From Acidobacteriota bacterium (GTDB lineage Bacteria > Acidobacteriota > UBA4820 > DSQY01): a stretch of 64,000 nucleotides of DNA. Under the pieces are notes generated by a model, which did not search any database, had not been told where the DNA came from, and worked only from the letters and a program-made list of their open reading frames with translations. Shown here in pieces: positions 1 to 64,000 of the stretch. The stretch spans positions 1 through 64,000 of the forward strand of contig JAJYLT010000003.1 of assembly GCA_021787565.1 (NCBI GenBank), written 5' to 3'. The stretch's first letter is position 1, and the number at the start of each line of letters is the position of its first letter. The position numbers were made by a program, and so were the translations under genes.

Positions 1-2
1 GT

Positions 3-752
3 ATGTCCGGTCACAGCAAATGGGCCAACATCAAGGCACGCAAGGGCGCCCAGGACGCCAGGCGCGGCCACATGTTCACGAAGACCGCCAAGGAGATCAT
101 CATCGCCGCCCGACTCGGCGGCGGCGACCCTGACGGCAACCCGCGCCTGCGGAGCGCCATCCAGGCCGCGCGCGCGATCAATATGCCCAACGACAACATC
201 AAGCGAGCCATTCAAAGGGGAACCGGAGAACTTGGCGGCGAAACCATCGAAGAGGTCCTCTACGAAGGGTACGGTCCCTCCGGCGTGGCGATCCTGGTCG
301 AAGCTACCTCCGACAACCGGAACCGCACCACCGGCGAGATCCGGCACCTGTTCAGCAAGTACGGCGGCAACCTGGGGGTCAGCGGGGCGGTTTCCCGCTT
401 CTTCGTCCGGCAGGGGGAGATCACCATCCCCTCCGAGGGTCTAACCGAGGAGAAGGTCTTCGAAGCCGCTATCGAGGCTGGCGCCGAGGATGTCCGGAAC
501 GACGGCGAGTCCTTCACGGTCGTTACCGCTTTTGAAAAGTTGAACACGGTGGCCGGCGCCCTCACCAAGGCCGGGATTCCCCTCCAGAAAGTGGAGCCGG
601 CGTACAATCCCACCCTTACGGTCGACCTCAAGGGAGAGAACGCGAAGGGGCTTCTCAAGCTCATCGACGCGCTCGAGGACAACGACGACGTGGCCCACGT
701 CTGGGCCAATTTCGACATCGACGAGAAGGACCTGGAGGCGTTCACCCAGTGA
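3..752 (+). CDS. yebC: YebC/PmpR-family DNA-binding protein
   Basis: 249 residues, the usual family length, opening with the diagnostic MSGHSKWANIKARKGAQD. YebC proteins bind DNA and act as transcriptional regulators, and recent work ties relatives to relief of ribosome stalling at proline runs; which role applies here cannot be told. Only two bases precede the ATG, so its ribosome-binding site is outside the window. The stop codon overlaps the GTG start of ruvC (GTGA), so the two are translationally coupled. The yebC-ruvC-ruvA order is widespread in diderm bacteria, which supports all three calls. Confidence 0.95.
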   Translation: MSGHSKWANIKARKGAQDARRGHMFTKTAKEIIIAARLGGGDPDGNPRLRSAIQAARAINMPNDNIKRAIQRGTGELGGETIEEVLYEGYGPSGVAILVEATSDNRNRTTGEIRHLFSKYGGNLGVSGAVSRFFVRQGEITIPSEGLTEEKVFEAAIEAGAEDVRNDGESFTVVTAFEKLNTVAGALTKAGIPLQKVEPAYNPTLTVDLKGENAKGLLKLIDALEDNDDVAHVWANFDIDEKDLEAFTQ

Positions 753-1246
753 CCGTGGTGCTGGGGGTGGACTCGGGTTCGCTCTGCACGGGATTCGGGG
801 TCGTGGAGGCGAGGGGAAGCTCCTACCGTGCGCTTGAGTTCGGTGCCATCCGCAACCCCGGCACGGCCACCCATCCCGAGCGTCTCGGCAAGATCCATGA
901 GGCCCTTCGTGAGGTCATCGCCAGGCACGGCCCCGAGCTTCTGGCCATCGAGGGCGTGTTCGTCTCCAAGAATGCCCAGAGCGCCCTCAAGCTGGGGCAG
1001 GTCCGCGGAGCGGTGATGGTGACGGCCCTCCAGGCCGGATTGGAGGTGCGCGAGTACTCACCGGCGGAGGTGAAGATGGCCGTTACGGGTTACGGGAGGG
1101 CCGAGAAGCAACAGGTGCAGACGATGGTCCGGGCCATCCTCGGTTTGCCCTCCGCGCCGCAGCCCCACGATGCGGCCGACGCCCTCGCGCTTGCGATCTG
1201 CGCCCTCAACCGGCGGGGATGGGACGGGAGGACGGCTCTGCCATGA
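749..1246 (+). CDS. ruvC: Holliday junction resolvase RuvC
   Basis: 165 residues. RuvC is the endonuclease that cuts Holliday junctions symmetrically, working with the RuvAB branch-migration motor. The RNase H-like fold is recognisable from VVLGVDSGSLCTGFGVV. The four catalytic acids are all present: Asp8, Glu68 (LLAIEGVF), and Asp141 and Asp144 in PHDAADALALA. The GTG start overlaps the yebC stop by four bases and the stop overlaps the ruvA ATG (ATGA). About 165 residues is normal, so the gene looks intact and functional. Confidence 0.96.
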   Translation: MTVVLGVDSGSLCTGFGVVEARGSSYRALEFGAIRNPGTATHPERLGKIHEALREVIARHGPELLAIEGVFVSKNAQSALKLGQVRGAVMVTALQAGLEVREYSPAEVKMAVTGYGRAEKQQVQTMVRAILGLPSAPQPHDAADALALAICALNRRGWDGRTALP

Positions 1247-1836
1247 TCGCGCGCCTGAGGGGCAAGCTCCTCGAAAAGGAGCCGTCGGGGCTTGTTATTG
1301 AAGCGGGAGGCGTCGGCTACGCCGTGGCCGTTCCTCTCTCTACCTTCACCAGGCTGGCCGGGGACGAGGTCGATCTCTTCATCCACACCGAGGTCCGGTC
1401 AGACGCCATCCTGCTCTTCGGCTTTCTGAGCAAGGGGGAGCGGGAGGTCTTCCGCCAGCTTCTGAGCGTGCAAGGCGTTGGACCCATGACGGCCTTGGCC
1501 GTCCTCTCGGGGCTCACCCTCGGGGAATTGGTGGAGGCCGTTCGCTCCGGGGACGCGAGCCGCTTCAGGGGCATTCCCCGCGTAGGCAAGAAGACGGCCG
1601 AACGCATCTGCCTGGAACTGCGCGAGAAGCTCAACGTGGGACCGCCTTCCGAGGCCACCCCGCGGGAGCCCGTGGAGAGCCTTCCCGCCGACCTTTCGGA
1701 CGCCCTGCTCGCCCTGGTGAACTTGGGATACCGGACCCAGGAGGCGCGGGAAGTCCTGCTCGGGGCCCAACGGGAGGCCCCCGAAGGGCCGATTGAAGCT
1801 TGGATTCGTATCGCTCTCAGGGCCCTGGCCCACTGA
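1243..1836 (+). CDS. ruvA: Holliday junction branch migration protein RuvA
   Basis: 197 residues from the ATG overlapping the ruvC stop (MIARLRGKLLEKEP). A start 24 bases further upstream is possible but would extend into ruvC and break the family N-terminus. RuvA tetramers bind the four-way junction and load the RuvB motor. Visible parts are the N-terminal OB fold, tandem helix-hairpin-helix motifs (LLSVQGVGPMTALAVLSG and FRGIPRVGKKTAERI), and the C-terminal RuvB-contacting domain after an acidic/proline linker. ruvB does not follow; the next gene is convergent. Confidence 0.95.
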   Translation: MIARLRGKLLEKEPSGLVIEAGGVGYAVAVPLSTFTRLAGDEVDLFIHTEVRSDAILLFGFLSKGEREVFRQLLSVQGVGPMTALAVLSGLTLGELVEAVRSGDASRFRGIPRVGKKTAERICLELREKLNVGPPSEATPREPVESLPADLSDALLALVNLGYRTQEAREVLLGAQREAPEGPIEAWIRIALRALAH

Positions 1837-1972
1837 GGCCTCCAACCTGGCCCGCCTATGACAAGCCACCGCCGCGGAGTCGCCGCTGGGGGGCCATCAG
1901 GTGCGGACCAGCCCTCCGAAGGAGCAGCGAAGGCGCGTGCCAACCCCTTTCATTGCTGTCGTCAGGAAGGAA

Positions 1973-2665
1973 TCAGCCGCCCAACTGGACCTTGGCGCGG
2001 AGCTCCTCATCCACGAAGTGCTGGATCCGGGCCTTTTCCTCCTGGCTCAGATCCTCGAACTGCACCCCGTAGGCGTTCAGGCGACTACTCACCTCCCCCG
2101 CCTCTCTTACCACGACGCCGCTGACGCGGACCTTCTCTCGCTCCCGGGGAAGCGTGACCTGCAAGACCAGCCTCTCCCCCAGTTTCAGGCGCCGCGCGGT
2201 GAGAATGAGAATGCCGGAGCCACTGAGGTTGATGGAGTTACAGAGGAACATGCTGGATTGGAGATAGCCCTGGACCTGAACGTACACGAGGAGCCGGGCT
2301 TCCTTCCGCGCTTCGATGGTGAGGAGCTTCTTGCAGGCCTGGTTCAGGTCATGGCCCGAGATGGGCTTCGGCAGAACCAGGTTGACGCCCTCACCCGGCA
2401 ACGCTTCCGGAAGCATACCCAGGAGGATGACGCCGCACTGCCTTCCCTCGGGGGACTCCCGTATTCTCCGGACCATCTCGACAACCGGCATGTCGCCTAC
2501 GTGGTCGTCGGTAATGACGAGCTGCGGTTGGAACTGCCGGACCTTGTCGAGGGCCTCGGCCCCCGTAGCGGCCCTGATGAGCTCGTGCTCCTTGCGAAGC
2601 AACAGGCTCTGCTCGAAGGGGACCACCGGAATGCCGCTCTCCACGACCAGAATGCGCTTGCCCAT
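1973..2665 (-). CDS. Receiver-like domain fused to PilZ domain
   Basis: 230 residues from ATG at 2665 (MGKRILVVESGIPVVPF); a GTG at 2683 would add six residues, but its extension GGGGGTCGGGGC is the likely ribosome-binding site of the ATG. The N-terminal ~110 residues are receiver-like: a candidate phospho-acceptor Asp in LVITDD and the conserved Lys-Pro in LVLPKPI are present, but the usual N-terminal acidic pair is Glu-Ser (VVES). The C-terminal half is PilZ-like, with NLSGSGILI and a late VSGVVVREAG strand, so it may sense cyclic-di-GMP, although the RxxxR entry motif is only partly recognisable (TARRLKLGER). A second protein of the same design lies at 34070-34858. Confidence 0.75.
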   Translation of the reverse strand: MGKRILVVESGIPVVPFEQSLLLRKEHELIRAATGAEALDKVRQFQPQLVITDDHVGDMPVVEMVRRIRESPEGRQCGVILLGMLPEALPGEGVNLVLPKPISGHDLNQACKKLLTIEARKEARLLVYVQVQGYLQSSMFLCNSINLSGSGILILTARRLKLGERLVLQVTLPREREKVRVSGVVVREAGEVSSRLNAYGVQFEDLSQEEKARIQHFVDEELRAKVQLGG

Positions 2666-2745
2666 GCCCCGACCCCCCGGCACGAAATAGCCGCCGGCGT
2701 TACTTTTAGTGTAGTCTCGCCGGGAGGGCTGCGCAAGCCCTGTTC

Positions 2746-3699
2746 TCAGGGCTTTGGCGGCGCGGGCTCCTCGTAGGGGAAGAGTGGAGTGGAGAGGTAG
2801 CGTTCCCCGCTGTCGCAGACGACGCTGACGACGCGCTTTCCCGGACCGACTTCTCTCGCGACCCGCAAGGCGGCGCTCAGAATGCCGCCCGAGGAGATGC
2901 CCGCCAGGATGCCCTCCTCCCTGGCCAGTCTCCGCGCGGTCTCCAACGACTCCTCGTAGGTGATTTGAATGACTCGATCCACCACGTCGGGGTCGTAGTT
3001 CCGCGGCACGAAGCCCGCTCCCAATCCCTGAATCTTGTGTGGGCCAGGCTGTCCCCCGGAGAGCACGGCCGAGTCCACGGGCTCAACCGCGATGATCTTG
3101 ACCCGATCCCCCAGAGACGCCTTGAGCATCTTTCCCACGCCGGCCACCGTACCACCCGTGCCCACGCCGGCGACGAAGGCATCCAGCCGCCCTCCCGTAT
3201 CACGGATCACCTCGGCGGCGGTCGTGTTCCGGTGGACGGCGGGATTGGCCGGATTATCGAACTGGCCAGGCATGAAGGCCCCAGGGCTCTCTGACAGAAG
3301 CCGCTCCGCCTCCGCCATGGCCCCCTTCATGCCCTTCGCACCGGGGGTCAGGACCAGCTTGGCTCCGTAAGCCTGAAGCAGCCTCCGGCGCTCAAGAGAC
3401 ATGGTCTCCGGCATGACGAGAGTCAGCGGGTACCCCCGCTGCGCGCAGACCATGGCGAGCGCGATGCCGGTGTTCCCGGAAGTGGCCTCGATCACGGCCA
3501 TGCCGGGCTTGAGATGCCCGCTTACTTCTGCGGCCGCGATCATGGCGGCCCCGATTCGGTCCTTCACGCTCCCCGCGGGGTTGGAGGACTCCAGCTTCAC
3601 GCAGATCTCCGCCATCCCCTCTTCCACCATCCGCGACAGCCGCACCAGGGGGGTATCGCCGATAGTCTCCGTGATGTCGTTGTAGATTCGTCCGCTCAT
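2746..3699 (-). CDS. cysK: Cysteine synthase (O-acetylserine sulfhydrylase)
   Basis: 317 residues. This PLP enzyme makes L-cysteine from O-acetylserine and sulfide in the cytoplasm. The PLP Lys46 sits in [13 protein letters not shown], the substrate loop is [12 protein letters not shown], the phosphate-binding loop is [13 protein letters not shown], and the C-terminal GISSGG loop is intact. A clear AAGGAG lies upstream of ATG. The gene begins 18 bases downstream of a stop codon that ends a remnant of endonuclease III (3718-3855). Whether it prefers O-acetylserine or O-phosphoserine cannot be judged from sequence alone. Confidence 0.94.
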
Positions 3700-3717
3700 G
3701 GCAATTCTCCTTCTTTC

Positions 3718-3855
3718 TTACACCCCGATCCTGGGGCAGAGGTCTTCCAGGGGGCAGAGGGAGCAGGACGTTTTTCTGGCCCCGCACACCCGCCTCCCGT
3801 GCTCGATCAGGCGATGGCTCAAAGGCACCCAGTCCTCACATCGAAATTCTAGCAT
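3718..3855 (-). pseudogene. nth: C-terminal remnant of endonuclease III (nth), retaining the 4Fe-4S loop
   Basis: Reading the minus strand between the AsmA-like gene and cysK gives 45 codons from ATG at 3855 to TAA at 3718. They match the last part of endonuclease III: DWVPLSHRLIEHGRRVC, then the iron-sulfur loop with exact Cys-x6-Cys-x2-Cys-x5-Cys spacing (VCGARKTSCSLCPLEDLC). The rest of Nth, with its helix-hairpin-helix and catalytic Lys/Asp, is absent, because upstream sequence is the end of the AsmA-like gene in another frame. A good ribosome-binding site (GAGGAGG, five bases from ATG) precedes it, so it may still be translated as a tiny Fe-S peptide. The homology is strong; expression is a guess. 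Confidence 0.7.
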
Positions 3856-3865
3856 CTGGGCCTCC

Positions 3866-6800
3866 TCAGGGGCCCGCCGCGGGACCTTGGATCTTCGTCT
3901 CCGGAGCGCTCGACTCCAGAGCCTTGATATGGTTGATTAACTGCCAGATGCTGATGGTATTCCCCTGGGGAATTCGTACCTCGTAAGAGAAATCCTGACG
4001 AAAAATCGCCTTGAGAGGATTGGCTTCATGCAGGAGCACGAGCCGGTAGAAGGAGAGCTGTCCTGCGTCCAGGCCGCAGCGCAGGGAGGCCTGGTCATAG
4101 GGCAAGGTAGCGCTGTGCGTAAGGCTTCTTATTCGCTCCCCGCCTATCCGGACCAGGAAATCGCGCCCGATCAGCATGGGCTCCGACCCCCGGGGATCGA
4201 CCCATAGATCGCCGAGGGCTCGTACGCGGCTGAGGCCGAGGCCCTCCCCTCCGAAGGTGAGGCTGCCGTCCAAATCGCCAGACAGGTCACCCGCGAGCGA
4301 TCCCGACTGGGAGCAGAAGGCCTTGAGGCTGGCCTGATCGAGCAGGATCTGTCCGGCGTAGCGAATGCCTGCTTCGCTGAGAGAAAGTCTGGCCTCGCCC
4401 TGCAGCTCTCCGTCCCACAGCTTCCCTTTGGTGGCCCTGAGATCCATGAGCCCCCGCCGGGTGCTCGACGACAGCTCCAGGTCGTCGGCGTGAAAGACGC
4501 TGTACCGGACACGGCGGATGCGGAGAGCTTCGCCCCCTGGAAGAGGCAGGCCCAAGGCCCGCGCGCCCTCCCCGAAATCCGCGCCTCCCCGCTGCTGAAA
4601 TCCAGGGATGGCGAGGATATCCTGCCCGAGGAGGACCTCCAAGGGGAGCCTCCCTTCCATCCCGGCCACCTTGAGCGATTTGTCTTCGGAGAGAAAGCTG
4701 GCGCCGTTCAACGCCAAGTCGCACCGCAGGATGGGCTGGCTCCCCGTGAGATCGAGGCTTCCGGAAACGGCGCCTTGTCCCAAAAACGTCCCGTAACCCA
4801 GATACTCCGGCAGGAAGTCGAAGAAGGCGTTCTGGAGCTCCGCCGCGTCGATCCTTGGGACCGAAAACTGGAGGCGAAGACCTCCGTCGCCCGCCTTGGC
4901 CTCGGCTTTCACGGGGAGCTTGCCGCCCTCCAGACTCGCGCCCTCGGTGCGTAGCGCCAGCCCCTGCTTGCCGTAATCGATCAGCACCAGCCCGGAGAGC
5001 TTGCGCAGGGTTCGGTCCGCGCTGCCGAACTGAAGAGTGCAGCCTCTGACGGTCAGCCTCCCCTTGATGGCGGGCGGGCTCTCTCCCAGGTCGGCGTCGC
5101 CTGCCACGTCGGCCCTGCCCCCGGCCACGCTGAAGGGTAGCGGCACGGTCGCGCGAAGGAAATCGGTCATGGGCTTGGCTTCCACGTCCTTCAACCGGAT
5201 CGACAACCGAGGCGCGGAACCGGCGGCCGACTCCACCGTGGCCTGCCATGGGCCGCCCCAGTGACTCCCAGCCGCCTGGAGGCCGTAGCCGGAGGCCGCA
5301 GGATCGATCTTCCACCCTCCCTCCGCCGCGCCCAACTGCTCCGAGCGGAGCGAGATCCCCTCGCAGCGCCAGTTTCCCTCCCGATCTGTCAGGAGCGCGA
5401 AGGGCGCCCCCAATCCCTCGACGACGAGCTGGCCGCCGAAGAGCGAGAGGTTCGCCTGGCTGAGTCTCGCTCGGACCGCGCCGCCGAGATCTTCCAGGTG
5501 AAGGCTGCCGCGAGCTTGGCCCTCCAGAAAGGGAAGCCCGGCGGAGAAGTGGGCATCCGCTCGGCCATCCTTTCCGTTTCCCGAGAGAGCCAGATCCTTG
5601 AGCTCCTTGCCCCAGGCCTCGGTGCGAGCCACCTTCAGCGCGCCCTGCCAACGGCCGCCCTCACCCGCGACCTTCACCTGGACTCCGTCAAGGGACAGCT
5701 CTCTCCCCCTGAGCCGCCCGCCGGAGACGTCGGCGCTCCAGACTCCTTCTTGACTCCGAAAGCGCCAAGACCCTCCTCCTATGGCATTCAGATCCAGCGT
5801 GCGCAGGGCGGTGCCCTCCCCGGACGCGGAAACGGCACCCACCAAGCCCCCTGCGGGCATTGGCCAGGCCCCACCCGTCCCCCGCCATGCGCCCTTCCCC
5901 CGCATGGTCCATGCCTCCCCCCGCGCCTCTCCCTGCATGTCCATGCTCCCCGATGGACCCCGCAGTGTTCCCGAAAGCGAGAGCTTCCCCGAGGTGAACG
6001 TGGAGCGAAAATCTGCTCCCAGTTTCCCCCAACGAAAGGTCAGCGAACCCACCGGATAGCCTCCCGCTCCGGGCGCTAACCATCCCGCGAGGCGTGGGGC
6101 GCCCAAAGGTGGAGCGTTCCTGGCCAGTCCGGTGTCCGCCGAGAATCCCAGGCTCCATGGTTCGCCCTCCGTTCCCATCCAATCCACGTTGGCCCGCAAC
6201 GGCACGGGGGCGCCTCCACGGGAGTTCGACCACAGACCATCAAGGGAGGCGGAAACGCAAGTGGATGGATGCCCCTCCTCGTGAAGGGTTGGCTGATAAT
6301 GTAACGTGAGGATCGGGTCCTGGATGCGGCCGATTCCCTTTGCATTCGGCGAGGCCAGGCGCAACTCTCCCGCCAGATATCTGATCAAGCTTCCGGGGGA
6401 ACCGGGAGCTCCGCCCAGGGCCACATCCGCACAGGCGACCCCGCCGCCCTCCAATGACCCCGGATTCCAGAGGGCGAATAGGGCGTCACCGCCCCTCATC
6501 ACCCTTCCCTCAACACCCCAACGCTGGCCGTTGGGCCAGCCCTCCAGATCGGTGGAGATTTGATCCGGGGTCCAGCCGCATCGGCCGATGGCCAGCGGTT
6601 TCCCTCCGCTGAGGAGGAGCAGGTCGGCGGATCCTCCTGCCGGGCTCCAGCTACCGGAGAGGTCCAGCACCCCGGTAGCGCCGCTCAAGCGAGCGGCCCA
6701 GGCGCCCTCTCCTCCCCCTCGCCGGCCGCCCACCCATCCGCTTCCATGCCAGAGGCCCGCAGGACTTTCGATGCGAAGATCTCCGACCTGAAGATCCAGG

Positions 6801-7234
6801 GGCACCTTCAAGATCCAGCCATGAGAGCTTCCCGCGCCCTGTCCGAGGGAGGCCCATCCCGCGGCGAACGGCCTCAGCGCGATTCTCGCGACTCGCCCCG
6901 TCGGAAGCCCCCAGAAATTCCCCAGCCTTAGATCCTTCAGCGATAGGAGAGGGGCCTTCACCGGACCCAGCTCGACCTCCTCGGCGCTCAGCCGCCCCCA
7001 AAGGTCCACGCGGACCCCCGACCACCGCACACCGACACCTCGGAAGAGGCCTGAACCTTCCGGGGACGAGATGGTGAGGGTCAGGAGGTGGACGCGGAGG
7101 GGCGGCCTCGCGCCCAGCCAATGGCCCAGCCAGGCCGACGCCGCCCATCCCGCCCCCTCCTGAAGGAGCCCCAGAATCAGGACCGTGTAGGTGGCCCATC
7201 CCACGAGCCGGCGGAACCGGCGCGGGGCGCTCAT
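3866..7234 (-). CDS. AsmA-like large envelope protein
   Basis: 1122 residues from ATG at 7234, which overlaps the lnt stop (ATGA). The same frame stays open further upstream, but that part lies antisense-frame inside lnt and is not coding. One N-terminal membrane segment (residues ~11-31) is followed by a long beta-rich region low in Lys. The last ~150 residues, including GSLAGDLSGDLDGSLTFGG and the final strand RIPQGNTISIWQLINHI, resemble the C-terminal part of AsmA/YhdP/YdbH-type proteins. These form lipid-transport bridges between inner and outer membranes in well-studied bacteria. The coupling with lnt fits an envelope role. The exact subfamily was not resolved. Confidence 0.72.
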   Translation of the reverse strand: MSAPRRFRRLVGWATYTVLILGLLQEGAGWAASAWLGHWLGARPPLRVHLLTLTISSPEGSGLFRGVGVRWSGVRVDLWGRLSAEEVELGPVKAPLLSLKDLRLGNFWGLPTGRVARIALRPFAAGWASLGQGAGSSHGWILKVPLDLQVGDLRIESPAGLWHGSGWVGGRRGGGEGAWAARLSGATGVLDLSGSWSPAGGSADLLLLSGGKPLAIGRCGWTPDQISTDLEGWPNGQRWGVEGRVMRGGDALFALWNPGSLEGGGVACADVALGGAPGSPGSLIRYLAGELRLASPNAKGIGRIQDPILTLHYQPTLHEEGHPSTCVSASLDGLWSNSRGGAPVPLRANVDWMGTEGEPWSLGFSADTGLARNAPPLGAPRLAGWLAPGAGGYPVGSLTFRWGKLGADFRSTFTSGKLSLSGTLRGPSGSMDMQGEARGEAWTMRGKGAWRGTGGAWPMPAGGLVGAVSASGEGTALRTLDLNAIGGGSWRFRSQEGVWSADVSGGRLRGRELSLDGVQVKVAGEGGRWQGALKVARTEAWGKELKDLALSGNGKDGRADAHFSAGLPFLEGQARGSLHLEDLGGAVRARLSQANLSLFGGQLVVEGLGAPFALLTDREGNWRCEGISLRSEQLGAAEGGWKIDPAASGYGLQAAGSHWGGPWQATVESAAGSAPRLSIRLKDVEAKPMTDFLRATVPLPFSVAGGRADVAGDADLGESPPAIKGRLTVRGCTLQFGSADRTLRKLSGLVLIDYGKQGLALRTEGASLEGGKLPVKAEAKAGDGGLRLQFSVPRIDAAELQNAFFDFLPEYLGYGTFLGQGAVSGSLDLTGSQPILRCDLALNGASFLSEDKSLKVAGMEGRLPLEVLLGQDILAIPGFQQRGGADFGEGARALGLPLPGGEALRIRRVRYSVFHADDLELSSSTRRGLMDLRATKGKLWDGELQGEARLSLSEAGIRYAGQILLDQASLKAFCSQSGSLAGDLSGDLDGSLTFGGEGLGLSRVRALGDLWVDPRGSEPMLIGRDFLVRIGGERIRSLTHSATLPYDQASLRCGLDAGQLSFYRLVLLHEANPLKAIFRQDFSYEVRIPQGNTISIWQLINHIKALESSAPETKIQGPAAGP

Positions 7235-8784
7235 GGTGAGAGCCGTGCTCCGGGCTGGTTGGCCCGGGACGGCCGGGCGAAAAAGAGGACCACGAGCAGG
7301 GGCAGCAAAAGCCACGCATTCCCAACGCGGTCCCACGGGGTCCTGGTGGACCGGAACTCCACCAATCCCCAGAAGGAGGCCGGCTGGCCCTTCGGGGTGG
7401 CGGCCTGGAGTTGGCCGCGCGGGGTGACGACGCCGCTGATCCCCCCGTTGGCGCTGCGGATCAGATAGCGATCGTTCTCCACCGCCCGGACCCGCTGGAT
7501 GAGAAAGTCCTGGTCGGGTCCGGGCGTGCCCCGGTACCAGGCATCGTTGGTCATGTTCACCAGGAGCTGGGCCCCGTTTCGGACCTCCCGGCGCACGAGG
7601 GACGGGAAGATACCTTCGTAACAGATCGTAACCCCCACCTTTCCCTCCGGCAGGGAGAGGGGCTGAAGACTGCGGCCCGGAGCGAACTCCCCGACCTCCT
7701 CCACGATGGGCCTGGCGAAGAAGAGCCACTGGCGGAGGGGCACGTACTCGCCGAAGGGCACGAGGTGGGTCTTGGCGTAGTGCCCCGCCTCCTTGCCGTC
7801 GGGCATGACCAGCACGGCGCCGTTCTGGTAGCCGTCGGCGGAAGAGAGGACGCTCCCCACCAGGATCGGGGAGTTGATGGCGCCGGCCACCTTCGCCACC
7901 GCCTGGCGGTAGGTGGCGTCGGCGTCCCATTCGAAGGGCGTGCTGGATTCGGGCCAGACCAGGAGCTTCAGGCCATAGTGTTGAAAGGCCATCGAGAGAT
8001 CCAACGTCCGCTTCAGGATCATGCCGGAGAATTGGGGGTCCCACTTGCGGTTCTGCGGGATTTGGGGCTGCAGATAGCCCACCGGCATGGTCGGCTTCGG
8101 CTCCACGGGCTGGGCGTTCCACCACGCACCCGCCAGATAGGAACCCACGAAAAGAAGCAGCGCGGCGGGAACGGTCACCAGGGCGACCGTGCTATGCCGA
8201 TCCCTGAGGTACAGGGTGAGGGCGGCAGAGCTGAGGAGGGCCAGGAAGGAGAGCCCCAGGATTCCGAAGAGCCGGGTTCCTTGCAGGAACGCGGGGTAGA
8301 GGCTCAGCGCGTATCCGGGCCCCCACCAGGGAAAGCCGCTGAGGAGGACGCCCCGCAGCCACTCCCAGAGGATCCAGGCGAAGGGAGCCAGGACGATGGC
8401 CCAATCGCCGCGCCGCTTCACCAGAAGGGCCATGGTCCCAAGAAAACCGGCCATGTAGAGCCCGAGGACCCCGCACATGCCCAGGACCAGAAGGAGAGCC
8501 AGTGGCTCCGCGATGTTCCCGTATCGGACCAGCGTTGGAATGAGCCACCACAGGGTGCTGAACTCCCACAGCGTCCCCGCCAGCCAACCCTTCGACAGCA
8601 CCTTGGCCATGGGCACACCGGGCAGCGAATACAGCAGGGGCACGAAAGCCAGGACGGCCAGGATCCCGATCCCGTACGGAGGAAGGGAGGCGGCCCAGAG
8701 CAGAACTCCGAGAAGCAGGGAGAGCGGCCACCTCAGCCGATCCGACCCAAGGAACCCCAGCGCGCTTGCCACTCTTCGAGCCAT
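7231..8784 (-). CDS. lnt: Apolipoprotein N-acyltransferase
   Basis: 517 residues from ATG at 8784, chosen because AGGAG lies ten bases upstream; longer in-frame starts fall deeper inside recG. Lnt adds the third acyl chain to outer-membrane lipoproteins at the inner membrane. There are several N-terminal membrane helices (~18-220), then the periplasmic nitrilase domain with the Glu-Lys-Cys triad: Glu279 (VWPESSTPF), Lys338 (YAKTHLVPFGEY) and Cys388 (VTICYEG), then a final membrane helix near 490-503. The start overlaps the recG 3' end by about 50 bases. Its presence implies triacylated lipoproteins and a diderm cell plan. Confidence 0.93.
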   Translation of the reverse strand: MARRVASALGFLGSDRLRWPLSLLLGVLLWAASLPPYGIGILAVLAFVPLLYSLPGVPMAKVLSKGWLAGTLWEFSTLWWLIPTLVRYGNIAEPLALLLVLGMCGVLGLYMAGFLGTMALLVKRRGDWAIVLAPFAWILWEWLRGVLLSGFPWWGPGYALSLYPAFLQGTRLFGILGLSFLALLSSAALTLYLRDRHSTVALVTVPAALLLFVGSYLAGAWWNAQPVEPKPTMPVGYLQPQIPQNRKWDPQFSGMILKRTLDLSMAFQHYGLKLLVWPESSTPFEWDADATYRQAVAKVAGAINSPILVGSVLSSADGYQNGAVLVMPDGKEAGHYAKTHLVPFGEYVPLRQWLFFARPIVEEVGEFAPGRSLQPLSLPEGKVGVTICYEGIFPSLVRREVRNGAQLLVNMTNDAWYRGTPGPDQDFLIQRVRAVENDRYLIRSANGGISGVVTPRGQLQAATPKGQPASFWGLVEFRSTRTPWDRVGNAWLLLPLLVVLFFARPSRANQPGARLSP

Positions 8785-10889
8785 TGGTTGAATCGCTCCT
8801 TCTCGTCCGCATCCCAGGTGAAATCCGGGGCAGCCAGCCGGGCCGCCCAATTCCTGGCCTTCTGGAGCATATCAAAATCTCGCAGCGGATTGGCCAGCCG
8901 GAAGCCGCCCCCTCCCCACTGCCGGGTACCTGCCGGCTCTCCGGCCCCGCGGAGCCGCAGGTCGGCCTCCGCGATGGCGAACCCGTCGCGGGTGCCTTCC
9001 AGGACCTTGAGGCGCTTCAGCGCCTCGTCTCCGGCGTCCGGACCTTGCATCAGGATGCAGTATCCTTTGTGGCCGGCGCGGCCGACCCGGCCCCGGAACT
9101 GGTGGAGCTGGGCCAGACCGAAGCGTTCGGCGTGTTCGATCATCATGACAGAGGCCTCGGGCAGGTCCACCCCCACCTCGACCACGGAGGTGGCCACGAG
9201 GAGGCGGATCTCGCCGCTCCTCAAGCGCTCCATCACGGCCTCCTTCTCCCGCGGCTTCATGCGGCCGTGGAGGAGGGCGGCCGGGTAGCCCCGGAACGGT
9301 CCCGCCGTCAGCCGCTGGAATCCCTGAGTGGCGGCCTGGAGGTCGGTGGCCGCCGACTCCTCCACCAGCGGGTATATGACGAAGACCTGGCGCCCCGCGT
9401 CCATCTCGCGCCGCAGGAACTCCTCCACCCGGTGGCGCGCCGATGGGTCGCGGACCGCCGTCACCACCTCCCGGCGCCCAGGCGGCAGCTCATCCAGGAC
9501 GCTCAGATCCAGGTCGCCGTAAAGGGTCAGGGCCAGGCTCCTCGGAATGGGCGTGGCCGACATGACCAGGACGTTGGGCTCCCTCCCCTTCGCCACCAGC
9601 CGCGCGCGCTGAACCACGCCGAAGCGGTGCTGCTCGTCGATGACGACCATGCCCAGGGAGGCGTAGTCCACTCCCTCCTGAAAGAGACTGTGCGTACCCA
9701 CGATCAGCCGCACCTCTCCGGAGGCGAGGTCAGCCAAGAGATCCCCACGCGCCTTCCCCTTCACGGCCGCCGTCAGGAGCCCCACGGGCATACCCGAGGG
9801 CCCGGCCATGGATTGCAGCTTCTTGAACTGCTGGCCGGCGAGCACCTCGGTGGGCGCCATGAAGGCCGCCTGGAAGCCCTGGTGCGCGGCCATGATCATG
9901 GCCAGGAACGCCACCACCGTCTTCCCGCTTCCCACGTCCCCGTGCAGGAGCCGGTACATGGGCGTGGTCGCCTCCAGGTCCGAGACGATCTCCTTGAGAA
10001 CGCGGCGCTGCGCCGCCGTCAGGTGGAAGGGCAGGAGCCTGCGCAAGAGATCGCCGGTGGCGGGATCGGGGCGGATGACCACTCCGCTCAGGCTCTTCCT
10101 CTCCCGCCGCGCCGCCAGGAGGGAGCACTGAAGCCCAAGCATCTCCTCGAAGGCCAGCCGCCTGTAGGCGGGCGTCTTGACCGCCGTCAGATCCTCCAGT
10201 GACTCACCGTCATCAGGGAAATGGGCCTTGAGAAATGACTCTCCGCGGTCCGCCCAGCCCTCCTCCCGCAGCAGGGCCCTCGGGAGCACCTCCGGAATGG
10301 AGTGCCCCGCCTCGAAAAGCCGGAACATGAGCGTGCGGAAGGCCTTGCTGTGAAGGTTCCCGGCCTTCTTGTAGACGGGGACGATCCGATCCAGGTGGAT
10401 GGCGGCCTCACCCGGCGAGGGCACCTTCTCCACCTCCGGGCTCTCCAGTTGGAGCCTCAGGCCGCCTCGGACGGAAAAGAGTTCGACCCTCCCGAATAGG
10501 AAAAGCTCCGTGCCGTGAGGAAGGGATTCCTTCAGCCAGGGCTGGTTGAACCACACCACGTGGATGCTGCCCGTGGCGTCCGCAACCAGCGCCTCGGTGA
10601 CGTGCACCCCCCTGCGCTTGGCGCTTCGGGAGGTGACGGCCAGGAGCTTGGCCCTCACGCAAGCCGTTCGGCCGGGGCTGAGCGAGGCGATGGGGACGGG
10701 GTGGCGGCGGTCTTCGAACCGGAGGGGAAGCCACCACAGCAGATCGTCGCGGGTGATGAGCCCCGCGGCCGCCAGAGTCCGCGCCGTGGCCAGACCCACC
10801 CCCGGCAGCCCCTGGAAGCCCTGGCCGGGCGGGGCCCGTCTGGTGGGCGTATCAGTCGCGGCGCTCTCCGTGGTTCCCGTTCGCCGCAT
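8733..10889 (-). CDS. recG: ATP-dependent DNA helicase RecG
   Basis: 718 residues from ATG at 10889; the exact start is uncertain because it lies inside the 3' end of the acyl-CoA ligase gene and has no strong ribosome-binding site. RecG remodels stalled forks and branched DNA. Visible are a helix-hairpin-helix-like segment (LPGVGLATARTLAAAG), the wedge/OB region, Walker A GDVGSGKTVVA, the motif II box VVIDEQHRFGVVQRARL, motif III VMSATPIPRSLALT, and the late helicase motifs LLVATSVVEVGVDLPEAS and LHQFRGRVGRAGHKGYC. Length and motif order are standard for the family. Confidence 0.95.
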   Translation of the reverse strand: MRRTGTTESAATDTPTRRAPPGQGFQGLPGVGLATARTLAAAGLITRDDLLWWLPLRFEDRRHPVPIASLSPGRTACVRAKLLAVTSRSAKRRGVHVTEALVADATGSIHVVWFNQPWLKESLPHGTELFLFGRVELFSVRGGLRLQLESPEVEKVPSPGEAAIHLDRIVPVYKKAGNLHSKAFRTLMFRLFEAGHSIPEVLPRALLREEGWADRGESFLKAHFPDDGESLEDLTAVKTPAYRRLAFEEMLGLQCSLLAARRERKSLSGVVIRPDPATGDLLRRLLPFHLTAAQRRVLKEIVSDLEATTPMYRLLHGDVGSGKTVVAFLAMIMAAHQGFQAAFMAPTEVLAGQQFKKLQSMAGPSGMPVGLLTAAVKGKARGDLLADLASGEVRLIVGTHSLFQEGVDYASLGMVVIDEQHRFGVVQRARLVAKGREPNVLVMSATPIPRSLALTLYGDLDLSVLDELPPGRREVVTAVRDPSARHRVEEFLRREMDAGRQVFVIYPLVEESAATDLQAATQGFQRLTAGPFRGYPAALLHGRMKPREKEAVMERLRSGEIRLLVATSVVEVGVDLPEASVMMIEHAERFGLAQLHQFRGRVGRAGHKGYCILMQGPDAGDEALKRLKVLEGTRDGFAIAEADLRLRGAGEPAGTRQWGGGGFRLANPLRDFDMLQKARNWAARLAAPDFTWDADEKERFNQWLEEWQARWGSLGRIG

Positions 10890-12684
10890 AGAGATCTTCG
10901 ATGAGATGGGCATACCGTTCGTCGATCACCCGCCGCTTGACCTTCAGGGTGGGCGTCAGCTCCCCCTCCTCCTGGCTGAGCTCCCTGGGCAGCAGCTTGC
11001 AGCGCTTCACCTGCTCGTAGCGAGACAGCTCGGCGTTGGCTCGTTCGATGACGTGGCCGAACAGGTGCTTTACCACCGGCTCCTCCACCAGGTCCCGCGG
11101 GTCGATCTTGTTCACGCCCTTGGAGTGGGCGTAGTCGATGACGTTGTCCCAGTTGGGAACGATCAGGGCGGTGATGTAGGGGCGCCGATCGCCGATCAGG
11201 ACGGCCTGGGAGACGTACTTGTTCATCTTGAGGAGGTTCTCGATGGGCTGCGGCGCCACGTTCTTACCGCCCGCCGTGACGATGAGCTCCTTCTTCCGGT
11301 CCGTGATGAAGAGGTAGCCGTCCTCGTCGAGGCGGGCGATGTCGCCCGTGGCGAACCAGCCGTCCTCCGTGAGCACTTCGCGCGTTTCCGCCGGCATCTT
11401 GTAATAGCCGCTCATCACATTGGGGCCCCGCACCCAGAGCTCCCCGTCCTCGGCGATGCGGACCTCCACGTTGGTGAGGGCGCGCCCAGGCGAGCCGAAG
11501 CGGATCCGATCGGTACCGCCGGCATCGACCTCGTTCACGGTCACGACAGGCGTCGTCTCCGTCAGGCCGTAGCCCTCCGCGATGGGGAGGCCGCAGCCGT
11601 AAAAGAACACCGCGAGGTGCCGAGCGAGGGGGGCCCCGCCCGAGACGAAGAAGCGGATCCGCCCACCGACCTTCTCCCGCAGCTTCTTCGCCAGGATCTT
11701 ATCGGCGATGGCCCTCCTGAAGGCCAAGCCGGCCGGGACCCTCCCGGCCTTCTTCGCTTCGGCCCACGCGCTCAGGGTGTCCATGCTCCAATGGATGAGG
11801 CCCTTCTTGAGGCGGGAGGAGTGCGCGGCCTGCTCCATGAGGCGCGCGTAGACCTTCTCGTAGAGGCGAGGAACGGCGGCCATGACCGTGGGCTTCACCT
11901 CGGCCAGGTTCTCGGCGACCTTGTCGATGCTCTCCGCGTAGGCGATGCTCATGCCCTTCCAGAAGAAGCAGTAGTCGATCATGCGTTCGAAGGAGTGGCT
12001 GAGCGGAAGAAAGACGAGGGCCCGGTCCTTCTCGTCGATGGCCAGGTACCGCATGCCGGCCCGGCAGTTCTCCACGAAGCACTTGTGTTCGAGCAGGACG
12101 CCCTTCGGCACGCCCGTGGTCCCGGAGGTGTAGATGATCGTCGCCAGATCCCCCGGCTTCACCGCACCGGCCACCCTGCGGTGCACCCCCGGGTTCTTGG
12201 CCGCGAAATCCTGTCCCCACTGAAGGATGGTGTCCCAGGGGAGCAGCTCGCCCGGCCCCTTCGGAGGGGGATCCATGATCACGATGTTCCGAAGGCGCTT
12301 CAGCGAGTCCTTCTGGGAGAGGAGTTTGTTGGCCTGGTCCTCGTTCGAGACGATGGCCACCTCGGCGTCCGAGTTCGCCACGATGTAGGCGCTCTCGACG
12401 GCGTTCAGCGTGGCGTAAAGGGGCACGTTGACCGCCGCGGCGGTGAGAATGGCGTAGTCGGCCATGAGCCACTTCGGGCGGTCCTCCGAGATCAGAGCCA
12501 CCTTGTCGCCTGGCTTCACCCCCAGGGCCATGAGGCCGCAGGAGAACCGCTCCACCGTCCGGGCCACCTCCTCGGAGGAAACCACCTCCCAGAGCCCCTT
12601 CTTCTTCCGCATCAGGAGATCCGGCCTTTTCAGGTTGTCCACGGCGTTGAAATACAGGTCACACAGGGTCCGGATTTCTGCCAT
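10852..12684 (-). CDS. Long-chain acyl-CoA synthetase (AMP-forming)
   Basis: 610 residues from ATG at 12684, preceded by GGAGGAGG; an in-frame start 33 bases upstream lacks support. The enzyme activates fatty acids through an acyl-adenylate. Motifs of the ANL superfamily are all present: IIYTSGTTGVPKGVL, EGYGLTETTPVVTVNE, FATGDIARLDEDGYLFITD and the linker RKKELIVTAGGKNVAP with the C-terminal catalytic Lys region. It resembles the FadD15/long-chain type found in many Actinobacteria and Acidobacteriota. No membrane segment is seen. It lies between the zinc-ribbon triad and recG, on the same strand. Confidence 0.9.
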   Translation of the reverse strand: MAEIRTLCDLYFNAVDNLKRPDLLMRKKKGLWEVVSSEEVARTVERFSCGLMALGVKPGDKVALISEDRPKWLMADYAILTAAAVNVPLYATLNAVESAYIVANSDAEVAIVSNEDQANKLLSQKDSLKRLRNIVIMDPPPKGPGELLPWDTILQWGQDFAAKNPGVHRRVAGAVKPGDLATIIYTSGTTGVPKGVLLEHKCFVENCRAGMRYLAIDEKDRALVFLPLSHSFERMIDYCFFWKGMSIAYAESIDKVAENLAEVKPTVMAAVPRLYEKVYARLMEQAAHSSRLKKGLIHWSMDTLSAWAEAKKAGRVPAGLAFRRAIADKILAKKLREKVGGRIRFFVSGGAPLARHLAVFFYGCGLPIAEGYGLTETTPVVTVNEVDAGGTDRIRFGSPGRALTNVEVRIAEDGELWVRGPNVMSGYYKMPAETREVLTEDGWFATGDIARLDEDGYLFITDRKKELIVTAGGKNVAPQPIENLLKMNKYVSQAVLIGDRRPYITALIVPNWDNVIDYAHSKGVNKIDPRDLVEEPVVKHLFGHVIERANAELSRYEQVKRCKLLPRELSQEEGELTPTLKVKRRVIDERYAHLIEDLYAANGNHGERRD

Positions 12685-12728
12685 CACCCCCTCCTCCGTT
12701 GAATGACAGTCTAACACGGCGCCCGCGC

Positions 12729-13337
12729 TCAGCGGCCCAGGCCTTCTGCGGGAACGCCGATGCCCAGGACCCCGTCCACCCAGTGGTCCGCCTGCCTCAC
12801 GAAGGGCACCGCCACGTAGGCCAGGCCGATGGGTTCGAAGAAGCCCTCCACTCCCGTGACGTCGCCGGCCCTATCCAGATAGGCCAGCCAGGTCAGGCGG
12901 GCCATCTCGGGCAGGTCCGCCGGATCCAGCACCCCCTCCAGAACGGGGGCCTCCCCCGGCGCCAGGATGATGTTTGCCGGAGCCAGGGCGTACCGGAGCG
13001 TCAGGTTGTCGTAGAGCGCCGCCCTCGGACTCCAGAAGGCGGGGAAAAACAGGGGCCCCAGAGGGGTAAGGCGATCGTAGGCCTTCCTGCGCTCCTCGTC
13101 CGGCGCACGCCAGCTCGCCCTGCCCTCCAGCCGCCAGAAGGGGACGTAGACCGGCTCTCCCGAGCCGATGCCCGCCGCCGGTTTGATGTACAGGAGGGGA
13201 AAGGGCCTCGGAGACCGGTGCATGGAAACCGCCAAGCGGCATGGGTGGCAGAGAAAGACGAGGGCCCTCTCGCCACCCTCAAGCTCGCCCCCGCACCGGG
13301 GACAGGCCAGCGGAATCAGCAAGGCCTCGCCGGTCAT
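12729..13337 (-). CDS. Zinc-ribbon protein, third of a tandem triad
   Basis: 202 residues from ATG at 13337, overlapping the stop of the upstream gene (ATGA). It begins with a zinc ribbon, LACPRCGGELEGG followed by FLCHPCRLA (Cys-x2-Cys, Cys-x2-Cys), and then carries the motif VYVPFWRLEGRASW shared in form with its two upstream neighbours. The C-terminus has AVPFVRQADHWVDGVLG. Unlike the two upstream neighbours it has no membrane helix. I do not recognise a named family. The tight coupling suggests that the three products act together. Confidence 0.7.
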   Translation of the reverse strand: MTGEALLIPLACPRCGGELEGGERALVFLCHPCRLAVSMHRSPRPFPLLYIKPAAGIGSGEPVYVPFWRLEGRASWRAPDEERRKAYDRLTPLGPLFFPAFWSPRAALYDNLTLRYALAPANIILAPGEAPVLEGVLDPADLPEMARLTWLAYLDRAGDVTGVEGFFEPIGLAYVAVPFVRQADHWVDGVLGIGVPAEGLGR

Positions 13338-14503
13338 AGGCCCCACCGTTCCAGCCCCTTGGCGGCTCCGCCGAGGAGGGCGCCCACGAAGAAGCGCAGC
13401 AGCGCATTGACGGGAGCCATGGGGCTCTTGGGCACGGGTCCCGCGGCGTCCACCCTCATGCCGCCGCCTCCCAGCCGGACCACGAGCGGGGCCCGGATCA
13501 ACAGCCAGGCGGCGTTGAGGCCCAGCGCGATGAGGGAGAACAGGAGCACGCCCACCACCGCCAGGACGCGCGCCACGACCCAGCGCCCCTGGCCCTGAGC
13601 GAGCTCCTGGCCCGCGCTGACGGCGCCGGCGATGACCGAGAGGAACTGACCGACAAATAAGCCAAGGCCCGCGGTCATGACGAGGCCGGCCAGGACCGCG
13701 TAGTCCCTTCGGAAGGGGAGGTGGCCCGAGACCCATCGCCCGCCCACCTCCTCGACGGTCACGGTGTAGAACTGGCCGCCGTAACGGAAGGTCAGGGTCT
13801 GAACCGGAACGTAGAGAAGGGTCGGCTGGAGCTGCATGACCTTGAGCTCGCCCGCCGCAGATTGGACGGCCTTCACGCCGATATCGAGAATTCTCTCCAG
13901 CGGAATGTCCACGTCCACGACCTCGCCCTGGCCCGCCAGTTCCTCGATGTCGGCCGGGACCGCCCGGTCCAGGCTCTCCTTCACCGCGTCCCGAAGGTCC
14001 ACGTCCAAAAGGTCCCAGTTGGAGAGGGCCGCCGCGGAGTAGAGGTAGCGGAAGTCGCCCAGGATCACGCGGCTGTCCGCCTCCACGCGGACCTCGGTCT
14101 TGAGTCGTTCAAAGGTGCGCTGAAACGGCCCGCGGAGGGCGGCCGCGTCGAGGCGCGGCAGGTTGGCCCCGGGGTCTTGCACCACCCGCTCCCTGCCGGT
14201 GGCCAGCACGCCGCCCCTCTTGCCGGTGAGGAGATAGAAGGGCAGATAACTCCTTTGCCGCCTCACGAGGAGAGCCCGGCGGCTGAGGTCCGAGGGGAGC
14301 CAGCGGCCGCGCAGCAGGGCCCTCGCCGCGGCCTGCAGGTCTTGCTCGCTCATGGAGGGCGGGAGCAGGTATCGCGGGAGAAAGCCCGGTTCGCGGTAGA
14401 AGAGCGGCTTGCCGCAGAACTCGCAGATCGTCTTTCGGGCGGTCAGCGGCGGCCCGACCGTACCCCCGCACGCGGGGCAACTCAACGCCCTCGGTCCGCT
14501 CAT
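13334..14503 (-). CDS. Zinc-ribbon membrane protein, second of a tandem triad
   Basis: 389 residues from ATG at 14503, overlapping the stop of the upstream gene (ATGA) and itself overlapped by the downstream gene. An N-terminal zinc ribbon (LSCPACGGTVG and TICEFCGKPLF) is followed by a conserved-looking SYLPFYLLTGK segment, a central soluble region, and the block LLYVPVQTLTFRYGGQFYTV, which parallels the VPFYRVTYG block of the first member. Hydrophobic segments at about residues 285-325 and 340-370 are probable membrane helices. Function is unknown; the ribbon-plus-PFW-plus-membrane layout recalls uncharacterised bacterial zinc-ribbon proteins. Confidence 0.72.
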   Translation of the reverse strand: MSGPRALSCPACGGTVGPPLTARKTICEFCGKPLFYREPGFLPRYLLPPSMSEQDLQAAARALLRGRWLPSDLSRRALLVRRQRSYLPFYLLTGKRGGVLATGRERVVQDPGANLPRLDAAALRGPFQRTFERLKTEVRVEADSRVILGDFRYLYSAAALSNWDLLDVDLRDAVKESLDRAVPADIEELAGQGEVVDVDIPLERILDIGVKAVQSAAGELKVMQLQPTLLYVPVQTLTFRYGGQFYTVTVEEVGGRWVSGHLPFRRDYAVLAGLVMTAGLGLFVGQFLSVIAGAVSAGQELAQGQGRWVVARVLAVVGVLLFSLIALGLNAAWLLIRAPLVVRLGGGGMRVDAAGPVPKSPMAPVNALLRFFVGALLGGAAKGLERWGL

Positions 14504-15216
14504 GGCCCGCCCTCCTGGAAAAATCGTCGCGCGGCGGGAAAGGCGGCGGCCGCGCTTCCCGCCACCAGCGCGAGGCTCCAGATGCCCCGCAGGAGGAAGG
14601 CCTCGGCGGTAAAGACCATGAAAAGAAGGCTCAGCATCGTCCAGAAGCGCCGGGAAATCTGCTTGGTCAGAGGGGGCGGGCCCTCCCCCAGATGGACCTT
14701 GCCCGTGACTCCGTCGATCCACGCCGTGTAGGTCTTCTCAGCACCGTAGGTCACCCGGTAAAAGGGCACCATGACTAGGCTGAACCGGCCCGATGCCTCG
14801 CGCCCGTGCCACTGGGCCGAGGCGCTCTCCGCGCACGGCAGCACCGCGAAGCCGCTGGCGGCCTCGTCGGAGAAGTAGACGGCGCCGGCCGAGGGCAGGC
14901 TGAAGCCGTGCAGGGCGGGAGGCTGGGGGCTGAAGGCGGCGATGGTCCTCCGTCCGCCCTCCTCCTGAACGCTCCAAAACGGGAGGAGCTCTGGATCCAC
15001 GGACTGAACGGGAAGGGAGGGCATCTCCGCCGCGGCCAGCGCATCCTCCAGGAGCAACTCCACCCTGGCCCGGGGCACGGCGGGCGGAATCAGGAACCGT
15101 TGGAAGGTCTGAGCCCGATCCAGGTAGAGCGTGGAACCGCAGAAGGGACACCGAAGGAAGGGCTCGTCCCGTTCAAGCGCGATCTTTCCGGCGCAGTTCG
15201 CGCAGTGGACCTCCAT
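14500..15216 (-). CDS. Zinc-ribbon membrane protein, first of a tandem triad
   Basis: 238 residues from ATG at 15216, supported by TTGGAGGGACG just upstream. The N-terminus is a zinc ribbon (VHCANCAGKIALERDEP, then LRCPFCGSTLYL). A central LLPFWSVQEEGG motif and VPFYRVTYG followed by YTAWIDGVTGKVHLG give the fullest form of the module shared by the three genes. Two hydrophobic helices lie near the C-terminus (about 190-232). The gene starts 78 bases downstream of mpl on the same strand, so it may be read from the mpl promoter. Function is unknown. Confidence 0.72.
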   Translation of the reverse strand: MEVHCANCAGKIALERDEPFLRCPFCGSTLYLDRAQTFQRFLIPPAVPRARVELLLEDALAAAEMPSLPVQSVDPELLPFWSVQEEGGRRTIAAFSPQPPALHGFSLPSAGAVYFSDEAASGFAVLPCAESASAQWHGREASGRFSLVMVPFYRVTYGAEKTYTAWIDGVTGKVHLGEGPPPLTKQISRRFWTMLSLLFMVFTAEAFLLRGIWSLALVAGSAAAAFPAARRFFQEGGP

Positions 15217-15293
15217 CGTCCCTCCAAGGCCCTGGGATCTTAAACCGCCCTCCCGATCATGGCGGGCAGCCCTGATAGGCCTCGCCCCACATC

Positions 15294-16700
15294 TTACCGC
15301 CCATTCCGCCTCCCTTCCAACACACCGGCGAGCCTCCGCGGCAAGTCGTAGAAACTCCCGCTGGAAAAAAAGGCCACTAGGTCCCCCCCCTTCAGCCGAC
15401 CGGCGAACCACTCCAGGTACTCCTCGGGTGAGGCCATGACCTCGACCTCCTTGCCCGCCATCCTCAACGCGGAGGCCACGAGGACGAGGTCGAGCCGCTC
15501 CTCCGCGGGGATCTTCCCAGGGCCCGGCATGGGACCGAGAAGGACCGCCTGGGCCAGCGGAAAGGCCGTGGGCAGGGAATCTTGGTGCTGACGGGTCTGG
15601 CACGTGAAGGAGCGGGGTTCGAAACAGGCCACGATGCGGCGGCCCGGGTAGCGCTGCGCCAGGGCGCCCAGCGTCTCACGGATGGCCGTCGGGTGATGCG
15701 CGAAGTCATCCACGATGGTGATTCCGCCGCCATCGAACACCACCTCCTGCCGACGGCGGACCCCCGGGAAACCGGACAGCGCCTCGCGCAACGCTTCCAG
15801 TGGGGCGCCGGCTTCCAGGCAAGCGGCGAGGGCGGCGATGGAGTTCCGAAGGTTGTGGGCGCCGCTCAGGGGGCTGGTGAACGGGCCCAGCCGCACCCCT
15901 TCTCGGACCAGGGCGAATCGCGCGCCCTTCGGAGTGAAGGCCACCTCCTCCGCGGTCCACTCCTCCGTTCCGGCGAGGCCGAAGCTCTGGGCCCGCCGCC
16001 CCGCCAGGGGCGCCAGTTTCCTCACCGAGGGGCTCTCCGTGCCGAGGAGGACCAGTCCCTCCGGGCGCACCACGCCGAAGAGGCGCACGAAGGCCGTTTC
16101 GAGCTCGCCCAGGGTCTTGAAATTGTCCAGGTGGTCCATCTCGATGTTATTCACGATCAGGACGCTGGGAGCGTAATGCAGAAATTTGGGCCCCTTGTCG
16201 AAGTAGGCCGTCTCGTACTCGTCGCCCTCGAGGACGGTCCACTCCCCTCCGCTCCAGAGGAAGGAACTTTCCAGGCCCTTCACGACGCCGCCCACGATGA
16301 GGTTGGGCGCGAGTCCGGCCCTCTCCAGCAGGTAGCCGCAGAGCGCCGTGGTCGTCGTCTTGCCGTGGGTGCCCGTCACCACGAGGCTCTTGCGCCCTTC
16401 CACCGCGAAGCGCCCGATCGCCTCGGCCATGGAGAGGTAGTCGATGCCCTCGTCCACCGCGGCCCGGGCTTCGGGGTTGTCCGGGTGAATCGCGTTGCCG
16501 ATGATCACGAGATCCGGCCGGGGATTCAGGTGCGCGGGATCAAACCCCCGAGCCACGGGGATACCGTAGCGCGCCACCATCTCGCTCATGGGCGGATAGA
16601 GGGCCGTGTCGCAACCCGTCACCTCGTGCCCCTGGGCCTTCAGGAGGCCCGCGAGGGCCCCCATCCCCGTGCCGCCCACGGCCATCATGTGGATCCTCAT
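15294..16700 (-). CDS. mpl: UDP-N-acetylmuramate:L-Ala-gamma-D-Glu-meso-DAP ligase (Mpl)
   Basis: 468 residues. Mpl reattaches the recycled murein tripeptide to UDP-MurNAc in peptidoglycan recycling. The Mur-ligase N-terminal Rossmann motif (MAVGGTGMGALAGLLKAQGH), the P-loop VVTGTHGKTTTTALCGYLL, the central VLEGDEYETAYFD and the late HHPTAIRETL region are all present. The EGDEYETAYFD signature separates Mpl from MurC. The ribosome-binding site GGGAGGGG precedes ATG. A divergent 268-base region separates it from the PduS-like gene. Confidence 0.92.
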   Translation of the reverse strand: MRIHMMAVGGTGMGALAGLLKAQGHEVTGCDTALYPPMSEMVARYGIPVARGFDPAHLNPRPDLVIIGNAIHPDNPEARAAVDEGIDYLSMAEAIGRFAVEGRKSLVVTGTHGKTTTTALCGYLLERAGLAPNLIVGGVVKGLESSFLWSGGEWTVLEGDEYETAYFDKGPKFLHYAPSVLIVNNIEMDHLDNFKTLGELETAFVRLFGVVRPEGLVLLGTESPSVRKLAPLAGRRAQSFGLAGTEEWTAEEVAFTPKGARFALVREGVRLGPFTSPLSGAHNLRNSIAALAACLEAGAPLEALREALSGFPGVRRRQEVVFDGGGITIVDDFAHHPTAIRETLGALAQRYPGRRIVACFEPRSFTCQTRQHQDSLPTAFPLAQAVLLGPMPGPGKIPAEERLDLVLVASALRMAGKEVEVMASPEEYLEWFAGRLKGGDLVAFFSSGSFYDLPRRLAGVLEGRRNGR

Positions 16701-16968
16701 CGCCCCTCCCTCACAGCAGGCCGGAGCCGGCGTTCAGCGCCGCGCTCGCAGAATGAGCATGATAAACCAGGGACCGCCAAGATGCAGTGCGGCCGCCGTC
16801 AGGAGCGCGGTATCCGGTACAACGGAAGTCCGGCGTGATGGATAGCGTCGTATTGCGGCGCGAGGGCCGACCGGGGCCCACGTCCGCAACGCTCTGCGGC
16901 CGCGGGTTCGGGCACGTCTTCCTTGAAATCGGCGGGGCTTCTTGCTACCTTGGCCCAGCGGAGGCCCC
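16701..16968. promoter_or_regulatory. Divergent intergenic region, mpl / PduS-like operon
   Basis: 268 bases between divergent genes, no credible ORF. For the rightward operon there is TTGAAA (16923-16928), 17 bases, then TACCTT (16946-16951) with a TGC immediately before it, placing a start just upstream of the GCGGAGG ribosome-binding site. For leftward mpl transcription, TATCAT (read on the minus strand, 16759-16764) is a possible -10, with a poor -35 seventeen bases away. These are pattern matches only; sigma-factor preferences of this organism are unknown. Confidence 0.35.
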
Positions 16969-18267
16969 ATGCGGGATGCGGCGAGGATTGCGCTTGAGAA
17001 CGGTGTGGTGGGCGCCGGCGGGGCCGGCTTTCCAACCCACGTCAAACTCTCGGCCTCCGCGGACACCTTCGCCGTCAACGCCGCCGAGTGCGAGCCCCTT
17101 CTCTACAAGGACCAGCAGATCCTCGAGCACTTTCTTCCGGAGTTCTCGGAGGGGCTTCTCCTCTGCGGCGAAGCCGTGGGCGCGCGGCGCCTGGTCGTGG
17201 GGATCAAGGACAAGCACCACGAGCTCATCCAACGGTTGCGCGACGAGCTCCCCCGCCAGGTGGAGGTATGTCCCCTGCCCGACACCTACCCCTCCGGCGA
17301 CGAGCACCTGCTGGTCTTCGACGCCACGGGCCGAGCCATTCCCAAGGGCGGAATTCCCCTGGACGTGGGCGTCGTCGTCAACAACGTCGAGACGGTCTTG
17401 AACGTGGGCCTGCAAAAACCGGTCACCCATAAATTCCTCACCGTTTCGGGGGAGGTGCCCGAGGCCCTCACCTTTCGGGTGCCCATCGGGGTGAGCCTCC
17501 GAGAGGTCCTGCACGCCGCCGGCGCCCCCATCGAGGGGATGGGATTCATCCTCAACGGCCCCATGATGGGAACCGTCACGGACGACATCGAACAGCCGGT
17601 CACCAAGACCACCTCGGGAGTGCTGGTTCTTCCTTCGGACCACTCGCTCATCCTCCGGAAGGGCCGCAGAACCCAGGACGTCCACAAGATCGCCTACACC
17701 TGCGACCAGTGCATGCGGTGCTCCGACCTGTGCCCGAGGGACCTCCTGGGCCACTTCGTCAAACCCCACAAGGCCATGATCTCCATCGGCTTCGCGGCGG
17801 AAGAGAAGATGGCCTGGCAGCAGACCGCCCTCTACTGCTGCGAATGCGCCCTCTGCACCCTCTATGCCTGCCCCGAGGACCTGGACCCCTTCCGCGTGAT
17901 GGTGGAGAGCAAGCGGGCCCTCATGGCCCAGGGGATCCGGCCACTCAAGCAGGCGGTGGAACTCACCCCCCTGTACGACTTCCGCCGCACGCCCACGAGC
18001 CTGCTCATCCGCCGGCTGGAGCTGGCCCCCTATCAGCATCCCCAGAAGTACGTGGAAATGGACCTGCGTCCGCGCCGCCTTGAACTGCCTCTCAAACAAC
18101 ACACCGGAGCCCCCTCCACGCCATCGGTCGGGAAGGGACGATCGCTCCGCGGCGGGGACCTGGTGGCGGACATCCCCGAGGGGAGCCTGGGCGCCAAGAT
18201 CTTCTCTCCCCTCGCGGGCCGCGTGGGCGAGGTTTCCTCGGACCGCATCGTCGTGGAGGTCGCATGA
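16969..18267 (+). CDS. PduS/RnfC-like flavin and 4Fe-4S electron-transfer protein
   Basis: 432 residues from ATG at 16969 (GGAGG four bases upstream). Order: an FMN/NAD-binding Nqo1-like domain (NGVVGAGGAGFPTHVKLS, NAAECEPLLYKDQQIL), an SLBB-like segment (~155-225), two Cys clusters, Cys245/248/251/255 (CDQCMRCSDLCP) and Cys290/293/296/301 (CCECALCTLYACP), and a C-terminal barrel-sandwich domain. This is the layout of PduS, the cobalamin reductase of propanediol microcompartments, and of RnfC. The adjoining PduT-like gene, overlapping by ATGA, favours the PduS reading, since PduS and PduT are known partners. No Rnf subunits or diol dehydratase genes occur in the window, so the electron acceptor is open. 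Confidence 0.85.
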   Translation: MRDAARIALENGVVGAGGAGFPTHVKLSASADTFAVNAAECEPLLYKDQQILEHFLPEFSEGLLLCGEAVGARRLVVGIKDKHHELIQRLRDELPRQVEVCPLPDTYPSGDEHLLVFDATGRAIPKGGIPLDVGVVVNNVETVLNVGLQKPVTHKFLTVSGEVPEALTFRVPIGVSLREVLHAAGAPIEGMGFILNGPMMGTVTDDIEQPVTKTTSGVLVLPSDHSLILRKGRRTQDVHKIAYTCDQCMRCSDLCPRDLLGHFVKPHKAMISIGFAAEEKMAWQQTALYCCECALCTLYACPEDLDPFRVMVESKRALMAQGIRPLKQAVELTPLYDFRRTPTSLLIRRLELAPYQHPQKYVEMDLRPRRLELPLKQHTGAPSTPSVGKGRSLRGGDLVADIPEGSLGAKIFSPLAGRVGEVSSDRIVVEVA

Positions 18268-18959
18268 GCCCCAAAATCCACCAAATCCGTGGGGCGGACC
18301 GTGGGCGCGGCCCCGCGCCGAAGAAGCCCAAGACGGACGCCGCTCCGATCCAGCCGCCGAAGGACAGCTACGGCGGCCGGAGGCGCGGGCCCGCCGTCAA
18401 AGACGCCATCGGCCTTCTGGAGCTGACCTCCATCGCCAAAGGCATCGAGGCCACGGACCTGATGCTCAAGGCCTCCGACGTGGAACTCCTGGCCAGCCGG
18501 TCCATCTGCTCGGGCAAGTACATGGTGCTGGTGCGAGGCGACGTGGCCGCCTGCGCCTCCTCCGTGGCCGCGGGCGAACAGGTGGCTCGGGAGACCCTGG
18601 CCGACTCGGTGGTGATTCCACACCTCCATGCCGAGATCTTTCCGGCCATCGCGCAGGCCTCGCTGGTGGAGGAGGTGGGGGCGCTGGGCATTCTCGAGTC
18701 CTTCAACGTGGCCAGCCTGATCGAGGGCGCCGACACCGCCGTGAAGTCTTCCGAGGTCCACCTCCTCGAGATCCGCCTCGCCATGGCCCTGGGGGGCAAG
18801 GCCTTCTGCGTGCTCACGGGACAGGTGGCCGCGGTGCGCTCGGCCGTGGAGGCCGGCAAGTCCGTGATCGGAGCCAAGGGCGCACTGACCAACTGGGCGG
18901 TCATCCCCTCCCCCGATCGCGCGCTCGTCAAGGAAATTCTGGGTGGCCGCCTGATCTAG
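18264..18959 (+). CDS. PduT-like tandem BMC-domain shell protein with N-terminal extension
   Basis: 231 residues. Two bacterial-microcompartment domains in tandem: residues ~46-132 (DAIGLLELTSIAKGIEATD) and ~137-224 (GALGILESFNVASLIEGAD). The pattern closely follows PduT, a trimeric shell protein with a 4Fe-4S cluster at its threefold pore; the cluster-binding Cys is conserved as Cys82 in SRSICSGKYMV. It differs from PduT in a 45-residue N-terminal extension rich in Arg, Lys and Pro. The start is fixed by the ATGA overlap with the PduS-like gene, and no internal Met gives a shorter product. No other shell gene occurs nearby. Confidence 0.9.
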   Translation: MSPKIHQIRGADRGRGPAPKKPKTDAAPIQPPKDSYGGRRRGPAVKDAIGLLELTSIAKGIEATDLMLKASDVELLASRSICSGKYMVLVRGDVAACASSVAAGEQVARETLADSVVIPHLHAEIFPAIAQASLVEEVGALGILESFNVASLIEGADTAVKSSEVHLLEIRLAMALGGKAFCVLTGQVAAVRSAVEAGKSVIGAKGALTNWAVIPSPDRALVKEILGGRLI

Positions 18960-18986
18960 GGCGGCCCAAGCCATGGGAGACACGAG

Positions 18987-20339
18987 ATGAGATCGAGCAC
19001 CGTCCCGAACGGACCAACGGCCGGGGAAGGCCGGGCCTTTCCCCTCCTCCTCGTAGCTCTGGCTCTTTTCTCGACCCTCACCGCCGTTGCGGCCCAGACC
19101 CCTCCGCCCGCTCCTCCCGAGAAGCAGATCACGGGGGTCATCACATCGAGCGGCTTCACCCAGCTCTCCATCGCCCTTCCGCCCAGCAAGACGGAGGCCG
19201 CGACGGCCGTCCAGGCCCAGGAGATCCTCTCCACGGTGACGGGCGATCTGGAGTTCTCGGGCTACTTTCAGCTCGTGGACCCGTCGCTTTTCGCCGGGAT
19301 GAATCCGAACGACACCAAGATCGACTACGATGCATGGACGGGGATGAAGGCGGACTATCTCCTCCTCACCAACGTCTATGCCTCCGGGAACCAGCTCACC
19401 CTCGAAGGCCGGCTCTATGACATCAAGCGCAAGGAGATGGTGACGGGCAAGCGCATCAAGGGCCCCGCCCAGGACGTGCGGGTCCTGGCCCACAACCTCT
19501 CCTCCGTGGTCCTCGACTACCTCTTCGGCGCGGGGAGCTTCCCCACCAGCCAGATCCTCTTCACGTCGCACCTGGCCACCACGGAGGACATCTTTCTCTG
19601 CGATTACGATGGGAAGAACATCCTCCGCCTCACGGCCATGGGACAGCTCAACGTGACCCCCGATGTGAACCCCCAGGGCAACCTCATCGTCTTCACCTCC
19701 ATCCTGAAAGACAGGCAGGAGATCTTCCTGCTGGACCGCCAGGGGCGGCGGAGAAAACTCTACGGCGACGGCGAGGGACTCAACTCCAACCCGCGGTTCT
19801 CCCACGACGGCAAGACCGTGGCCTTCTGCTCCTCCCGGTCCGGAAACCCCGACGTCTGGACCATCGGCGTGGACGGCAAGAACCTGACCCGGCTCACCTT
19901 CTCCTATGCCATCGACACCGCGCCCTGCTGGTCGCCCAACGACCAGCAGATAGCCTTCACCTCCGACCGCTCGGGCTCTCCGCAGATCTACATCATGGAC
20001 AGGGACGGCGCCAACGTGAGGCGGTTGAGTCCGCCAGACAGCGGGCGTTGCGATCAGCCCATCTGGTCCCCCCGCGGCGACAAGATCGCCTACAGCTGCT
20101 TCAAGGACGGCCACTTCAACATCGCCGTGGCGGACCTGACCACCGGAGAGGTCACCTTTCTGACGCATGGGGAGGGAGACAGCGAAGCGCCCTCCTGGTC
20201 GCCCGACGGACGGTACCTGGCCTTCGCCAGCAACCGCTCCGGGAGCTATCAGATCTACATCATGCGTTGGGATGGGTCGGGAGTGACCCGAATCACGAAC
20301 CAGCCGGACTGCTATTCGCCCTGCTGGTTCAAGGGCTGA
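18987..20339 (+). CDS. tolB: Tol-Pal system beta-propeller protein TolB
   Basis: 450 residues. TolB is a periplasmic propeller that links the Tol inner-membrane proteins to Pal at the outer membrane. A signal peptide ends near VAAQTPPP. The N-terminal domain (ITGVITSSGFTQLSIALPPS...) is followed by WD40-like repeats of the form PxxSPDGxxIAFxSxRSGxxxIY, e.g. APSWSPDGRYLAFASNRSGS. GGGAGACACGAG before ATG is a fair ribosome-binding site. pal and tolQRA are not in the window. The 27-base gap after the PduT-like gene could allow read-through. Confidence 0.92.
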   Translation: MRSSTVPNGPTAGEGRAFPLLLVALALFSTLTAVAAQTPPPAPPEKQITGVITSSGFTQLSIALPPSKTEAATAVQAQEILSTVTGDLEFSGYFQLVDPSLFAGMNPNDTKIDYDAWTGMKADYLLLTNVYASGNQLTLEGRLYDIKRKEMVTGKRIKGPAQDVRVLAHNLSSVVLDYLFGAGSFPTSQILFTSHLATTEDIFLCDYDGKNILRLTAMGQLNVTPDVNPQGNLIVFTSILKDRQEIFLLDRQGRRRKLYGDGEGLNSNPRFSHDGKTVAFCSSRSGNPDVWTIGVDGKNLTRLTFSYAIDTAPCWSPNDQQIAFTSDRSGSPQIYIMDRDGANVRRLSPPDSGRCDQPIWSPRGDKIAYSCFKDGHFNIAVADLTTGEVTFLTHGEGDSEAPSWSPDGRYLAFASNRSGSYQIYIMRWDGSGVTRITNQPDCYSPCWFKG

Positions 20340-20488
20340 GACGGACCTGCGGGGGAGGACGCAATGCACTCGCGGGGGAATCGGCGGATCGGGGCTGACG
20401 GGAAGGCCCGCGGACTTTCGTCTGAGCTGGCGTCGCCGGTCCGGCTCCCGGGGCGGGCCCGCCCTTCGGCCCCCTGGCCGGCGACGCG

Positions 20489-22177
20489 GTGATCACCAGC
20501 CTGCGCCTGAAGGATTACGCCCTGGTGGATGAGCTCGCGTTAGAGCCGGGGGCTGGGCTGTGCCTGCTCACCGGCGAGACGGGTGCGGGGAAATCCGTCT
20601 TGGTGGATGCCGTGGGCCTGTTGGCCGGAAGCCGGGCCGAGACCGAGATGGTGAGGACGGGGACCGAGGAGGCTGTGATCGAAGGCTCCTTCAGGCCGTC
20701 CCTGAAGGCTGGTGAGGTGGCCGCGCTCCTGAAGGGCTGGGACCTGCCCTTCGATGGGGAGCTGGTGATCCGGCGCCGCATCCAGCGCTCAGGAAGGAAC
20801 ACCGTGACCCTTAACGGCGCCGCCATCACGCTGGCCCAACTTCGCGAACTGGGCTCATTCCTCGTGGAGATCCACGGACAGAACCAGAGCCAGACGCTCC
20901 TCGACGAGGAGACCCACCGTCGCATCCTGGACGCACTGCCTTCGGTGTCCCCGGCGGCCGACGCCCTTCGCGCCGCATCCGCGGATCTCTCCCAGGCCCT
21001 GTCCCGCTGGCGCGTACTCAGCCGCAGCGAGGCGGAGAGAGATCAGAGGCTCGATCTGCTTCGCTTTCAGATGGCGGAGATCGACCGGGTGGCCCCGAAA
21101 GCCGGGGAAGAGGAAGAGCTCTTGGCCTCCAAGAGCCGCCTCCAGAACGTGGAGCGCATCGCGGAGGCGGCCGGCTCGCTTCACCAGGTCCTTGCCGAAG
21201 GCGACCCCTCGGTGCGGTTGCTCCTGTCGGATGCGACCCGCTGGATCGAGACGCTGAGGGAGGTCGATCCCGACTGGGGAGCCTACCTCGCCGACCTCCG
21301 CCAGGCGTCGGGCGTGCTCTCCAGCATCGCCTCGGAGGCGGAGCGGACCGCCTCGACCATCTCCTTCGATCCCGAAGCCCTGGAGAGAACGCTTCAGCGC
21401 CTCGCCGACCTGGACCGCCTCAAACGCAAATATGGCCCGACCCTCGATGACCTCCTCGCTCACCGGGCGGGCATAGGAGAGGAGGCGGCCCAGCTCTCCG
21501 GCGGCGAAGCCACCGCCGACGGGGCTCGCGGGCGGGTCGAGGCCTCCTTCGAGGACTACACGCGGCGCGCCCTGGAGCTCAGCTCCGCTCGAAAGGCGGC
21601 AGCCGTTGAGTTCGGCAACGCCGTCGAAGCGGAGCTCAAGCCCCTGGCCATGGAGCGGGCCCGCTTCCTGGTCGAACTGGTCCCGCGTCCCGTGGGCCGC
21701 GCGGAGGAGGCTACGGAGGCGGGTCTGGAAGACGTCCAGTTCCTCTTTTCGAGCAACCCCGGCGTGCCCCCCAAGCCCCTGGCCAAGATCGCTTCGGGCG
21801 GAGAGCTGAGCCGTACGCTCCTCGCCCTCCTCACGGCCACGAGGCAATGGATGGGGACCGACACGATCATCTTCGACGAGGTCGACGCGGGCATCGGCGG
21901 GCGGCCCGCCGAACGGGTCGGCAGGCGGCTCCGCAGGCTGGCGGAACACCACCAGGTCCTCTGCATCACCCACCTGCCGCAGATCGCCGCGTTCGCGCAC
22001 CAGCACATCACGATCGAGAAGGTTCAAACGTCCAGGCGCACCTCCGTCACCGCCAAGACCCTCGGACCCGAAGACCGGGAGAGGGAGTTGGCCAGGATGC
22101 TGGCCGGGGAGAAGATCCAGGAGACCGCGCTGGGCCACGCCAGAACCCTGCTCGCCTCGGCCTCGGACGCGGAGTAG
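20489..22177 (+). CDS. recN: DNA repair protein RecN
   Basis: 562 residues with a GTG start (VITSLRLKDYALVDEL), the usual RecN N-terminus. RecN is an SMC-like ATPase used in double-strand break repair. Walker A is GETGAGKS at residues 29-36, a coiled-coil-forming middle follows, then the ABC signature (ASGGELSRTLLAL) and Walker B (TIIFDEVDAGIGG), and the H-loop LCITHLPQIAAFA. The start lacks a clear ribosome-binding site, so an alternative start cannot be excluded. It follows tolB by 149 bases with no recognisable gene between. Confidence 0.95.
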   Translation: MITSLRLKDYALVDELALEPGAGLCLLTGETGAGKSVLVDAVGLLAGSRAETEMVRTGTEEAVIEGSFRPSLKAGEVAALLKGWDLPFDGELVIRRRIQRSGRNTVTLNGAAITLAQLRELGSFLVEIHGQNQSQTLLDEETHRRILDALPSVSPAADALRAASADLSQALSRWRVLSRSEAERDQRLDLLRFQMAEIDRVAPKAGEEEELLASKSRLQNVERIAEAAGSLHQVLAEGDPSVRLLLSDATRWIETLREVDPDWGAYLADLRQASGVLSSIASEAERTASTISFDPEALERTLQRLADLDRLKRKYGPTLDDLLAHRAGIGEEAAQLSGGEATADGARGRVEASFEDYTRRALELSSARKAAAVEFGNAVEAELKPLAMERARFLVELVPRPVGRAEEATEAGLEDVQFLFSSNPGVPPKPLAKIASGGELSRTLLALLTATRQWMGTDTIIFDEVDAGIGGRPAERVGRRLRRLAEHHQVLCITHLPQIAAFAHQHITIEKVQTSRRTSVTAKTLGPEDRERELARMLAGEKIQETALGHARTLLASASDAE

Positions 22178-22250
22178 ATCGCGATGATCTCAAGGCGGCA
22201 CCCGGAACGTGAGGGCCGTCACAAAAGCCGCTTCCAGCAGGCCATTGGCC

Positions 22251-22279
22251 TTGCATCGCTGGAAATGCCGCAATACACT
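22251..22279 (+). promoter_or_regulatory. Possible promoter for the large secreted protein
   Basis: TTGCAT at 22251-22256, a 17-base spacer and TACACT at 22274-22279 lie in a locally AT-richer part of the 274-base gap between recN and the secreted-protein gene. Nothing else in that gap looks functional. Spacing is ideal but both hexamers are imperfect. Confidence 0.3.
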
Positions 22280-22451
22280 GTATTTGAATGCCATTTTTCC
22301 GCCACGTGAGGAGTCTGCTGGCAATTCCCCGGGGAGGCGGCATGAGGAAGGCTCCATGGATCTGAGACCATCCCCATCAACCGGCAACCCGGCCCTGCAC
22401 CGTGAGCGGAGACCCGGACCGATGAGACAAGAACCGGGCTCGGAGGGAATC

Positions 22452-25400
22452 ATGGAACACGTCAAAGGACGAGCCGGCACGGAGCTTCGGTGTCTGGTGC
22501 TGGCGCTGGGGTGCCTTCCCCTTCTGCACGCTTTGCCCGCGTGCGCTTCAGGGCCCATGCCCGCCTCCGGACAGGCGGGCCCGCGGCTCGAGGAGGCCTA
22601 CGGCGCCGTTCCGCTGCATTTCGAGCCCAACCGGGGGCAGAGCGATCCCAGGGTGGAGTATCTCGCCCACGGGCGCCGCTTCGGCCTCTATCTCACCCAA
22701 AGGGGAGCGACCCTCGTCCTGAGCGAGCCGGCAGGCGCACCCGCGCCGGGCTCCCGGCGGACTCCCCCGGATTCGCGCCCTCAGGAGGAGGCCTGCTCAA
22801 CGATCCGCCTGTCTCTGGAGGGCGGCAATGCGGCTCCCGCGCTGGTGGGCCTCGACCGCCTCGCGGGCACCTCCAGCTACTTTCTGGGGAACGACCCCTC
22901 GCGATGGGTCACGGACATCCCCACCTTCGGGCGCGTTGCCTGCAAGCAGGTCTACCCGGGTGTGGACATGGTCTACTACGGAGACGGAAGGGCCCTGGAA
23001 TACGACTTCCTGTTGGCGGCGGGGGCCGATCCCCGAACGATCAGGCTCCGGTACGATGACGGGTCGGGGCAACCCGTCCCCGTGCGGATCGGTCCTGCCG
23101 GCGATCTTCTCCTCTCGACTCCCTTCGGCCGACTCGTCCAGCACGCCCCCGTCGTCTTCCAGGTGCGGAACGGGGCGAAGATCGCGCTCTCCGGCCGCTA
23201 CGAGATCCTGGGAGCCGGGCGCGTGGGCCTGGCCGTCTCCGGTTACGACCCCGCCCTCCCGCTGACCATCGATCCGATCCTCAGCTACTCCACCTACCTG
23301 GGCGGCGGCGGCCAGGACCAGGCCCAGGGCATCGCCGTGGATTCCAGTGGCAGCGCCTACGTGACGGGTTACACGCAGTCGGCGAATTTTCCCGCGTCCA
23401 ATGCGCCCATCGGCGGCAAGGACGCCTTCGTGACGAAACTCTCCCCCGACGGCAAGAGCCTCGTCTACTCGGTCTATTTCGGTGGAACCGGCGACGACAT
23501 CGCCCGCGCCATCGCGGTGGACGCCCAAGGCGACGCCTTCATCGTTGGAGGGACGACCTCCTTCGATCTCCCCGTTCTCAACGGCTTTCAATCCTCCCAC
23601 GGCGGCTCGCCCACGGCGCCCAACTCGGACGCCTTCATCGCCGAGCTGGGCCCCGGTGGCAACTCGCTCGCCTACTCCTCCTATCTCGGTGGGGCCGGCA
23701 ACGACGAGGCGACGGCCGTCGCCCTCGATGCGGCCGGTAACGCCTTCATCACCGGCGACACTTATTCCGCGGATCTTCCCCCCGGCTCGAATCCTCCAGA
23801 CCAACCTGCCTATGGGGGCGCGGGCGACGCCTTCCTCTGCGAGGTGGCCTCCGGAGGCGGCACGCTGTCGTACTCCAGCTACCTGGGCGGCGAGGCTTAC
23901 GATTACGGCACGGGGATAGCGGTGGACGGGTCCGAGCGGGTCTACGTCACCGGCGGGACCTCCTCCGTCGCCTTTCCCATCCTAAATCCTATTCAAAGCC
24001 ATCTGCTGGGATCCGGCGACGCCTTCGTGAGCGTATTCAGCTTCAATACGGCGGCCGGTGCCCTCCCAGGCCAGGTCGTCTATTCCACCTACCTGGGGGG
24101 AAGCGGCAACGACGCAGGGCAGGCCATCGCCGCCGATGCGGGCGGCGATGCCTACGTGACGGGATACACCTACTCCACCGATTTCCCGGTCAAGAACGCC
24201 TTCCAGGCTGCCCTGGCCCCCGGGCAATCCGCGGACGCCTTCGTCACCGAGATCAATCAGGCCGGCACCTCCCTGGTCTATTCCACCTACCTGGGCGGCT
24301 CCGCCTTCGACGCGGGTTACGCCATCACGGTGGGGAGCGACGGGAGCGCCTATGTGGCCGGGGATACCTTCTCCTCGGACTTTCCCGTAGCCTTTCCGGT
24401 GCAGGCCGCCAATGCCAGCAGCTCTTCCGGCAACAGCGACGCCTTCGTGAGCAAGCTGTCGCCCTCGGGCTCCGTCCTCTCCTTCTCCACCTACCTCGGC
24501 GGCAGCGATACGGACCAGGGCCGGGCCATCGCGATCGATGGCGCCAACGGCGTCTACGTGGCCGGTACGGCCTATTCGACCAATTTCCCCACGCAGAGCC
24601 CGTTCCAACCCAGCTTGGGCGGAGCCAGCGACGCCTTCGTCTCCAAGATCCTCCTGGCCGACTGCACCCTCACCTGCACCGCCGTGGCCTCGGCAAGCTC
24701 GGGTGCGGCCCCCCTCTCCGTAAGCTTTTCGGCCACCTCCAGCCCGAGCAACTGCGGAAGCGGCACGGTGGCCTACGATTGGAACTTCGGCGACGGCTCG
24801 CCCCATTCCAGCGCACAGAATCCTGATCACACCTACACCCAGCCCGGAACGTACACCTGGACGGTGACCGCGAGCCTGGACGGCACCACCTCCAGTCAGA
24901 GCGGCACCGTGATCGTCACTCCCGGCTGCACCGTGAGCTGCTCGGCCAACGCCGCCCCCACCGCGGGTCCCGCTCCCCTGGCGGTGGCGCTCACCGCATC
25001 CGCCGCCTCCTCGGACTGCGGCGAGGCCGCCACCTACCTCTGGAACTTCGGTGACGGCACGGCCACCTCCACGGCCCAGAACCCGAGCCACACCTACCTC
25101 CAGCCGGGGACTTACAACTGGACGATGACGGCCACCATCGGGGGCAGCCCGTGCAGCCAGAGCGGCTCCGTGACGGCACTGGCAACCCCGGGAAGCCTCT
25201 CGGGCATGGTGGCCATCTCCGCCGGCGGAGGGTTCTTCCCTCTCGACGGGCCGGGCATCGTCTCGGGCACGGTCACGGCGAAGGACTCCTCGGGCGCCAC
25301 CACGACGGTCCCCATTTCCAGCGGCCACTTCTCCTTCACGGGGCTCGCCCAGGGGAGCTACCAGCTCACCGCCACGGTGACTTACCAGGACAACGTCCTC

Positions 25401-28178
25401 TACGACGCCGACCTGCTGAGCTACGGCTGCACGGCGCCTTCGGGCATGAAGATTCAGAAGACGGCCGTCTCGGCCCCCGTCACCGTGGATACCTCGAACA
25501 CGGCCTACGTGGTGCTCTCCTTCCCGCCGCCGCTGGTCATGATCCACGGCCTGTTCGACTGCTATCAGAAGTGGTACGACCCCACCGCCTCGGACCCCAA
25601 TGCCGCCCTTTACTGGGACAACGACGCGAGGGCCCACGGCCTCCTCAGCTTCACCCCGAACTACGCCTGGTGGGGAGGGACCTCGAGCTGGCCCGCCATG
25701 GCCGACGAGGTGGCCCAGCAGATCGGGCAGGACCTCTCCGGGCTGAGCGCCAGCGGCGCGGGAACGGGCTCCGCCGTCCCGCCCATCCCCACCATCTGGA
25801 TCGCCCACGACATGGGGGGCCTGGTGGCGAGGGTGCTGGCCTCGGGCGACCACCGGAACGACACCGCCGTGCAAAACGCCTGGAAGATCTACCTGCTCGG
25901 CGTGCCCAACAGCGGCACGAACCTCCAGCTCGCGGGGAGCGACAACGGCACCCTGAGCACCGACACCATCCTGCGGCGCTTCAACGCCGTCTACCCCGAC
26001 TTCGGGAGCCTGGAAGGCCGGGTCTACGCCATCGCCGGCGACAGCGGCCTCTGGGGGCTCCAGAACGACGACGGCCTGGTCTCTCTGGCCTCGGCCTTCA
26101 CGATCTCGCGGGAGCTATGCACGACGACCTTCGGCTACCCCGTCTGTCAGCAGTACCCCGCCGTGAGCTTCGGCGCCGGGACGGGTCACATCTTCGATTT
26201 CTCCCACTCCGATCTGGGCAGTCCCGCTTCTGCTCAGGCGATCTTGGAGGGGGTCATCCTGCCCGGCGTGGCGGCGCTAGCCAAGAGCGGCCTCCTGCCG
26301 GAACACATACCGGAGAGCCCGGCAGGTAGCGTCGTCTGGGGCACCACCAGCCGCACGACGGGCACCAAGCGACGGCGCATCAAGGCCGCCCTGAGCCGCT
26401 CGGAGGCGGGCCAGCCCTTCTCCTACCCTTTTACCATCGGGGAGACCGACGGCATGGCGCTCCTGGCCACCGTCACCGACGGCTCGGCCGACTTCCAGGT
26501 GCTCGACCCCATGGGGCAGATAGCGCAGAGCGCAACCTCCGTGGCCGGCGCCTTCTCCTATTCCACCCTCAACCCGGCCCCCGGCGCCTGGACGCTGGTG
26601 GTGACCCCGGGCAGCTCGGGGGTCTCCTTCACGGCCACGGCCCAGGAGGACAGCCCCTTCGGCATCCGGGGGAGCCTCGACGCGGGCTACTACCTGCCCG
26701 GCTCCACGGCGGTCCTCCGGGTGGACCTGGAGGGCAGCCCCCAGGTGACGCCGCAGCAGGTGAGCGCCTCGCTCTACGACACGGCCGGCAACCTCATCGA
26801 GGGACCCGTCTCCCTCTACGACGACGGCCAGCACGAGGACGGTGCCCCGGGCGACGGCTCCTACGGAGCGCTTCTCGCCGTCTTCACGACACCCGGCGCC
26901 TACCCCGTCGTCTTCACCGCCACCGGCACCTATCAGGGCGAGGCCTTCTCGCGCCTCGCCTTCGCCACTCTCACCGTCCTGCCTGCCTCCCACCTGCTCA
27001 CCGGGGCCTTCGCCTTCTCCCCCGTGAGCACCACCGGCGGCAGCACCACGGACGCCATCCAGATGACCGCCGGCATCACCCTGCCGGCGGCGGGGAGCTA
27101 CGCCCTCTCGGCGGACCTGGAAGATGCGGGCGGCCTCTTCGTGGCCCACGCCTCCACGGCCATCACCGCCACGGCGGCGGGATTCACCACGGCGACGCTG
27201 GTCTTCCCGCTGGACGACGCCACGTGCAGCCAGCTCGATGCTCCGCTAACGGTGGCCGGCCTCCAGGTCCTGGATGGCACCACCCTGACGCCAGAGGATG
27301 CCTGGGGCTCCCCCATCTACACCCCGGCCTACCCCTCCGGCACCTTCTCCTGCCAGAGCGGAACGCCCGAACCCATGCCCACGGCCCTCCAGCCCTCCCA
27401 GGCCGTGACGGGCACCTCCATCAGCCTGCTCGTGGCGGGCACCGGCTTCCAGAGCGGCGCCACGCTGGTCTTCGACTCGGGGATCCAGGTCAACAAGGTG
27501 GTCCAGCTCTCGCAGAACCTCCTGTCGGCCTCCATCACCATCCTCTCGAACGCGGCCGCGGGCGGCCACACGCTGACCGTCACCAACCCCAACGGCACCT
27601 CGGGAAACCTGGTATCGGCCTTGACGGTCACGCCGAACCTGCCGCCCACCGTCAGCCTTTTGACCCCCGCCGGCGGGAGCATCTACACCAGCTCCTCCCC
27701 AAGCCAGGTGAGCGTCTCGGCCTCCGCGAGCGACGACATCGGAGTCACCCAGGTGGTCTTTCTGCTGGACGGCGTGCCCGAGGCCAGCGTGAGCCAGTTC
27801 CCGTTCATCTGGAGCTTCGGCTCCTCCGTCCTGACCCACGGCGCCCACACGCTGACGGCGGTGGCCTACGACACCAGCGGCCTGACCGCCCAGGCCTCCG
27901 TGACGGTCTACCAAGACCCGCCCACCGTCACCGCCATCGGCAAGCTGATCAACCCCTTCCGCCTGAAGGTGACGGGGACCCACTTCCTCCCGGGCCTTTC
28001 GGTCACCATCGGGGGGGACGCCACGGCCTGGCCCAGGGTCACCGTCAAGTCGGACACCAAGCTCATCCTCAAGAAGGGGGCCAGCCTCAAGGCGCGCTTC
28101 CCGAAGGGCCAAGCCGTCTCCATCCGCATCGACAACGGGGACGGCACCGAGGTGACCACCAGCTACACCCGGCCCTGA
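22452..28178 (+). CDS. Secreted SBBP-repeat / PKD / lipase-fold multidomain protein
   Basis: 1908 residues from ATG at 22452 (GGAGGG upstream). A signal peptide is followed by the FEPNRGQ domain that precedes SBBP propellers. SBBP repeats occupy about 277-733 (recurring YSTYLGGSGNDxGxAIAVD...YVTGxTxSxDFP). Two PKD domains follow (~737-910, each with NFGDG), a carboxypeptidase-regulatory-like domain (~913-1020), an alpha/beta-hydrolase region (~1026-1293, MIHGLFDCYQKW), a prepeptidase-C-terminal-like region, an IPT/TIG-like domain, an Ig-like domain and a second IPT-like end. In the hydrolase the nucleophile-elbow Ser is Asp1120 (IAHDMGGLVAR). It is probably a cell-surface binding protein; no anchor or sorting motif was identified. 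Confidence 0.85.
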   Translation: MEHVKGRAGTELRCLVLALGCLPLLHALPACASGPMPASGQAGPRLEEAYGAVPLHFEPNRGQSDPRVEYLAHGRRFGLYLTQRGATLVLSEPAGAPAPGSRRTPPDSRPQEEACSTIRLSLEGGNAAPALVGLDRLAGTSSYFLGNDPSRWVTDIPTFGRVACKQVYPGVDMVYYGDGRALEYDFLLAAGADPRTIRLRYDDGSGQPVPVRIGPAGDLLLSTPFGRLVQHAPVVFQVRNGAKIALSGRYEILGAGRVGLAVSGYDPALPLTIDPILSYSTYLGGGGQDQAQGIAVDSSGSAYVTGYTQSANFPASNAPIGGKDAFVTKLSPDGKSLVYSVYFGGTGDDIARAIAVDAQGDAFIVGGTTSFDLPVLNGFQSSHGGSPTAPNSDAFIAELGPGGNSLAYSSYLGGAGNDEATAVALDAAGNAFITGDTYSADLPPGSNPPDQPAYGGAGDAFLCEVASGGGTLSYSSYLGGEAYDYGTGIAVDGSERVYVTGGTSSVAFPILNPIQSHLLGSGDAFVSVFSFNTAAGALPGQVVYSTYLGGSGNDAGQAIAADAGGDAYVTGYTYSTDFPVKNAFQAALAPGQSADAFVTEINQAGTSLVYSTYLGGSAFDAGYAITVGSDGSAYVAGDTFSSDFPVAFPVQAANASSSSGNSDAFVSKLSPSGSVLSFSTYLGGSDTDQGRAIAIDGANGVYVAGTAYSTNFPTQSPFQPSLGGASDAFVSKILLADCTLTCTAVASASSGAAPLSVSFSATSSPSNCGSGTVAYDWNFGDGSPHSSAQNPDHTYTQPGTYTWTVTASLDGTTSSQSGTVIVTPGCTVSCSANAAPTAGPAPLAVALTASAASSDCGEAATYLWNFGDGTATSTAQNPSHTYLQPGTYNWTMTATIGGSPCSQSGSVTALATPGSLSGMVAISAGGGFFPLDGPGIVSGTVTAKDSSGATTTVPISSGHFSFTGLAQGSYQLTATVTYQDNVLYDADLLSYGCTAPSGMKIQKTAVSAPVTVDTSNTAYVVLSFPPPLVMIHGLFDCYQKWYDPTASDPNAALYWDNDARAHGLLSFTPNYAWWGGTSSWPAMADEVAQQIGQDLSGLSASGAGTGSAVPPIPTIWIAHDMGGLVARVLASGDHRNDTAVQNAWKIYLLGVPNSGTNLQLAGSDNGTLSTDTILRRFNAVYPDFGSLEGRVYAIAGDSGLWGLQNDDGLVSLASAFTISRELCTTTFGYPVCQQYPAVSFGAGTGHIFDFSHSDLGSPASAQAILEGVILPGVAALAKSGLLPEHIPESPAGSVVWGTTSRTTGTKRRRIKAALSRSEAGQPFSYPFTIGETDGMALLATVTDGSADFQVLDPMGQIAQSATSVAGAFSYSTLNPAPGAWTLVVTPGSSGVSFTATAQEDSPFGIRGSLDAGYYLPGSTAVLRVDLEGSPQVTPQQVSASLYDTAGNLIEGPVSLYDDGQHEDGAPGDGSYGALLAVFTTPGAYPVVFTATGTYQGEAFSRLAFATLTVLPASHLLTGAFAFSPVSTTGGSTTDAIQMTAGITLPAAGSYALSADLEDAGGLFVAHASTAITATAAGFTTATLVFPLDDATCSQLDAPLTVAGLQVLDGTTLTPEDAWGSPIYTPAYPSGTFSCQSGTPEPMPTALQPSQAVTGTSISLLVAGTGFQSGATLVFDSGIQVNKVVQLSQNLLSASITILSNAAAGGHTLTVTNPNGTSGNLVSALTVTPNLPPTVSLLTPAGGSIYTSSSPSQVSVSASASDDIGVTQVVFLLDGVPEASVSQFPFIWSFGSSVLTHGAHTLTAVAYDTSGLTAQASVTVYQDPPTVTAIGKLINPFRLKVTGTHFLPGLSVTIGGDATAWPRVTVKSDTKLILKKGASLKARFPKGQAVSIRIDNGDGTEVTTSYTRP

Positions 28179-28200
28179 GTCTTCGTAATCCCGATCCGAT

Positions 28201-28232
28201 GCAAAGGGGCGGCCTCCGGGCCGCCCCTTTGC
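28201..28232 (+). terminator. Strong hairpin after the secreted-protein gene
   Basis: A perfect 14-base-pair stem (GCAAAGGGGCGGCC and its complement) around a TCCG loop begins 22 bases after the stop codon. The right arm ends in TTTGC rather than a long T-run, so it is a probable but not classic intrinsic terminator. It marks the left boundary of the repeat cluster. Confidence 0.65.
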
Positions 28233-28235
28233 GGT

Positions 28236-28463
28236 GTCACCCTGAAGACACCCCATGAAGGGTCTCAGGGGTGCAACCCAGAGGGACGCCATTGCTCCCG
28301 CCGTCCCCCAGCCTGTCACCCTGAAGGCGTCCCCCGGAGGGCTCCCCGTGAAGGGTCTCAAGGGTGGAGCCGGAAGGAGAAACGTGCGGCTCCGAGGGCA
28401 GCGGGCTTCTTCCACCCCTGAGATCCTTCAGGGGCACCGCTTCGAAGCGGCCTTCAGGATGAC
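28236..28463. repeat. Inverted-repeat module 1
   Basis: Two A units (28236-28273, shortened; 28315-28366) and one B unit (28413-28463). A has the form GTCACCCTGAAG...TGAAGGGTCTCAGGGGTG, about 52 bases; B is the same unit on the other strand (CACCCCTGAGATCCTTCAGG...CTTCAGGATGAC). Spacers are also repeated among modules: CAGAGGGACGCCATTGCTCC between A units and GAGCCGGAAGG... between A and B. Confidence 0.85.
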
Positions 28464-28513
28464 CGGGGAAGCGGACGGGGGCCGCATCGCAAGGGGCCGC
28501 TCCCGACAACGCG

Positions 28514-28770
28514 GTCACCCTGAAGGCCACCCCCAGAGGGCACCCCCAGAGGGCTCCCCTTGAAGGGTCTCAAAGGTGGAGCCCAGAGGGACGCCATTGC
28601 TCCGGGCGTCCCCCCGCCTGTCACCCTGAAGGCGCCCCCCCGGAGGGCTCCCCGTGAAGGGTCTCGGCGGTGGAGCCGGAAGGGGAAACGTGCGACTCCA
28701 AGGAGGGCTAGCGTTCTCGCACGCCTGAGATCCTTCAGGGGCACTGCTTCGAAGCAGGCTTCAGGATAAC
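28514..28770. repeat. Inverted-repeat module 2
   Basis: Units A 28514-28578, A 28620-28672 and B 28720-28770, with the same spacers as module 1. The first A carries an internal 12-13-base duplication (CCCCAGAGGGC twice). The stop codon of the GIY-YIG gene lies inside the last B unit, so the repeat and the gene physically overlap. Confidence 0.85.
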
Positions 28771-29084
28771 CGGGATGGCGGTTTGGCCCCACCCATCAGG
28801 TCCGGCGCGAGATCACGCCAGCCGGGATTCACCGACTCCACGAGGGCGATCTTGCGAGCCCTCAGCCAGCCCTTGATCTGTTTCTCCCGCGCGATGGCCC
28901 CGAGTGCCCCCTCGCCGACCTCGTAATACACCAGCTTCTTGACGTTGTACCGCAAGGTGAATCCATCCTGGATCCCTCGCCGATGCTCTTCCATCCGCCG
29001 AATGAGATCGGAGGTTACGCCCACGTACAGCGTCTTGGTGTGGCTCGCCAAGATGTACACAAAGAACAGCTTCTTTCGTACCAT
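28761..29084 (-). CDS. Small GIY-YIG nuclease-domain protein
   Basis: 107 residues. The single domain has the family motifs: FVYILAS (GIY strand), LYVGVTSDLIRRMEEH (YIG strand with the catalytic Arg and a following Glu/His), and AREKQIKGW with the metal-binding Glu. It resembles the small stand-alone GIY-YIG proteins of unclear function rather than UvrC. Base composition is lower in GC than its neighbours (about 50% over 29041-29100 by hand count). The 3' end runs into repeat unit B at 28720-28770, and repeats resume 50 bases upstream of the start. The ribosome-binding site is weak. A role in repeat mobility is a hypothesis, not a known function. Confidence 0.85.
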   Translation of the reverse strand: MVRKKLFFVYILASHTKTLYVGVTSDLIRRMEEHRRGIQDGFTLRYNVKKLVYYEVGEGALGAIAREKQIKGWLRARKIALVESVNPGWRDLAPDLMGGAKPPSRLS

Positions 29085-29133
29085 GGCTTACCCTACCACC
29101 CTTTTCCTCGCCCGTCCTCCTTTCAGTCCTCTC

Positions 29134-29364
29134 GGGGACGCCATTGCTCCCGCCGCCCCCTCACCCGTCACCCTGAAGGCACCCCCCGGTGGAAGAGGCC
29201 GCAATCCGTCGCAGTGTCACCCTGAAGGCGCCCCCAGAGGGCTCCCCATGAAGGGTCTCAGGGGTGAGACCGGAAGGGATTAGCGAAGGGCTCCGAGGGT
29301 GGCTCGCCTCTCCCACGCCTGAGATCCTTCAGGGGCACCGCTTCGAAGGGGGATTCAGGATGAC
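29134..29364. repeat. Inverted-repeat module 3 (left part truncated)
   Basis: Begins inside the inter-A spacer (GGGACGCCATTGCTCC), then a partial A (29167-29189), a full A (29216-29266) and B (29314-29364). The missing left part is exactly where the GIY-YIG gene sits, as if the gene replaced a 50-base inter-module spacer plus one A unit. Confidence 0.8.
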
Positions 29365-29412
29365 CGGGGAAGCACGGGGGCAGCGACGCAAAGGGCCGCT
29401 CCCGACAACGCT

Positions 29413-29656
29413 GTCACCCTGAAGGCCACCCCCAGAGGGCTCCCCGTGAAGGGCCTCAAGGGTGAAGCCCAGAGGGACGCCATTGCTCCGGGCGTCCCCC
29501 CGCCTGTCACCCTGAAGGCGTCCCCCGGAGGGCTCCCCATGAAGGGTCTCAGGGGTGGAGCCGGAAGGGATTAGCGAAGGGCTCCGAGGGCGGCTTGCCT
29601 CCTCCCACGCCTGAGATCCTTCAGGGGCACCGCTTCGAAGAGGGCTTCAGGATGAC
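29413..29656. repeat. Inverted-repeat module 4
   Basis: Units A 29413-29464, A 29506-29557 and B 29606-29656, the most regular copy. The inter-module spacer 29365-29412 matches 28464-28513 (GGGCCGCTCCCGACAACG shared), so spacer and modules were duplicated together. Confidence 0.85.
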
Positions 29657-29703
29657 GGGGATGGCGGGCCCACCGGAGCAGCTCGGTCCACGGCCCAAAC
29701 GGG

Positions 29704-29727
29704 AAGGGGGCCCGGCCGGGCCCCCTT
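29704..29727 (-). terminator. Palindromic hairpin between the repeats and the cyclase gene
   Basis: A perfect palindrome, 24 bases (AAGGGGGCCCGG and its complement), lying 25 bases beyond the stop of the minus-strand cyclase gene. It may terminate that gene and, being symmetric, rightward transcription from the repeats. It lacks a long T-run. Confidence 0.5.
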
Positions 29728-29751
29728 CTTCGTGTTTGTCCCCTCCGGCTC

Positions 29752-32700
29752 TTACGAAGGCCCCTCCGCCCGCAGCTCCCGCACCAGCGGCAGGGCTGCC
29801 AGGGCATCCCGAATCTCCGGCTCGGGATTGCGGGCTTCGACGTCGGCCAGGAGGGTCAAGGCAGCGTGACGCCAGTGTTGGGTCGAGCGGTGCTGGCCGG
29901 CCTCACTTGCTACTTTGGCCCTTAGATATCGGTATCGTATCCCCGCCAACCCACGATCAAGGCCGGACCCGTAAACGCGAAGAGTGCGAAGACATCCTCG
30001 CAAGTCCTCCCATTGATCGGCATGTAGCATCGCTTCAGCGGTGGTAAGGACAAGAAGCCCTATCTTCCATGCACGAGCTTTGTCTGAGAATCTCTCTAAA
30101 GTTGCAGCAGCCGTCGCAACGGCTTGGTCGTACCGGCCATCATTCATCAGCAGGCGAACAAGGACCTCTCCCACTTCCGCAATAAGCCAAAGGCTTCCCG
30201 AGGCTGTAGCTGACTCTAACGACCGCTGCAAAATGTTGTTAGCGGCCTCGAAATCTGTCTCTCCTGCGAGATGACGAAACAAGCAATCCTGTGCGATAAA
30301 TCCAACGGTCCAAGATTTCGTGTGCCGTCCAAGTTCCACCTCCAATTGGGGCAACGCCTCTCTCACACTCACAAGAGACAACCCGGGAGAATGCAATTCG
30401 TTGGAAATGGCAACCATCTCGGTAAGACACGCGAGCGCTTCGCCAGTATTGTGATTATCCAAGTAGAGGTTCAGGGAGTCCCTCTGCCGAGCCAAGGCCA
30501 GAGCGAAGTCGCCGTTGGCGAGGTGCAAAATACCAGCAGTATGCATATTCGCCGCACAGTAGTAGCGCATGCCGTAATGCTGCGCTGCACCGAGAGAGAT
30601 AGAAACAGCCTTAGATGCTTGCTCCCACTGGCCTAACATGGTTTGATAGAGTGCCTGATTGGAAATAGCAGAAACGTACAGATCCCGGTAGCCGAACTGC
30701 TTGGCGATCGCCAGTCCCTCCTGGTCGATCTGGAGCGCCCGGCGATATTCCCCGAGCTCGTAGAGGACAAGGGCCAGGTTGATGGAGATAGAGACGATGT
30801 TGGGCCTGAGTCCATGGAGCCGCGCCAGCCTCATGGAGCCATTGAGGACTCTCCTCGCCTCCTTCAACTTGCCCTGGTAGTAGAGGGCGAGACCCTGGTT
30901 CATGAGGGCGTACACCAATGAACCATAGGCGCCCAGTTGCCTCGCCAGCCGCTCCGCCTGCCGGAACTGGGCCATGGCCTCCTGCATGCGGCCGGACATG
31001 GCCATGGGGACGGCGGAATCCAGCAAGATCCGGCATTGAAGATGCTTGTCCTGAAGATCCTTAGCCAAACTCATCGCCTCACCATAGGCGGCGATGGAGG
31101 CGGCCAAGTCCCCACGACTTCGATAGCATCCGGCTATATGCATATGAGCATCAACCACTTCTGAAGAAAGCGCTGGTGTTCCCTCGATGATCTTGCGACA
31201 TCGGGCCTCGGTCTCGTCAAGACGTCCCAAATCCTTGCACGTTTTAGCTAATTCCATAAGGCCAATTCGATACTCCTTATCAGCCCCAGCGACCGCACCG
31301 GCTTCCTTGCGCAACCGGACATATCGCTCCAGCAGCCCGAAGGCGGCGCCGTTGTCGTAGCGTTTGCGGGCGTCCTGGGCGGCGAGCCAGAGGTAGTGCG
31401 CGGCCCTCTCCTCGTCGCCGGCGGCCTCGAAGTGGTGGGCCAGGTAGGGCCAGCTCCGGCTCTCCCCGCTCCCCCGGCTCTCCAGGTAGGCGGCCACCTC
31501 GGCGTGCAAGGCCCTTCTCACGGAGAAGGTGAGCGACTCGTAGAGGGCGTCGCGCAGGAGCGAATCGGCGAAAGTGGCGTAGGGCCGGCGGCCCGATTCG
31601 TCCAGGCGCAGGAGCCCCTTCTCCGCAACGGCCCTCACCCGCGCCTCCGCTTCCAGCGGCTTCAGGCCCAGCACCCTGGCCAGCAGGCTGACGGAGAAGG
31701 AGGCGCCCAACACGGAAGCCGTCTTCAAAAGGTGGCGCTCCTCCTCGGGAAGTCCCTCGACCTGGGTCAGGAGCACCCCCTCCAGGGTGTCGGGGAAGGC
31801 CGAGGCCGTCAGGCGGTCCTCGTCCACCTCGAGCAGCCCGGAGGGGCCCTTGGCCAGCAGGCCCTGGTGGGCGAGCACGGCCAGCACCTGCTCGATGAAC
31901 TTGGGGTTGCCCCGCGTCTTCTCCATGACGAAGCGGGTGAAGGCCTCGGGGGGCTGGGCCATGCCGCCGGCGCGCGTCAGGAACTCGCGCACCTCCTCCT
32001 CGCTCAGGGGTTCGAGGCGGACCGTTCGAAGGCCGGCCACCGCCTCTCCCACCGCCGCGGCGCTGGAGCGAAAGGCCAGGAGGAGTTTGAGAGGGGTCTC
32101 CTCCACCTCGGCCAGAAGAGCTGCCAGGAATTCCAGCGAGGCGGGATCGGCGTGTTCCAGGTGGTCCACGAAGAGGCCGTAGAGCCCCTCTTCGGCCTGC
32201 CGCAGGAAGAGTCGGGCCAGCATGGCGAAGGTGACGTCCTTCCGGTCCTTGGCGGAGAGGGCCTTCACGGCGGCCGTCTCCTCCATCGCGACGCCCAGGA
32301 GGGGCGCCATCAGGCAGAGGAAGTCAGGGTCCTCGCCCGCCATCCCCTGCCGGAGGGCCTCAAGGCGCAGGGTTTCGCCGGAGGTGCGGCTCACGCCCAG
32401 GCAGGAGAAGAGCACCGGTGTCCAGGCCGATAGGTAGCTCTCGCTGCTGTAGGGGACGAGCGGCACCGTGATGTGGCGGATTCCCGCCGCGTCCAGCCCC
32501 AGCCCGAGCCGGTGCAGGAGCGCGCTCTTCCCGACCCCGGCCTCGCCCGTCACGGCCAAGGCCAGAGGCTTCGACGGGTCGGCCAGGAGCGGTCCCAGCT
32601 CATCGAGCAGATCCTCCCGCCCCACGTACTCCGCGAGACGCTCCTCCTCCGCCTGCCTCTCGCCTTCGGGCCTGAAGACGCGCACCCGCTCGCCGAGGCC

Positions 32701-33954
32701 CTTGACGAAGACGGGGTCGAGCTCCCGGAACACGAGCGCCCCTCCCGCCTCCCCGGCCACCTCCCTGGAGACCAGGACGCGCCAGGCGTGAGCGTTCTGC
32801 ATCAGCCGGGCCGCCAGGTTGATGCCGGCGCCCATCACCGTGTACTCCCGCCGCGCCTCGCAGCCCACGAAGGCCGCGAAGAGCCTGGAGACGGTGATCC
32901 CGATGCGCACCTCGGCCAGGAGTTCTCGCAGCGCGGCAGAGCCGACCAGCTCCAGGGCCGCGCGGCAGGCCATCTCCTCCTGGCGCTCCAGGGCGTAGGG
33001 AACGCCGAAGCAGCAGATCGCCTTGCTTCCCTTGTCGCCCATGTCCAGCTTGTTCACGTGGCCGCCGTACTTTCGCACCGTTTCGGCGATGATCCGGTAG
33101 ACCCGGCGGCAGCGGCCCACTGCTTCGGCGTCGAGGTCGTAGTCGATGCCCCGGAAGGCGAGGAAGAGGACCGCCGTCCGCCGGTGCTCGGCGACGGCGT
33201 GGCCGCGGCCGGACCCGGCCCCGGCTTGGACGAAGGGCGGAAGGAAGGCTTCGAGACTCTCCCGGCTGGGCAACGGCGCGCGATCGGCGCCGTCAGGTTC
33301 GGGCGCCCGAGGCAATTGTTCCAGGCCGGTGAGAAGCAGGCAGCCGTCGCCGGCCTCCTCCACCCGGCAGCCGATCGGGAGGCCAGCCCGGCACGAAGGC
33401 CCCAGGAGGATTTGCCCCCGCGAGGCGCGGTGCTCCGCCTGAGCGGCCTCGTCCAGGGCCGAGCCGGCAGCGAAGTAGTCGCGTCCCGCCGCCTGATCCC
33501 CCACCGTGCCAATCAGGAGGGAGCCGGTGGAGATGCCCGTCTTCATGGCCAGCGAGAACTCGCCCCCGCGGGTGGAGAGGGACTGGAAGCGGCGGATCTC
33601 CTCGTGCATCCGGAGCGCGGCCCTCAGCGCCCCCGACAGGTCCGGAGGGAAGAGGAGCGTCATCGCGTCGCCCCCGAACCGGAGAACGTCTCCGCCCTCC
33701 TCGTGGACGATCGCGATCATGGCCGCGAAGAAGTCGTTCAGAACGCGGGTGAGCTCCTCCGCCCCCTCCTTGCCGATGGCCGCCAGACGTTCGGTCATGG
33801 CGGTGAAGCCGGCCAGGTCGGAGAAGAGCAGGCAACCCTGCGTCCGCTGGGCCCCCTCCGCGGTGCCCAGGAGAGACCACAGGCTCCTCGGCACGAAGGC
33901 GGCCAGGTCCCGTCTGAAATCGCTCAAGTGCGCCCCCGAAGCAGCGGAGACCAT
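29752..33954 (-). CDS. Soluble-adenylyl-cyclase-like protein: tandem class III cyclase domains, AAA-type ATPase, TPR
   Basis: 1400 residues from ATG at 33954 (MVSAASGAHLSDF); a longer frame lacks homology. Residues ~38-200 form a class III cyclase domain with both metal-binding Asp present, Asp46 (LLFSDLAGFTAMTE) and Asp96 (LRFGGDAMTLLF). A second domain (~258-425) has lost the first Asp (VLFLAFRGID) but keeps KLDMGDKGSKAICCFGVP, reminiscent of the C2 domain of mammalian soluble adenylyl cyclase. A P-loop ATPase follows (GEAGVGKS, 470-477) and then a long TPR region. Residues ~880-1340 are encoded by clearly AT-richer DNA. No membrane segment is seen. ATP is the likely substrate, unproven. 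Confidence 0.82.
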   Translation of the reverse strand: MVSAASGAHLSDFRRDLAAFVPRSLWSLLGTAEGAQRTQGCLLFSDLAGFTAMTERLAAIGKEGAEELTRVLNDFFAAMIAIVHEEGGDVLRFGGDAMTLLFPPDLSGALRAALRMHEEIRRFQSLSTRGGEFSLAMKTGISTGSLLIGTVGDQAAGRDYFAAGSALDEAAQAEHRASRGQILLGPSCRAGLPIGCRVEEAGDGCLLLTGLEQLPRAPEPDGADRAPLPSRESLEAFLPPFVQAGAGSGRGHAVAEHRRTAVLFLAFRGIDYDLDAEAVGRCRRVYRIIAETVRKYGGHVNKLDMGDKGSKAICCFGVPYALERQEEMACRAALELVGSAALRELLAEVRIGITVSRLFAAFVGCEARREYTVMGAGINLAARLMQNAHAWRVLVSREVAGEAGGALVFRELDPVFVKGLGERVRVFRPEGERQAEEERLAEYVGREDLLDELGPLLADPSKPLALAVTGEAGVGKSALLHRLGLGLDAAGIRHITVPLVPYSSESYLSAWTPVLFSCLGVSRTSGETLRLEALRQGMAGEDPDFLCLMAPLLGVAMEETAAVKALSAKDRKDVTFAMLARLFLRQAEEGLYGLFVDHLEHADPASLEFLAALLAEVEETPLKLLLAFRSSAAAVGEAVAGLRTVRLEPLSEEEVREFLTRAGGMAQPPEAFTRFVMEKTRGNPKFIEQVLAVLAHQGLLAKGPSGLLEVDEDRLTASAFPDTLEGVLLTQVEGLPEEERHLLKTASVLGASFSVSLLARVLGLKPLEAEARVRAVAEKGLLRLDESGRRPYATFADSLLRDALYESLTFSVRRALHAEVAAYLESRGSGESRSWPYLAHHFEAAGDEERAAHYLWLAAQDARKRYDNGAAFGLLERYVRLRKEAGAVAGADKEYRIGLMELAKTCKDLGRLDETEARCRKIIEGTPALSSEVVDAHMHIAGCYRSRGDLAASIAAYGEAMSLAKDLQDKHLQCRILLDSAVPMAMSGRMQEAMAQFRQAERLARQLGAYGSLVYALMNQGLALYYQGKLKEARRVLNGSMRLARLHGLRPNIVSISINLALVLYELGEYRRALQIDQEGLAIAKQFGYRDLYVSAISNQALYQTMLGQWEQASKAVSISLGAAQHYGMRYYCAANMHTAGILHLANGDFALALARQRDSLNLYLDNHNTGEALACLTEMVAISNELHSPGLSLVSVREALPQLEVELGRHTKSWTVGFIAQDCLFRHLAGETDFEAANNILQRSLESATASGSLWLIAEVGEVLVRLLMNDGRYDQAVATAAATLERFSDKARAWKIGLLVLTTAEAMLHADQWEDLRGCLRTLRVYGSGLDRGLAGIRYRYLRAKVASEAGQHRSTQHWRHAALTLLADVEARNPEPEIRDALAALPLVRELRAEGPS

Positions 33955-34069
33955 GTTTCGGCCGTCCGCGCCGCCTGTTCCAGGGCCCCAGGATGGACCA
34001 GGAAGAGGCCCACTGTCCACGGTGTCGTGCACCGGCCACATGAAGTTGGGTGGGCCCCGTGGGACACGA

Positions 34070-34858
34070 TCAGGGATTGGTCGGCGGAGGGGATCCCGAG
34101 GCCGGTTGCGTGTAAGCCAGCAGGAAGCGCCTGGTCTCCGGGTTCATTTCCAGAAAGACGATTCCGTAACCGACCCTGGTCTTCCGCACCACCCGGGCCT
34201 TGAACTCCACCACCTTGAGCGGCACCGTGCCCGGCACCCCCACGCGCAGGCTGACCATGGTCCTGTGCGGAAGCTCCTCTTCCAGGGCCACCTGGGCTCC
34301 GGTCAGCGATATGTCGCGGAGCACCCCGCGCAGCTTCTGCCCTCCGCCCGATATCAGGCAGGCGGTCTGGAGGCTGCGGCGCGGCGCCCTTCGCAGGTCC
34401 CAGCTCGCGGAGCCTTCATCGGTCTGGCTTTCGACCAAGCCGGGAGGAGCCGGGCCCGGAGGCACCTTGGGGGGGGCCGCCTCCGCGGGAAGGTTGCTCA
34501 GCAGATGGACCAGCGAGCTCTCCAGCTGGTCCCTTCGGACGGGCTTGGTCAGGACGAGGGTGCGCTGCCCCGTCGAGGCCTCCACGTTCATCCCCTCTTC
34601 CGTGAATATAAGGACGGGGAGGTCGCGAAAGGCGGCCTCGGATCGGAGCGCACTGAGGGTCCGAAAGCCCCCGACGGTGGGAAGCGAGAAGTCGATCACC
34701 AGAAGGTCGGGGAGGCCCGAGAGATACATGGCCTGGATGGCCGACATGTCGCTCGCGAACACCTGGCAGCTCAGGCGCACGCCGCCCAGCCCCTCGAAGG
34801 GATCGGCGAAGAGCAACAACTCCGCTTCGGCCAAGACGGCCGACACTCGGTACGCCAT
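34070..34858 (-). CDS. Receiver-like domain fused to PilZ domain (second copy)
   Basis: 262 residues from ATG at 34858 (MAYRVSAVLAEAELLLF), with GGGCGGGG shortly upstream; two earlier Met codons are possible. The receiver-like half has an Asp in DLLVIDFSLPTVGGF and the Lys in VLTKPVRRDQL. A proline-rich linker leads to the PilZ half: RRAPRRSLQTACLISG, LRDISLTGAQVALEEEL and a final VVRKTRVGYGIVFLEM strand. RRSLQTACLI approximates the cyclic-di-GMP entry motif. It resembles the protein at 1973-2665 in design. It stands between the cyclase giant and tatC on the same strand. Confidence 0.78.
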   Translation of the reverse strand: MAYRVSAVLAEAELLLFADPFEGLGGVRLSCQVFASDMSAIQAMYLSGLPDLLVIDFSLPTVGGFRTLSALRSEAAFRDLPVLIFTEEGMNVEASTGQRTLVLTKPVRRDQLESSLVHLLSNLPAEAAPPKVPPGPAPPGLVESQTDEGSASWDLRRAPRRSLQTACLISGGGQKLRGVLRDISLTGAQVALEEELPHRTMVSLRVGVPGTVPLKVVEFKARVVRKTRVGYGIVFLEMNPETRRFLLAYTQPASGSPPPTNP

Positions 34859-34986
34859 TCGTCCCCGCCCTTTTGGGCTGCCCATCCAGGCGATGCGGCA
34901 CCCCACTCGTTCCCTAAGTACGCGGCCATGTTATCACGGGCCGTGCGGGCGAGGGAACGGGCCAAGGCCACTCGGCAGAATCCGCG

Positions 34987-35745
34987 TCAGGCCGCCTGTT
35001 CGGGAGCGGGCTTGCGTCGGAAGAGATAGGAGATGAGGATGCCCAGGCCGTAGAGGATGATGATAGGAACGGCCACGATGGTCTGGTTCACGGGGTCGCC
35101 GGAGGGGGTGATGACTGCCGCGATGATGAAGGCGATCAGGATGGCCCACTTGAACTTCCTCAACAGGAAGCCCGGGCTGACGATGCCCAGCCGGGTCAGG
35201 AAGAGGATGAGGATGGGTGTCTCGAAGGTCAGACCGATGCCCAGGAGGAACTTCATTTCGAAGTCCCAGAAATAGGAGACCGTCACCACGTTGGTGAACC
35301 CCTCGTTGAACTGGAAGAAGAACCGGAACGTGTAGGGCAGAACCACGTAGTAGCAGAAGGCCACGCCGGTGAGAAAGAAGAGGGAGGTTCCCAGCACGAA
35401 GGGGAGGGCCATCCTCTTCTCTTTGGACTTGAGGCCGGGTGCGATGAAGCGCCAGAGCTGGTAGAAGATCCAGGGAGCCGAGATCACGAGGCCCACCACG
35501 AAGGCCACCTTCATGTAGAGGAAGAAGACCTCCGTGATCTCCGTGTAGGCGAGACTCTGCTGGCCCTTGGGCAGGTACTTGAAGTAGGGGGCCACCAGAA
35601 ACTTCATGATCTTGTCGAGGAACAGGGTGGCCACCCCGAAGGCCACGGCCAATCCGATGAGGGCGAGGTAGATGCGCCGCCTGAGCTCCTCGAAATGCTC
35701 GAGGAAGCTCATCTCTCCCGTTCCCTGGGCCCCCTTCCCGGCCAT
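34987..35745 (-). CDS. tatC: Sec-independent protein translocase TatC
   Basis: 252 residues with six predicted membrane helices. TatC is the receptor for twin-arginine signal peptides. The family N-terminus MSFLEHFEELRRRIY and the conserved loop FEMKFLLGIGLTFETPI are plain, as is the SAPWIFYQLWRFIAPGL region. The ATG overlaps the tatA/B stop by one base (TGATG), so the two are co-translated. A 12-residue leader before MSFLEHF makes an internal ATG at 35709 a possible start. Confidence 0.95.
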   Translation of the reverse strand: MAGKGAQGTGEMSFLEHFEELRRRIYLALIGLAVAFGVATLFLDKIMKFLVAPYFKYLPKGQQSLAYTEITEVFFLYMKVAFVVGLVISAPWIFYQLWRFIAPGLKSKEKRMALPFVLGTSLFFLTGVAFCYYVVLPYTFRFFFQFNEGFTNVVTVSYFWDFEMKFLLGIGLTFETPILILFLTRLGIVSPGFLLRKFKWAILIAFIIAAVITPSGDPVNQTIVAVPIIILYGLGILISYLFRRKPAPEQAA

Positions 35746-36158
35746 CAGCGCGGCTCCACCGGCGAAGGCGGTTCGTCACGGCGCTCCGGCTCGCCAGCGG
35801 GGGGCGAGGCCGACTGCGGCGTCTGCGCGGGTGGTTGGGAGCCGGGCGCGGTGAGGGCATCGCGCCGCTCCGGATCGACGGGCGAGGCGGCCGGAGCGGG
35901 CGCCGTTTCCGCGGGCGGCCGGTAGGCCGGCGCGGGAAGAGCGCCGGTGGGGCGCTCGGCGGGAGGTTCCACCGTGGCCGTACGCTTGATATCATCCACC
36001 TCCCGCTCGATGGTGTCCTGCAGCTCCTGCGTGGCGCGTTTGAACTCGCGCAGTGCCCTGCCCAGGGACTTGCCCAGCTCCGGGAGCTTCTGGGGCCCGA
36101 AGAGGAGGAGGGCGATGACGAGAATGACCAGGAGCTCGCCGGAGCCGATGTCAAACAT
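35745..36158 (-). CDS. TatA/TatB-family twin-arginine translocase subunit
   Basis: 137 residues. One N-terminal membrane helix ([19 protein letters not shown]) is followed by an amphipathic helix ([20 protein letters not shown]) and a long proline-rich tail. The [12 protein letters not shown] hinge is typical of TatA, while the [10 protein letters not shown] start and length recall TatB, so the assignment between the two is open. It sits between larE (8-base overlap) and tatC (1-base overlap). Confidence 0.88.
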
Positions 36159-36978
36159 GGCGTTCCTCCAGAGGCCCTTGGCTCAGGCTTCCGGAGCGGA
36201 AGCCCTCCAGGTCCAGCGTGATGAAGCGGAATCCCAACTCCTTCATGTGGCGGCAGAGCGCCTCCCTGAAAGCCGGTTCCAGGAGGCGGTCCATCCCCTC
36301 CCCTTCAACTTCGATACGGGCCGCGTCCTCCAGCAGGCGGACGCGCACCTGGTGAAAACCATGGGCCTTCAGAAATTGCTCGGCCCTCTCCACGCGCGAC
36401 AGGTCTTCCAGAAGGATGCGGCGGCCCGCCGGGAACCGCGAGGAGAGGCACGCCGAAGCCGGCTTGTCCCAAGTCTCCAGGCCGAGTCGTCTGGATCGCT
36501 CCCGCACCTCCGCCTTGCTGAAACCGGCCTCCAGGAGGGGGGCCCGCGTTCCTCGCTCTTCGGCGGCCTTCATGCCGGGCCTCCAGTCGCCCACGTCGTC
36601 GGCGATGGCCCCGAACAGAAGCCAGCGCATCCCCTGCCCCGACGCCACCTCCTCCATCCGGGCAAAAAGTTCGCTCTTGCAGTGGTAGCATCGAAAGGCA
36701 TCGTTGGCCGCGAAGGCGGGATTGTCCATCTCGCGGGTTTGGACCACCTGGTGCCGGATCCCCCGCCGCCGAGCGAAGGCCACGGCGGCCTCCAGCTCTT
36801 CGCGGGGAAGGGTGGGCGAGTCGGCCGTAATGCCCATGCAACGCTCACCCAGGACGGCCTCGGCCTCAACCAAGAGCAGGGCCGAATCGGCGCCTCCGGA
36901 AAAGGCCACGAGTGCCCCCTCCCTGAACTGATCCAGGATCGCGCGAAGCCGGGCCACCTTCTCTTCCAGCGCTTTCAC
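36151..36978 (-). CDS. larE: ATP-dependent sacrificial sulfur transferase LarE
   Basis: 275 residues. LarE adenylates the nicotinic-acid-derived substrate and donates sulfur from its own Cys while building the nickel-pincer cofactor of lactate racemase. The PP-loop [11 protein letters not shown] and the likely sacrificial Cys in [14 protein letters not shown] are present, with the acidic metal site near [12 protein letters not shown]. larA, larB and larC are not in the window. The gene overlaps tatA/B by eight bases, an unusual association that is probably transcriptional only. Confidence 0.9.
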
Positions 36979-37060
36979 GGGGGGTTCACCTCGATCCCTC
37001 CAGACAGGTGTCCACTGTAGTCCAGAAGAGGCGGGAGGACAACGCTTGCCCGCTCGCGAT

Positions 37061-39628
37061 TCAGTGGCACTCTCCCTCTTGCCGGTCCCGCTTCCTTCGG
37101 TCCACGACGGTGAGGAGCGCCACCAGCACGGTGAGGGTGCCGATCATGCAGAACAGGCTACCCAGGAGGCTCACGTAGCCCATGCTGCGGAGGCCGGGGT
37201 AGGACGACAGGGACATGGAGCCGAAGCCGGCGATGGTGGTGAGCGCGGCGATGGCGATGGGGTTGCCCGTCTCCCGGATGACCCGGACCATGTCGTGTCC
37301 GTCCTCCTCCAGGTACCTGTGAACGAGATAGATGCCGTAGTCCGAGCCGATGCCGAGGATCATCGTGGTCACGAAGATGTTCATCATGTTGAGCGACTCT
37401 CCCATCAGGCGGAGGCTCCCCAGCATCCAGACGAGGCCCACCGCCAGCGGAACGAGAGAGTACACGGCGGGCCAGAAGGCCCGAAAATCGAACACGATGA
37501 TCAGGAAGACCAGGAGGGTTCCCACGAGGAAGGCGAGGAGCGCGTCGTGGCGCACCTGCTTCCTCAGCACCTTGCTCAGGACGTTGATGCCCACCACCTT
37601 CGCCTCCGGGTCAGCGGCATGCACGGCCCGGATCAGGCCCTGGGGCTCGAACCGTTTGAATTCGTTCGGAATGTAGAGATACGCCACTCCCCGGAAATGG
37701 TCGGGGCCCTTCTGGACGATGTACTTTCTGAGGATGGGGGCCAGGGGGCCCTTCATGAGGTGGGCATAGGTCACCGGCCCGGTGGGATCCAGCATGCGGT
37801 GGAGGGTCTTGAGGTAGGGATCGAAATAGGCCTGATTGAAGTTGTTGGCCTGGCAGGCGGAATCGAAGACGGCCCGGATCCGGTCGTAGGAGAAGGCCCC
37901 GCCCTTGTCCTCGTGAAGCACCCGAAGCACCGCGTTCTGGCTCTTTTCCGTCGGGAGGTAGGTGGAGATGCTGTCGGTGAAGAGGATGTCCCCCGCCTTC
38001 ACGAAGGGCTGCACGGCCTCAATGACCTTCTTGGAATCCCGGACCACCCCGTCGGGCGTGGGGGCATCCACGACGACCATCATGTAGGTGAGCGACGCCC
38101 CGAACTTCTTGGCCACCTCGGTGGAGACGGTGATGCCCATGTTCTTGGGGCTCCTGAGGTTCTGGACGTTGTCGTCCAGGCGGACCCCCAGCGCCAGGAC
38201 TCCCATCGCCACCGTCACGATGGCCGCCACCGAGAGGGTCCACCTGGGATGGCGGTGGGCCCACCGCGCGATCCCCTCGAATCCGAAGCTGTGCATGTGA
38301 AAGGTGGGTTCGATCCCCTTGCGCGTCTTGTGGATCTGGTGGAAGTAGAGCATGGCCGGAAGCAGAACGAACACGCTGGCGCAGCAGAAGAGGATGCCCA
38401 CGGCCGTGTAGATGCCCACCTGGCGCATGCCGTTGAAATGGGTCAGGATCATGGCGCCGAAGGTGCAGGCCGTGGTGGCGGCTCCCACCATGACGCCCTT
38501 GCCCGTATTGCCCATGATGGAGGCCAGGCTCTCCTCGGCGGTCAGGCCCCGGTTGCGCTCCTCGATGTAGCGCCCGTACATGACGGTCGAGAAGTCGATC
38601 CCGAGCCCCACCAGGAGGGCCCCGAAGCCGGCGGTGGCGCTGTTCAGCGTCACCCCCAGCAGGTGCGCGATTCCGAAGGTCAGGATCAGGCCCAGAAGGA
38701 GCGGGGCCCATCCGTAGACCAGGGCGCTCTTGCGCCGGAACGCCCATAGGAACACGAACATGACGAGGACCACCGAGGTCACCGTGTTAACGAGGGCATC
38801 GTGCTTGATCAGGTTGGCGTCGTCCTGGGCGATGGGATAGCCGCCGCCGTAGCTCACCTTGAGGAACTTGACCTCCTCGGGGTTCTCCTCGCCCCACTGG
38901 GCGCGCACCTTGGCCTCCAGGGAGCGGACGGTGCTCATCAGCCTCTTCCCGTAGGCGATGTCCTGCGCCGGGTGATCGGGACGCACGATCATGAGGAGGG
39001 AACTGCCGTCCTTGGAGAGGTAGTAGCCGTCGGAGAGGTCCACGTTGAGCTGCCGCGTCTTGCCCATGAAGTGGCGCTTGAGAACGGAGAACAGCCCGAA
39101 CGGATCGTACTGGATCAGCTCCTTGGTCATCAACGACGCCGGATTGGAAAGGAACCGCCGGTTGTCCGCCACCTGCTTGCGGATCTGGGCGTCCGTGAAT
39201 CGCGAGGCCACCTCGGGAAGGTCCGCCTGGTTCAGATAGAGGAGCGTGTAGGGAAGCATCTCCTGGATGACGCCCTCGTAATCCTGGAGGCGGTACTCCA
39301 CGCCCTCCACCATGCCGCTCTTCCGCAACCCCGCGGCCATGTCGTCGGCGAATTCCTCGTAGTTGTCGATGGGGTGGCCCTTGGGATCCTTGGTCTGCAC
39401 GAGGATGAACAGGTAGTCCAGGCTCTTGAAGTCATGCGTGGCCTCCCGGAAGTTCTCGACGGTCGGATCGTGGCGCGGCAGGAGGTCGAGGATGTCGGAG
39501 TCGATTCGGGGAGGCTTGACGATGAACAAGGCCACGACGGACGCCACGAGAAGAAGGGCGATGCTGAACACCCACCGGTAGTGCACGGCGCAGACGCTGG
39601 CCAATTTGCGCAGCAGGGTCTCTCTCAT
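37061..39628 (-). CDS. MMPL/RND-family exporter
   Basis: 855 residues with about 12 membrane helices in the 1+5, 1+5 RND pattern. Two copies of the membrane motif are visible: GLGIDFSTVMYGRY and GIGSDYGIYLVHRY, with Asp residues of the proton relay. Two large extracytoplasmic loops lie between helices 1-2 and 7-8. Such proteins export lipids or hydrophobic compounds (for example hopanoids, mycolates); the substrate here is unknown. GGGAGAGG precedes ATG. The start codon overlaps the stop of a 59-residue gene (ATGA), forming an operon with pgsA. Confidence 0.88.
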   Translation of the reverse strand: MRETLLRKLASVCAVHYRWVFSIALLLVASVVALFIVKPPRIDSDILDLLPRHDPTVENFREATHDFKSLDYLFILVQTKDPKGHPIDNYEEFADDMAAGLRKSGMVEGVEYRLQDYEGVIQEMLPYTLLYLNQADLPEVASRFTDAQIRKQVADNRRFLSNPASLMTKELIQYDPFGLFSVLKRHFMGKTRQLNVDLSDGYYLSKDGSSLLMIVRPDHPAQDIAYGKRLMSTVRSLEAKVRAQWGEENPEEVKFLKVSYGGGYPIAQDDANLIKHDALVNTVTSVVLVMFVFLWAFRRKSALVYGWAPLLLGLILTFGIAHLLGVTLNSATAGFGALLVGLGIDFSTVMYGRYIEERNRGLTAEESLASIMGNTGKGVMVGAATTACTFGAMILTHFNGMRQVGIYTAVGILFCCASVFVLLPAMLYFHQIHKTRKGIEPTFHMHSFGFEGIARWAHRHPRWTLSVAAIVTVAMGVLALGVRLDDNVQNLRSPKNMGITVSTEVAKKFGASLTYMMVVVDAPTPDGVVRDSKKVIEAVQPFVKAGDILFTDSISTYLPTEKSQNAVLRVLHEDKGGAFSYDRIRAVFDSACQANNFNQAYFDPYLKTLHRMLDPTGPVTYAHLMKGPLAPILRKYIVQKGPDHFRGVAYLYIPNEFKRFEPQGLIRAVHAADPEAKVVGINVLSKVLRKQVRHDALLAFLVGTLLVFLIIVFDFRAFWPAVYSLVPLAVGLVWMLGSLRLMGESLNMMNIFVTTMILGIGSDYGIYLVHRYLEEDGHDMVRVIRETGNPIAIAALTTIAGFGSMSLSSYPGLRSMGYVSLLGSLFCMIGTLTVLVALLTVVDRRKRDRQEGECH

Positions 39629-39804
39629 GAACCTCTCCCGTCGCGGCTCCCAGGCTTCATGAGAGGGCCTCCCCCTTGATTCGCATGGGCGTGTTCACTG
39701 CACCCGCCGGCATGATGGAGGATCCAAGCGGTGACCGCCAGCGGCAAAACCAGAACCAGCCCCGTCAGAAACGAGCGCCGAAGGGCGATCCAGAAACCCC
39801 TCAC
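39625..39804 (-). CDS. 59-residue membrane protein, DUF502-like N-terminus
   Basis: GTG at 39804 overlaps the pgsA stop (GTGA) and its TGA overlaps the ATG of the MMPL gene (ATGA), so it is coupled at both ends. The product begins VRGFWIALRRSFLTGLVLVL and has one strong membrane helix (LTGLVLVLPLAVTAWIL), matching the opening of DUF502 proteins, followed by an unrelated hydrophilic tail with His, Gly and Asn. It may be a truncated DUF502 gene kept for its coupling role or a true small membrane protein. The double overlap argues that it is translated. Confidence 0.6.
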   Translation of the reverse strand: MRGFWIALRRSFLTGLVLVLPLAVTAWILHHAGGCSEHAHANQGGGPLMKPGSRDGRGS

Positions 39805-40394
39805 GCCTGGTCCTCGCGGAAGAGGTCTATGCGACGGGCGAACTTCACGAAGTACTCCACCATGGAGACGATGGCGATGAGGGCGACGAAGTAGAGGAGC
39901 CCTGCGCCGGTGAGCTTGACCCACTCCCAGTCCCGTTGATTGCCCCAGATGATGAAGGAGATCGCCAGCACCTCCACCACCATCTTCCACTTGCCCAAGA
40001 CCCCCGCGGGGATGGCCACCTGGTGAATGGCAGCGATCATCCTGAGGCCCGTCACCGTGAACTCGCGGCCGATGATGATCACCACCACCCAGGCCTGCGC
40101 CAGGTGCAGTTCCACCAGCGAGATGAGAACCGAGGCTATCAGGAGCTTGTCGGCGATGGGATCGAGGAGCTGCCCGAGGGTGGTCACCTGGTTGCGCTTG
40201 CGGGCCAGGTAGCCGTCCAGCAGATCGGTGAGGGAGGCCAACACGAAGATCCCAACGGCCAGTTCCTCGCGGTTGAAGAAGAACCACTTCTCGAAGTGGA
40301 ATTCGGTGAGCAGAACGACGACCACCAGGGGCACCAGAAAGATCCGGAACCCGGTGAGCGTGTTGGGGAGATTGAGGGCTGGATTGCTCTTCAT
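39801..40394 (-). CDS. pgsA: CDP-diacylglycerol--glycerol-3-phosphate 3-phosphatidyltransferase
   Basis: 197 residues. The enzyme makes phosphatidylglycerophosphate, the first committed step to phosphatidylglycerol. The CDP-alcohol phosphotransferase motif D-G-x2-A-R-x8-G-x3-D-x3-D is exact: DLLDGYLARKRNQ, then TTLGQLLDPIADK. Four to five membrane helices are evident. The N-terminus LNLPNTLTGFRIFLVPLVV is typical of PgsA. The upstream ribosome-binding site is weak. Downstream it is coupled to the 59-residue membrane gene. Confidence 0.94.
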   Translation of the reverse strand: MKSNPALNLPNTLTGFRIFLVPLVVVVLLTEFHFEKWFFFNREELAVGIFVLASLTDLLDGYLARKRNQVTTLGQLLDPIADKLLIASVLISLVELHLAQAWVVVIIIGREFTVTGLRMIAAIHQVAIPAGVLGKWKMVVEVLAISFIIWGNQRDWEWVKLTGAGLLYFVALIAIVSMVEYFVKFARRIDLFREDQA

Positions 40395-40505
40395 GGCCGG
40401 CCGTTGATCCCGCTGATCTCCGAGGGGACATCCCCCTCCTCGAAAGGCCTTCTCCCGCCGCTTTCGCGCCGGCTCTTTCGCCCGAACAGCGGGATATTCA
40501 CGACG

Positions 40506-42053
40506 TTACCTCGGCCGCTTCCGGCGGTCCAGGTCGAACCGCTCGATCATCTTGATCAGCCCCCGGCGCGTGATGCCCAGGTCCTCCGCGGCGCGGGTCT
40601 TGTTCCAGCGGTATTTCTGGAGGGCCTCCAATAGCATCTTCCGCTGGATGGCGTCCAGCGACTCCTTCAGGCGGTTGCCGCCGGCCGCGCTGGAGAGGAG
40701 CGCGGCCTGCTGGATGACCTCAGAGAGGTGGTGGGCCGTCACCATCTCGCCGTCGTTCAGGAGGATGGCCAGGCGTTCCATCTCGTTCTTGAGCTGGCGT
40801 ACGTTCCCGGGCCAGTGATAGGCCGTGAGCACGTCCACGGCGTCCCGCTCAAAACCCACGTGCCTCCTGCCCAGCCTGCCCGCGAACAGGGTCAAGAAGT
40901 GCCTGGCCAGCAGGGGGATGTCCTCCTTGCGGTCCCTCATGGGCGGAAGCTTGACGGTGACCACGTTGAGGCGATAGAAGAGGTCCTCTCGGAACAGGCC
41001 GCGCTGGATCTGGTCCTGGAGGTCCTTGTTGGTGGCCGACAGAATGCGCACGTCCACCTTCCGCGACTGGTTGTCCCCTATCCGCCGGATCTCGCCCTCC
41101 TGGAGCGCCCGCAGGATCTTGGCCTGCGAGGAAAGGGAGAGGTCTCCGATCTCGTCCAGGAGGAGGGTCCCCCCGTCGGCCACCTCGAAGAGGCCGGGCT
41201 TGTCGTGGGTCGCCCCCGTGTAGGAGCCCTTCTTGTATCCGAACAGCTCGCTCTCCAGCAGGGTCTCAGGAAGGGAGGCGCAATTCTGGGTGATGAACTT
41301 CTTGTCACGCCGTGGAGACTTGTAGTGGATGGCCCTGGCGATCAGCTCCTTGCCCGTGCCGCTCTCGCCCATGATCAGGACGGACACGTTGCTGGCGGCC
41401 ACCAGCTCCACCGTTTCGAGGATGGAGATGATCTTCGGAGAGTTCGAGATGATTTCGGAGAACCCCTGTTCCGCCGAGGCGATCCGGCGGAGGTAGCTGT
41501 TCTCCAGGCGGAAGTTCTCGCGCTCCTGCGCGGTCTGGACAGCCGAGGAGGAGAGGTCGACGAAGGACTTCAGGAAGAGGTAGTCCCGCTCGGTGAAGGC
41601 GCCCGGGAGCTTGCCGTGGTCCACGTACAGCGCGCCCAGGAGCGTCTCCCCGTGGATCAGCGGCAGGCAGAGCACGGAGAGGATGTTGTAGTGGATCGCG
41701 CTCTCGCTCTGGAAGCGGGGATCGGTCTGGGCGTTGGCGGCGAGGATGCCCTCCTTCCTGTTGATGGCGGATTGCACCACCGACAGGGCCACCTTCTGGG
41801 CATCCACCAGCTCGTCGGGATACAGCGACCGCGCGACCGTCGGATAGAGATCCCCGTGCCGGTCCCGCAGGAACACAACCCCTCTCTCGGCGTGAAGGTG
41901 TTGGATGGCCAGGTCGACCAGGTTCTGGAGGAGGGGTTCCAGTTCGGTGAAGGAGTGGACCACGTAGGCCAGACGGTACAGCGTCTCCAGATCCTGGCGG
42001 CCTTCTGGAATGGGCGGTTCTTCCGCTGTCTGGTCCAGGGTCTCCTCGGTCAT
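40506..42053 (-). CDS. Sigma-54-dependent transcriptional activator, GAF-AAA-Fis
   Basis: 515 residues from ATG at 42053, overlapping the stop of the upstream gene (ATGA). An N-terminal GAF sensor (~22-180) leads to the AAA domain: Walker A GESGTGKE, Walker B TLLLDEIGDLS, and a C-terminal Fis-type helix-turn-helix (YRWNKTRAAEDLGITRRGL). The sigma-54-contacting GAFTGA loop reads GSYTGA (ELFGYKKGSYTGATHDKPG). It has no receiver domain, so it is likely ligand- or redox-controlled rather than kinase-controlled. Targets are unknown; no -24/-12 promoter was found nearby. Confidence 0.9.
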   Translation of the reverse strand: MTEETLDQTAEEPPIPEGRQDLETLYRLAYVVHSFTELEPLLQNLVDLAIQHLHAERGVVFLRDRHGDLYPTVARSLYPDELVDAQKVALSVVQSAINRKEGILAANAQTDPRFQSESAIHYNILSVLCLPLIHGETLLGALYVDHGKLPGAFTERDYLFLKSFVDLSSSAVQTAQERENFRLENSYLRRIASAEQGFSEIISNSPKIISILETVELVAASNVSVLIMGESGTGKELIARAIHYKSPRRDKKFITQNCASLPETLLESELFGYKKGSYTGATHDKPGLFEVADGGTLLLDEIGDLSLSSQAKILRALQEGEIRRIGDNQSRKVDVRILSATNKDLQDQIQRGLFREDLFYRLNVVTVKLPPMRDRKEDIPLLARHFLTLFAGRLGRRHVGFERDAVDVLTAYHWPGNVRQLKNEMERLAILLNDGEMVTAHHLSEVIQQAALLSSAAGGNRLKESLDAIQRKMLLEALQKYRWNKTRAAEDLGITRRGLIKMIERFDLDRRKRPR

Positions 42054-42796
42054 GCCTTCGCCTTGAGATCTTGCAGCTTGGCGTCCACCCGCTTGACCAG
42101 GGGATCGTCCTTGGCCTTGTCGCCCGTGACGGTCTTCTGGACCATTTGATAGGCCTCTATGGCCTTCGCCTTCTCCGAGCGCCGCTCGTAGAACCGACCC
42201 AGCTCCCAATATCCCTCGCCCTTCGGCCACGTGGGGTCGTTCAGGGTAGCCAGCGTCTTCCAGTCCTGCTCCGCCTTGTTCCACTGCTTGGAGGCCTCGT
42301 AGAGGCGCGCGCGCAGGCTCAGCGCCAGCGGGGCCAGGCTGCCTTGCGTGAGAGGCGAGACCGTGGCGATGGCCTCGGGAAGACTTCCCGAATCGGCCTG
42401 GGCGAGCGCCTTGTAGTAGGCGGCCAGCCCGTCGGTGGCCCCGAAGCCCACTTTGTTCTGAAGGGTCTGGAGGCGCGCGTTGACCTCGCTGAGCTTCTGG
42501 GCCTCGGAGGTGAAGGAGAGCTGGCCCGCGGGGGCGCTCTTGCCCTTCTCCTCGATGGGCGCCGTGTACGCCTCCATCACTCGGGCCATGAGGAAGGAGG
42601 CCTTGGCCTGCCGGCTCTCGTGACGGGACCAGAGCGCGAAGGCCCCCAAACCCACCACCAGGACCGCGAGGAGGGCCGCCGCGTAAACCTTCCAGTGCCG
42701 TTCCATGTTGGCGATGGTGCCGAAATAGAACTCCGACAGCAGGTCGCGGAATTCGTCCTCTCTCATGTCCCGTTTGGTGAGTTTCTTGCTGACCAT
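42050..42796 (-). CDS. YfgM-like membrane-anchored TPR protein
   Basis: 248 residues from ATG at 42796, with AGAGGAGAAG upstream; an earlier in-frame start would run into the tRNA. One membrane helix (KVYAAALLAVLVVGLGAFALW, ~40-57) follows a cytoplasmic N-terminus containing LLSEFYFGTIANMERHWK, and the rest is a helical TPR-like domain facing the periplasm. The layout is that of YfgM, an ancillary Sec-translocon/periplasmic chaperone partner. The start codon is 20 bases from the 3' end of tRNA-Arg. It is coupled to the sigma-54 activator. Confidence 0.65.
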   Translation of the reverse strand: MVSKKLTKRDMREDEFRDLLSEFYFGTIANMERHWKVYAAALLAVLVVGLGAFALWSRHESRQAKASFLMARVMEAYTAPIEEKGKSAPAGQLSFTSEAQKLSEVNARLQTLQNKVGFGATDGLAAYYKALAQADSGSLPEAIATVSPLTQGSLAPLALSLRARLYEASKQWNKAEQDWKTLATLNDPTWPKGEGYWELGRFYERRSEKAKAIEAYQMVQKTVTGDKAKDDPLVKRVDAKLQDLKAKA

Positions 42797-42816
42797 TTCT
42801 TCTCCTCTGAGTGTGA

Positions 42817-42893
42817 TGGTGTGCCTGGCGGGAGTTGAACCCACGACCCCCTGCTTAGGAGGCAGGTGCTCTATCCAACTGAGCTACAGGCAC
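42817..42893 (-). tRNA. tRNA-Arg (anticodon CCT)
   Basis: On the minus strand GTGCCTG pairs with CAGGCAC as acceptor stem, followed by a D-arm (AGCTCAGTTGGATAGAGC), anticodon stem CCTGC/GCAGG with loop CTCCTAA (anticodon CCT), variable region GGGTC and T-arm GTGGGTTCAACTCCCGC. Discriminator A at 42820 and an encoded CCA (42819-42817) complete a 77-base gene. It reads AGG codons. No integrase or att-like duplication is seen beside it. Confidence 0.95.
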
Positions 42894-42913
42894 ATACCAG
42901 GCCAAAAGGCCGC

Positions 42914-43201
42914 TCAGTATTCTATAATAAAGCTCCCGGCCTTTTCAAGGGATTTTGAGGGAGAGAAGGACTCCAGCCGGTCCACCCGTGCGTGGCCGGG
43001 TCCCGCGCGCAGGGCGGTCTCCAGCGCCGCGACGGCGGGCAACGCGCCCCGCGCCTGCACTTCCACCGTCCCGTCCATGAGATTGCGGGTCCAGCCCGTG
43101 AGTCCCAGGGAGAGGGCGGTGCGCGCCACGAAATAGCGAAAGCCCACCCCCTGAACCCTGCCGTGCACGTACCAGGCGGCCGAACGCAACTGCTCGCCCA
43201 T
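42914..43201 (-). CDS. acyP: Acylphosphatase
   Basis: 95 residues. This small enzyme hydrolyses acyl phosphates. The catalytic Arg22 (VHGRVQGVGFRYFV) and Asn40 (LTGWTRNLMDGTVEV) are both present and the length is standard. The putative promoter TACAAT lies six bases before the ATG and no ribosome-binding site fits between them, so the mRNA may be leaderless. It stands divergently from the LptM-like gene and upstream of tRNA-Arg on the same strand. Confidence 0.94.
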   Translation of the reverse strand: MGEQLRSAAWYVHGRVQGVGFRYFVARTALSLGLTGWTRNLMDGTVEVQARGALPAVAALETALRAGPGHARVDRLESFSPSKSLEKAGSFIIEY

Positions 43202-43207
43202 GGCACG

Positions 43208-43236
43208 ATTGTAGAATTCCGCCTTTCGGGAGGCAA
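43208..43236 (-). promoter_or_regulatory. Promoter of acyP (possible leaderless transcript)
   Basis: Read on the minus strand: TTGCCT (43236-43231), exactly 17 bases, TACAAT (43213-43208), then six bases to the acyP ATG. The -10 matches consensus at five of six positions. Transcription would start at or very near the ATG. Confidence 0.45.
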
Positions 43237-43268
43237 CGGCACACCGCTTACCCCCGGCGGCGGAGTGA

Positions 43269-43274
43269 TATAAT
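43269..43274 (+). promoter_or_regulatory. Extended -10 promoter of the lptM-like/dapF operon
   Basis: A perfect TATAAT preceded by TGA (TGATATAAT, extended -10 form) lies 27 bases before the GTG start of the lipoprotein gene. The -35 region is poor (GCTTAC), as expected of extended -10 promoters. The start would fall beside AGGAGG (43281-43286), giving a leader of about 15 bases. Confidence 0.5.
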
Positions 43275-43295
43275 GTTTTTAGGAGGTTCGGTGCC

Positions 43296-43481
43296 GTGCG
43301 GAATCGGCTCTATGCCCTCATCCTACTGGCGATCCTCGTCATCCTGCTGTCCTCCTGCGGACGAAAGGGGGATCCGAGCCCCAGGCGGGACCTGCACCGC
43401 CAGGTGAACCCGCCCTCACCTGCCGCTCCGCCGGGCAAACCCCCCGATGGCCCCCAATCCCGCGGTGGTGCATGCGGCTAG
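43296..43481 (+). CDS. Small lipoprotein, LptM-like
   Basis: 61 residues from GTG at 43296, nine bases after AGGAGG. A hydrophobic signal (LYALILLAILVILLSSC) ends in a lipobox with Cys21 as the acylated residue, followed by GRKGDPSPR, close to the CGxKGPLxxP start of LptM (formerly YifL), which helps mature the LPS-export translocon LptDE. LptM also lies upstream of dapF in Proteobacteria, the same context as here. The remaining tail is proline-rich and disordered. Confidence 0.7.
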   Translation: MRNRLYALILLAILVILLSSCGRKGDPSPRRDLHRQVNPPSPAAPPGKPPDGPQSRGGACG

Positions 43482-43712
43482 CCGCGGAGGGCCGGACAGA
43501 CCTGGGATCGGCGAGAATGGCGATCCACCCGCAAAGGGATTGGGGGCCCTCGAGACGAAGGCGAAGAGGGCTCCAAGGGAGAGGTGGGGCCCCATCGGGC
43601 TTTGCCCGAGGGGCGGGGAGGGAATGGCCCTCCCCGTCTAGGAGAAAAGGCCTCTCCCCCGTGAACCCGAACGGTCGCCGGAGGTACCCACGTTTCCATC
43701 GGGGAATTTCCG
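43482..43712 (+). other. GC-rich spacer with two hairpins between the lipoprotein gene and dapF
   Basis: 231 bases with no convincing gene. Two stem-loops are visible: TCGGGC/GCCCGA around TTT (43595-43609) and GGGGAGGG/CCCTCCCC around AATGG (43615-43635). They could weaken read-through from the lipoprotein gene into dapF or stabilise the mRNA. A short frame here has no similarity to known proteins. Confidence 0.4.
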
Positions 43713-44555
43713 ATGGCTGAGGACCTCGAGTTCTACAAGATCACGGGAGCCGGCAACGACTTCATCTTGGGCGACAACCGCCATGGGCGATGGGCTGCTC
43801 ATCCCCTCGAACGGCTGTCCCGCGGGCTGTGCCGTCGCGCCCTGTCGGTGGGCGCGGACGGCCTGATCCTCATCGAGAACTCCAACCGGGCCCGCTTCCG
43901 GATTCGGATATTCAACAGCGACGGCACGCAGACCCGCATGTGCGGGAACGGCGCCCGCTGCGCAGCCAGATTCGCCTTTCTCAAGGTCATCGCCGGCCGC
44001 CAGATGACCATGGAGACGCCATCGGGCGTCCTGGAGGCCGAAATTCTCTCCAACGGCGCCGTCCGCGTGGAGGTCCCGGGCTCGGCGGAGAACCCGCGCA
44101 GGCTGGAGATCACCGGCGGTGGGCGGCGAATCCCCTGCCTCCTGACCCACACCGGCGTCCCTCACGCCGTGGTGTTCGTGAAAGACGTGGAGAAGGTCCC
44201 GGTGGCAAGCCTGGGAGCGATGCTTCGACGGGCCCCCGAATTGGGCGCCGAGGGCGCGAACGTGGACTTCGTTTCCGTAGAAGACGGCCCCCCCTTTCCC
44301 GTGCGGACCTTCGAACGCGGAGTGGAGGGCGAGACGCTGGCCTGTGGCACGGGCGTCACGGCGGCGGCCCGGGTCCTGCGACACCTCGGCAAAGCTGGGG
44401 ACCGAGTGGAGATGCGGGTTCGCTCGGGCCAGGTGCTCGCCGTGGAGATCGATCCATCCAGGGTGGGCAAGCCCCTTTTCCGGCTCACCGGGGAGGCGCG
44501 CGTGGTCTACCGGGGCTACCTCTCGCAAGAATCCCTCGCGGAGGCGCTGGCATGA
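43713..44555 (+). CDS. dapF: Diaminopimelate epimerase
   Basis: 280 residues. DapF converts LL- to meso-diaminopimelate for lysine and peptidoglycan synthesis. Both catalytic Cys are present: Cys77 (TRMCGNGARCAARFA) and Cys211 (GETLACGTGVTAAAR), with the substrate loop KITGAGNDFILGDN. Its stop overlaps the ATG of a FAH-family gene (ATGA). meso-DAP supply fits the Mpl ligase elsewhere in the window. Confidence 0.95.
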   Translation: MAEDLEFYKITGAGNDFILGDNRHGRWAAHPLERLSRGLCRRALSVGADGLILIENSNRARFRIRIFNSDGTQTRMCGNGARCAARFAFLKVIAGRQMTMETPSGVLEAEILSNGAVRVEVPGSAENPRRLEITGGGRRIPCLLTHTGVPHAVVFVKDVEKVPVASLGAMLRRAPELGAEGANVDFVSVEDGPPFPVRTFERGVEGETLACGTGVTAAARVLRHLGKAGDRVEMRVRSGQVLAVEIDPSRVGKPLFRLTGEARVVYRGYLSQESLAEALA

Positions 44556-45280
44556 CGTTCGGACGGGTGTTCTGGCTCGGGCGTGAACTCGACGTGACGC
44601 AGGACGAGGAGGGCAGGATCTGGACGGTGGATCACCGGGAGGTACCTGCTTCCGAAGCCGTGTTTCTCCCGCCGGTCACTCCGAGCAAGATCGTGTGCAT
44701 CGGCCGAAACTACCGAGAGCACGCCAAGGAGCTGGGCAATCCGATGCCTGCGGAACCCCTGCTCTTTTTGAAGGCCCCGTCATCGGTCCTCGCCCCCAAT
44801 GGAACCATCGAACTCCCTCCCGAGTCCGGCCAAGTGGAATACGAAGGCGAGATCGCCCTAGTCATGGCCCGCGCCTGCCGAAGACTGGGCCCCCAGGAGG
44901 ACCCCCTGGCCTATCTCGCGGGAGTGACCCCCTTGAACGACGTCACCGCGAGAGACCTGCAGAAGAGGGACGTGCAGTTTACCCGCGCGAAATCCTTCGA
45001 CACCTTCTGCCCCTTCGGCCCGTGGGTGGTGCCCATCGGGGATCCGCAGGAGATCTCGGTCCGAACCACCCTCAACGGGGCCGTGGTTCAGGAAGGATTG
45101 GCGCGGGACATGGCCTTCTCCATTCCCTTCTTGATCCGCGCGATCTCCCACGTGATGACGCTGTTGCCGGGCGACGTGATCGCCACCGGCACTCCCTCGG
45201 GCGTCGGCAGGCTGACCGCGCGGGACCGGATCTGCGTGGAGGTCGCCGGGGTCCGCCTGGAGAACGTCGTGGAGGGCTGA
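44552..45280 (+). CDS. Fumarylacetoacetate hydrolase-family enzyme
   Basis: 242 residues from the ATG overlapping the dapF stop. The fold is recognised from KIVCIGRNYREHAKELG, the metal-binding EYEGEIALVMARACR (Glu/Glu), GVTPLNDVTARDLQKRD and the C-terminal GDVIATGTPSGVG. Members cleave C-C bonds or decarboxylate oxaloacetate-type acids, or isomerise hydroxy-keto acids; the substrate cannot be fixed from sequence. The short N-terminal part is typical of the bacterial YcgM/FAHD1 group. A histidine kinase begins three bases later. Confidence 0.9.
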   Translation: MTFGRVFWLGRELDVTQDEEGRIWTVDHREVPASEAVFLPPVTPSKIVCIGRNYREHAKELGNPMPAEPLLFLKAPSSVLAPNGTIELPPESGQVEYEGEIALVMARACRRLGPQEDPLAYLAGVTPLNDVTARDLQKRDVQFTRAKSFDTFCPFGPWVVPIGDPQEISVRTTLNGAVVQEGLARDMAFSIPFLIRAISHVMTLLPGDVIATGTPSGVGRLTARDRICVEVAGVRLENVVEG

Positions 45281-45283
45281 GGC

Positions 45284-46822
45284 ATGGCGCGCGCCAGAAC
45301 CGGGCCCGACGGCACGACCGACCCATACGCCCACCTCCAGGCTCTGGCGGACGCCTGCGATTGCGCCGTCCTGGCCTGCCTGGGTGACGGGAAGGTCGTG
45401 GCGGCCAACGGCGAGGCAGAGAGGCTTCTGGGATGGGGCCGACACGAGCTGATCGGCCGCCGTCTGGCCTCGGAACTGGCCCTCTTGCGGGAGGAACCGT
45501 CCCACCCTGGCGGCACCGCCGCCCCTACCGAGGAGCGCCTCCCGCTGAAGCTGAGAAATGGGACCCGCAGGACCTTCTCGGTCCGAATCGCCCCCCTGAC
45601 GCCGGAGGTTTCGGGAGGTCCAGGCGTGCTCTGGATCGGCATTCGGGATGCCGACACGGCGGGGCTGAAGGAGCGGTTGCAGGACCTCAACGGCCAGCTC
45701 GGCGTCTTTCTCGACCACGCAACGGACGTGATCTTTCGGCTGGATGCTCGCGGGCGCCTGACCTTCGCCAATCCGGCCGCACGAACCGTCCTCGGCCATG
45801 ACCCCCTACAGTGGATAGGCCGTGAACTGGAGCTCGCGCAGTTTCTCCCTCCCGAGGAGATTCACCGACTGAACCTGGCCGGGTCCGTCCGGCTTCTTCG
45901 GGAGGGATTCAAGAACCGTCTCCTCCAGGTTCGTCGAAGGGACGGGAGCACCTTCTGGGGGCTTCTCACGCTGGCCCCGACCCGGTACAGAAACCGCCGC
46001 TCGCTTCTGGGCATACTCCGGGACGTCAGCGGGTTCTACCAGACCCGGGAGGCCCTCGTGCAGCAGCACTTGGAGCTCCAGCAGACGGTCGTCCAACTGG
46101 AGGAGGCGGGCCGCCTGCAGGAGCAGTTCGTGGCGAACGTCACTCACGAGCTGCGCACGCCGGTCACGGCGATCCTCATCGCGTGCGAGGTTCTCCAGCG
46201 TGACGTCCGGGAAGAACAGGAGGGGCGCCACCTCGCCCTTATTCACCGAAATGCCACCACCCTCCTGGGCACCATCAACGGCCTGCTGGATCTGGCCAAG
46301 CTCAAGAGAAACGCCTTCCTGCCCCGACCCCATCCCTTTCCACTGCGAGCCTTTCTCGATGGGGTGGCCGAGGAGGTGGAACCGCTCTTCGTGCAGAAGC
46401 GGCTGGCACTCAGCCGCGATTTCCCGCCCGATCTGCCTGAGCGGATCTCGTCCGACCCGGAACTGCTGCACAAGGTGCTGACCAACCTGCTGAGCAACGC
46501 CTTCAAGTTCACCCGGCAGGGCGGAGCCGCCTTCTCCGTGCGATGCACCGACCGCCTCCTCCGCGTGAGCGTGGCCGATTCGGGCCCGGGCATCCCCAGG
46601 GACCAGCTCGGCCTCATCTTCCAGGAATTTCGCCAGGTGGACGGATCCGACTCCAGGGTCTACCCGGGAAGCGGTCTAGGGCTCGCCATCGCGGATCGCC
46701 TCACGCGGCTGCTGGGCGGGAGCATCGAGGTGACCTCCATTCCGGGAGAGGGGTCCGTCTTCACGGTCGTCTTGCCGCTGGAGTCTCCGGCCCGGAGGCG
46801 CAGGGCCCAGGAGACTGCATGA
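45284..46822 (+). CDS. Soluble PAS-PAS sensor histidine kinase
   Basis: 512 residues without membrane helices. Two PAS-like domains (~20-130, with AANGEAERLLGWGRHELIG; ~145-265, with FANPAARTVLGHDPLQWIG) precede a dimerisation domain with the phospho-acceptor His288 (FVANVTHELRTPVTAI), then the ATPase boxes N (TNLLSNAFKFT), G1 (ADSGPGIP) and G2 (GSGLGLAIADRL). No response regulator lies next to it, so it is an orphan kinase. It starts three bases after the FAH-family stop. Confidence 0.9.
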   Translation: MARARTGPDGTTDPYAHLQALADACDCAVLACLGDGKVVAANGEAERLLGWGRHELIGRRLASELALLREEPSHPGGTAAPTEERLPLKLRNGTRRTFSVRIAPLTPEVSGGPGVLWIGIRDADTAGLKERLQDLNGQLGVFLDHATDVIFRLDARGRLTFANPAARTVLGHDPLQWIGRELELAQFLPPEEIHRLNLAGSVRLLREGFKNRLLQVRRRDGSTFWGLLTLAPTRYRNRRSLLGILRDVSGFYQTREALVQQHLELQQTVVQLEEAGRLQEQFVANVTHELRTPVTAILIACEVLQRDVREEQEGRHLALIHRNATTLLGTINGLLDLAKLKRNAFLPRPHPFPLRAFLDGVAEEVEPLFVQKRLALSRDFPPDLPERISSDPELLHKVLTNLLSNAFKFTRQGGAAFSVRCTDRLLRVSVADSGPGIPRDQLGLIFQEFRQVDGSDSRVYPGSGLGLAIADRLTRLLGGSIEVTSIPGEGSVFTVVLPLESPARRRRAQETA

Positions 46823-46875
46823 TGCAGCTCAGTGGCTGAAGGGGTAGGGGCGGTCGTTCGCGATGGAGGGCTGGT

Positions 46876-47661
46876 GTGGCCGGAGAGCGAAGGGTGACGG
46901 CTGTGGAGGTGGCGGCGGAGGCCGGGCCCGGAGAGGGCGGGTTTCTGACGCTCGTGCGGTTGAAGTACAGGAATCTCTACGACGACGGCACCTGCTCCAG
47001 GCCCTACCTGTACGAATACATCCACCGGCGCGGTTTCGACGCCGTGGCCATGGCGCTCTATCACGAACGGGGCGGACAGCCCCAGATGGCCTACCGGCCG
47101 GGCATCCGCGTGCCTGTCTACTTCCGGAAGGATCTTCCCCTTACCCTGCCGGACCGGCGAGGCTATCTCTTCATCCCCGAGGCCGTGGCCGGAAGCCTCG
47201 AACCCCAGGACCGAGGCCTGGAAGGCTTCCTCGCGCGGGTGGTGGCCGAGGTATGGGAGGAGGCCGGGCTTCGCATCACCCCCGGCCAGGTCGAGCCGCT
47301 GGGCGGCGGGTTCTTCCCCTCGCACGGGCAGTCCTCCGAGAAGATCCACCTCTGCGCCGTCCGAGTCGATCCGGACGCGGCCTCCGTGCCCGAAGGCGAC
47401 GGCTCGGTGAACGAAAGGGACGCTCCGCCCATCCGCTTCGAGCCGGTGCGCGAGATCCTTCTCGGATGCGCCAGAGGGGAGATCGAAGACCCCAAGGTGG
47501 AGGTGCTCGCATGGCGCCTCTGCCTGAGGCTCGGCTACCTGCCCGTCGAGGGGCGGTACGCGACTGCGGCGGAGCGAGCCTCTGTGGTAGGATTCCAGGA
47601 CGCGATCCGCGACGGCGGTTGGTCGGGGGGCCCGCCTGAGGAAAGAGAACCAGGGACTTGA
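46876..47661 (+). CDS. Nudix-fold hydrolase
   Basis: 261 residues from GTG at 46876 (GGAGGG five bases upstream). The Nudix helix is seen as ARVVAEVWEEAGLRI: the core EVxEEAGL matches, but the leading Arg of REVxEE is Ala, and the Gly-x5-Glu half is degenerate. The preceding block (GYLFIPEAVAGSL...) and the following GGGFFPSHGQSSEKIHLC resemble ADP-ribose/GDP-mannose pyrophosphatase types. Substrate unknown. It lies between a histidine kinase and fabK on the same strand. Confidence 0.7.
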   Translation: MAGERRVTAVEVAAEAGPGEGGFLTLVRLKYRNLYDDGTCSRPYLYEYIHRRGFDAVAMALYHERGGQPQMAYRPGIRVPVYFRKDLPLTLPDRRGYLFIPEAVAGSLEPQDRGLEGFLARVVAEVWEEAGLRITPGQVEPLGGGFFPSHGQSSEKIHLCAVRVDPDAASVPEGDGSVNERDAPPIRFEPVREILLGCARGEIEDPKVEVLAWRLCLRLGYLPVEGRYATAAERASVVGFQDAIRDGGWSGGPPEEREPGT

Positions 47662-47677
47662 CCGGGAAAGGGCGCCC

Positions 47678-48649
47678 ATGAAGGACAACGTTATCTGCCG
47701 ATTGCTCAAGATCCGCTACCCCATCCTCGTGGGAGGGATGACCTGGGTCTCGGAGGCCGTGCTCGCGGCCGCCGTTTCCGAGGCCGGTGGGCTCGGGACC
47801 ATCGCCACCGGAAACATGCCGGGGGAGCTGCTCCGGGACGAGGTGCGCAAACTGCGCACGCTCACGGACAAGCCGTTCGCGGTCAACCTGATCATGCTCT
47901 CCCCCAATTTCCGCGACTGCCTGGAGGTGGTCAAGCAGGAGAGGGTGCCCGTCATCACCCTGGGCGCCGGCAATGCCGGGCCCTTCATCGCCGATCTGAA
48001 GAAGGCGGGCGTCATCGTGATCCCCGTGGTCAACTCGGTGGCCCTGGCCAGGCGGCTAGAGCGCTCCGGCGCCGATGCGATCGTCGCCGAGGGCGAGGAG
48101 GCGGGGGGCCACATCGGCGACACCTCCACCATGCCTCTCATCCCGCAGATGGTGGACGCCCTCTCCATTCCGGTAGCGGCGGCGGGGGGCATCGCCGACG
48201 GGAGGGGCATGGCCGCGGCCTTCGCCCTCGGGGCCCAGGGCATCCAGCTGGGCACGGCCCTCGTTGTGGCCCACGAATCGCGGGCCCACGACAACTACAA
48301 AGAGATCATCGTCAAGGCCTCCGACCGCGCCACGGCCGTGACGGGCCGCTCCATCAACAAGCCCGTCCGCGCCCTCAAGAACATGCTCACCCAGGAATTC
48401 CACGAGATGGAGGGCCAGGGGGCTCCGTGGGAGGAGATCGAGGGCCTGGCCGTGGGCCGGTTGCGCGCCGCCGTCATGGAAGGCGACGTCACGCGCGGCT
48501 CCGTCATGATGGGCCAGGTGGCCGGCCTCGTGAAGCGCCGCGCGAGCGCCAAGGAGATCCTCGACGGCGTGGTGGCGGAGTTCAACGAGGTCATGGAGAA
48601 GATCGGAGGCTATCGAATCCCGGCCGGCGGCTTTCCCGCCGACCCCTGA
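47678..48649 (+). CDS. fabK: Enoyl-ACP reductase FabK-type flavoprotein
   Basis: 323 residues. FabK is the FMN-dependent enoyl-ACP reductase closing the fatty-acid elongation cycle. The N-terminus ICRLLKIRYPILVGGMTWV, the FMN/phosphate sites EGEEAGGHIGDTSTMPL and VAAAGGIADGRGMAAA, and the LGTALVVAHESRAHDNYK segment closely follow FabK. The related nitronate monooxygenases are less similar in the AGGHIG and GTxxVxxxES regions. No fabI was seen in the window. A Nudix gene precedes it by 16 bases. Confidence 0.85.
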   Translation: MKDNVICRLLKIRYPILVGGMTWVSEAVLAAAVSEAGGLGTIATGNMPGELLRDEVRKLRTLTDKPFAVNLIMLSPNFRDCLEVVKQERVPVITLGAGNAGPFIADLKKAGVIVIPVVNSVALARRLERSGADAIVAEGEEAGGHIGDTSTMPLIPQMVDALSIPVAAAGGIADGRGMAAAFALGAQGIQLGTALVVAHESRAHDNYKEIIVKASDRATAVTGRSINKPVRALKNMLTQEFHEMEGQGAPWEEIEGLAVGRLRAAVMEGDVTRGSVMMGQVAGLVKRRASAKEILDGVVAEFNEVMEKIGGYRIPAGGFPADP

Positions 48650-48691
48650 TCGCCGCCTGGAACCGCTCGCCCACCATCGAAGGCATGCGCC

Positions 48692-49669
48692 ATGGCTCTC
48701 TACCCCTCCTACTTGAACCTCCTCTCGAACGGAGAACTGGACGGGCGGGTGCGCCTGCTGCTGGGCCGCCTGGGCCAGTGCGTCGTCTGCCCGCGCCACT
48801 GCCGGGTGAAACGCCTGAGGGACATGAAGGCCGTCTGCAGCACCGGCCGCCGCGCGGAGGTGGCCTCATGGTGCGTCCACCGGGGCGAGGAGCCCTGCAT
48901 CAGCGGGCAAAGGGGCTCGGGTACGGTCTTCTTCGCCCACTGCAACCTCTCCTGCCTCTTCTGCCAGAACTGGCAGATCAGCCAAGCATGGGAGGAGGGC
49001 GATCAGGCCAAGAGCGCCGGGGAGCTGGCCGACATCTACCTCGACCTTCAGGCGCGGGGGGTTCACAACCTCAACTGGGTGAGCCCCAGCCACGTCGTCC
49101 CCCAGGCCGTCGAGGCCCTGGCCGTGGCGGCGAGGCGAGGCCTGCGGCTGCCGGTGGTATACAACTCCAACGGCTACGACGACGTGGACACCCTTCGCCT
49201 GCTAGACGGGATCGTGGACCTCTACCTTCCGGACCTGAAGTACGCCGACGACGCGGCCGCCGACGAGCTCTCCCGCGCCGTGGGCTATGCGGCCAACGCC
49301 CAGGCGGCCATCGCCGAAATGTGGCGGCAGGTCGGCCCGCTGCAACTGGACGAGGAGGGCCAGGCCGTCCGGGGCCTGCTGGTGCGCCACCTCGTCCTGC
49401 CCAACGGTCTCAGCCAAACGCGCCAGGTATTGAGGTTTCTTGCTTCGCTCGGCGAGGACGTGGCGGTGAGCCTCATGGCCCAGTACTCGCCGCAGGGGCG
49501 GGCTTTCGACCACCCCCTCCTGGGACGCCCCCTTCATGCGGGTGAGTATGCGAGCGCCGTGGAGGCCCTCGAGGAGAGCGGCATCACCGATGGCTACGTC
49601 CAGGAGCTGACCGCCCAATCCACCTATTTGCCCGATTTCTCGGTGGAGGGGCACCCCTTCGAACGCTAG
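48692..49669 (+). CDS. Radical SAM protein of the PflX/COG1313 type
   Basis: 325 residues. The radical-SAM motif CNLSCLFCQNW (Cys-x3-Cys-x2-Cys) is preceded by a Cys-rich N-terminal segment (CVVCPRHCRV). Strong family markers are RGSGTVFFAHCNLSC, LDLQARGVHNLNWVSPSH, YNSNGYDDVDTLRLLDGIV and RHLVLPNGLSQTRQVLRFL. These proteins resemble pyruvate-formate-lyase activases but have no defined substrate. It follows fabK by 42 bases on the same strand and ends opposite the diguanylate cyclase. Confidence 0.88.
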   Translation: MALYPSYLNLLSNGELDGRVRLLLGRLGQCVVCPRHCRVKRLRDMKAVCSTGRRAEVASWCVHRGEEPCISGQRGSGTVFFAHCNLSCLFCQNWQISQAWEEGDQAKSAGELADIYLDLQARGVHNLNWVSPSHVVPQAVEALAVAARRGLRLPVVYNSNGYDDVDTLRLLDGIVDLYLPDLKYADDAAADELSRAVGYAANAQAAIAEMWRQVGPLQLDEEGQAVRGLLVRHLVLPNGLSQTRQVLRFLASLGEDVAVSLMAQYSPQGRAFDHPLLGRPLHAGEYASAVEALEESGITDGYVQELTAQSTYLPDFSVEGHPFER

Positions 49670-49707
49670 TGTTGTCTCCCCGTCGTGTGTTCACCAGCCG
49701 CTTCCCC

Positions 49708-50556
49708 TCACCCGCCCTTTTCGGTCACGTGGCGGAACGAGTTCTTGCCGTCCCGCTTGGCTTCGTACATCAACTGGTCCACCCTTTTGAGCATGGCCGT
49801 GTAGGAAGAAGGGGGGCGTTCGAAGGTGACCGCACCCACGCTCAGCGTGACCGGCCAGCCCTGAGCCCGTACCGCCTCCTGGAGGTGGCGGTGAAGGCGC
49901 GTGAGGACGAAAGGGGCCGCGTTGCCGTCGCACTCCGGGAGCAGGAGCGCGAATTCGTCCCCACCCAGCCTCGCGAAGGCGTCGCTGGAGCGGACGCTTT
50001 GCATCACCACTCCGGCCACGGCCTGCAGAACCGCGTCACCGGTGGCATGGCCAAAGCGGTCGTTGACCGCCTTGAAGTTGTCCAGGTCGGCGAAGGCCAC
50101 GGTGAACGGCCGTCCGTTGCGGCCGGTGCGCCCCATTTCCCTCTCGGCCACCTCCTCGAAGGCGCGGGCGTTGAGGGCGCCGGTGAGGTGGTCGGTGCGG
50201 GCGTAGCTCCGCTCCCTCTCCAGGGTCTTCCTCAGACTGGTGGTGAGGGCCACCGCGGCGAGGAACAGCAACAGCTCCAGAACGGCGTTCAAGAAGGGCA
50301 GGAGGCTGTGGTGGCCGGGTGCAAGGGCCAGGAACTCCGATGCGAACAGGTCCAGCACCGTGAGCACCAGGGCCAGCAGGCCGGCCCAGAGGCCGACGAA
50401 CCAGGAGAGCAGGACGATGGGGACGAGATAGAGGGCCGAGAGGGAGAGGAGGGAGCCCGTCACGTAGTCCACGAATCCAACGGCCAGCAGGATAAGGAGT
50501 CCCACGATCAACCAGATGGCCTTGGCGTGCTTGCGCAGCGCCTTCTTAAGGTTCAC
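49708..50556 (-). CDS. Membrane diguanylate cyclase (GGDEF)
   Basis: 282 residues from GTG at 50556 (GGGGGA upstream). Three to four N-terminal membrane helices (~13-105) carry a GGDEF domain with an intact active site (RLGGDEFALLLPE, GGDEF at 198-202) and an inhibitory RxxD site (Arg189-Asp192) five residues before it. It should make cyclic-di-GMP and be subject to product inhibition. No EAL domain follows. Its start overlaps the preceding small gene by 11 bases. The two receiver-PilZ proteins elsewhere in the window are possible readers. Confidence 0.92.
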   Translation of the reverse strand: MNLKKALRKHAKAIWLIVGLLILLAVGFVDYVTGSLLSLSALYLVPIVLLSWFVGLWAGLLALVLTVLDLFASEFLALAPGHHSLLPFLNAVLELLLFLAAVALTTSLRKTLERERSYARTDHLTGALNARAFEEVAEREMGRTGRNGRPFTVAFADLDNFKAVNDRFGHATGDAVLQAVAGVVMQSVRSSDAFARLGGDEFALLLPECDGNAAPFVLTRLHRHLQEAVRAQGWPVTLSVGAVTFERPPSSYTAMLKRVDQLMYEAKRDGKNSFRHVTEKGG

Positions 50557-50803
50557 GCTCGTCCCCCAGCAGGCCCCAGGACACCTCCGCCGCCGCGAAG
50601 CGCGCCACGTGTTCCGCCATCCTTCCGGCCGCGGCCTTGCGGGCGTGGTTCGCCGACCGCGCCTCTTCCTCGACCGCTGCCGCAACGGCCAGGTCAAGCT
50701 GAGAGAGCAGGGGGCTGGGCGAGGGGCCGACGAGGCATTCCCGGGCCTCCACCCAGCCCACGGCAACTTCCTCCTCGGCCAGTTCCAGCATGAGCGCGTC
50801 CAT
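50546..50803 (-). CDS. Small protein of unknown function
   Basis: 85 residues from ATG at 50803; TTG at 50854 or GTG at 50848 would lengthen it, and none has a clear ribosome-binding site. The sequence is Ala/Glu-rich and helical (LDLAVAAAVEEEARSANHARKAAAGRMAEHV). It faintly resembles the N-terminus of B3/B4-domain (tRNA-editing-like) proteins, of which the rest would be missing. The 11-base overlap with the cyclase start supports expression. I do not recognise it with confidence. Confidence 0.45.
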   Translation of the reverse strand: MDALMLELAEEEVAVGWVEARECLVGPSPSPLLSQLDLAVAAAVEEEARSANHARKAAAGRMAEHVARFAAAEVSWGLLGDEREP

Positions 50804-50898
50804 GTCGTCAGCTATTGTACGGCCTTCCCGGCCGCGAAGGAACGCCACCGACAAGATCGGCGCGTCACACGGGCCGCGGACGGTCGCCGTGAGGGTGT

Positions 50899-52074
50899 CT
50901 AGAGTTCCCTCAGGGCTGACGCCACGGGCATCCGGGCCGCGCGCAGGGCCGGCAGCAGGCCTCCGACGAATCCCATGACCAGGGCGAAGAGCAGCCCCTT
51001 CCCCAGAAGATCCGGCGTCACCCTGAAGGCGAAGGCGATCTGCGAGAAGCTCTGCCAGTTGAGGGTGGAGGTGGTCAGCCCGTTGACGGGCAATACCACG
51101 ATGCAGCCCAGCAAACCGCCGATCAGCGCGATGAAGAGGGCCTCCACCATCCAGGAAAGCACCACGCTCGCGCCTCCGAAGCCCAGCGCCCTCAGGGTGG
51201 CGATCTCACGGGCCCTGGCGGCCACCGAGGAGTACATGGTGTTGAAGGCACCGAATACCGCGCCGATGCCCATGACGGACGCCACCAGAAATCCCAGGAC
51301 CCGTATCATCGTCGAGACGGCCCTGGACTGCTTGGCGTAGTAGTCCGTCTCGCGGTCGGCCTGCACCGTGAGGCGGGGATCGGAGGCCAGGGCCCTCTTG
51401 AAATCGCCCAGGGCGGCGGGAGAGGTCAGGCGAACCGTGACCGATGAGAAGAGGTCCTCGGGACGCTTGTAGGTCTGGCTCAGCACGGGCTGATCGGCCC
51501 AGACTTCCGAATCGAAGGCGCTGCCGCCCGAGTCCATGATCCCCACGACGCGCCAGGTCCTTCCCCCGAAGCTGGGCGTGTCCCCCAGCCCGAAGCCGGA
51601 GTACATGGTGGAGGCGCTCTTCCCCGCCACCAGCTCCGCCAGCCCCGGCCGAAGGAAGCGCCCGCTCACGATCCGGACGCCGCGATGCACCTTGAGGGCC
51701 TGTTCCGACACGCCGCGGACGGGCGCCAGCGCGTCCGAGTCGGAGGCGCGATGGTGGAAGGCCGCCACCACGAACACCTCGCCGCTCACCAGGGGGTGCC
51801 CCTCCTCGTCATGGGCCACCCCGGGCGCGCCGGCGATCACCTGGATCTGCTCCCGCGTCACCACCGATTCCATCTCCGTCGTGGCCCCCCCTCTCATCAC
51901 GATGGCGTTCGAGGGCGAACCTGAGTCCACCAGGGTGAGCTGAAATCCCCTGGCCATGGAGAGCATGGCCACGAAGACCGCCACCACCCCGGCGATTCCC
52001 AGGACCGCCACGAGGTTGCCGCGCCAGCGGGCCCTGACGCTGCGGACGTTGTAGATCAGGGGAATGGGGCTCAC
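50899..52074 (-). CDS. MacB/FtsX-type ABC transporter permease (second)
   Basis: 391 residues from GTG at 52074 (VSPIPLIYNVRSVRARWRG); longer frames enter non-coding sequence. One N-terminal membrane helix, a large extracytoplasmic MacB-like domain, then three C-terminal helices (around 265-385) ending in LPALRAARMPVASALREL, the FtsX/MacB signature. It is probably the partner of the permease at 52196-53335, forming a heterodimer with the ATPase at 53332-54081. Confidence 0.86.
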   Translation of the reverse strand: MSPIPLIYNVRSVRARWRGNLVAVLGIAGVVAVFVAMLSMARGFQLTLVDSGSPSNAIVMRGGATTEMESVVTREQIQVIAGAPGVAHDEEGHPLVSGEVFVVAAFHHRASDSDALAPVRGVSEQALKVHRGVRIVSGRFLRPGLAELVAGKSASTMYSGFGLGDTPSFGGRTWRVVGIMDSGGSAFDSEVWADQPVLSQTYKRPEDLFSSVTVRLTSPAALGDFKRALASDPRLTVQADRETDYYAKQSRAVSTMIRVLGFLVASVMGIGAVFGAFNTMYSSVAARAREIATLRALGFGGASVVLSWMVEALFIALIGGLLGCIVVLPVNGLTTSTLNWQSFSQIAFAFRVTPDLLGKGLLFALVMGFVGGLLPALRAARMPVASALREL

Positions 52075-52195
52075 GGAAGAAGCCCTCCGCGCAGGATTGC
52101 GAATGGCGGAACGCGAACGGCCAGTTGAAGGGATGGCCCGCCTTTTCTCGCTTCCTCCCACTCAACCTTCGCCCCTCTGCCTTCGCCGTGCATGG

Positions 52196-53335
52196 TCACA
52201 CCCTCCGCAGCGCTTCCACGATCTTGAGCCGCATGGCCAGGAGGGCGGGAATGATCCCCGAGGCCACTCCCACCGCCAGCGTGAGCGCCAGCCCCAGGGC
52301 CATCTTCGCGGGGCTCAGGTAGAAGACCGGCAGGAAGCCTCCGGTGGGGTCGCCCCGAAGCGTGAAGAGCTTCGCGGCCGCCAATCCCAGCACTCCGCCC
52401 TGGAGGGCGCAGGCCATCGACTCTCCGAGCACGAGCCACAGCACCGACGCGTCGGTGAATCCGATGGTCTTGAGCACCGCGAGCTCCGCGGTCCGCTCGC
52501 GAACGGCCATGGCCATCGCGTTGCCGGTCACGAGGAGGAGGGTGAAGAAGACCACGCCCCCGATGACGAGAATGAGAAGCTGGATGTTTCCCACCTGCTT
52601 GACGAATCCCGCGGCGAAGGCCTTCTCGCTCTCCGCCGACGTCTCCCACGGGGAGTTGGCGAAGCGGCTGTCGATGGCCTCGGCCACGCTGGCGGCCTCG
52701 TTCGGGTCGGCCACCTGCACCACGTACCAGCCCACCATGCCCTTCCCCCAGGTGCGGCGTTCTTCGAGGTAGTCGCTCCGGAACCAGAACTGCGTAGTGT
52801 CGTCCTCGCTGCGCGTCCCGTCGTAAATGCCCCGGATGTTGAACTCCCAGACGCCCCCGAAGATGGAGGCCACCAGGGGAACCCGGTCCCCGATCTTCCA
52901 GCCGAACCTCTCCGCGGTCTTCCGCCCCACGACGCAGCCCTCCCGGTCCTGGAGGAAGGCCTCCCACTCCCCCCGAGGCACCTTGAACTCGGGATACATC
53001 TTCAGCCAGGTCTCCTTCTCCACCGCGAACTGCGGGAAGAAGTTCTTGGGGTCCTGGTAGTACCCGCCGAACCAGGTCGCGTAGGTCACCGTCTTGACGC
53101 CGGGGATCTGGAGCATCCGCTCCCTGTACGATACGGGAAGGGGCATGATGAGGGAGACCTTGTTGCGGACGACCAGGCGGTCGACCCCGGCCACCTCCAC
53201 GCCCTGGTTGAAGGCCGTTTGAATGGCCGCCAGGAGGCCGTATAGGAAGAGGGCCACCGCGAAGGAGCCCACGGTCAGCGCGGTGCGGACCTTTTTCCTG
53301 CGCAAGTTCGACCAGATCAGGGCGAAGAACTTCAT
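52196..53335 (-). CDS. MacB/FtsX-type ABC transporter permease (first)
   Basis: 379 residues from ATG at 53335, overlapping the ATPase stop (ATGA). Layout as for its partner: one N-terminal helix (VRTALTVGSFAVALFLYGLL), an extracytoplasmic domain, then three helices and a C-terminal IIPALLAMRLKIVEALRRV tail. The pair differs in sequence enough to suggest distinct roles in a heterodimer. The 121 bases before the second permease hold no gene. Confidence 0.88.
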   Translation of the reverse strand: MKFFALIWSNLRRKKVRTALTVGSFAVALFLYGLLAAIQTAFNQGVEVAGVDRLVVRNKVSLIMPLPVSYRERMLQIPGVKTVTYATWFGGYYQDPKNFFPQFAVEKETWLKMYPEFKVPRGEWEAFLQDREGCVVGRKTAERFGWKIGDRVPLVASIFGGVWEFNIRGIYDGTRSEDDTTQFWFRSDYLEERRTWGKGMVGWYVVQVADPNEAASVAEAIDSRFANSPWETSAESEKAFAAGFVKQVGNIQLLILVIGGVVFFTLLLVTGNAMAMAVRERTAELAVLKTIGFTDASVLWLVLGESMACALQGGVLGLAAAKLFTLRGDPTGGFLPVFYLSPAKMALGLALTLAVGVASGIIPALLAMRLKIVEALRRV

Positions 53336-54081
53336 GTTTCGGCCGGCTTGCTCGTGGGCCCGTTGCCTTCCGGCCCGCTCGTGGTTCCCTCCACGAGCGC
53401 GCCCTTCTCCAGGTGGAGCACCACTTCGGCCCTCTCGGCCGCCCTGGGATCGTGGGTGACCATCAGCACCGTCTTCCCATAGCGCGACGCGAGGCCCGAC
53501 AGCAAAGCCAGGACCTCGTCGGCGCTTCGCCTGTCCAGGTCTCCCGTCGGCTCGTCGCACAGCAGGAAGGTGGGGTCCGCCACGATGGCCCTGGCTATGG
53601 CCACGCGCTGCTCCTGGCCGCCCGAAAGCTGGCGGGGGTAGTAGTCGGTCCGATCCTTCAGCCCCACGAGGCCCAGGGCAGTCTCCACGTGCCGCCGCCG
53701 CTGGGCCTTGGAGAGGCGGGTCAAAAGGAGCGGCAGCTCCACGTTCTGAAAGGCGGTCAGCACGGGCAGGAGGTTGTACATCTGAAAGATGAACCCCACG
53801 TGGCGGGCCCGCCAGTGGGCGAGCTTGGGCCCCGAGAGGTGCGTGATCTCGTCGCCGGCGACGGTGATGCTCCCCGCCGTCGGCAGGTCCAGCCCCCCCA
53901 GGAGGTTGAGCAAGGTCGTCTTTCCCGAGCCGCTGGGGCCCATGAAGGCCACGAATTCCCCCTCGTCCACGCTCAGGTTCAGGCCCCGCAGGACGTGCAC
54001 GTCCTGGCCGCCCCGCCGGTAGGTCTTATCGAGGTCGCGGACACGGATGAGCGCGTCGCCGTTATCGTCCAGTCTGACCAT
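53332..54081 (-). CDS. MacB/LolD-type ABC transporter ATPase
   Basis: 249 residues. Walker A is [11 protein letters not shown], the Q-loop [10 protein letters not shown], the signature [17 protein letters not shown], Walker [13 protein letters not shown] and the H-loop VTHD. The final ~25 residues form a charged tail unlike the family core. These ATPases power mechanotransmission exporters for lipoproteins, toxins or peptides. The operon order (fusion protein, ATPase, two permeases) fits an efflux or lipoprotein-trafficking system. Confidence 0.94.
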
Positions 54082-54190
54082 CGAAGCGGCCCTCTCGTTG
54101 CTTCCGTTGGAAGGGAAACCGACACGGGACGGGGAGGGATCCTCCGACCCGCGGTTCGAGCGAGGCTCGGACCGATTCCTCAGCCCCCGC

Positions 54191-55417
54191 TCAGGAGCCC
54201 TTCACCTGGACGCGCTGGCCGTCCCTCAAGTGATCCAGCCCCGAAACGGCCACCACGTCTCCCGGTGAGAGGCCATCGAGGATCTCGACCTCGGAGCCCC
54301 GTTTCCCGCCCAGCTTCACCGGCGTGATCCGGAGCCTGCCGTCGAGCACCTTGAACGCCACCGGGCCTCCGCCCCCAGTCCGAACCGCGGCGGCCGGCAC
54401 GAGAGCCTTGGCCTTGCCCGGCTTCAGGGCTTCGGGATTCAGGAAGGCCACCTTCGCCCCCATGTCCGGCAGGATTCTAGGGTCCAGGCGGTCGAACGCG
54501 ATGCGGACCTTCACCGTGGCCTTCTGCCGGTCCGCCGTAGGAATGACCGTTCGCACCTTGCAGGGGATCCGCCAGTCGGGGTAGGCATCCAGGGTCGCCA
54601 CGACCTCCTGGCCGGGCTCGACCTTGGCGATGTAGGACTCGTTCACGTCCACTTCGATTTCCAGGGAAGACATGTCGACGATGGTGGAGATGCCGGTTCG
54701 CGTGAAGCCTCCTCCCGCCGAAACGGGGGAGACGATCTCCCCGGGCTGGGCGTCCTTGGACACCGCCACTCCCGCGAAGGGGGCCCGGATGACGCAGTTC
54801 TCGATCCCCCTCCGGGCGACGACCATCCGGGCCACGGCGGCCTGGACCTGGTCTTTCTGCAGGGCGATCCGGGCCTTGAGGCCGTCCACGGAAGCCCGCG
54901 CCTGGTCGAGGCTCTGCTGGTCGGCGTAGCCGCTGGCGGCCAGCGTGCCGGTCCGGCTCAGCTCCCGCTCCGCTTCGGCCAGGTCCACCCGGAGCTTGGG
55001 GATGGCGGCGGCCGCAACCAGGCGGTCCGCCACGGCGGCCTCGTAGGCCGCCCGCGCGTCCGAGTCGTCCAGCCGCGCGAGCACCTGGCCCGCGGTCACG
55101 TGCATCCCCTCCTCCACCAGCACCTCACCAACCCGGCCGGTCACCTTGGCCGCCACCGTGGCCTTGCGCCTGGCGGTCACGTAGCCGCTGGCGTTCAGCA
55201 CCGTCGCGGCCTCTACGCCCGAGGCCGCACGGGCGGTGGCGGTCTCCACGTTCACCTTTCGAGTGGAGGCCCAGGCCGCGATGAGCAGGAGGATCAGCAC
55301 CGCGACGGCGCCCGAGGCGATCCACCAACGCCGCGAGATGCCTCCGCTCCCCCGCTCCACCGGATCGATCCTCAAAGCCGACAAGTCCGGCGCGCCGGAC
55401 TCCCGTTGGTCGTTCAT
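54191..55417 (-). CDS. MacA-like periplasmic adaptor (HlyD family)
   Basis: 408 residues with a single N-terminal membrane helix (WWIASGAVAVLILLLIAAWA). A barrel-sandwich lipoyl domain is split by a coiled-coil hairpin (~110-200), and the block CVIRAPFAGVAVSKDAQPGEIV is the conserved adaptor segment, followed by a beta-barrel and membrane-proximal domain. It should link the ABC exporter to an outer-membrane channel, which is not in the window. GGGGAAGG precedes ATG. Confidence 0.9.
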   Translation of the reverse strand: MNDQRESGAPDLSALRIDPVERGSGGISRRWWIASGAVAVLILLLIAAWASTRKVNVETATARAASGVEAATVLNASGYVTARRKATVAAKVTGRVGEVLVEEGMHVTAGQVLARLDDSDARAAYEAAVADRLVAAAAIPKLRVDLAEAERELSRTGTLAASGYADQQSLDQARASVDGLKARIALQKDQVQAAVARMVVARRGIENCVIRAPFAGVAVSKDAQPGEIVSPVSAGGGFTRTGISTIVDMSSLEIEVDVNESYIAKVEPGQEVVATLDAYPDWRIPCKVRTVIPTADRQKATVKVRIAFDRLDPRILPDMGAKVAFLNPEALKPGKAKALVPAAAVRTGGGGPVAFKVLDGRLRITPVKLGGKRGSEVEILDGLSPGDVVAVSGLDHLRDGQRVQVKGS

Positions 55418-55492
55418 CGCCTTTCCTTCCCCAGGCTTTTCAGCCTTCCGTTTTTCCTTCGGCCGCCCACCTTGCCACGCGCCGGCCTCGGC

Positions 55493-56011
55493 TTACGCTG
55501 CGCCTCCGCCCAGCCCGAAGGACTCCCAGCCGCCCCTGAGGGTGCGCACCCTCAAGAGACACTCGGGCAGGTCGAAACGGAGGGTCCGTCCCTGGCTCCC
55601 CCCCGTCAGTTCGAGCGCCAGCGGCACGGCGCCTTCCGCGAGCAGGGCCTTGAGGCGCTCCACATTCCTGGCCCCGATGCCCGTGTCCAGAAGCTCCGCT
55701 CCCTGAAAGAGCCGGGCACCGCCCACCAGGGCCGCCCTCATTCGAGCCGGTCTCGCTCCCACTCCCACAAGGGCCTTGGACAGGGAGGGCAGCGCCTCCA
55801 CTCCGTACTTGGCCGGCAGGCCGGCCCGCTCGGTCCCTGGAGGGGGTTCGCCGGGCAGCAGCACGTGGGCCAGCCCGCCGACCCCCGCCTCGGGGTCGCA
55901 CAGGAGCAGCGCCACGCAGGAACCCAGCCCATACACCGCCAGCGAACAGGACCCGGTCTGGACGCAGAGCTGCCCGATGAAGACGGTGTGTACAGGCCTG
56001 TTATCCTCCAA
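55493..56011 (-). CDS. cheD: Chemoreceptor glutamine deamidase CheD
   Basis: 172 residues with a TTG start at 56011 (GGGAG five bases upstream, inside the preceding gene). CheD deamidates receptor Gln residues and binds CheC. The catalytic Cys32 (YGLGSCVALLL) and His49 (GLAHVLLPG) are 17 residues apart, as in Thermotoga CheD; the usual Thr six residues before the Cys appears to be Val26. The IGARNVERL block is also conserved. No cheC, CheA or receptor gene is present, and the gene is the end of a metabolic operon. Confidence 0.85.
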   Translation of the reverse strand: MEDNRPVHTVFIGQLCVQTGSCSLAVYGLGSCVALLLCDPEAGVGGLAHVLLPGEPPPGTERAGLPAKYGVEALPSLSKALVGVGARPARMRAALVGGARLFQGAELLDTGIGARNVERLKALLAEGAVPLALELTGGSQGRTLRFDLPECLLRVRTLRGGWESFGLGGGAA

Positions 56012-56267
56012 GGAACTCCCTCACGCCGGGTTTTAGGAAGAGCTCCTCCAGGTCCGCGCCGGCCACCTCCCGGCGAACGAGCTCGGCCTTCTCCTCCGCA
56101 TCCAGGTACCGGTTCACGATCAGCACCTTTCGGCCCCTGACCACGCAGAGGGCGCCGGCGCTCCGTATCCGGGAGGTCTCGCGGAAGTCGATCCCCATCT
56201 TGCGAAGAGCCTCCTTGAGCTCCTCGAGGAACGCCTCCCACTCCTTCCGGTTCCAGCGGCGGCTCAC
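56001..56267 (-). CDS. 88-residue protein of unknown function
   Basis: GTG at 56267 overlaps the metallolyase stop (GTGA), and its end overlaps cheD by 11 bases. The product is highly charged: a helical N-terminus (WNRKEWEAFLEELKEALRKM) then a short beta segment (GALCVVRGRKVLIVNR) and another helix. I recognise no domain. Tight coupling on both sides suggests expression with cheD; a regulator or scaffold is possible but unsupported. Confidence 0.65.
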   Translation of the reverse strand: MSRRWNRKEWEAFLEELKEALRKMGIDFRETSRIRSAGALCVVRGRKVLIVNRYLDAEEKAELVRREVAGADLEELFLKPGVREFLGG

Positions 56268-57511
56268 GACTCCTCCATCCGCTGCAAGATATCCCGGATC
56301 TCATCGTCCGAGAGCATGTGGTCCGATTCCTTCGCGGCGCGGCAGATCTGGGTCACCTTCTCCGGCGCGGGCTCCACGCCGTGCTGGTGGAGCCAGAACA
56401 CCACGTTGGACTCGCCCGACATGGGCCCCACCTCGATGGTCTGCTGCCGGCCCACCCACGAGGCGGGCACCGACGAGTAGACCAGGTCCACGAGCTCCTT
56501 GTTCCCCATGTTGAGGGCCTTGAGCAGGGCGGAGGCGTGCACGCCCGTGCCCGTGCGGTAGGCGTCCCTGCCGAACACGGGGTAGTTCCAGGGGATGGAT
56601 ATCCCCACCCAGCGAGCCACCCAGTCCACGTAATCAACCAGCGGCGTGAGTTCCCCTTCCCACAGTCCCATGAGCTTCAGGTTGACCAGAATGAGGTCCA
56701 TGGGCGTGTTGCCCACGCGTTCCCCCACTCCGAGGGCCGACCCGTGCAGCCGGTCCGCCCCGGCCTCCAGCGCCGCCAGCGTGGAGATCAGCCCGAGGCC
56801 CCGGTCCATGTGGCCGTGCCAGTCCACCTGGACGGGCTCCCCGGTCTCCTCGATCAGGTTCCTGAGGAACCGGACGATCCGGTAGGCGCCGCCTGGCGTC
56901 GCGAACCCAACCGTGTCGGCGATGCAGATCCTGCGGGCGCCGCACTCGATGGCCGCCAGGTAGAGATCGCGGAGGATTTCGGGCCGGGCCCTGGTGGTGT
57001 CCTCCGTGACGTACATGACGGGCATCTTCTCCCGCGTCGCCAGCGAGACCGATTCGCGGGTGGCCTTCAGGAGAAAGGGAAGATCCCACCCCTCGGCGTA
57101 GTGGCGCACGGGGCTCGAACCGAGAAACACCGCCACCTCGATGGGCATCCCCACCTTCTGGGCGATATCGAGAATGGGCCTGATGTCCTTCTCGAGGGTG
57201 CGCGCGGCGCAGTTGGGTGCCAGCGGGAGGCCCCCACGATGCACCTCCCTGGCGAGGAAGAGGGTGTCCTCGTAGGCCTGGGGGCCGGCCGCGGGAAGCC
57301 CGATGTTCAGGGAGTGAATGCCCAGGCGCTCCAAGAGCTGAAGGAAGTCTCTCTTGGCCTGAAGTGGAGGAGCCTTGGCGGAGGGGCTCTGGAGGCCGTC
57401 CCGCAGGGTCTCGTCGTTCAGTTGGATCCTGGAGGGAAACTTCGCTGGATTTCCGCTGAAACCGTCGCGGCCGTTCCAGTCGTAGATCCACTCCTCGTGC
57501 CTGCCCGGCAT
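56264..57511 (-). CDS. DRE-TIM metallolyase of the isopropylmalate/homocitrate synthase - HMG-CoA lyase family
   Basis: 415 residues (GGAGGGAGG upstream of ATG). The barrel signature IQLNDETLRDGLQSPS gives the metal-binding Asp and catalytic Arg; VDWHGHMDRGLGLISTLAAL supplies the metal His pair and GSALGVGERVGNTPMDL the conserved loop. It lacks the leucine-binding C-terminal regulatory domain of LeuA, so it is either a homocitrate/citramalate-type synthase or a lyase. The crotonase and thiolase genes next to it suggest acyl-CoA substrates; the true reaction is open. Confidence 0.8.
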   Translation of the reverse strand: MPGRHEEWIYDWNGRDGFSGNPAKFPSRIQLNDETLRDGLQSPSAKAPPLQAKRDFLQLLERLGIHSLNIGLPAAGPQAYEDTLFLAREVHRGGLPLAPNCAARTLEKDIRPILDIAQKVGMPIEVAVFLGSSPVRHYAEGWDLPFLLKATRESVSLATREKMPVMYVTEDTTRARPEILRDLYLAAIECGARRICIADTVGFATPGGAYRIVRFLRNLIEETGEPVQVDWHGHMDRGLGLISTLAALEAGADRLHGSALGVGERVGNTPMDLILVNLKLMGLWEGELTPLVDYVDWVARWVGISIPWNYPVFGRDAYRTGTGVHASALLKALNMGNKELVDLVYSSVPASWVGRQQTIEVGPMSGESNVVFWLHQHGVEPAPEKVTQICRAAKESDHMLSDDEIRDILQRMEES

Positions 57512-57540
57512 GCGACCAGTCCCTCCCTCCAGGGGCTACC

Positions 57541-58323
<783 letters not shown>

Positions 58324-58384
58324 GCTCTCTCCTCTTTCGAGCAGGCTGAAATCGGGGCGCGCCGACGGCGCGCCCTCGGACGGA

Positions 58385-59569
58385 TCAGGCGCGTTCGAGC
58401 AGGAGCGCCAGGCCCTGGCCTCCGCCGATGCAGGCCGACGCGACGCCGAATCGCACCCCGCGCCGGCGCATTTCGTACAGCAGGGTGATCACGAGCCGCG
58501 TCCCCGTGGCGGCGAGCGGGTGTCCGAGGGCGATGGCCCCCCCGTTGACGTTCACCTTTTCGCGGTCCAGCTCCAGGGCCTTCTCGCAGGCGAGGTACTG
58601 CGCCGCGAAGGCCTCGTTGATCTCGAAGAGATCCACCTGATCCTTCGTCAGCCCCTCGGCCTTGAGGAGCTTCTGGATGGCGGGAACGGGACCGAATCCC
58701 ATGATGGAGGGCTCCACCGCCGAATAGGACCAGCCCCTCAGGAAGCCCAGCACGGGCCACCCGTGGCGGGCCGCCGTCTCCTCCTTGGTAACGACGGTGG
58801 CCGCGGCGCCATCCACGATCCCGGAGGCGTTGCCCCCCGTCACGCTCCCCTCCTTTCGGAAGGCAGGCCGGAGCTTTGAGAGGGCCTCGAAGGTGCTCTC
58901 CGGCTTTCTATGAGTGTCCTCGTCGAAGAGGACCTCTCCCTTCCGCTTGTCTTTGAGCGGGACGGGCGCCACCTCGTCGGCCAGCCTGCCCGCCCGACGC
59001 GCCTCCTCGGCGGTCCGCTGGGAGCGGATCGCGAGGCGGTCCTGCTCTTCTCTGGATATGGACCAGCGCTCGGCCAGGTTCTCCGCCGTGACGGCCATGG
59101 GGAGTTTGCAGTAGCTGTCGTACAGGGATTCCATGAGGGTGTCCACGAAGGGCGCGTGTCCCAGGCGAAGCCCCTGCCTAGCGCCGCGCACCGCGAAGGG
59201 GGCCTGGCTCATGCTCTCGGTGCCCCCCGCGAGTACCACGGAGGCCTCGTCGAGCAGCAGCATGTGGGCCCCGCTCACGATGGCCTGGAAGCCCGAACCG
59301 CAGAGGCGGTTCACGGTCAGAGCGGGAACCTCCACGGGGATCCCGGTCCTCAGCCCGATGTGGCGCGCCAGGTAGATGGCATCCTCGCAGGTCTGCAGGA
59401 CGTTTCCGAAGACGACGTGATCCACCTGGCCTGGCTCCACCCCCGTCTGGTCGAGGACGGCCCTAGAGGCGTGCACACCGAGGTCCACGGCCGAGAGATG
59501 AGCCAGCTCCCCGTTGTATTCCGCCATGGGAGTCCGCCTGCCTCCCACCAAGACGAGTCCCTTTCTCAT
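58385..59569 (-). CDS. Acetyl-CoA acyltransferase (thiolase)
   Basis: 394 residues. Nucleophile Cys in [16 protein letters not shown], catalytic His in [17 protein letters not shown] and the second Cys in [14 protein letters not shown] are present. It is a classical thiolase II-like length, suited to acetoacetyl-CoA formation or beta-oxidation. The ATG overlaps the stop of the cNMP-FHA gene (ATGA), so the regulator-like protein is translationally coupled to it. Confidence 0.94.
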
Positions 59570-60366
59570 GCGTCACCCCCCTTTTTCTGGCTCGGCTCCA
59601 CGAATTTCACTCGTAGCGTCCCGAAGCCCACGTGGCTGCCGGACTTGATGGGCGTGAGGATGCCGGTGGGGATCCTCTTGCCGTTCACGAAGGTCCCATT
59701 GAGCGTCCCCACCTCTTCCACGATGTAGAACTGCCCGTTGCTGTGAATCAGCTTGGCGTGCCGCCGGGAGACGCTTCGCTTCACGTCCTCGTCCGTGAGG
59801 TCCACGTCGGGAACCACCCCCGTCACGGGGTCGCGCCTCCCGATCAGCGAGATGTCCCTGTGGATGGGGAAGACCTTGAGCGATCCCTCCATCAGGAACT
59901 GCGCGATCACGGGGGGTCTCTCCTGGTCGGCGGCCGCCCGCTCGTGGGAGGCCGGGGCCACCTCGTCGCCCGCCGGGGGCATGGCCTTCCCCTCCTCCAG
60001 CAGGTGCTTCTGGAACTGGTCCGTCGTCTCCCTGAGCCGGGCCGAGAGCTTCCTCAGCATGCGGACCGCGATTTCGATGTTGCTCTTGATCATCTGATCG
60101 AAGGTGGCGCCGTTGATGACGATGACCTCGGCGTCTTCCACCACCTCCGCTGTGGCGGTCCTGGGGATCCCTTCGAGGAGGCTCATCTCGCCGAAGAAGT
60201 CGCCCTTCTCCATGACCCTCAGAAACCGCTTCTCGCCGCCCACGAGCTTGTAGATCTCGACGCGGCCGGACTGGACGATGAACATCTCCGCCCCCGGCTC
60301 CTCCTCGTAGAAGATGATCTCTCCCTTTCGGTAAGGGACCATGAAATCCTTGAGAGGATGGGCCAT
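59566..60366 (-). CDS. Cyclic-nucleotide-binding domain fused to FHA domain
   Basis: 266 residues from ATG at 60366 (GGGGG shortly upstream; GTG at 60372 also possible). The N-terminal cNMP domain (~10-125) has the phosphate-binding cassette FFGEMSLLEGIPRTATAEV, with the Glu and Arg that contact the cyclic nucleotide. The C-terminal FHA domain (~155-262) has GRRDP...SVSRRHAKLI...VGTLNGTFVNG, with the phosphothreonine-binding Arg and Ser. There is no DNA-binding domain, so it likely converts a second-messenger signal into protein-protein contacts. Confidence 0.9.
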   Translation of the reverse strand: MAHPLKDFMVPYRKGEIIFYEEEPGAEMFIVQSGRVEIYKLVGGEKRFLRVMEKGDFFGEMSLLEGIPRTATAEVVEDAEVIVINGATFDQMIKSNIEIAVRMLRKLSARLRETTDQFQKHLLEEGKAMPPAGDEVAPASHERAAADQERPPVIAQFLMEGSLKVFPIHRDISLIGRRDPVTGVVPDVDLTDEDVKRSVSRRHAKLIHSNGQFYIVEEVGTLNGTFVNGKRIPTGILTPIKSGSHVGFGTLRVKFVEPSQKKGGDA

Positions 60367-60428
60367 GTACACCCCCGTCTTGGACCCAATCTACCCCAAC
60401 GCCCGGCGGTGAATCAATTGCGAGGCGC

Positions 60429-63400
60429 TCACGGCCCCTTGAGCACGAGCTGGCCCGACTCCGCCTCATCGATGGCCCGCAGGAACTGGGCGAAGGCCTG
60501 GTAACGGTCGGGCCACACGATCTCGTACGGAATCTCCACGCGCCGTTCGATCACCAGCCGTCCTCCCTCCATGCGGCCCTTCAAAAGGTAGCTGCCGAAC
60601 GGGGTCTTGAGATCGCGATCCTGCACTCGGTAGTCCGTCGTGAATCCGGGCGGCAGGACGATGGTGATCTCCTGGTTGATGAAGACGGGGCCGCCCGTGG
60701 TCAACGGGAGCGTGCGATCTTTCAGACTCGCGAAGGCCTGCGCCAGATGCAGCGCCGGCAGCGGGTCGGCCACGGTGAGACGGCCACCCACCTCATCGGC
60801 GTAGGCTCTGACGAGAAGTTTGTAGTTCCAGTGCAGGGGCTTCAGGATGTCGTCCAGCCCCTCCAGGTGATATTCCTTCAGGTCGATGTCCCCGTAGCGC
60901 TTGGACAGCGCCACCTGCATGACGCGCTGCCACTGGTCCTTGGCGATCTTGTTGAGGCTGGAGCGAAGGTTTTCGGAGACCTCGGGGTCCAGGGAAGACC
61001 GATAATCCAGCTCCATGTCCCCGTTGGGCTGGAGGGTTCTCACTTCGGTCTCCTTGGCCGACTTCCACGGTGTGAAGTCTGCGGGGATGGTCTCCACCTT
61101 CCAGGGTTCGTCGGTGGTCACGGCCAGCGCCCGCGCTCCCTGGAGGTACCACGGGAGGACATCGGGAGCCCTGAAGGGGCTGGAGAGCACCATGTACCGT
61201 GGCGGCGCTCCCTTGAGATCCACCTCAAGGACGGGATAGCCGAACTGGCCAAGGCGCGGCAGGTTGTCCCCCGCCCGGTCCGGCACGGCCTCGGCTATGA
61301 GCACGCGGAAGGGAATCCCAGCCAGCCGGAGGAAGGCGCACATCACGGGCAGGCGGCTCCCCTGTCGAGTCAGCAGGGTCTGCGTCGGGTCCTGCCACGA
61401 GGCCTGATTCTCGCCGTCGATGGCCTGGAGGACGTACTTCACCATGCGGTCGAGTTTCTGCCCGGGGGTGGACGCGTCGCCCACGGCCTCCCTGTATCGC
61501 TGCTCCAGTTCCGGGGTGATCTGAAAGGCGCCGGTGATCCCGTCCTTGAGGAAGAGCCCCACGTCTTTCCAGTCGATGCCGCCCACCGCCTCCACCATGG
61601 GCAGGAAGAGCATGCGGTTGGGCGTGTCGGGCTCTCGGGGCGCCCGCGGCATGTCCCGATAGTCCCAGTCCCTGTAGAGAAGGCCCCCGGCGGTTCCCGA
61701 GGTTCCCGGCGAAGGCAGGTGCTTCTCGGCGAACTGCATGGGGATGGACTTGGGGTACTCGATGAACCACTGGGTCCTGTGGAAAGGCTTGTCGATGTCC
61801 TGGAACAGCCACACCTGGGAGGTGACGTAGGCGTTCTTCTTGACGAAAGTGGGGGGCTTCAGGGTGATGTACTCGTATTCCACCAGGTCGCCCGGTTCGA
61901 GCCCCTGAAGGCTGATGGTGCTCTTGTCGGGGATCTGCTCGGGCTCCAGGATCCTGCCGTCGGGCTTGATGGTTCGGATGGAGAGGATCACCTGCCCCTG
62001 AAGCGACTGCTCGCCCTCCCGGTCCACACCCTCCTTGTCGTTGATCCTGAGGATGCCGTGGTAGCGCTCGAGGGAGGAGCCGTCCGGTTCGACCCGCGTG
62101 AACATCTGGTCCAGGAGCATGGATGAGGGGGCCTTGTCCGGCGCGGAAGACTTGTCCTCCTTGAGGACCTGCTGCAGGGAGACGTGCTTGTCCTGAAACG
62201 GCCACGGCTGGCCGAGGGCCATGCGCGCCAGGTCCACCTGGAAGGCGTCGGGCTTGGCCTTCTTCAGCTCGTGCCACACCTTGAACCCCGCCGCGCGGTC
62301 TCCCATGAGGAAATCGCACCGCGCGAGCTGCAGGGCCACGTCCACGTCCGAGCGGTCCAGGGCCAGGAGCCCCTCCAGACGGGTTCTCGCGGCGGCGTAC
62401 CGGCCCAGACGCACGTCCACTCCGGCCAGCCTGTAGTCGAACTGGCGGTCGCGGTCCCCGAAGCGCTTGGCCTCCTCCAGCAGGAGCGCGTGGAGCTGGG
62501 GCCACTGCCGGGTGCCCGAGTAGAATTCCTCCAGCTCGGGGTCGGCGTCGCGCAGCTTCTCCAGCCGGCGGATCGCCTCCATCTGTCCCCTGGGATCCGG
62601 AAGCTGCTGGAAGTAGGAGATCCACGCCGTCTCCACGCTCTCGCATTCCGGATGGTAGGAGGAGGCCTCCTCCAGGACCTTGCGCGCATCCACTATCCAG
62701 CCGCGCCCTTCGAGTCTCTGAGCCAGGGCCACGAACCACCGGGGATCGGTGGGCGCGTCGTGCACGAGTTTCCTCAAGGCGATCAGGTCGTCGTCCGAAT
62801 CCGAGTTGGCCCCCTGAAGGACGGCCTTGAAGTAGGTCGCCATGGGGGAGTCCGGCGCAAGTCTCAGGCACCGGTCCACGAACCGCTCGGCCCTGCTCTG
62901 CGCGATCTTCTGCGGAAGGTCGTCGGCTTCGAGCAGGTAGAATCGGGCCGCCAGCAGATTCCACAGGAAGCACTTGGGGGCCTTGTCGGCGGCCGCCTCC
63001 ATGGTCAGGCGCCCGCTGGCCACGTCGCCCTGCCACCGCTGCCACAGCGAGAGGAAGGCCTGGCGGCGGGGATCGTCCTTGGAAAAGGCCGCCGGGAAAG
63101 CGCCCTGCCATTCCCCTTCGTCCTTGGATCCCGCCGTCGGACCCATGGGGGGCTGGGCTCCCTGCGGAACCACGATGGCGAGCGGGTTGCCCTCCGCGTC
63201 GAGGAGCGCCAGGTGAATCCCCTGGTCGCCGCCCGTGGCGTGGACCTTGATGAGCAGCCGGTGCGCCCCGGCGGAGAGGGCCACCCGGCGCACCACCGTC
63301 GGGTTCTCCTGAATGTTGAACACGTCCTTGGTCAGGAGGACCTTGTCGTCCAGGATGACGCGGAAGCTCTTGGAGGCATTGAAGTAGAGCAGTGCCTCCT

Positions 63401-64000
63401 GGGGCTTGTCCACGGTGAACGGCACGAGGATGTAATAGTTGGATTCCCGGTTGCGCACCGTGGCGTACAGCGGCGGGCGCACGTCCACCGTGCGGAAGGT
63501 GGTCCGCGTCCACGTCTCCGAATCGAGCTTGCCCTGCTCCGCCGGAGACGCCTTGTAGAAGTTGATCCGGCTCAGCGTCGTTTCGGGGCGGGAGTAATAG
63601 GCCGCCGAAACGAATCCGGCCCCGGCGATGGCCTTCCTGGTCGCCTCCGGATCGCCGGAGCGGGCGGCTAGCTGGAAGCCCAGCCAGCGCAGGTTGAACC
63701 GCACCAGCGGGTCCAATCCCTTCTCTTCGGCCAACTGCGGGATGGAGTCCCTCACGAGGCGGGTGGTGGCCTGGTCGAAGGTGGCGTCGTCGCTGATGAA
63801 ATCCTGGAGCAGGAAGGTCAAGGGGTTGGAGGGAGCGTTGCGGAGCCCTTCGACCGCCGTCACCAGAGACTTCTCGCGCTCTCCCTTGGCCTCTTCCAGA
63901 AGGGCCAGGGCGTAGCTGGCGGAAGCATCGCTGTGGTCACGCTCCAGGTCCTTTCTCAGGGCCGCTTCCGCCTCGGAGGGGCTCTTCCCCTCCAGCAGAG
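60429..64000 (-). CDS. DUF3857 / transglutaminase-like large protein (5' end outside the window)
   Basis: At least 1190 codons, open to the right edge, so the N-terminus is missing. Helical TPR-like repeats run through the N-terminal part (LAARFYLLEADDLPQKIAQ...). A DUF3857 domain follows (YHGILRINDKEGV, EPGDLVEYEYI), then a transglutaminase-like region (QKLDRMVKYVLQAI) whose active-site block reads RQGSRLPVMCAFLRLAG: the usual Gly-Asp-Cys-Lys is gone. A final beta-rich region ends in VEIPYEIVWPDRYQAF. Such proteins are usually exported and act in polysaccharide or envelope processes; the role is unknown. Confidence 0.75.
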   Translation of the reverse strand, partial: LLEGKSPSEAEAALRKDLERDHSDASASYALALLEEAKGEREKSLVTAVEGLRNAPSNPLTFLLQDFISDDATFDQATTRLVRDSIPQLAEEKGLDPLVRFNLRWLGFQLAARSGDPEATRKAIAGAGFVSAAYYSRPETTLSRINFYKASPAEQGKLDSETWTRTTFRTVDVRPPLYATVRNRESNYYILVPFTVDKPQEALLYFNASKSFRVILDDKVLLTKDVFNIQENPTVVRRVALSAGAHRLLIKVHATGGDQGIHLALLDAEGNPLAIVVPQGAQPPMGPTAGSKDEGEWQGAFPAAFSKDDPRRQAFLSLWQRWQGDVASGRLTMEAAADKAPKCFLWNLLAARFYLLEADDLPQKIAQSRAERFVDRCLRLAPDSPMATYFKAVLQGANSDSDDDLIALRKLVHDAPTDPRWFVALAQRLEGRGWIVDARKVLEEASSYHPECESVETAWISYFQQLPDPRGQMEAIRRLEKLRDADPELEEFYSGTRQWPQLHALLLEEAKRFGDRDRQFDYRLAGVDVRLGRYAAARTRLEGLLALDRSDVDVALQLARCDFLMGDRAAGFKVWHELKKAKPDAFQVDLARMALGQPWPFQDKHVSLQQVLKEDKSSAPDKAPSSMLLDQMFTRVEPDGSSLERYHGILRINDKEGVDREGEQSLQGQVILSIRTIKPDGRILEPEQIPDKSTISLQGLEPGDLVEYEYITLKPPTFVKKNAYVTSQVWLFQDIDKPFHRTQWFIEYPKSIPMQFAEKHLPSPGTSGTAGGLLYRDWDYRDMPRAPREPDTPNRMLFLPMVEAVGGIDWKDVGLFLKDGITGAFQITPELEQRYREAVGDASTPGQKLDRMVKYVLQAIDGENQASWQDPTQTLLTRQGSRLPVMCAFLRLAGIPFRVLIAEAVPDRAGDNLPRLGQFGYPVLEVDLKGAPPRYMVLSSPFRAPDVLPWYLQGARALAVTTDEPWKVETIPADFTPWKSAKETEVRTLQPNGDMELDYRSSLDPEVSENLRSSLNKIAKDQWQRVMQVALSKRYGDIDLKEYHLEGLDDILKPLHWNYKLLVRAYADEVGGRLTVADPLPALHLAQAFASLKDRTLPLTTGGPVFINQEITIVLPPGFTTDYRVQDRDLKTPFGSYLLKGRMEGGRLVIERRVEIPYEIVWPDRYQAFAQFLRAIDEAESGQLVLKGP

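Follow-up and report, generated by a model that had tools for sequence, protein, structure and literature searches.

The stretch of DNA analysed here (the window, 64,000 nucleotides) comprises bases 1-64000 of contig C14, a 158-kb contig of an Acidobacteriota genome of 3.47 Mb (G000; 77 contigs, 98% complete). Two overlapping genes, 16.9 kb from the left end of this contig, encode a PduS-like reductase and a PduT-like shell protein of the bacterial microcompartment (BMC) type. Their positions, and those of other features discussed below, are collected in Table 1.

Table 1. Features of the PduS-PduT locus and of two further contigs of the same genome; positions refer to the window unless a locus prefix is given.
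Feature	Position	Strand	Basis
PduS-like NADH-dehydrogenase-type flavo/iron-sulfur protein, 432 aa	16969..18267	+	Pfam PF01512, PF13534, PF13375; two four-Cys motifs
ATGA overlap, pduS stop / pduT start	18264..18267	+	read from sequence
PduT-like BMC-T shell protein, 231 aa, pore Cys82	18264..18959	+	two PF00936 domains
PduT N-terminal extension, 45 aa, Pro/Arg/Lys-rich	18264..18398	+	sequence; upstream regions compared
tolB	18987..20339	+	Pfam TolB_N, PD40; synteny; not a BMC gene
Open reading frame of 1989 aa	22209..28178	+	by eye
AldDH of second satellite, contig C56	L011:2918-4606	-	
23S rRNA intervening-sequence-type protein, contig C56	L011:4845-5231	-	PF05635
Small single-cluster ferredoxin, contig C33	L009:9598-9885	-	

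The pduS gene reads from an ATG at 16969, with a TTG at 16942 as a possible alternative start, to a TGA at 18265-18267. Its product has the features by which PduS is defined, namely Complex1_51K (PF01512), SLBB, Fer4_17 and RnfC_N domains in Pfam searches and two four-cysteine motifs (Cys245/248/251/255 and Cys290/293/296/301), although the SLBB match is weak (22.4, below the Pfam cut-off of 27). All eight cluster cysteines are kept in 78/78 aligned sequences, and an orthologue in the same genus is 95% identical. The PduS family is related to RnfC and NuoF. The gene adjoins pduT here, and the two are adjacent in nearly all relatives.

The PduT-like protein consists of tandem PF00936 domains (Pfam, E=2.3e-44) preceded by an N-terminal extension; this extension is shorter in close relatives, and distant relatives begin directly at the BMC fold. 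Because the alignment to PduT crystal structures is ungapped, Cys82 falls on PduT residue 38. The cysteine is invariant in 81/81 aligned sequences and is part of a putative pore motif, CSGKY, which fits the C-P/S/A-G-K/R/S-Y/F pattern of the pore cysteine in BMC-T proteins that bear an iron-sulfur cluster (PMC6325248). We use the name PduT-like, rather than PduT, because the protein scores 135.1 bits against the NCBIfam equivalog TIGR02526 (eut_PduT), under the cut-off of 250.3. The nearest named sequence comes from an acidobacterial MAG (98% identical), and the matches that follow are from further acidobacterial MAGs, one labelled Thermoanaerobaculum. A sequence-only reading of this DNA had reported both the ATGA overlap and the retention of the PduT cluster cysteine, and both observations stand. 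From the arrangement of the two reading frames, pduS and pduT are likely to be translationally coupled.

Downstream of pduT, tolB follows after a gap of 27 nt (18959-18987) and is a conserved neighbour of the pair in the order. The gene order PduS-PduT-TolB-RecN is conserved in the family, with Mpl upstream in several genomes. The short gap and the family-wide pduS-pduT-tolB-recN order suggest that the pair shares a transcript with a housekeeping gene; a promoter scan found nothing. Farther along the window, a long open reading frame appears by eye to encode a large, internally repetitive protein that is secreted or surface-exposed.

The sequence-only reading had described the pair as being without other microcompartment genes. 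This is correct for all 158 kb of C14, where searches with PF00936 and PF03319 found no BMC domain beyond the two in the PduT-like protein and no BMC-P, but it does not hold for the genome. PF00936 occurs in four places genome-wide, comprising the two PduT domains, one BMC-H on contig C33 and one BMC-H on contig C56, and PF03319 detects three BMC-P genes in a row on C33. The PF00936 search found no tandem-domain BMC-T in the genome besides the one in the window. The proposed search for BMC-H, BMC-P and signature enzymes thus yielded two BMC-H, three BMC-P, an aldolase and an aldehyde dehydrogenase.

The main locus, on C33, holds a class II aldolase (PF00596, E=3.6e-54), BMC-H and the three BMC-P genes, all identified with Pfam. 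The aldolase has a helical-looking C-terminal tail that is conserved in relatives and is a candidate encapsulation peptide. A D-2-hydroxyacid dehydrogenase (PF00389/PF02826) is encoded 2.1 kb beyond the BMC genes. The ferredoxin gene, a few kilobases past the main locus, is conserved near it in G002, G017 and G090; its product is a possible electron partner.

The second satellite, on C56, combines a BMC-H with a CoA-acylating-type aldehyde dehydrogenase (AldDH), the best NCBIfam match of which is acetaldehyde dehydrogenase (acetylating), under that family's cut-off. After a Pro/Ala-rich linker, this enzyme carries a conserved C-terminal tail, FVSEADVRxAxxxG...TPxAREL, that is common to relatives and resembles a segment of the RpiB-like protein in a consolidated BMC locus, L058, described below. 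The tail is likely a lumen-targeting segment; a comparison of the tail with the PDB gave no meaningful match. The PF05635 protein is encoded between BMC-H and AldDH. Proteins of this type (~60% identical) also occur at the equivalent site in G017 and G090, and none was found there in G042, G082 or G099. A search for a PduL-type phosphotransacylase, the control of which was positive, found none in the genome. The genome thus encodes a microcompartment in three pieces, on C33, C56 and C14.

Relatives keep these parts together. In a phylum sample of 198 Acidobacteriota genomes, PduT (full-length, E < 1e-38) was found in 24 and PduS (family match, E < 1e-70) in the very same 24. All 24 have a BMC-H match, and 22 have BMC-P, as against 80/198 genomes overall (Fisher p=4e-8, without correction for phylogeny). 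The two pair genomes without BMC-P are G094, whose contig starts close to PduS, at the place that the layout of L058 would assign to BMC-P, and G042 (98% complete), which retains both the pair and the BMC-H/AldDH satellite but has neither aldolase nor BMC-P. A second set consists of the 50 genomes behind related pair loci, in which nearly all pairs are solitary; BMC-P is present in 48 of them, usually as exactly three genes. Of the two exceptions, G245 has other BMC-H and BMC-T genes, and G199, a fragmentary MAG, has the pair but yielded no further shell gene. The sequence-only reading had asked whether the pair persists in relatives that lack all other BMC genes: in these sets the fragmentary G199 is the one candidate, and every pair genome of the phylum sample has a BMC-H. 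Several of the exceptions to co-occurrence are contig ends. The contig of G073 breaks inside PduT, and G002, at first sight an instance of BMC genes persisting after loss of the pair, instead has a gap, its contig C48 ending inside TolB, exactly where the pair would begin. Elsewhere in the phylum sample, G052 and G130 have two BMC-P matches each and no detected PF00936 protein; either their shell genes are divergent or missing, or the BMC-P fold has been put to other use.

The layout of the remaining compartment genes is also conserved. Six genomes of this family show the order aldolase-BMC-H-BMC-P1-P2-P3. Three genomes of the sister family have the hydroxyacid dehydrogenase gene immediately after BMC-H-BMC-P1-P2-P3, and in those where an aldolase was detected it is encoded on a separate contig. 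AldDH adjoins BMC-H in every genome of the family and sister family in which AldDH was found.

Of 80 related loci, 78 show no further BMC domain close to the pair; when only the 32 loci with at least 8 kb on both flanks are considered, the count is 30. In the phylum sample, the 24 pairs divide into 14 that are solitary and 10 that lie inside or beside BMC loci. L058 is a complete aldolase BMC locus with the pair in its middle; it contains DeoR, three BMC-P, an RpiB-like protein with weak matches to the BMC families TIGR02536 and PduM, PduS, PduT, PduL, AldDH, BMC-H, aldolase and acetate kinase. In a tree of PduS and PduT, consolidated loci appear in several places and solitary loci do not form one clade. 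This topology is compatible with the pair having separated from a main locus more than once, a direction that depends on the midpoint root. It is conceivable, and we offer this only tentatively, that PduS-PduT forms a portable redox module, relocated repeatedly from the main locus in the aldolase BMCs of Acidobacteriota and Ignavibacteria, here to a site beside tolB, such that the electron outlet is set independently of substrate.

Because the genome holds other BMC genes and relatives keep the parts together, we read the pair as a separately encoded electron-relay part. It constitutes a contiguous but incomplete shell gene complement with PF00936 only, while a main locus with BMC-H and BMC-P lies elsewhere; this is the arrangement by which satellite loci are defined by Axen et al. 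2014 (PMC4207490) and in the main text of Sutter et al. 2021 (PMC8217296). Of the two explanations put forward in the sequence-only reading, a compartment encoded elsewhere and a stand-alone relay, the first is well supported: C33 and C56 carry BMC genes that include no BMC-T and that are inherited together with the pair. That reading had also named an observation that would tell against an isolated pair, a complete BMC locus elsewhere that lacks PduS/PduT and is co-inherited with it; this is what the genome shows, except that the remaining BMC genes are themselves split over two loci. We are highly confident that the pair is a satellite of the dispersed BMC in the same genome. The fuller description, a redox satellite of a dispersed ACI-like aldolase microcompartment, is probably correct.

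As for function, we lean toward a role for the pair in oxidising NADH and exporting the electrons. The aldolase would convert a sugar phosphate in the lumen to a triose phosphate and an aldehyde, and AldDH would convert the aldehyde to acyl-CoA, with NADH formed inside the shell. PduS, bound to the lumenal side of a PduT trimer, would oxidise this NADH via FMN and two 4Fe-4S clusters. Electrons could then leave through a putative [4Fe-4S] pore cluster ligated by Cys82 to a cytosolic acceptor, and lumenal NAD+ would be regenerated. The PduS protein of Citrobacter, an FMN/4Fe-4S reductase that depends on NADH, binds PduT and reduces cobalamin (PMC2982820), and electron exit has been proposed for GRM microcompartments (PMC6325248). 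Alternatively, the 2-hydroxyacid dehydrogenase could recycle NAD+, with PduS/PduT then being accessory.

Flow in the same compartment could instead be directed inward, with a cytosolic reductant delivering electrons via PduT and PduS passing NADH or reduced carriers on to an enzyme of the lumen, for example the 2-hydroxyacid dehydrogenase, whose gene is conserved within the locus. RnfC and NuoF, the kin of PduS, work in both directions within their complexes. We consider inward flow unlikely: the published potential of a PduT cluster, +99 mV in a PduT other than this one, is that of an acceptor from NADH and not of a donor (PMC6325248). It is very improbable that the pair acts in this compartment as a cobalamin reductase feeding a B12-dependent enzyme, as PduS does in PDU and as the cobalamin reduction by the Citrobacter protein might suggest, because a class II aldolase is the signature enzyme here and no diol-dehydratase large subunit (PF02286) was found in 14 genomes, a search in which the control genomes gave no match either. 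Class II aldolases need no B12. PduS homologues are, moreover, common in B12-free GRM compartments (PMC6325248). Lastly, a cytosolic redox complex of PduS and a PduT trimer, unrelated to any compartment, would suit the solitary position of most pairs, their housekeeping neighbours and the gene content of G199, but we reject it as extremely unlikely on the co-occurrence with BMC genes in both genome sets, the retention of a shell-tiling BMC fold and its pore motif, and the many relatives in which the pair lies within a BMC locus.

The many solitary pairs co-inherited with B12-independent aldolase BMCs provide a testable case that PduS-PduT is a general outlet for lumenal NADH electrons, and not only a means of B12 recycling. 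An apparently orphan shell protein and reductase are explained here by compartment genes dispersed over the genome, which is a caution for contig-by-contig annotation. Our literature search, which covered the main text of PMC8217296, found no paper on PduS/PduT satellites in Acidobacteria.

The pair resembles PduS-PduT of the PDU system in PduS domain order, the two four-Cys motifs, the tandem-BMC PduT with a pore cysteine at the residue-38 equivalent, and the adjacency of the genes. It differs in lying outside any pdu operon, in the N-terminal extension of PduT and in a score under the eut_PduT cut-off, and no diol dehydratase was found with it (14 genomes, control likewise without a match). 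PVM and PVM-like aldolase BMCs (PMC4207490) also have a class II aldolase and several BMC-P, and the consolidated relative L058 further shares PduL, DeoR and acetate kinase, arranged around a central PduS-PduT pair; unlike PVM, the genome studied here has neither PduL nor a single locus. In common with the FRAG type, as presented in the main text of PMC8217296, shell genes are scattered over several places and include a BMC-P triplet, and solitary PduS-PduT pairs also occur in Ignavibacteria. Most shell genes of the FRAG type lie far from enzyme genes, whereas here aldolase and AldDH adjoin shell genes.

Sutter et al. 2021 (PMC8217296) drew their description of the ACI type largely from subdivisions 4 and 6, whereas the host here is nearest to the other acidobacterial MAGs named above, and a PduS/PduT satellite goes unmentioned in their main text. 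By the gene content given there, the genome corresponds to ACI: it has a PF00596 class II aldolase with a C-terminal helical tail, a 2-hydroxyacid dehydrogenase (PF00389/PF02826), a BMC-P triplet, at least one BMC-H and an AldDH on a satellite. The ACI AldDH is likewise placed on a satellite locus in that main text, phylogenetically near the AldDH of MIC3.

Follow-up and report, generated by a model that had tools for sequence, protein, structure and literature searches.

The window analysed here is a 64,000-nucleotide stretch of an Acidobacteriota draft genome (contig JAJYLT010000003.1, positions 1 to 64,000). At 28236-29656 it holds an array of four repeat modules (28236-28463, 28514-28770, 29134-29364 and 29413-29656), with a small gene between the second and the third. 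The modules had been delimited in a first-pass annotation of the sequence and stand as drawn, with pairwise identities of 81-91%. That annotation placed in each module a unit of about 52 bases in direct (A) and inverted (B) orientation. Both orientations are present, on the plus and the minus strand respectively; the core unit, GTCAYCCTGA...GAAGGRTCTC, is about 43 nt long, the larger figure counting the trailing ...GGGGTG(G), and there are two A units per module, not one. Module 1 contains a short A unit (28236-28266) and a second A unit (28315-28359), separated by a 62-nt spacer from its dimer partner, the B unit at 28421-28463. Module 2 has an A unit with an internal duplication of 13 nt (28514-28571), a further A unit (28620-28665) and a B unit (28728-28770) whose tag GTC has become GTT. 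Module 3 lies on the gene's 5' side and has a truncated A unit (29167-29190), a complete one (29216-29259) and a B unit (29322-29364), and module 4 has A units at 29413-29457 and 29506-29550 and a B unit at 29614-29656. The whole array thus counts eight A and four B units. Units in the window begin with GTCA, preceded mostly by T or C, and the A-B spacer of dimers of this subfamily measures 62-65 nt. Folded as single-stranded DNA, A-B dimers reach z = -3.2 to -4.5, better than every shuffle (-4.3 for the dimer of module 1, -3.2 for that of module 3).

The gene, 107 codons on the minus strand (28761-29084), encodes a GIY-YIG nuclease of a clade related to UPF0213/COG2827 (PF01541, 49 bits). Two features ascribed to it at first reading are confirmed: its stop codon (28761-28763) lies inside the B unit of module 2, and it is poorer in GC (59.9%) than the array (67.9%) and the window (66.8%). 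The sole other PF01541 match in the 3.47-Mb draft is a 601-aa frame, probably UvrC to judge from its length. Across 58 relatives the catalytic-motif residues Y10, Y20, G22, R30 and N86 are invariant and E67 is conserved in more than 90%; the fold and the catalytic Tyr, Arg and Glu place the protein in the GIY-YIG superfamily. In fold, its AlphaFold model (pLDDT 84.5) comes closest to a UPF0213 protein and to the structure-selective nuclease Slx1, which cuts branched DNA. The solved structures nearest by sequence, at E 1e-10, are the UPF0213 proteins BH0048 (1zg2) and EF2693 (1ywl). A Pfam profile search found no Y1_Tnp match in the window protein, and a comparison with 50,697 phage records (E 1e-5) gave 0 matches.

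Is this copy a newcomer? A sister species carries an orthologue (88% identity) in the same place, with the same upstream gene, flanked by two A-B dimers only. With a dN/dS of about 0.03-0.08 between the pair, the protein is being maintained. Within this genus the gene is inherited vertically and kept under purifying selection, so the window copy did not arrive recently. The earlier suggestion that the gene took the place of part of the array is poorly supported, since in the sister species only two dimers accompany the gene at this locus; for the same reason the array in the window seems to have grown later, by local tandem amplification of a dimer-gene-dimer unit. The sister genome holds further GIY-YIG copies (L029 on contig C48 and L195 on contig C165), accompanied by the hairpin types GTCATTGCGAG and GTCATTCCGTG, respectively. 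Because the hairpin type differs at each, the sequences suggest separate acquisitions that brought their own repeats.

We then took a census of the repeats in the source genome by sequence-pattern search. The unit pattern has 66 matches and the reversed control pattern none. Of 44 tabulated units, among which the 5-bp stem comes in four sequence variants, 43 have complementary stem arms; 16 would be expected, and the maximum in 5000 shuffles was 27. A chance or low-complexity repeat is ruled out by the control pattern, the shuffles and the stem covariation. Each hairpin opens with the GTC tag and a 5-bp stem; in most cases a tandem G.A mismatch follows, then comes a second stem, and a short tail, CT or CC(A), closes it. 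Outside the window the units form mostly head-to-head dimers; the 18 that we extracted measure 116-119 bp in total and differ in their flanks, and the spacer is exactly 30 nt in all 18. Two side observations concern contig C49 of this genome. A dispersed family of about 400 bp, with copies 85-90% alike, adjoins a REP dimer there (L180, 808-1200) and occurs at more than 13 places in the sister genome. REP-like units also lie in two near-identical stretches (L043 and L044, at C49:38262 and C49:40318), downstream of which the sequence reads like an RHS core; these units may lie within coding sequence or border on it.

Does the pairing of gene and hairpin extend beyond one genome? A scan of GTDB genomes for relatives gave 80 loci from many phyla. 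In these we searched for hairpins of the form GTC-A(N4)...(N4')T-C(C/T), comparing DNA within 250 bp of the gene (near) with DNA more than 2 kb away (distal). GTC hairpins occur at 4.74 per kb near the gene versus 0.172 per kb distally, a 27.6-fold enrichment; 63 of the 80 genes have one within 250 bp, 43 of them on both sides, and at 17 the strict hairpin is absent within that distance. GTC ranks first among the 64 three-nucleotide tags scanned. Second in enrichment near the gene is AGG (0.77 per kb, 11-fold, in the flanks of L050-L129). A replicate on 23 further loci again put GTC on top, with 12 of 23 genes positive. An earlier hairpin search that required a perfect arm of 6 nt had returned a weak signal, because the tandem GA mismatch made such an arm too strict: 141 of 214 hairpins beside related genes show a tandem G.A/A.G mismatch just inside the 5-bp stem and mostly a CT tail, and the perfect-stem type is found at 16 of 75 loci.

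The hairpins frame the gene. Inverted repeats with a score of at least 16 straddle it at 34 of 68 testable loci, versus 0.46% of 1523 control positions, and most of them resemble TGTCATYCYGAG...GAAGGATCT. Where hairpins lie on both sides (n=43), the nearest ones are arranged outward/outward in 27 cases, versus 7, 6 and 3 for the other arrangements. Loci with hairpins on both sides thus usually carry a terminal inverted repeat, and the compact unit reads REP, a median of 26 nt upstream of the gene, an ORF of about 303 nt, a median of 4 nt downstream, REP, in total about 410 bp. Gene-bearing outward/outward units (n=27) and gene-less dimers have common GTCA...TGAC ends.

REPs are extragenic by nature, and this would favour a passive co-occurrence in which REPs and small genes simply gather in loose intergenic DNA. 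Yet when intergenic DNA alone is compared, hairpin density is 7.25 per kb near the gene versus 0.85 per kb far from it, still an 8.5-fold excess, and it declines from 7.0 per kb at 0-100 bp to 0.12 per kb beyond 6.4 kb. Generic accumulation in intergenic DNA is ruled out by this control. The inverted orientation bias speaks against passive gathering as well, as do the small YhbQ-like GIY-YIG genes, of which 0 of 17 have tagged hairpins beside them; the explanation is refuted by these controls and we consider it very improbable. The YhbQ-like clade likewise rules out the reading that any GIY-YIG protein is accompanied by such repeats. Its bit scores lie below about 75, those of the full-length REP-linked clade above 104. 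The association is genuine and general, and it belongs to a single GIY-YIG clade.

Could the repeats be moved by RAYT/Y1 transposases instead, the link with GIY-YIG genes being incidental? Y1 transposases are present in 9 of 10 genomes examined, including seven in the source genome. However, none of 30 Y1 transposase loci in 10 of the gene-bearing genomes shows the repeat pattern, and in the same genomes hairpin density is 0.077 per kb at Y1 loci versus 1.93 per kb at GIY-YIG loci. We disfavour this explanation and hold it to be extremely improbable.

Gene and repeats also occur together at the level of whole genomes. Across 397 genomes of the phylum, 29 of 45 with the gene are repeat-rich (at least 10 repeats), versus 18 of 352 without it (p=1.5e-20), and the co-occurrence is seen both inside the best-sampled family (p=0.0037) and outside it (p=3.5e-5), these p values being computed without full phylogenetic correction. 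In a smaller genome set, genomes with a YhbQ-like gene alone show no repeat enrichment (p=0.23). Few repeats were counted in 16 of the 45 gene-bearing genomes, with a pattern that covers only some stem types, and 18 of the 47 repeat-rich genomes have no gene. A missing statistical link, or homologues mostly in repeat-free contexts, would have told against the first-pass proposal; the link held strongly, with hairpins beside 63 of 80 genes and the phylum-wide p value above. On the related question whether GIY-YIG genes accompany the densest repeat clusters, not every dense array adjoins the gene: contigs C29, C49 and C77 of the source genome carry arrays without it.

Hairpins were further sorted into two classes, one with a perfect stem and mostly a CC tail, the other with a mismatched stem and mostly a CT tail. 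Mapped onto the weakly resolved protein tree, hairpin class changes 5 times versus 14.7 when shuffled, and 0 of 2000 shuffles are as low; shared host ancestry may contribute to this agreement. The stem sequence tracks the tree weakly (42 changes versus 46.9 shuffled). Specific co-evolution of the stem letters with the protein was accordingly set aside, only the structural class following the tree.

Does the unit itself come and go? Occupied sites were compared with empty ones, as had been proposed, and two genera, Azospirillum and Sphingobium, supplied pairs. The gap between sufB and sufC of Azospirillum lipoferum 4B holds a dimer-gene-dimer unit and is 617 bp long, and in five other Azospirillum it measures about 32-129 bp. 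Among Sphingobium plasmids that are about 90% alike, those of TomTYG46, TYG73 and MM15 carry REP-gene-REP in the interval from fnrL to a response regulator gene; at this very point a single fused palindromic REP stands in TomTYG64 and TYG74, and TYG72, TYG65 and S. herbicidovorans have no REP at the fnrL point. In these two genera, then, the unit comes or goes as a block. The Sphingobium break points fall at an 8-bp direct repeat, ACCCCGGG, within the REP, and for this reason the pair fits deletion or insertion alike. A search for target-site duplications met flanks too diverged in Azospirillum and nothing obvious in Sphingobium, and no clean empty-site pair was found for the Rhizobium and Planktothrix plasmid loci. 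The source and sister genomes gave no fresh empty site, all three dimers checked being kept at orthologous loci; these three are old and common to both species, and no recent jump was seen in the genus. Two individual loci deserve mention. Sphingobium sp. TomTYG72 has a different hairpin element, CTCCCTCTCTCCTTCAGGGGAGAGGG, at the fnrL locus (L173), where sister plasmids hold the REP-gene unit. On plasmid p1 of Planktothrix agardhii No.66 (18847-19131, L246) a GIY-YIG/REP unit lies inside a DISARM defence operon, between an MmeI-like gene and drmA.

The main rival explanation is that of a homing gene. Some insertion sequences target REPs, and the GIY-YIG gene might similarly be a homing parasite that cuts REPs as safe landing sites and is copied in, the REPs spreading by other means. 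The gene-less allele of TomTYG64 and TYG74, one fused REP exactly at the occupied site, is what such a gene would leave to be seen, and repeat-rich genomes without the gene fit it too. Yet deletion between the 8-bp direct repeats would account for the fused REP just as well, and intact dimers lie on both sides of the gene in the window, at L004 and at L162, not one interrupted REP. Orthologous presence with low dN/dS would be unusual for a pure homing gene. No other disperser was found beside the repeats: the Y1 loci are without them, and Di Nocera et al. 2013 (PMC3733652) found none. We regard homing as unlikely.

Purifying selection and vertical inheritance in the genus raise another question. 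Might the protein be a nuclease domesticated by the host to trim or resolve REPs folded into cruciforms or hairpins, in genome maintenance, replication or at mRNA ends, co-located with its substrate and dispersing nothing? The modelled similarity in fold to Slx1 would suit such a role. A housekeeping enzyme, however, has no need to adjoin its substrate, the gene is patchy (present in about 45 of the 397 genomes surveyed in the phylum), and both the compactness conferred by terminal inverted repeats and the block presence/absence look mobile. This explanation strikes us as rather improbable.

We consider it fairly probable that the gene is the dedicated nuclease partner of a GTC-tagged REP family, in a RAYT-REPIN-like system with an unrelated enzyme. 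The reading builds on the observed architecture, the many-phyla association and its subfamily specificity, stem covariation, co-occurrence, block presence/absence and purifying selection. A head-to-head REP dimer would be the non-autonomous dispersed unit; a unit with its own enzyme would arise where an ORF takes the place of the spacer, giving a REP-ORF-REP of about 410 bp, or where it stands between two dimers. REP-ORF-REP may thus be the autonomous form and the REP dimers its non-autonomous derivatives. We infer that the GIY-YIG protein recognises the REP in its folded state, be it a hairpin or a cruciform, and makes its cut next to the tag; host repair or replication could then complete the excision or copying of the unit or join it elsewhere. 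The candidate mobile or repeat-dispersal element of the first-pass annotation thus stands as far as the association of gene and repeats goes, dispersal by the nuclease is what we infer from that association, and the window copy itself is not new to its site. More tentatively, and as something that we hold to be a little short of probable, these loci may represent tiny autonomous mobile elements of about 400 bp, a class spread across the bacteria, in which a stand-alone GIY-YIG nuclease is combined with structured hairpin ends tagged by GTC. Such elements would be the source of the CGTC-type REPs of many phyla and their missing mobiliser, moving independently of HUH, DDE, serine and tyrosine transposases.

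REPs rank among the commonest bacterial repeats. GTAG REPs have their RAYTs, whereas the 2013 work left CGTC REPs lacking an enzyme. The GIY-YIG gene, with GTC-tagged hairpins beside it across many phyla, is a strong candidate partner for that class; in turn, a poorly described nuclease family gains a candidate substrate. A question stated openly in 2013 thereby receives a candidate answer, for whose test one protein and a handful of oligonucleotides would suffice. Should the enzyme indeed move the repeats, bacterial mobile elements would gain a new chemistry, and these elements would be among the smallest autonomous ones.

How do these loci compare with known systems? For the CGTC-tagged REP superfamily no dedicated transposase has been reported, GIY-YIG goes unmentioned, and its authors suggested that the enzyme was possibly lost early (Di Nocera et al. 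2013, PMC3733652). Those REPs are extragenic, form head-to-head dimers, and have a GTC tag at one end, a perfect 8-9-bp stem that starts from A (mostly AT) and a CCA tail (PMC3733652). Our repeats have the GTC tag (in the window mostly as CGTC or TGTC), the A-initial stem, the head-to-head dimers and the dispersed extragenic copies; the window family and most loci differ in their 5-bp stem, tandem G.A mismatch and CT tail, in place of the perfect 8-9-bp AT stem and CCA tail. In three organisms, N. gonorrhoeae (dRS3), S. meliloti and A. lipoferum, the gene has known CGTC REPs on its flanks, and the REPs at the gene in these three and in Sphingobium fit the class, including CC(A) tails. The repeats either are CGTC-tagged REPs or resemble them. 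The literature that we searched, which left bioRxiv and most subscription journals out of reach, held no prior link of a GIY-YIG gene with CGTC-type REPs.

UPF0213/YhbQ proteins are the nearest solved relatives in sequence and fold, but the YhbQ-like clade has lower bit scores and no nearby repeats. With free-standing GIY-YIG homing endonucleases (Seg proteins, I-TevI) the protein shares the catalytic fold and motif; unlike them, it has no intron or intein and no phage match, and is flanked by hairpin repeats of its own. The terminal inverted repeats common to gene-bearing and gene-less units recall a MITE and its parent transposon. A RAYT (TnpA-REP) is an HUH/Y1 transposase paired with GTAG-tagged REPs or REPINs. 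The analogy drawn at first reading with this system is apt: inverted REPs flank a conserved gene, REP dimers are dispersed, each REP has a tag and a hairpin, and hairpin class matches enzyme class. The enzyme here is a GIY-YIG nuclease instead of a Y1 transposase and the tag is GTC, not GTAG; the system is RAYT-REPIN-like in its anatomy and stands apart from the RAYTs in its enzyme and its tag.
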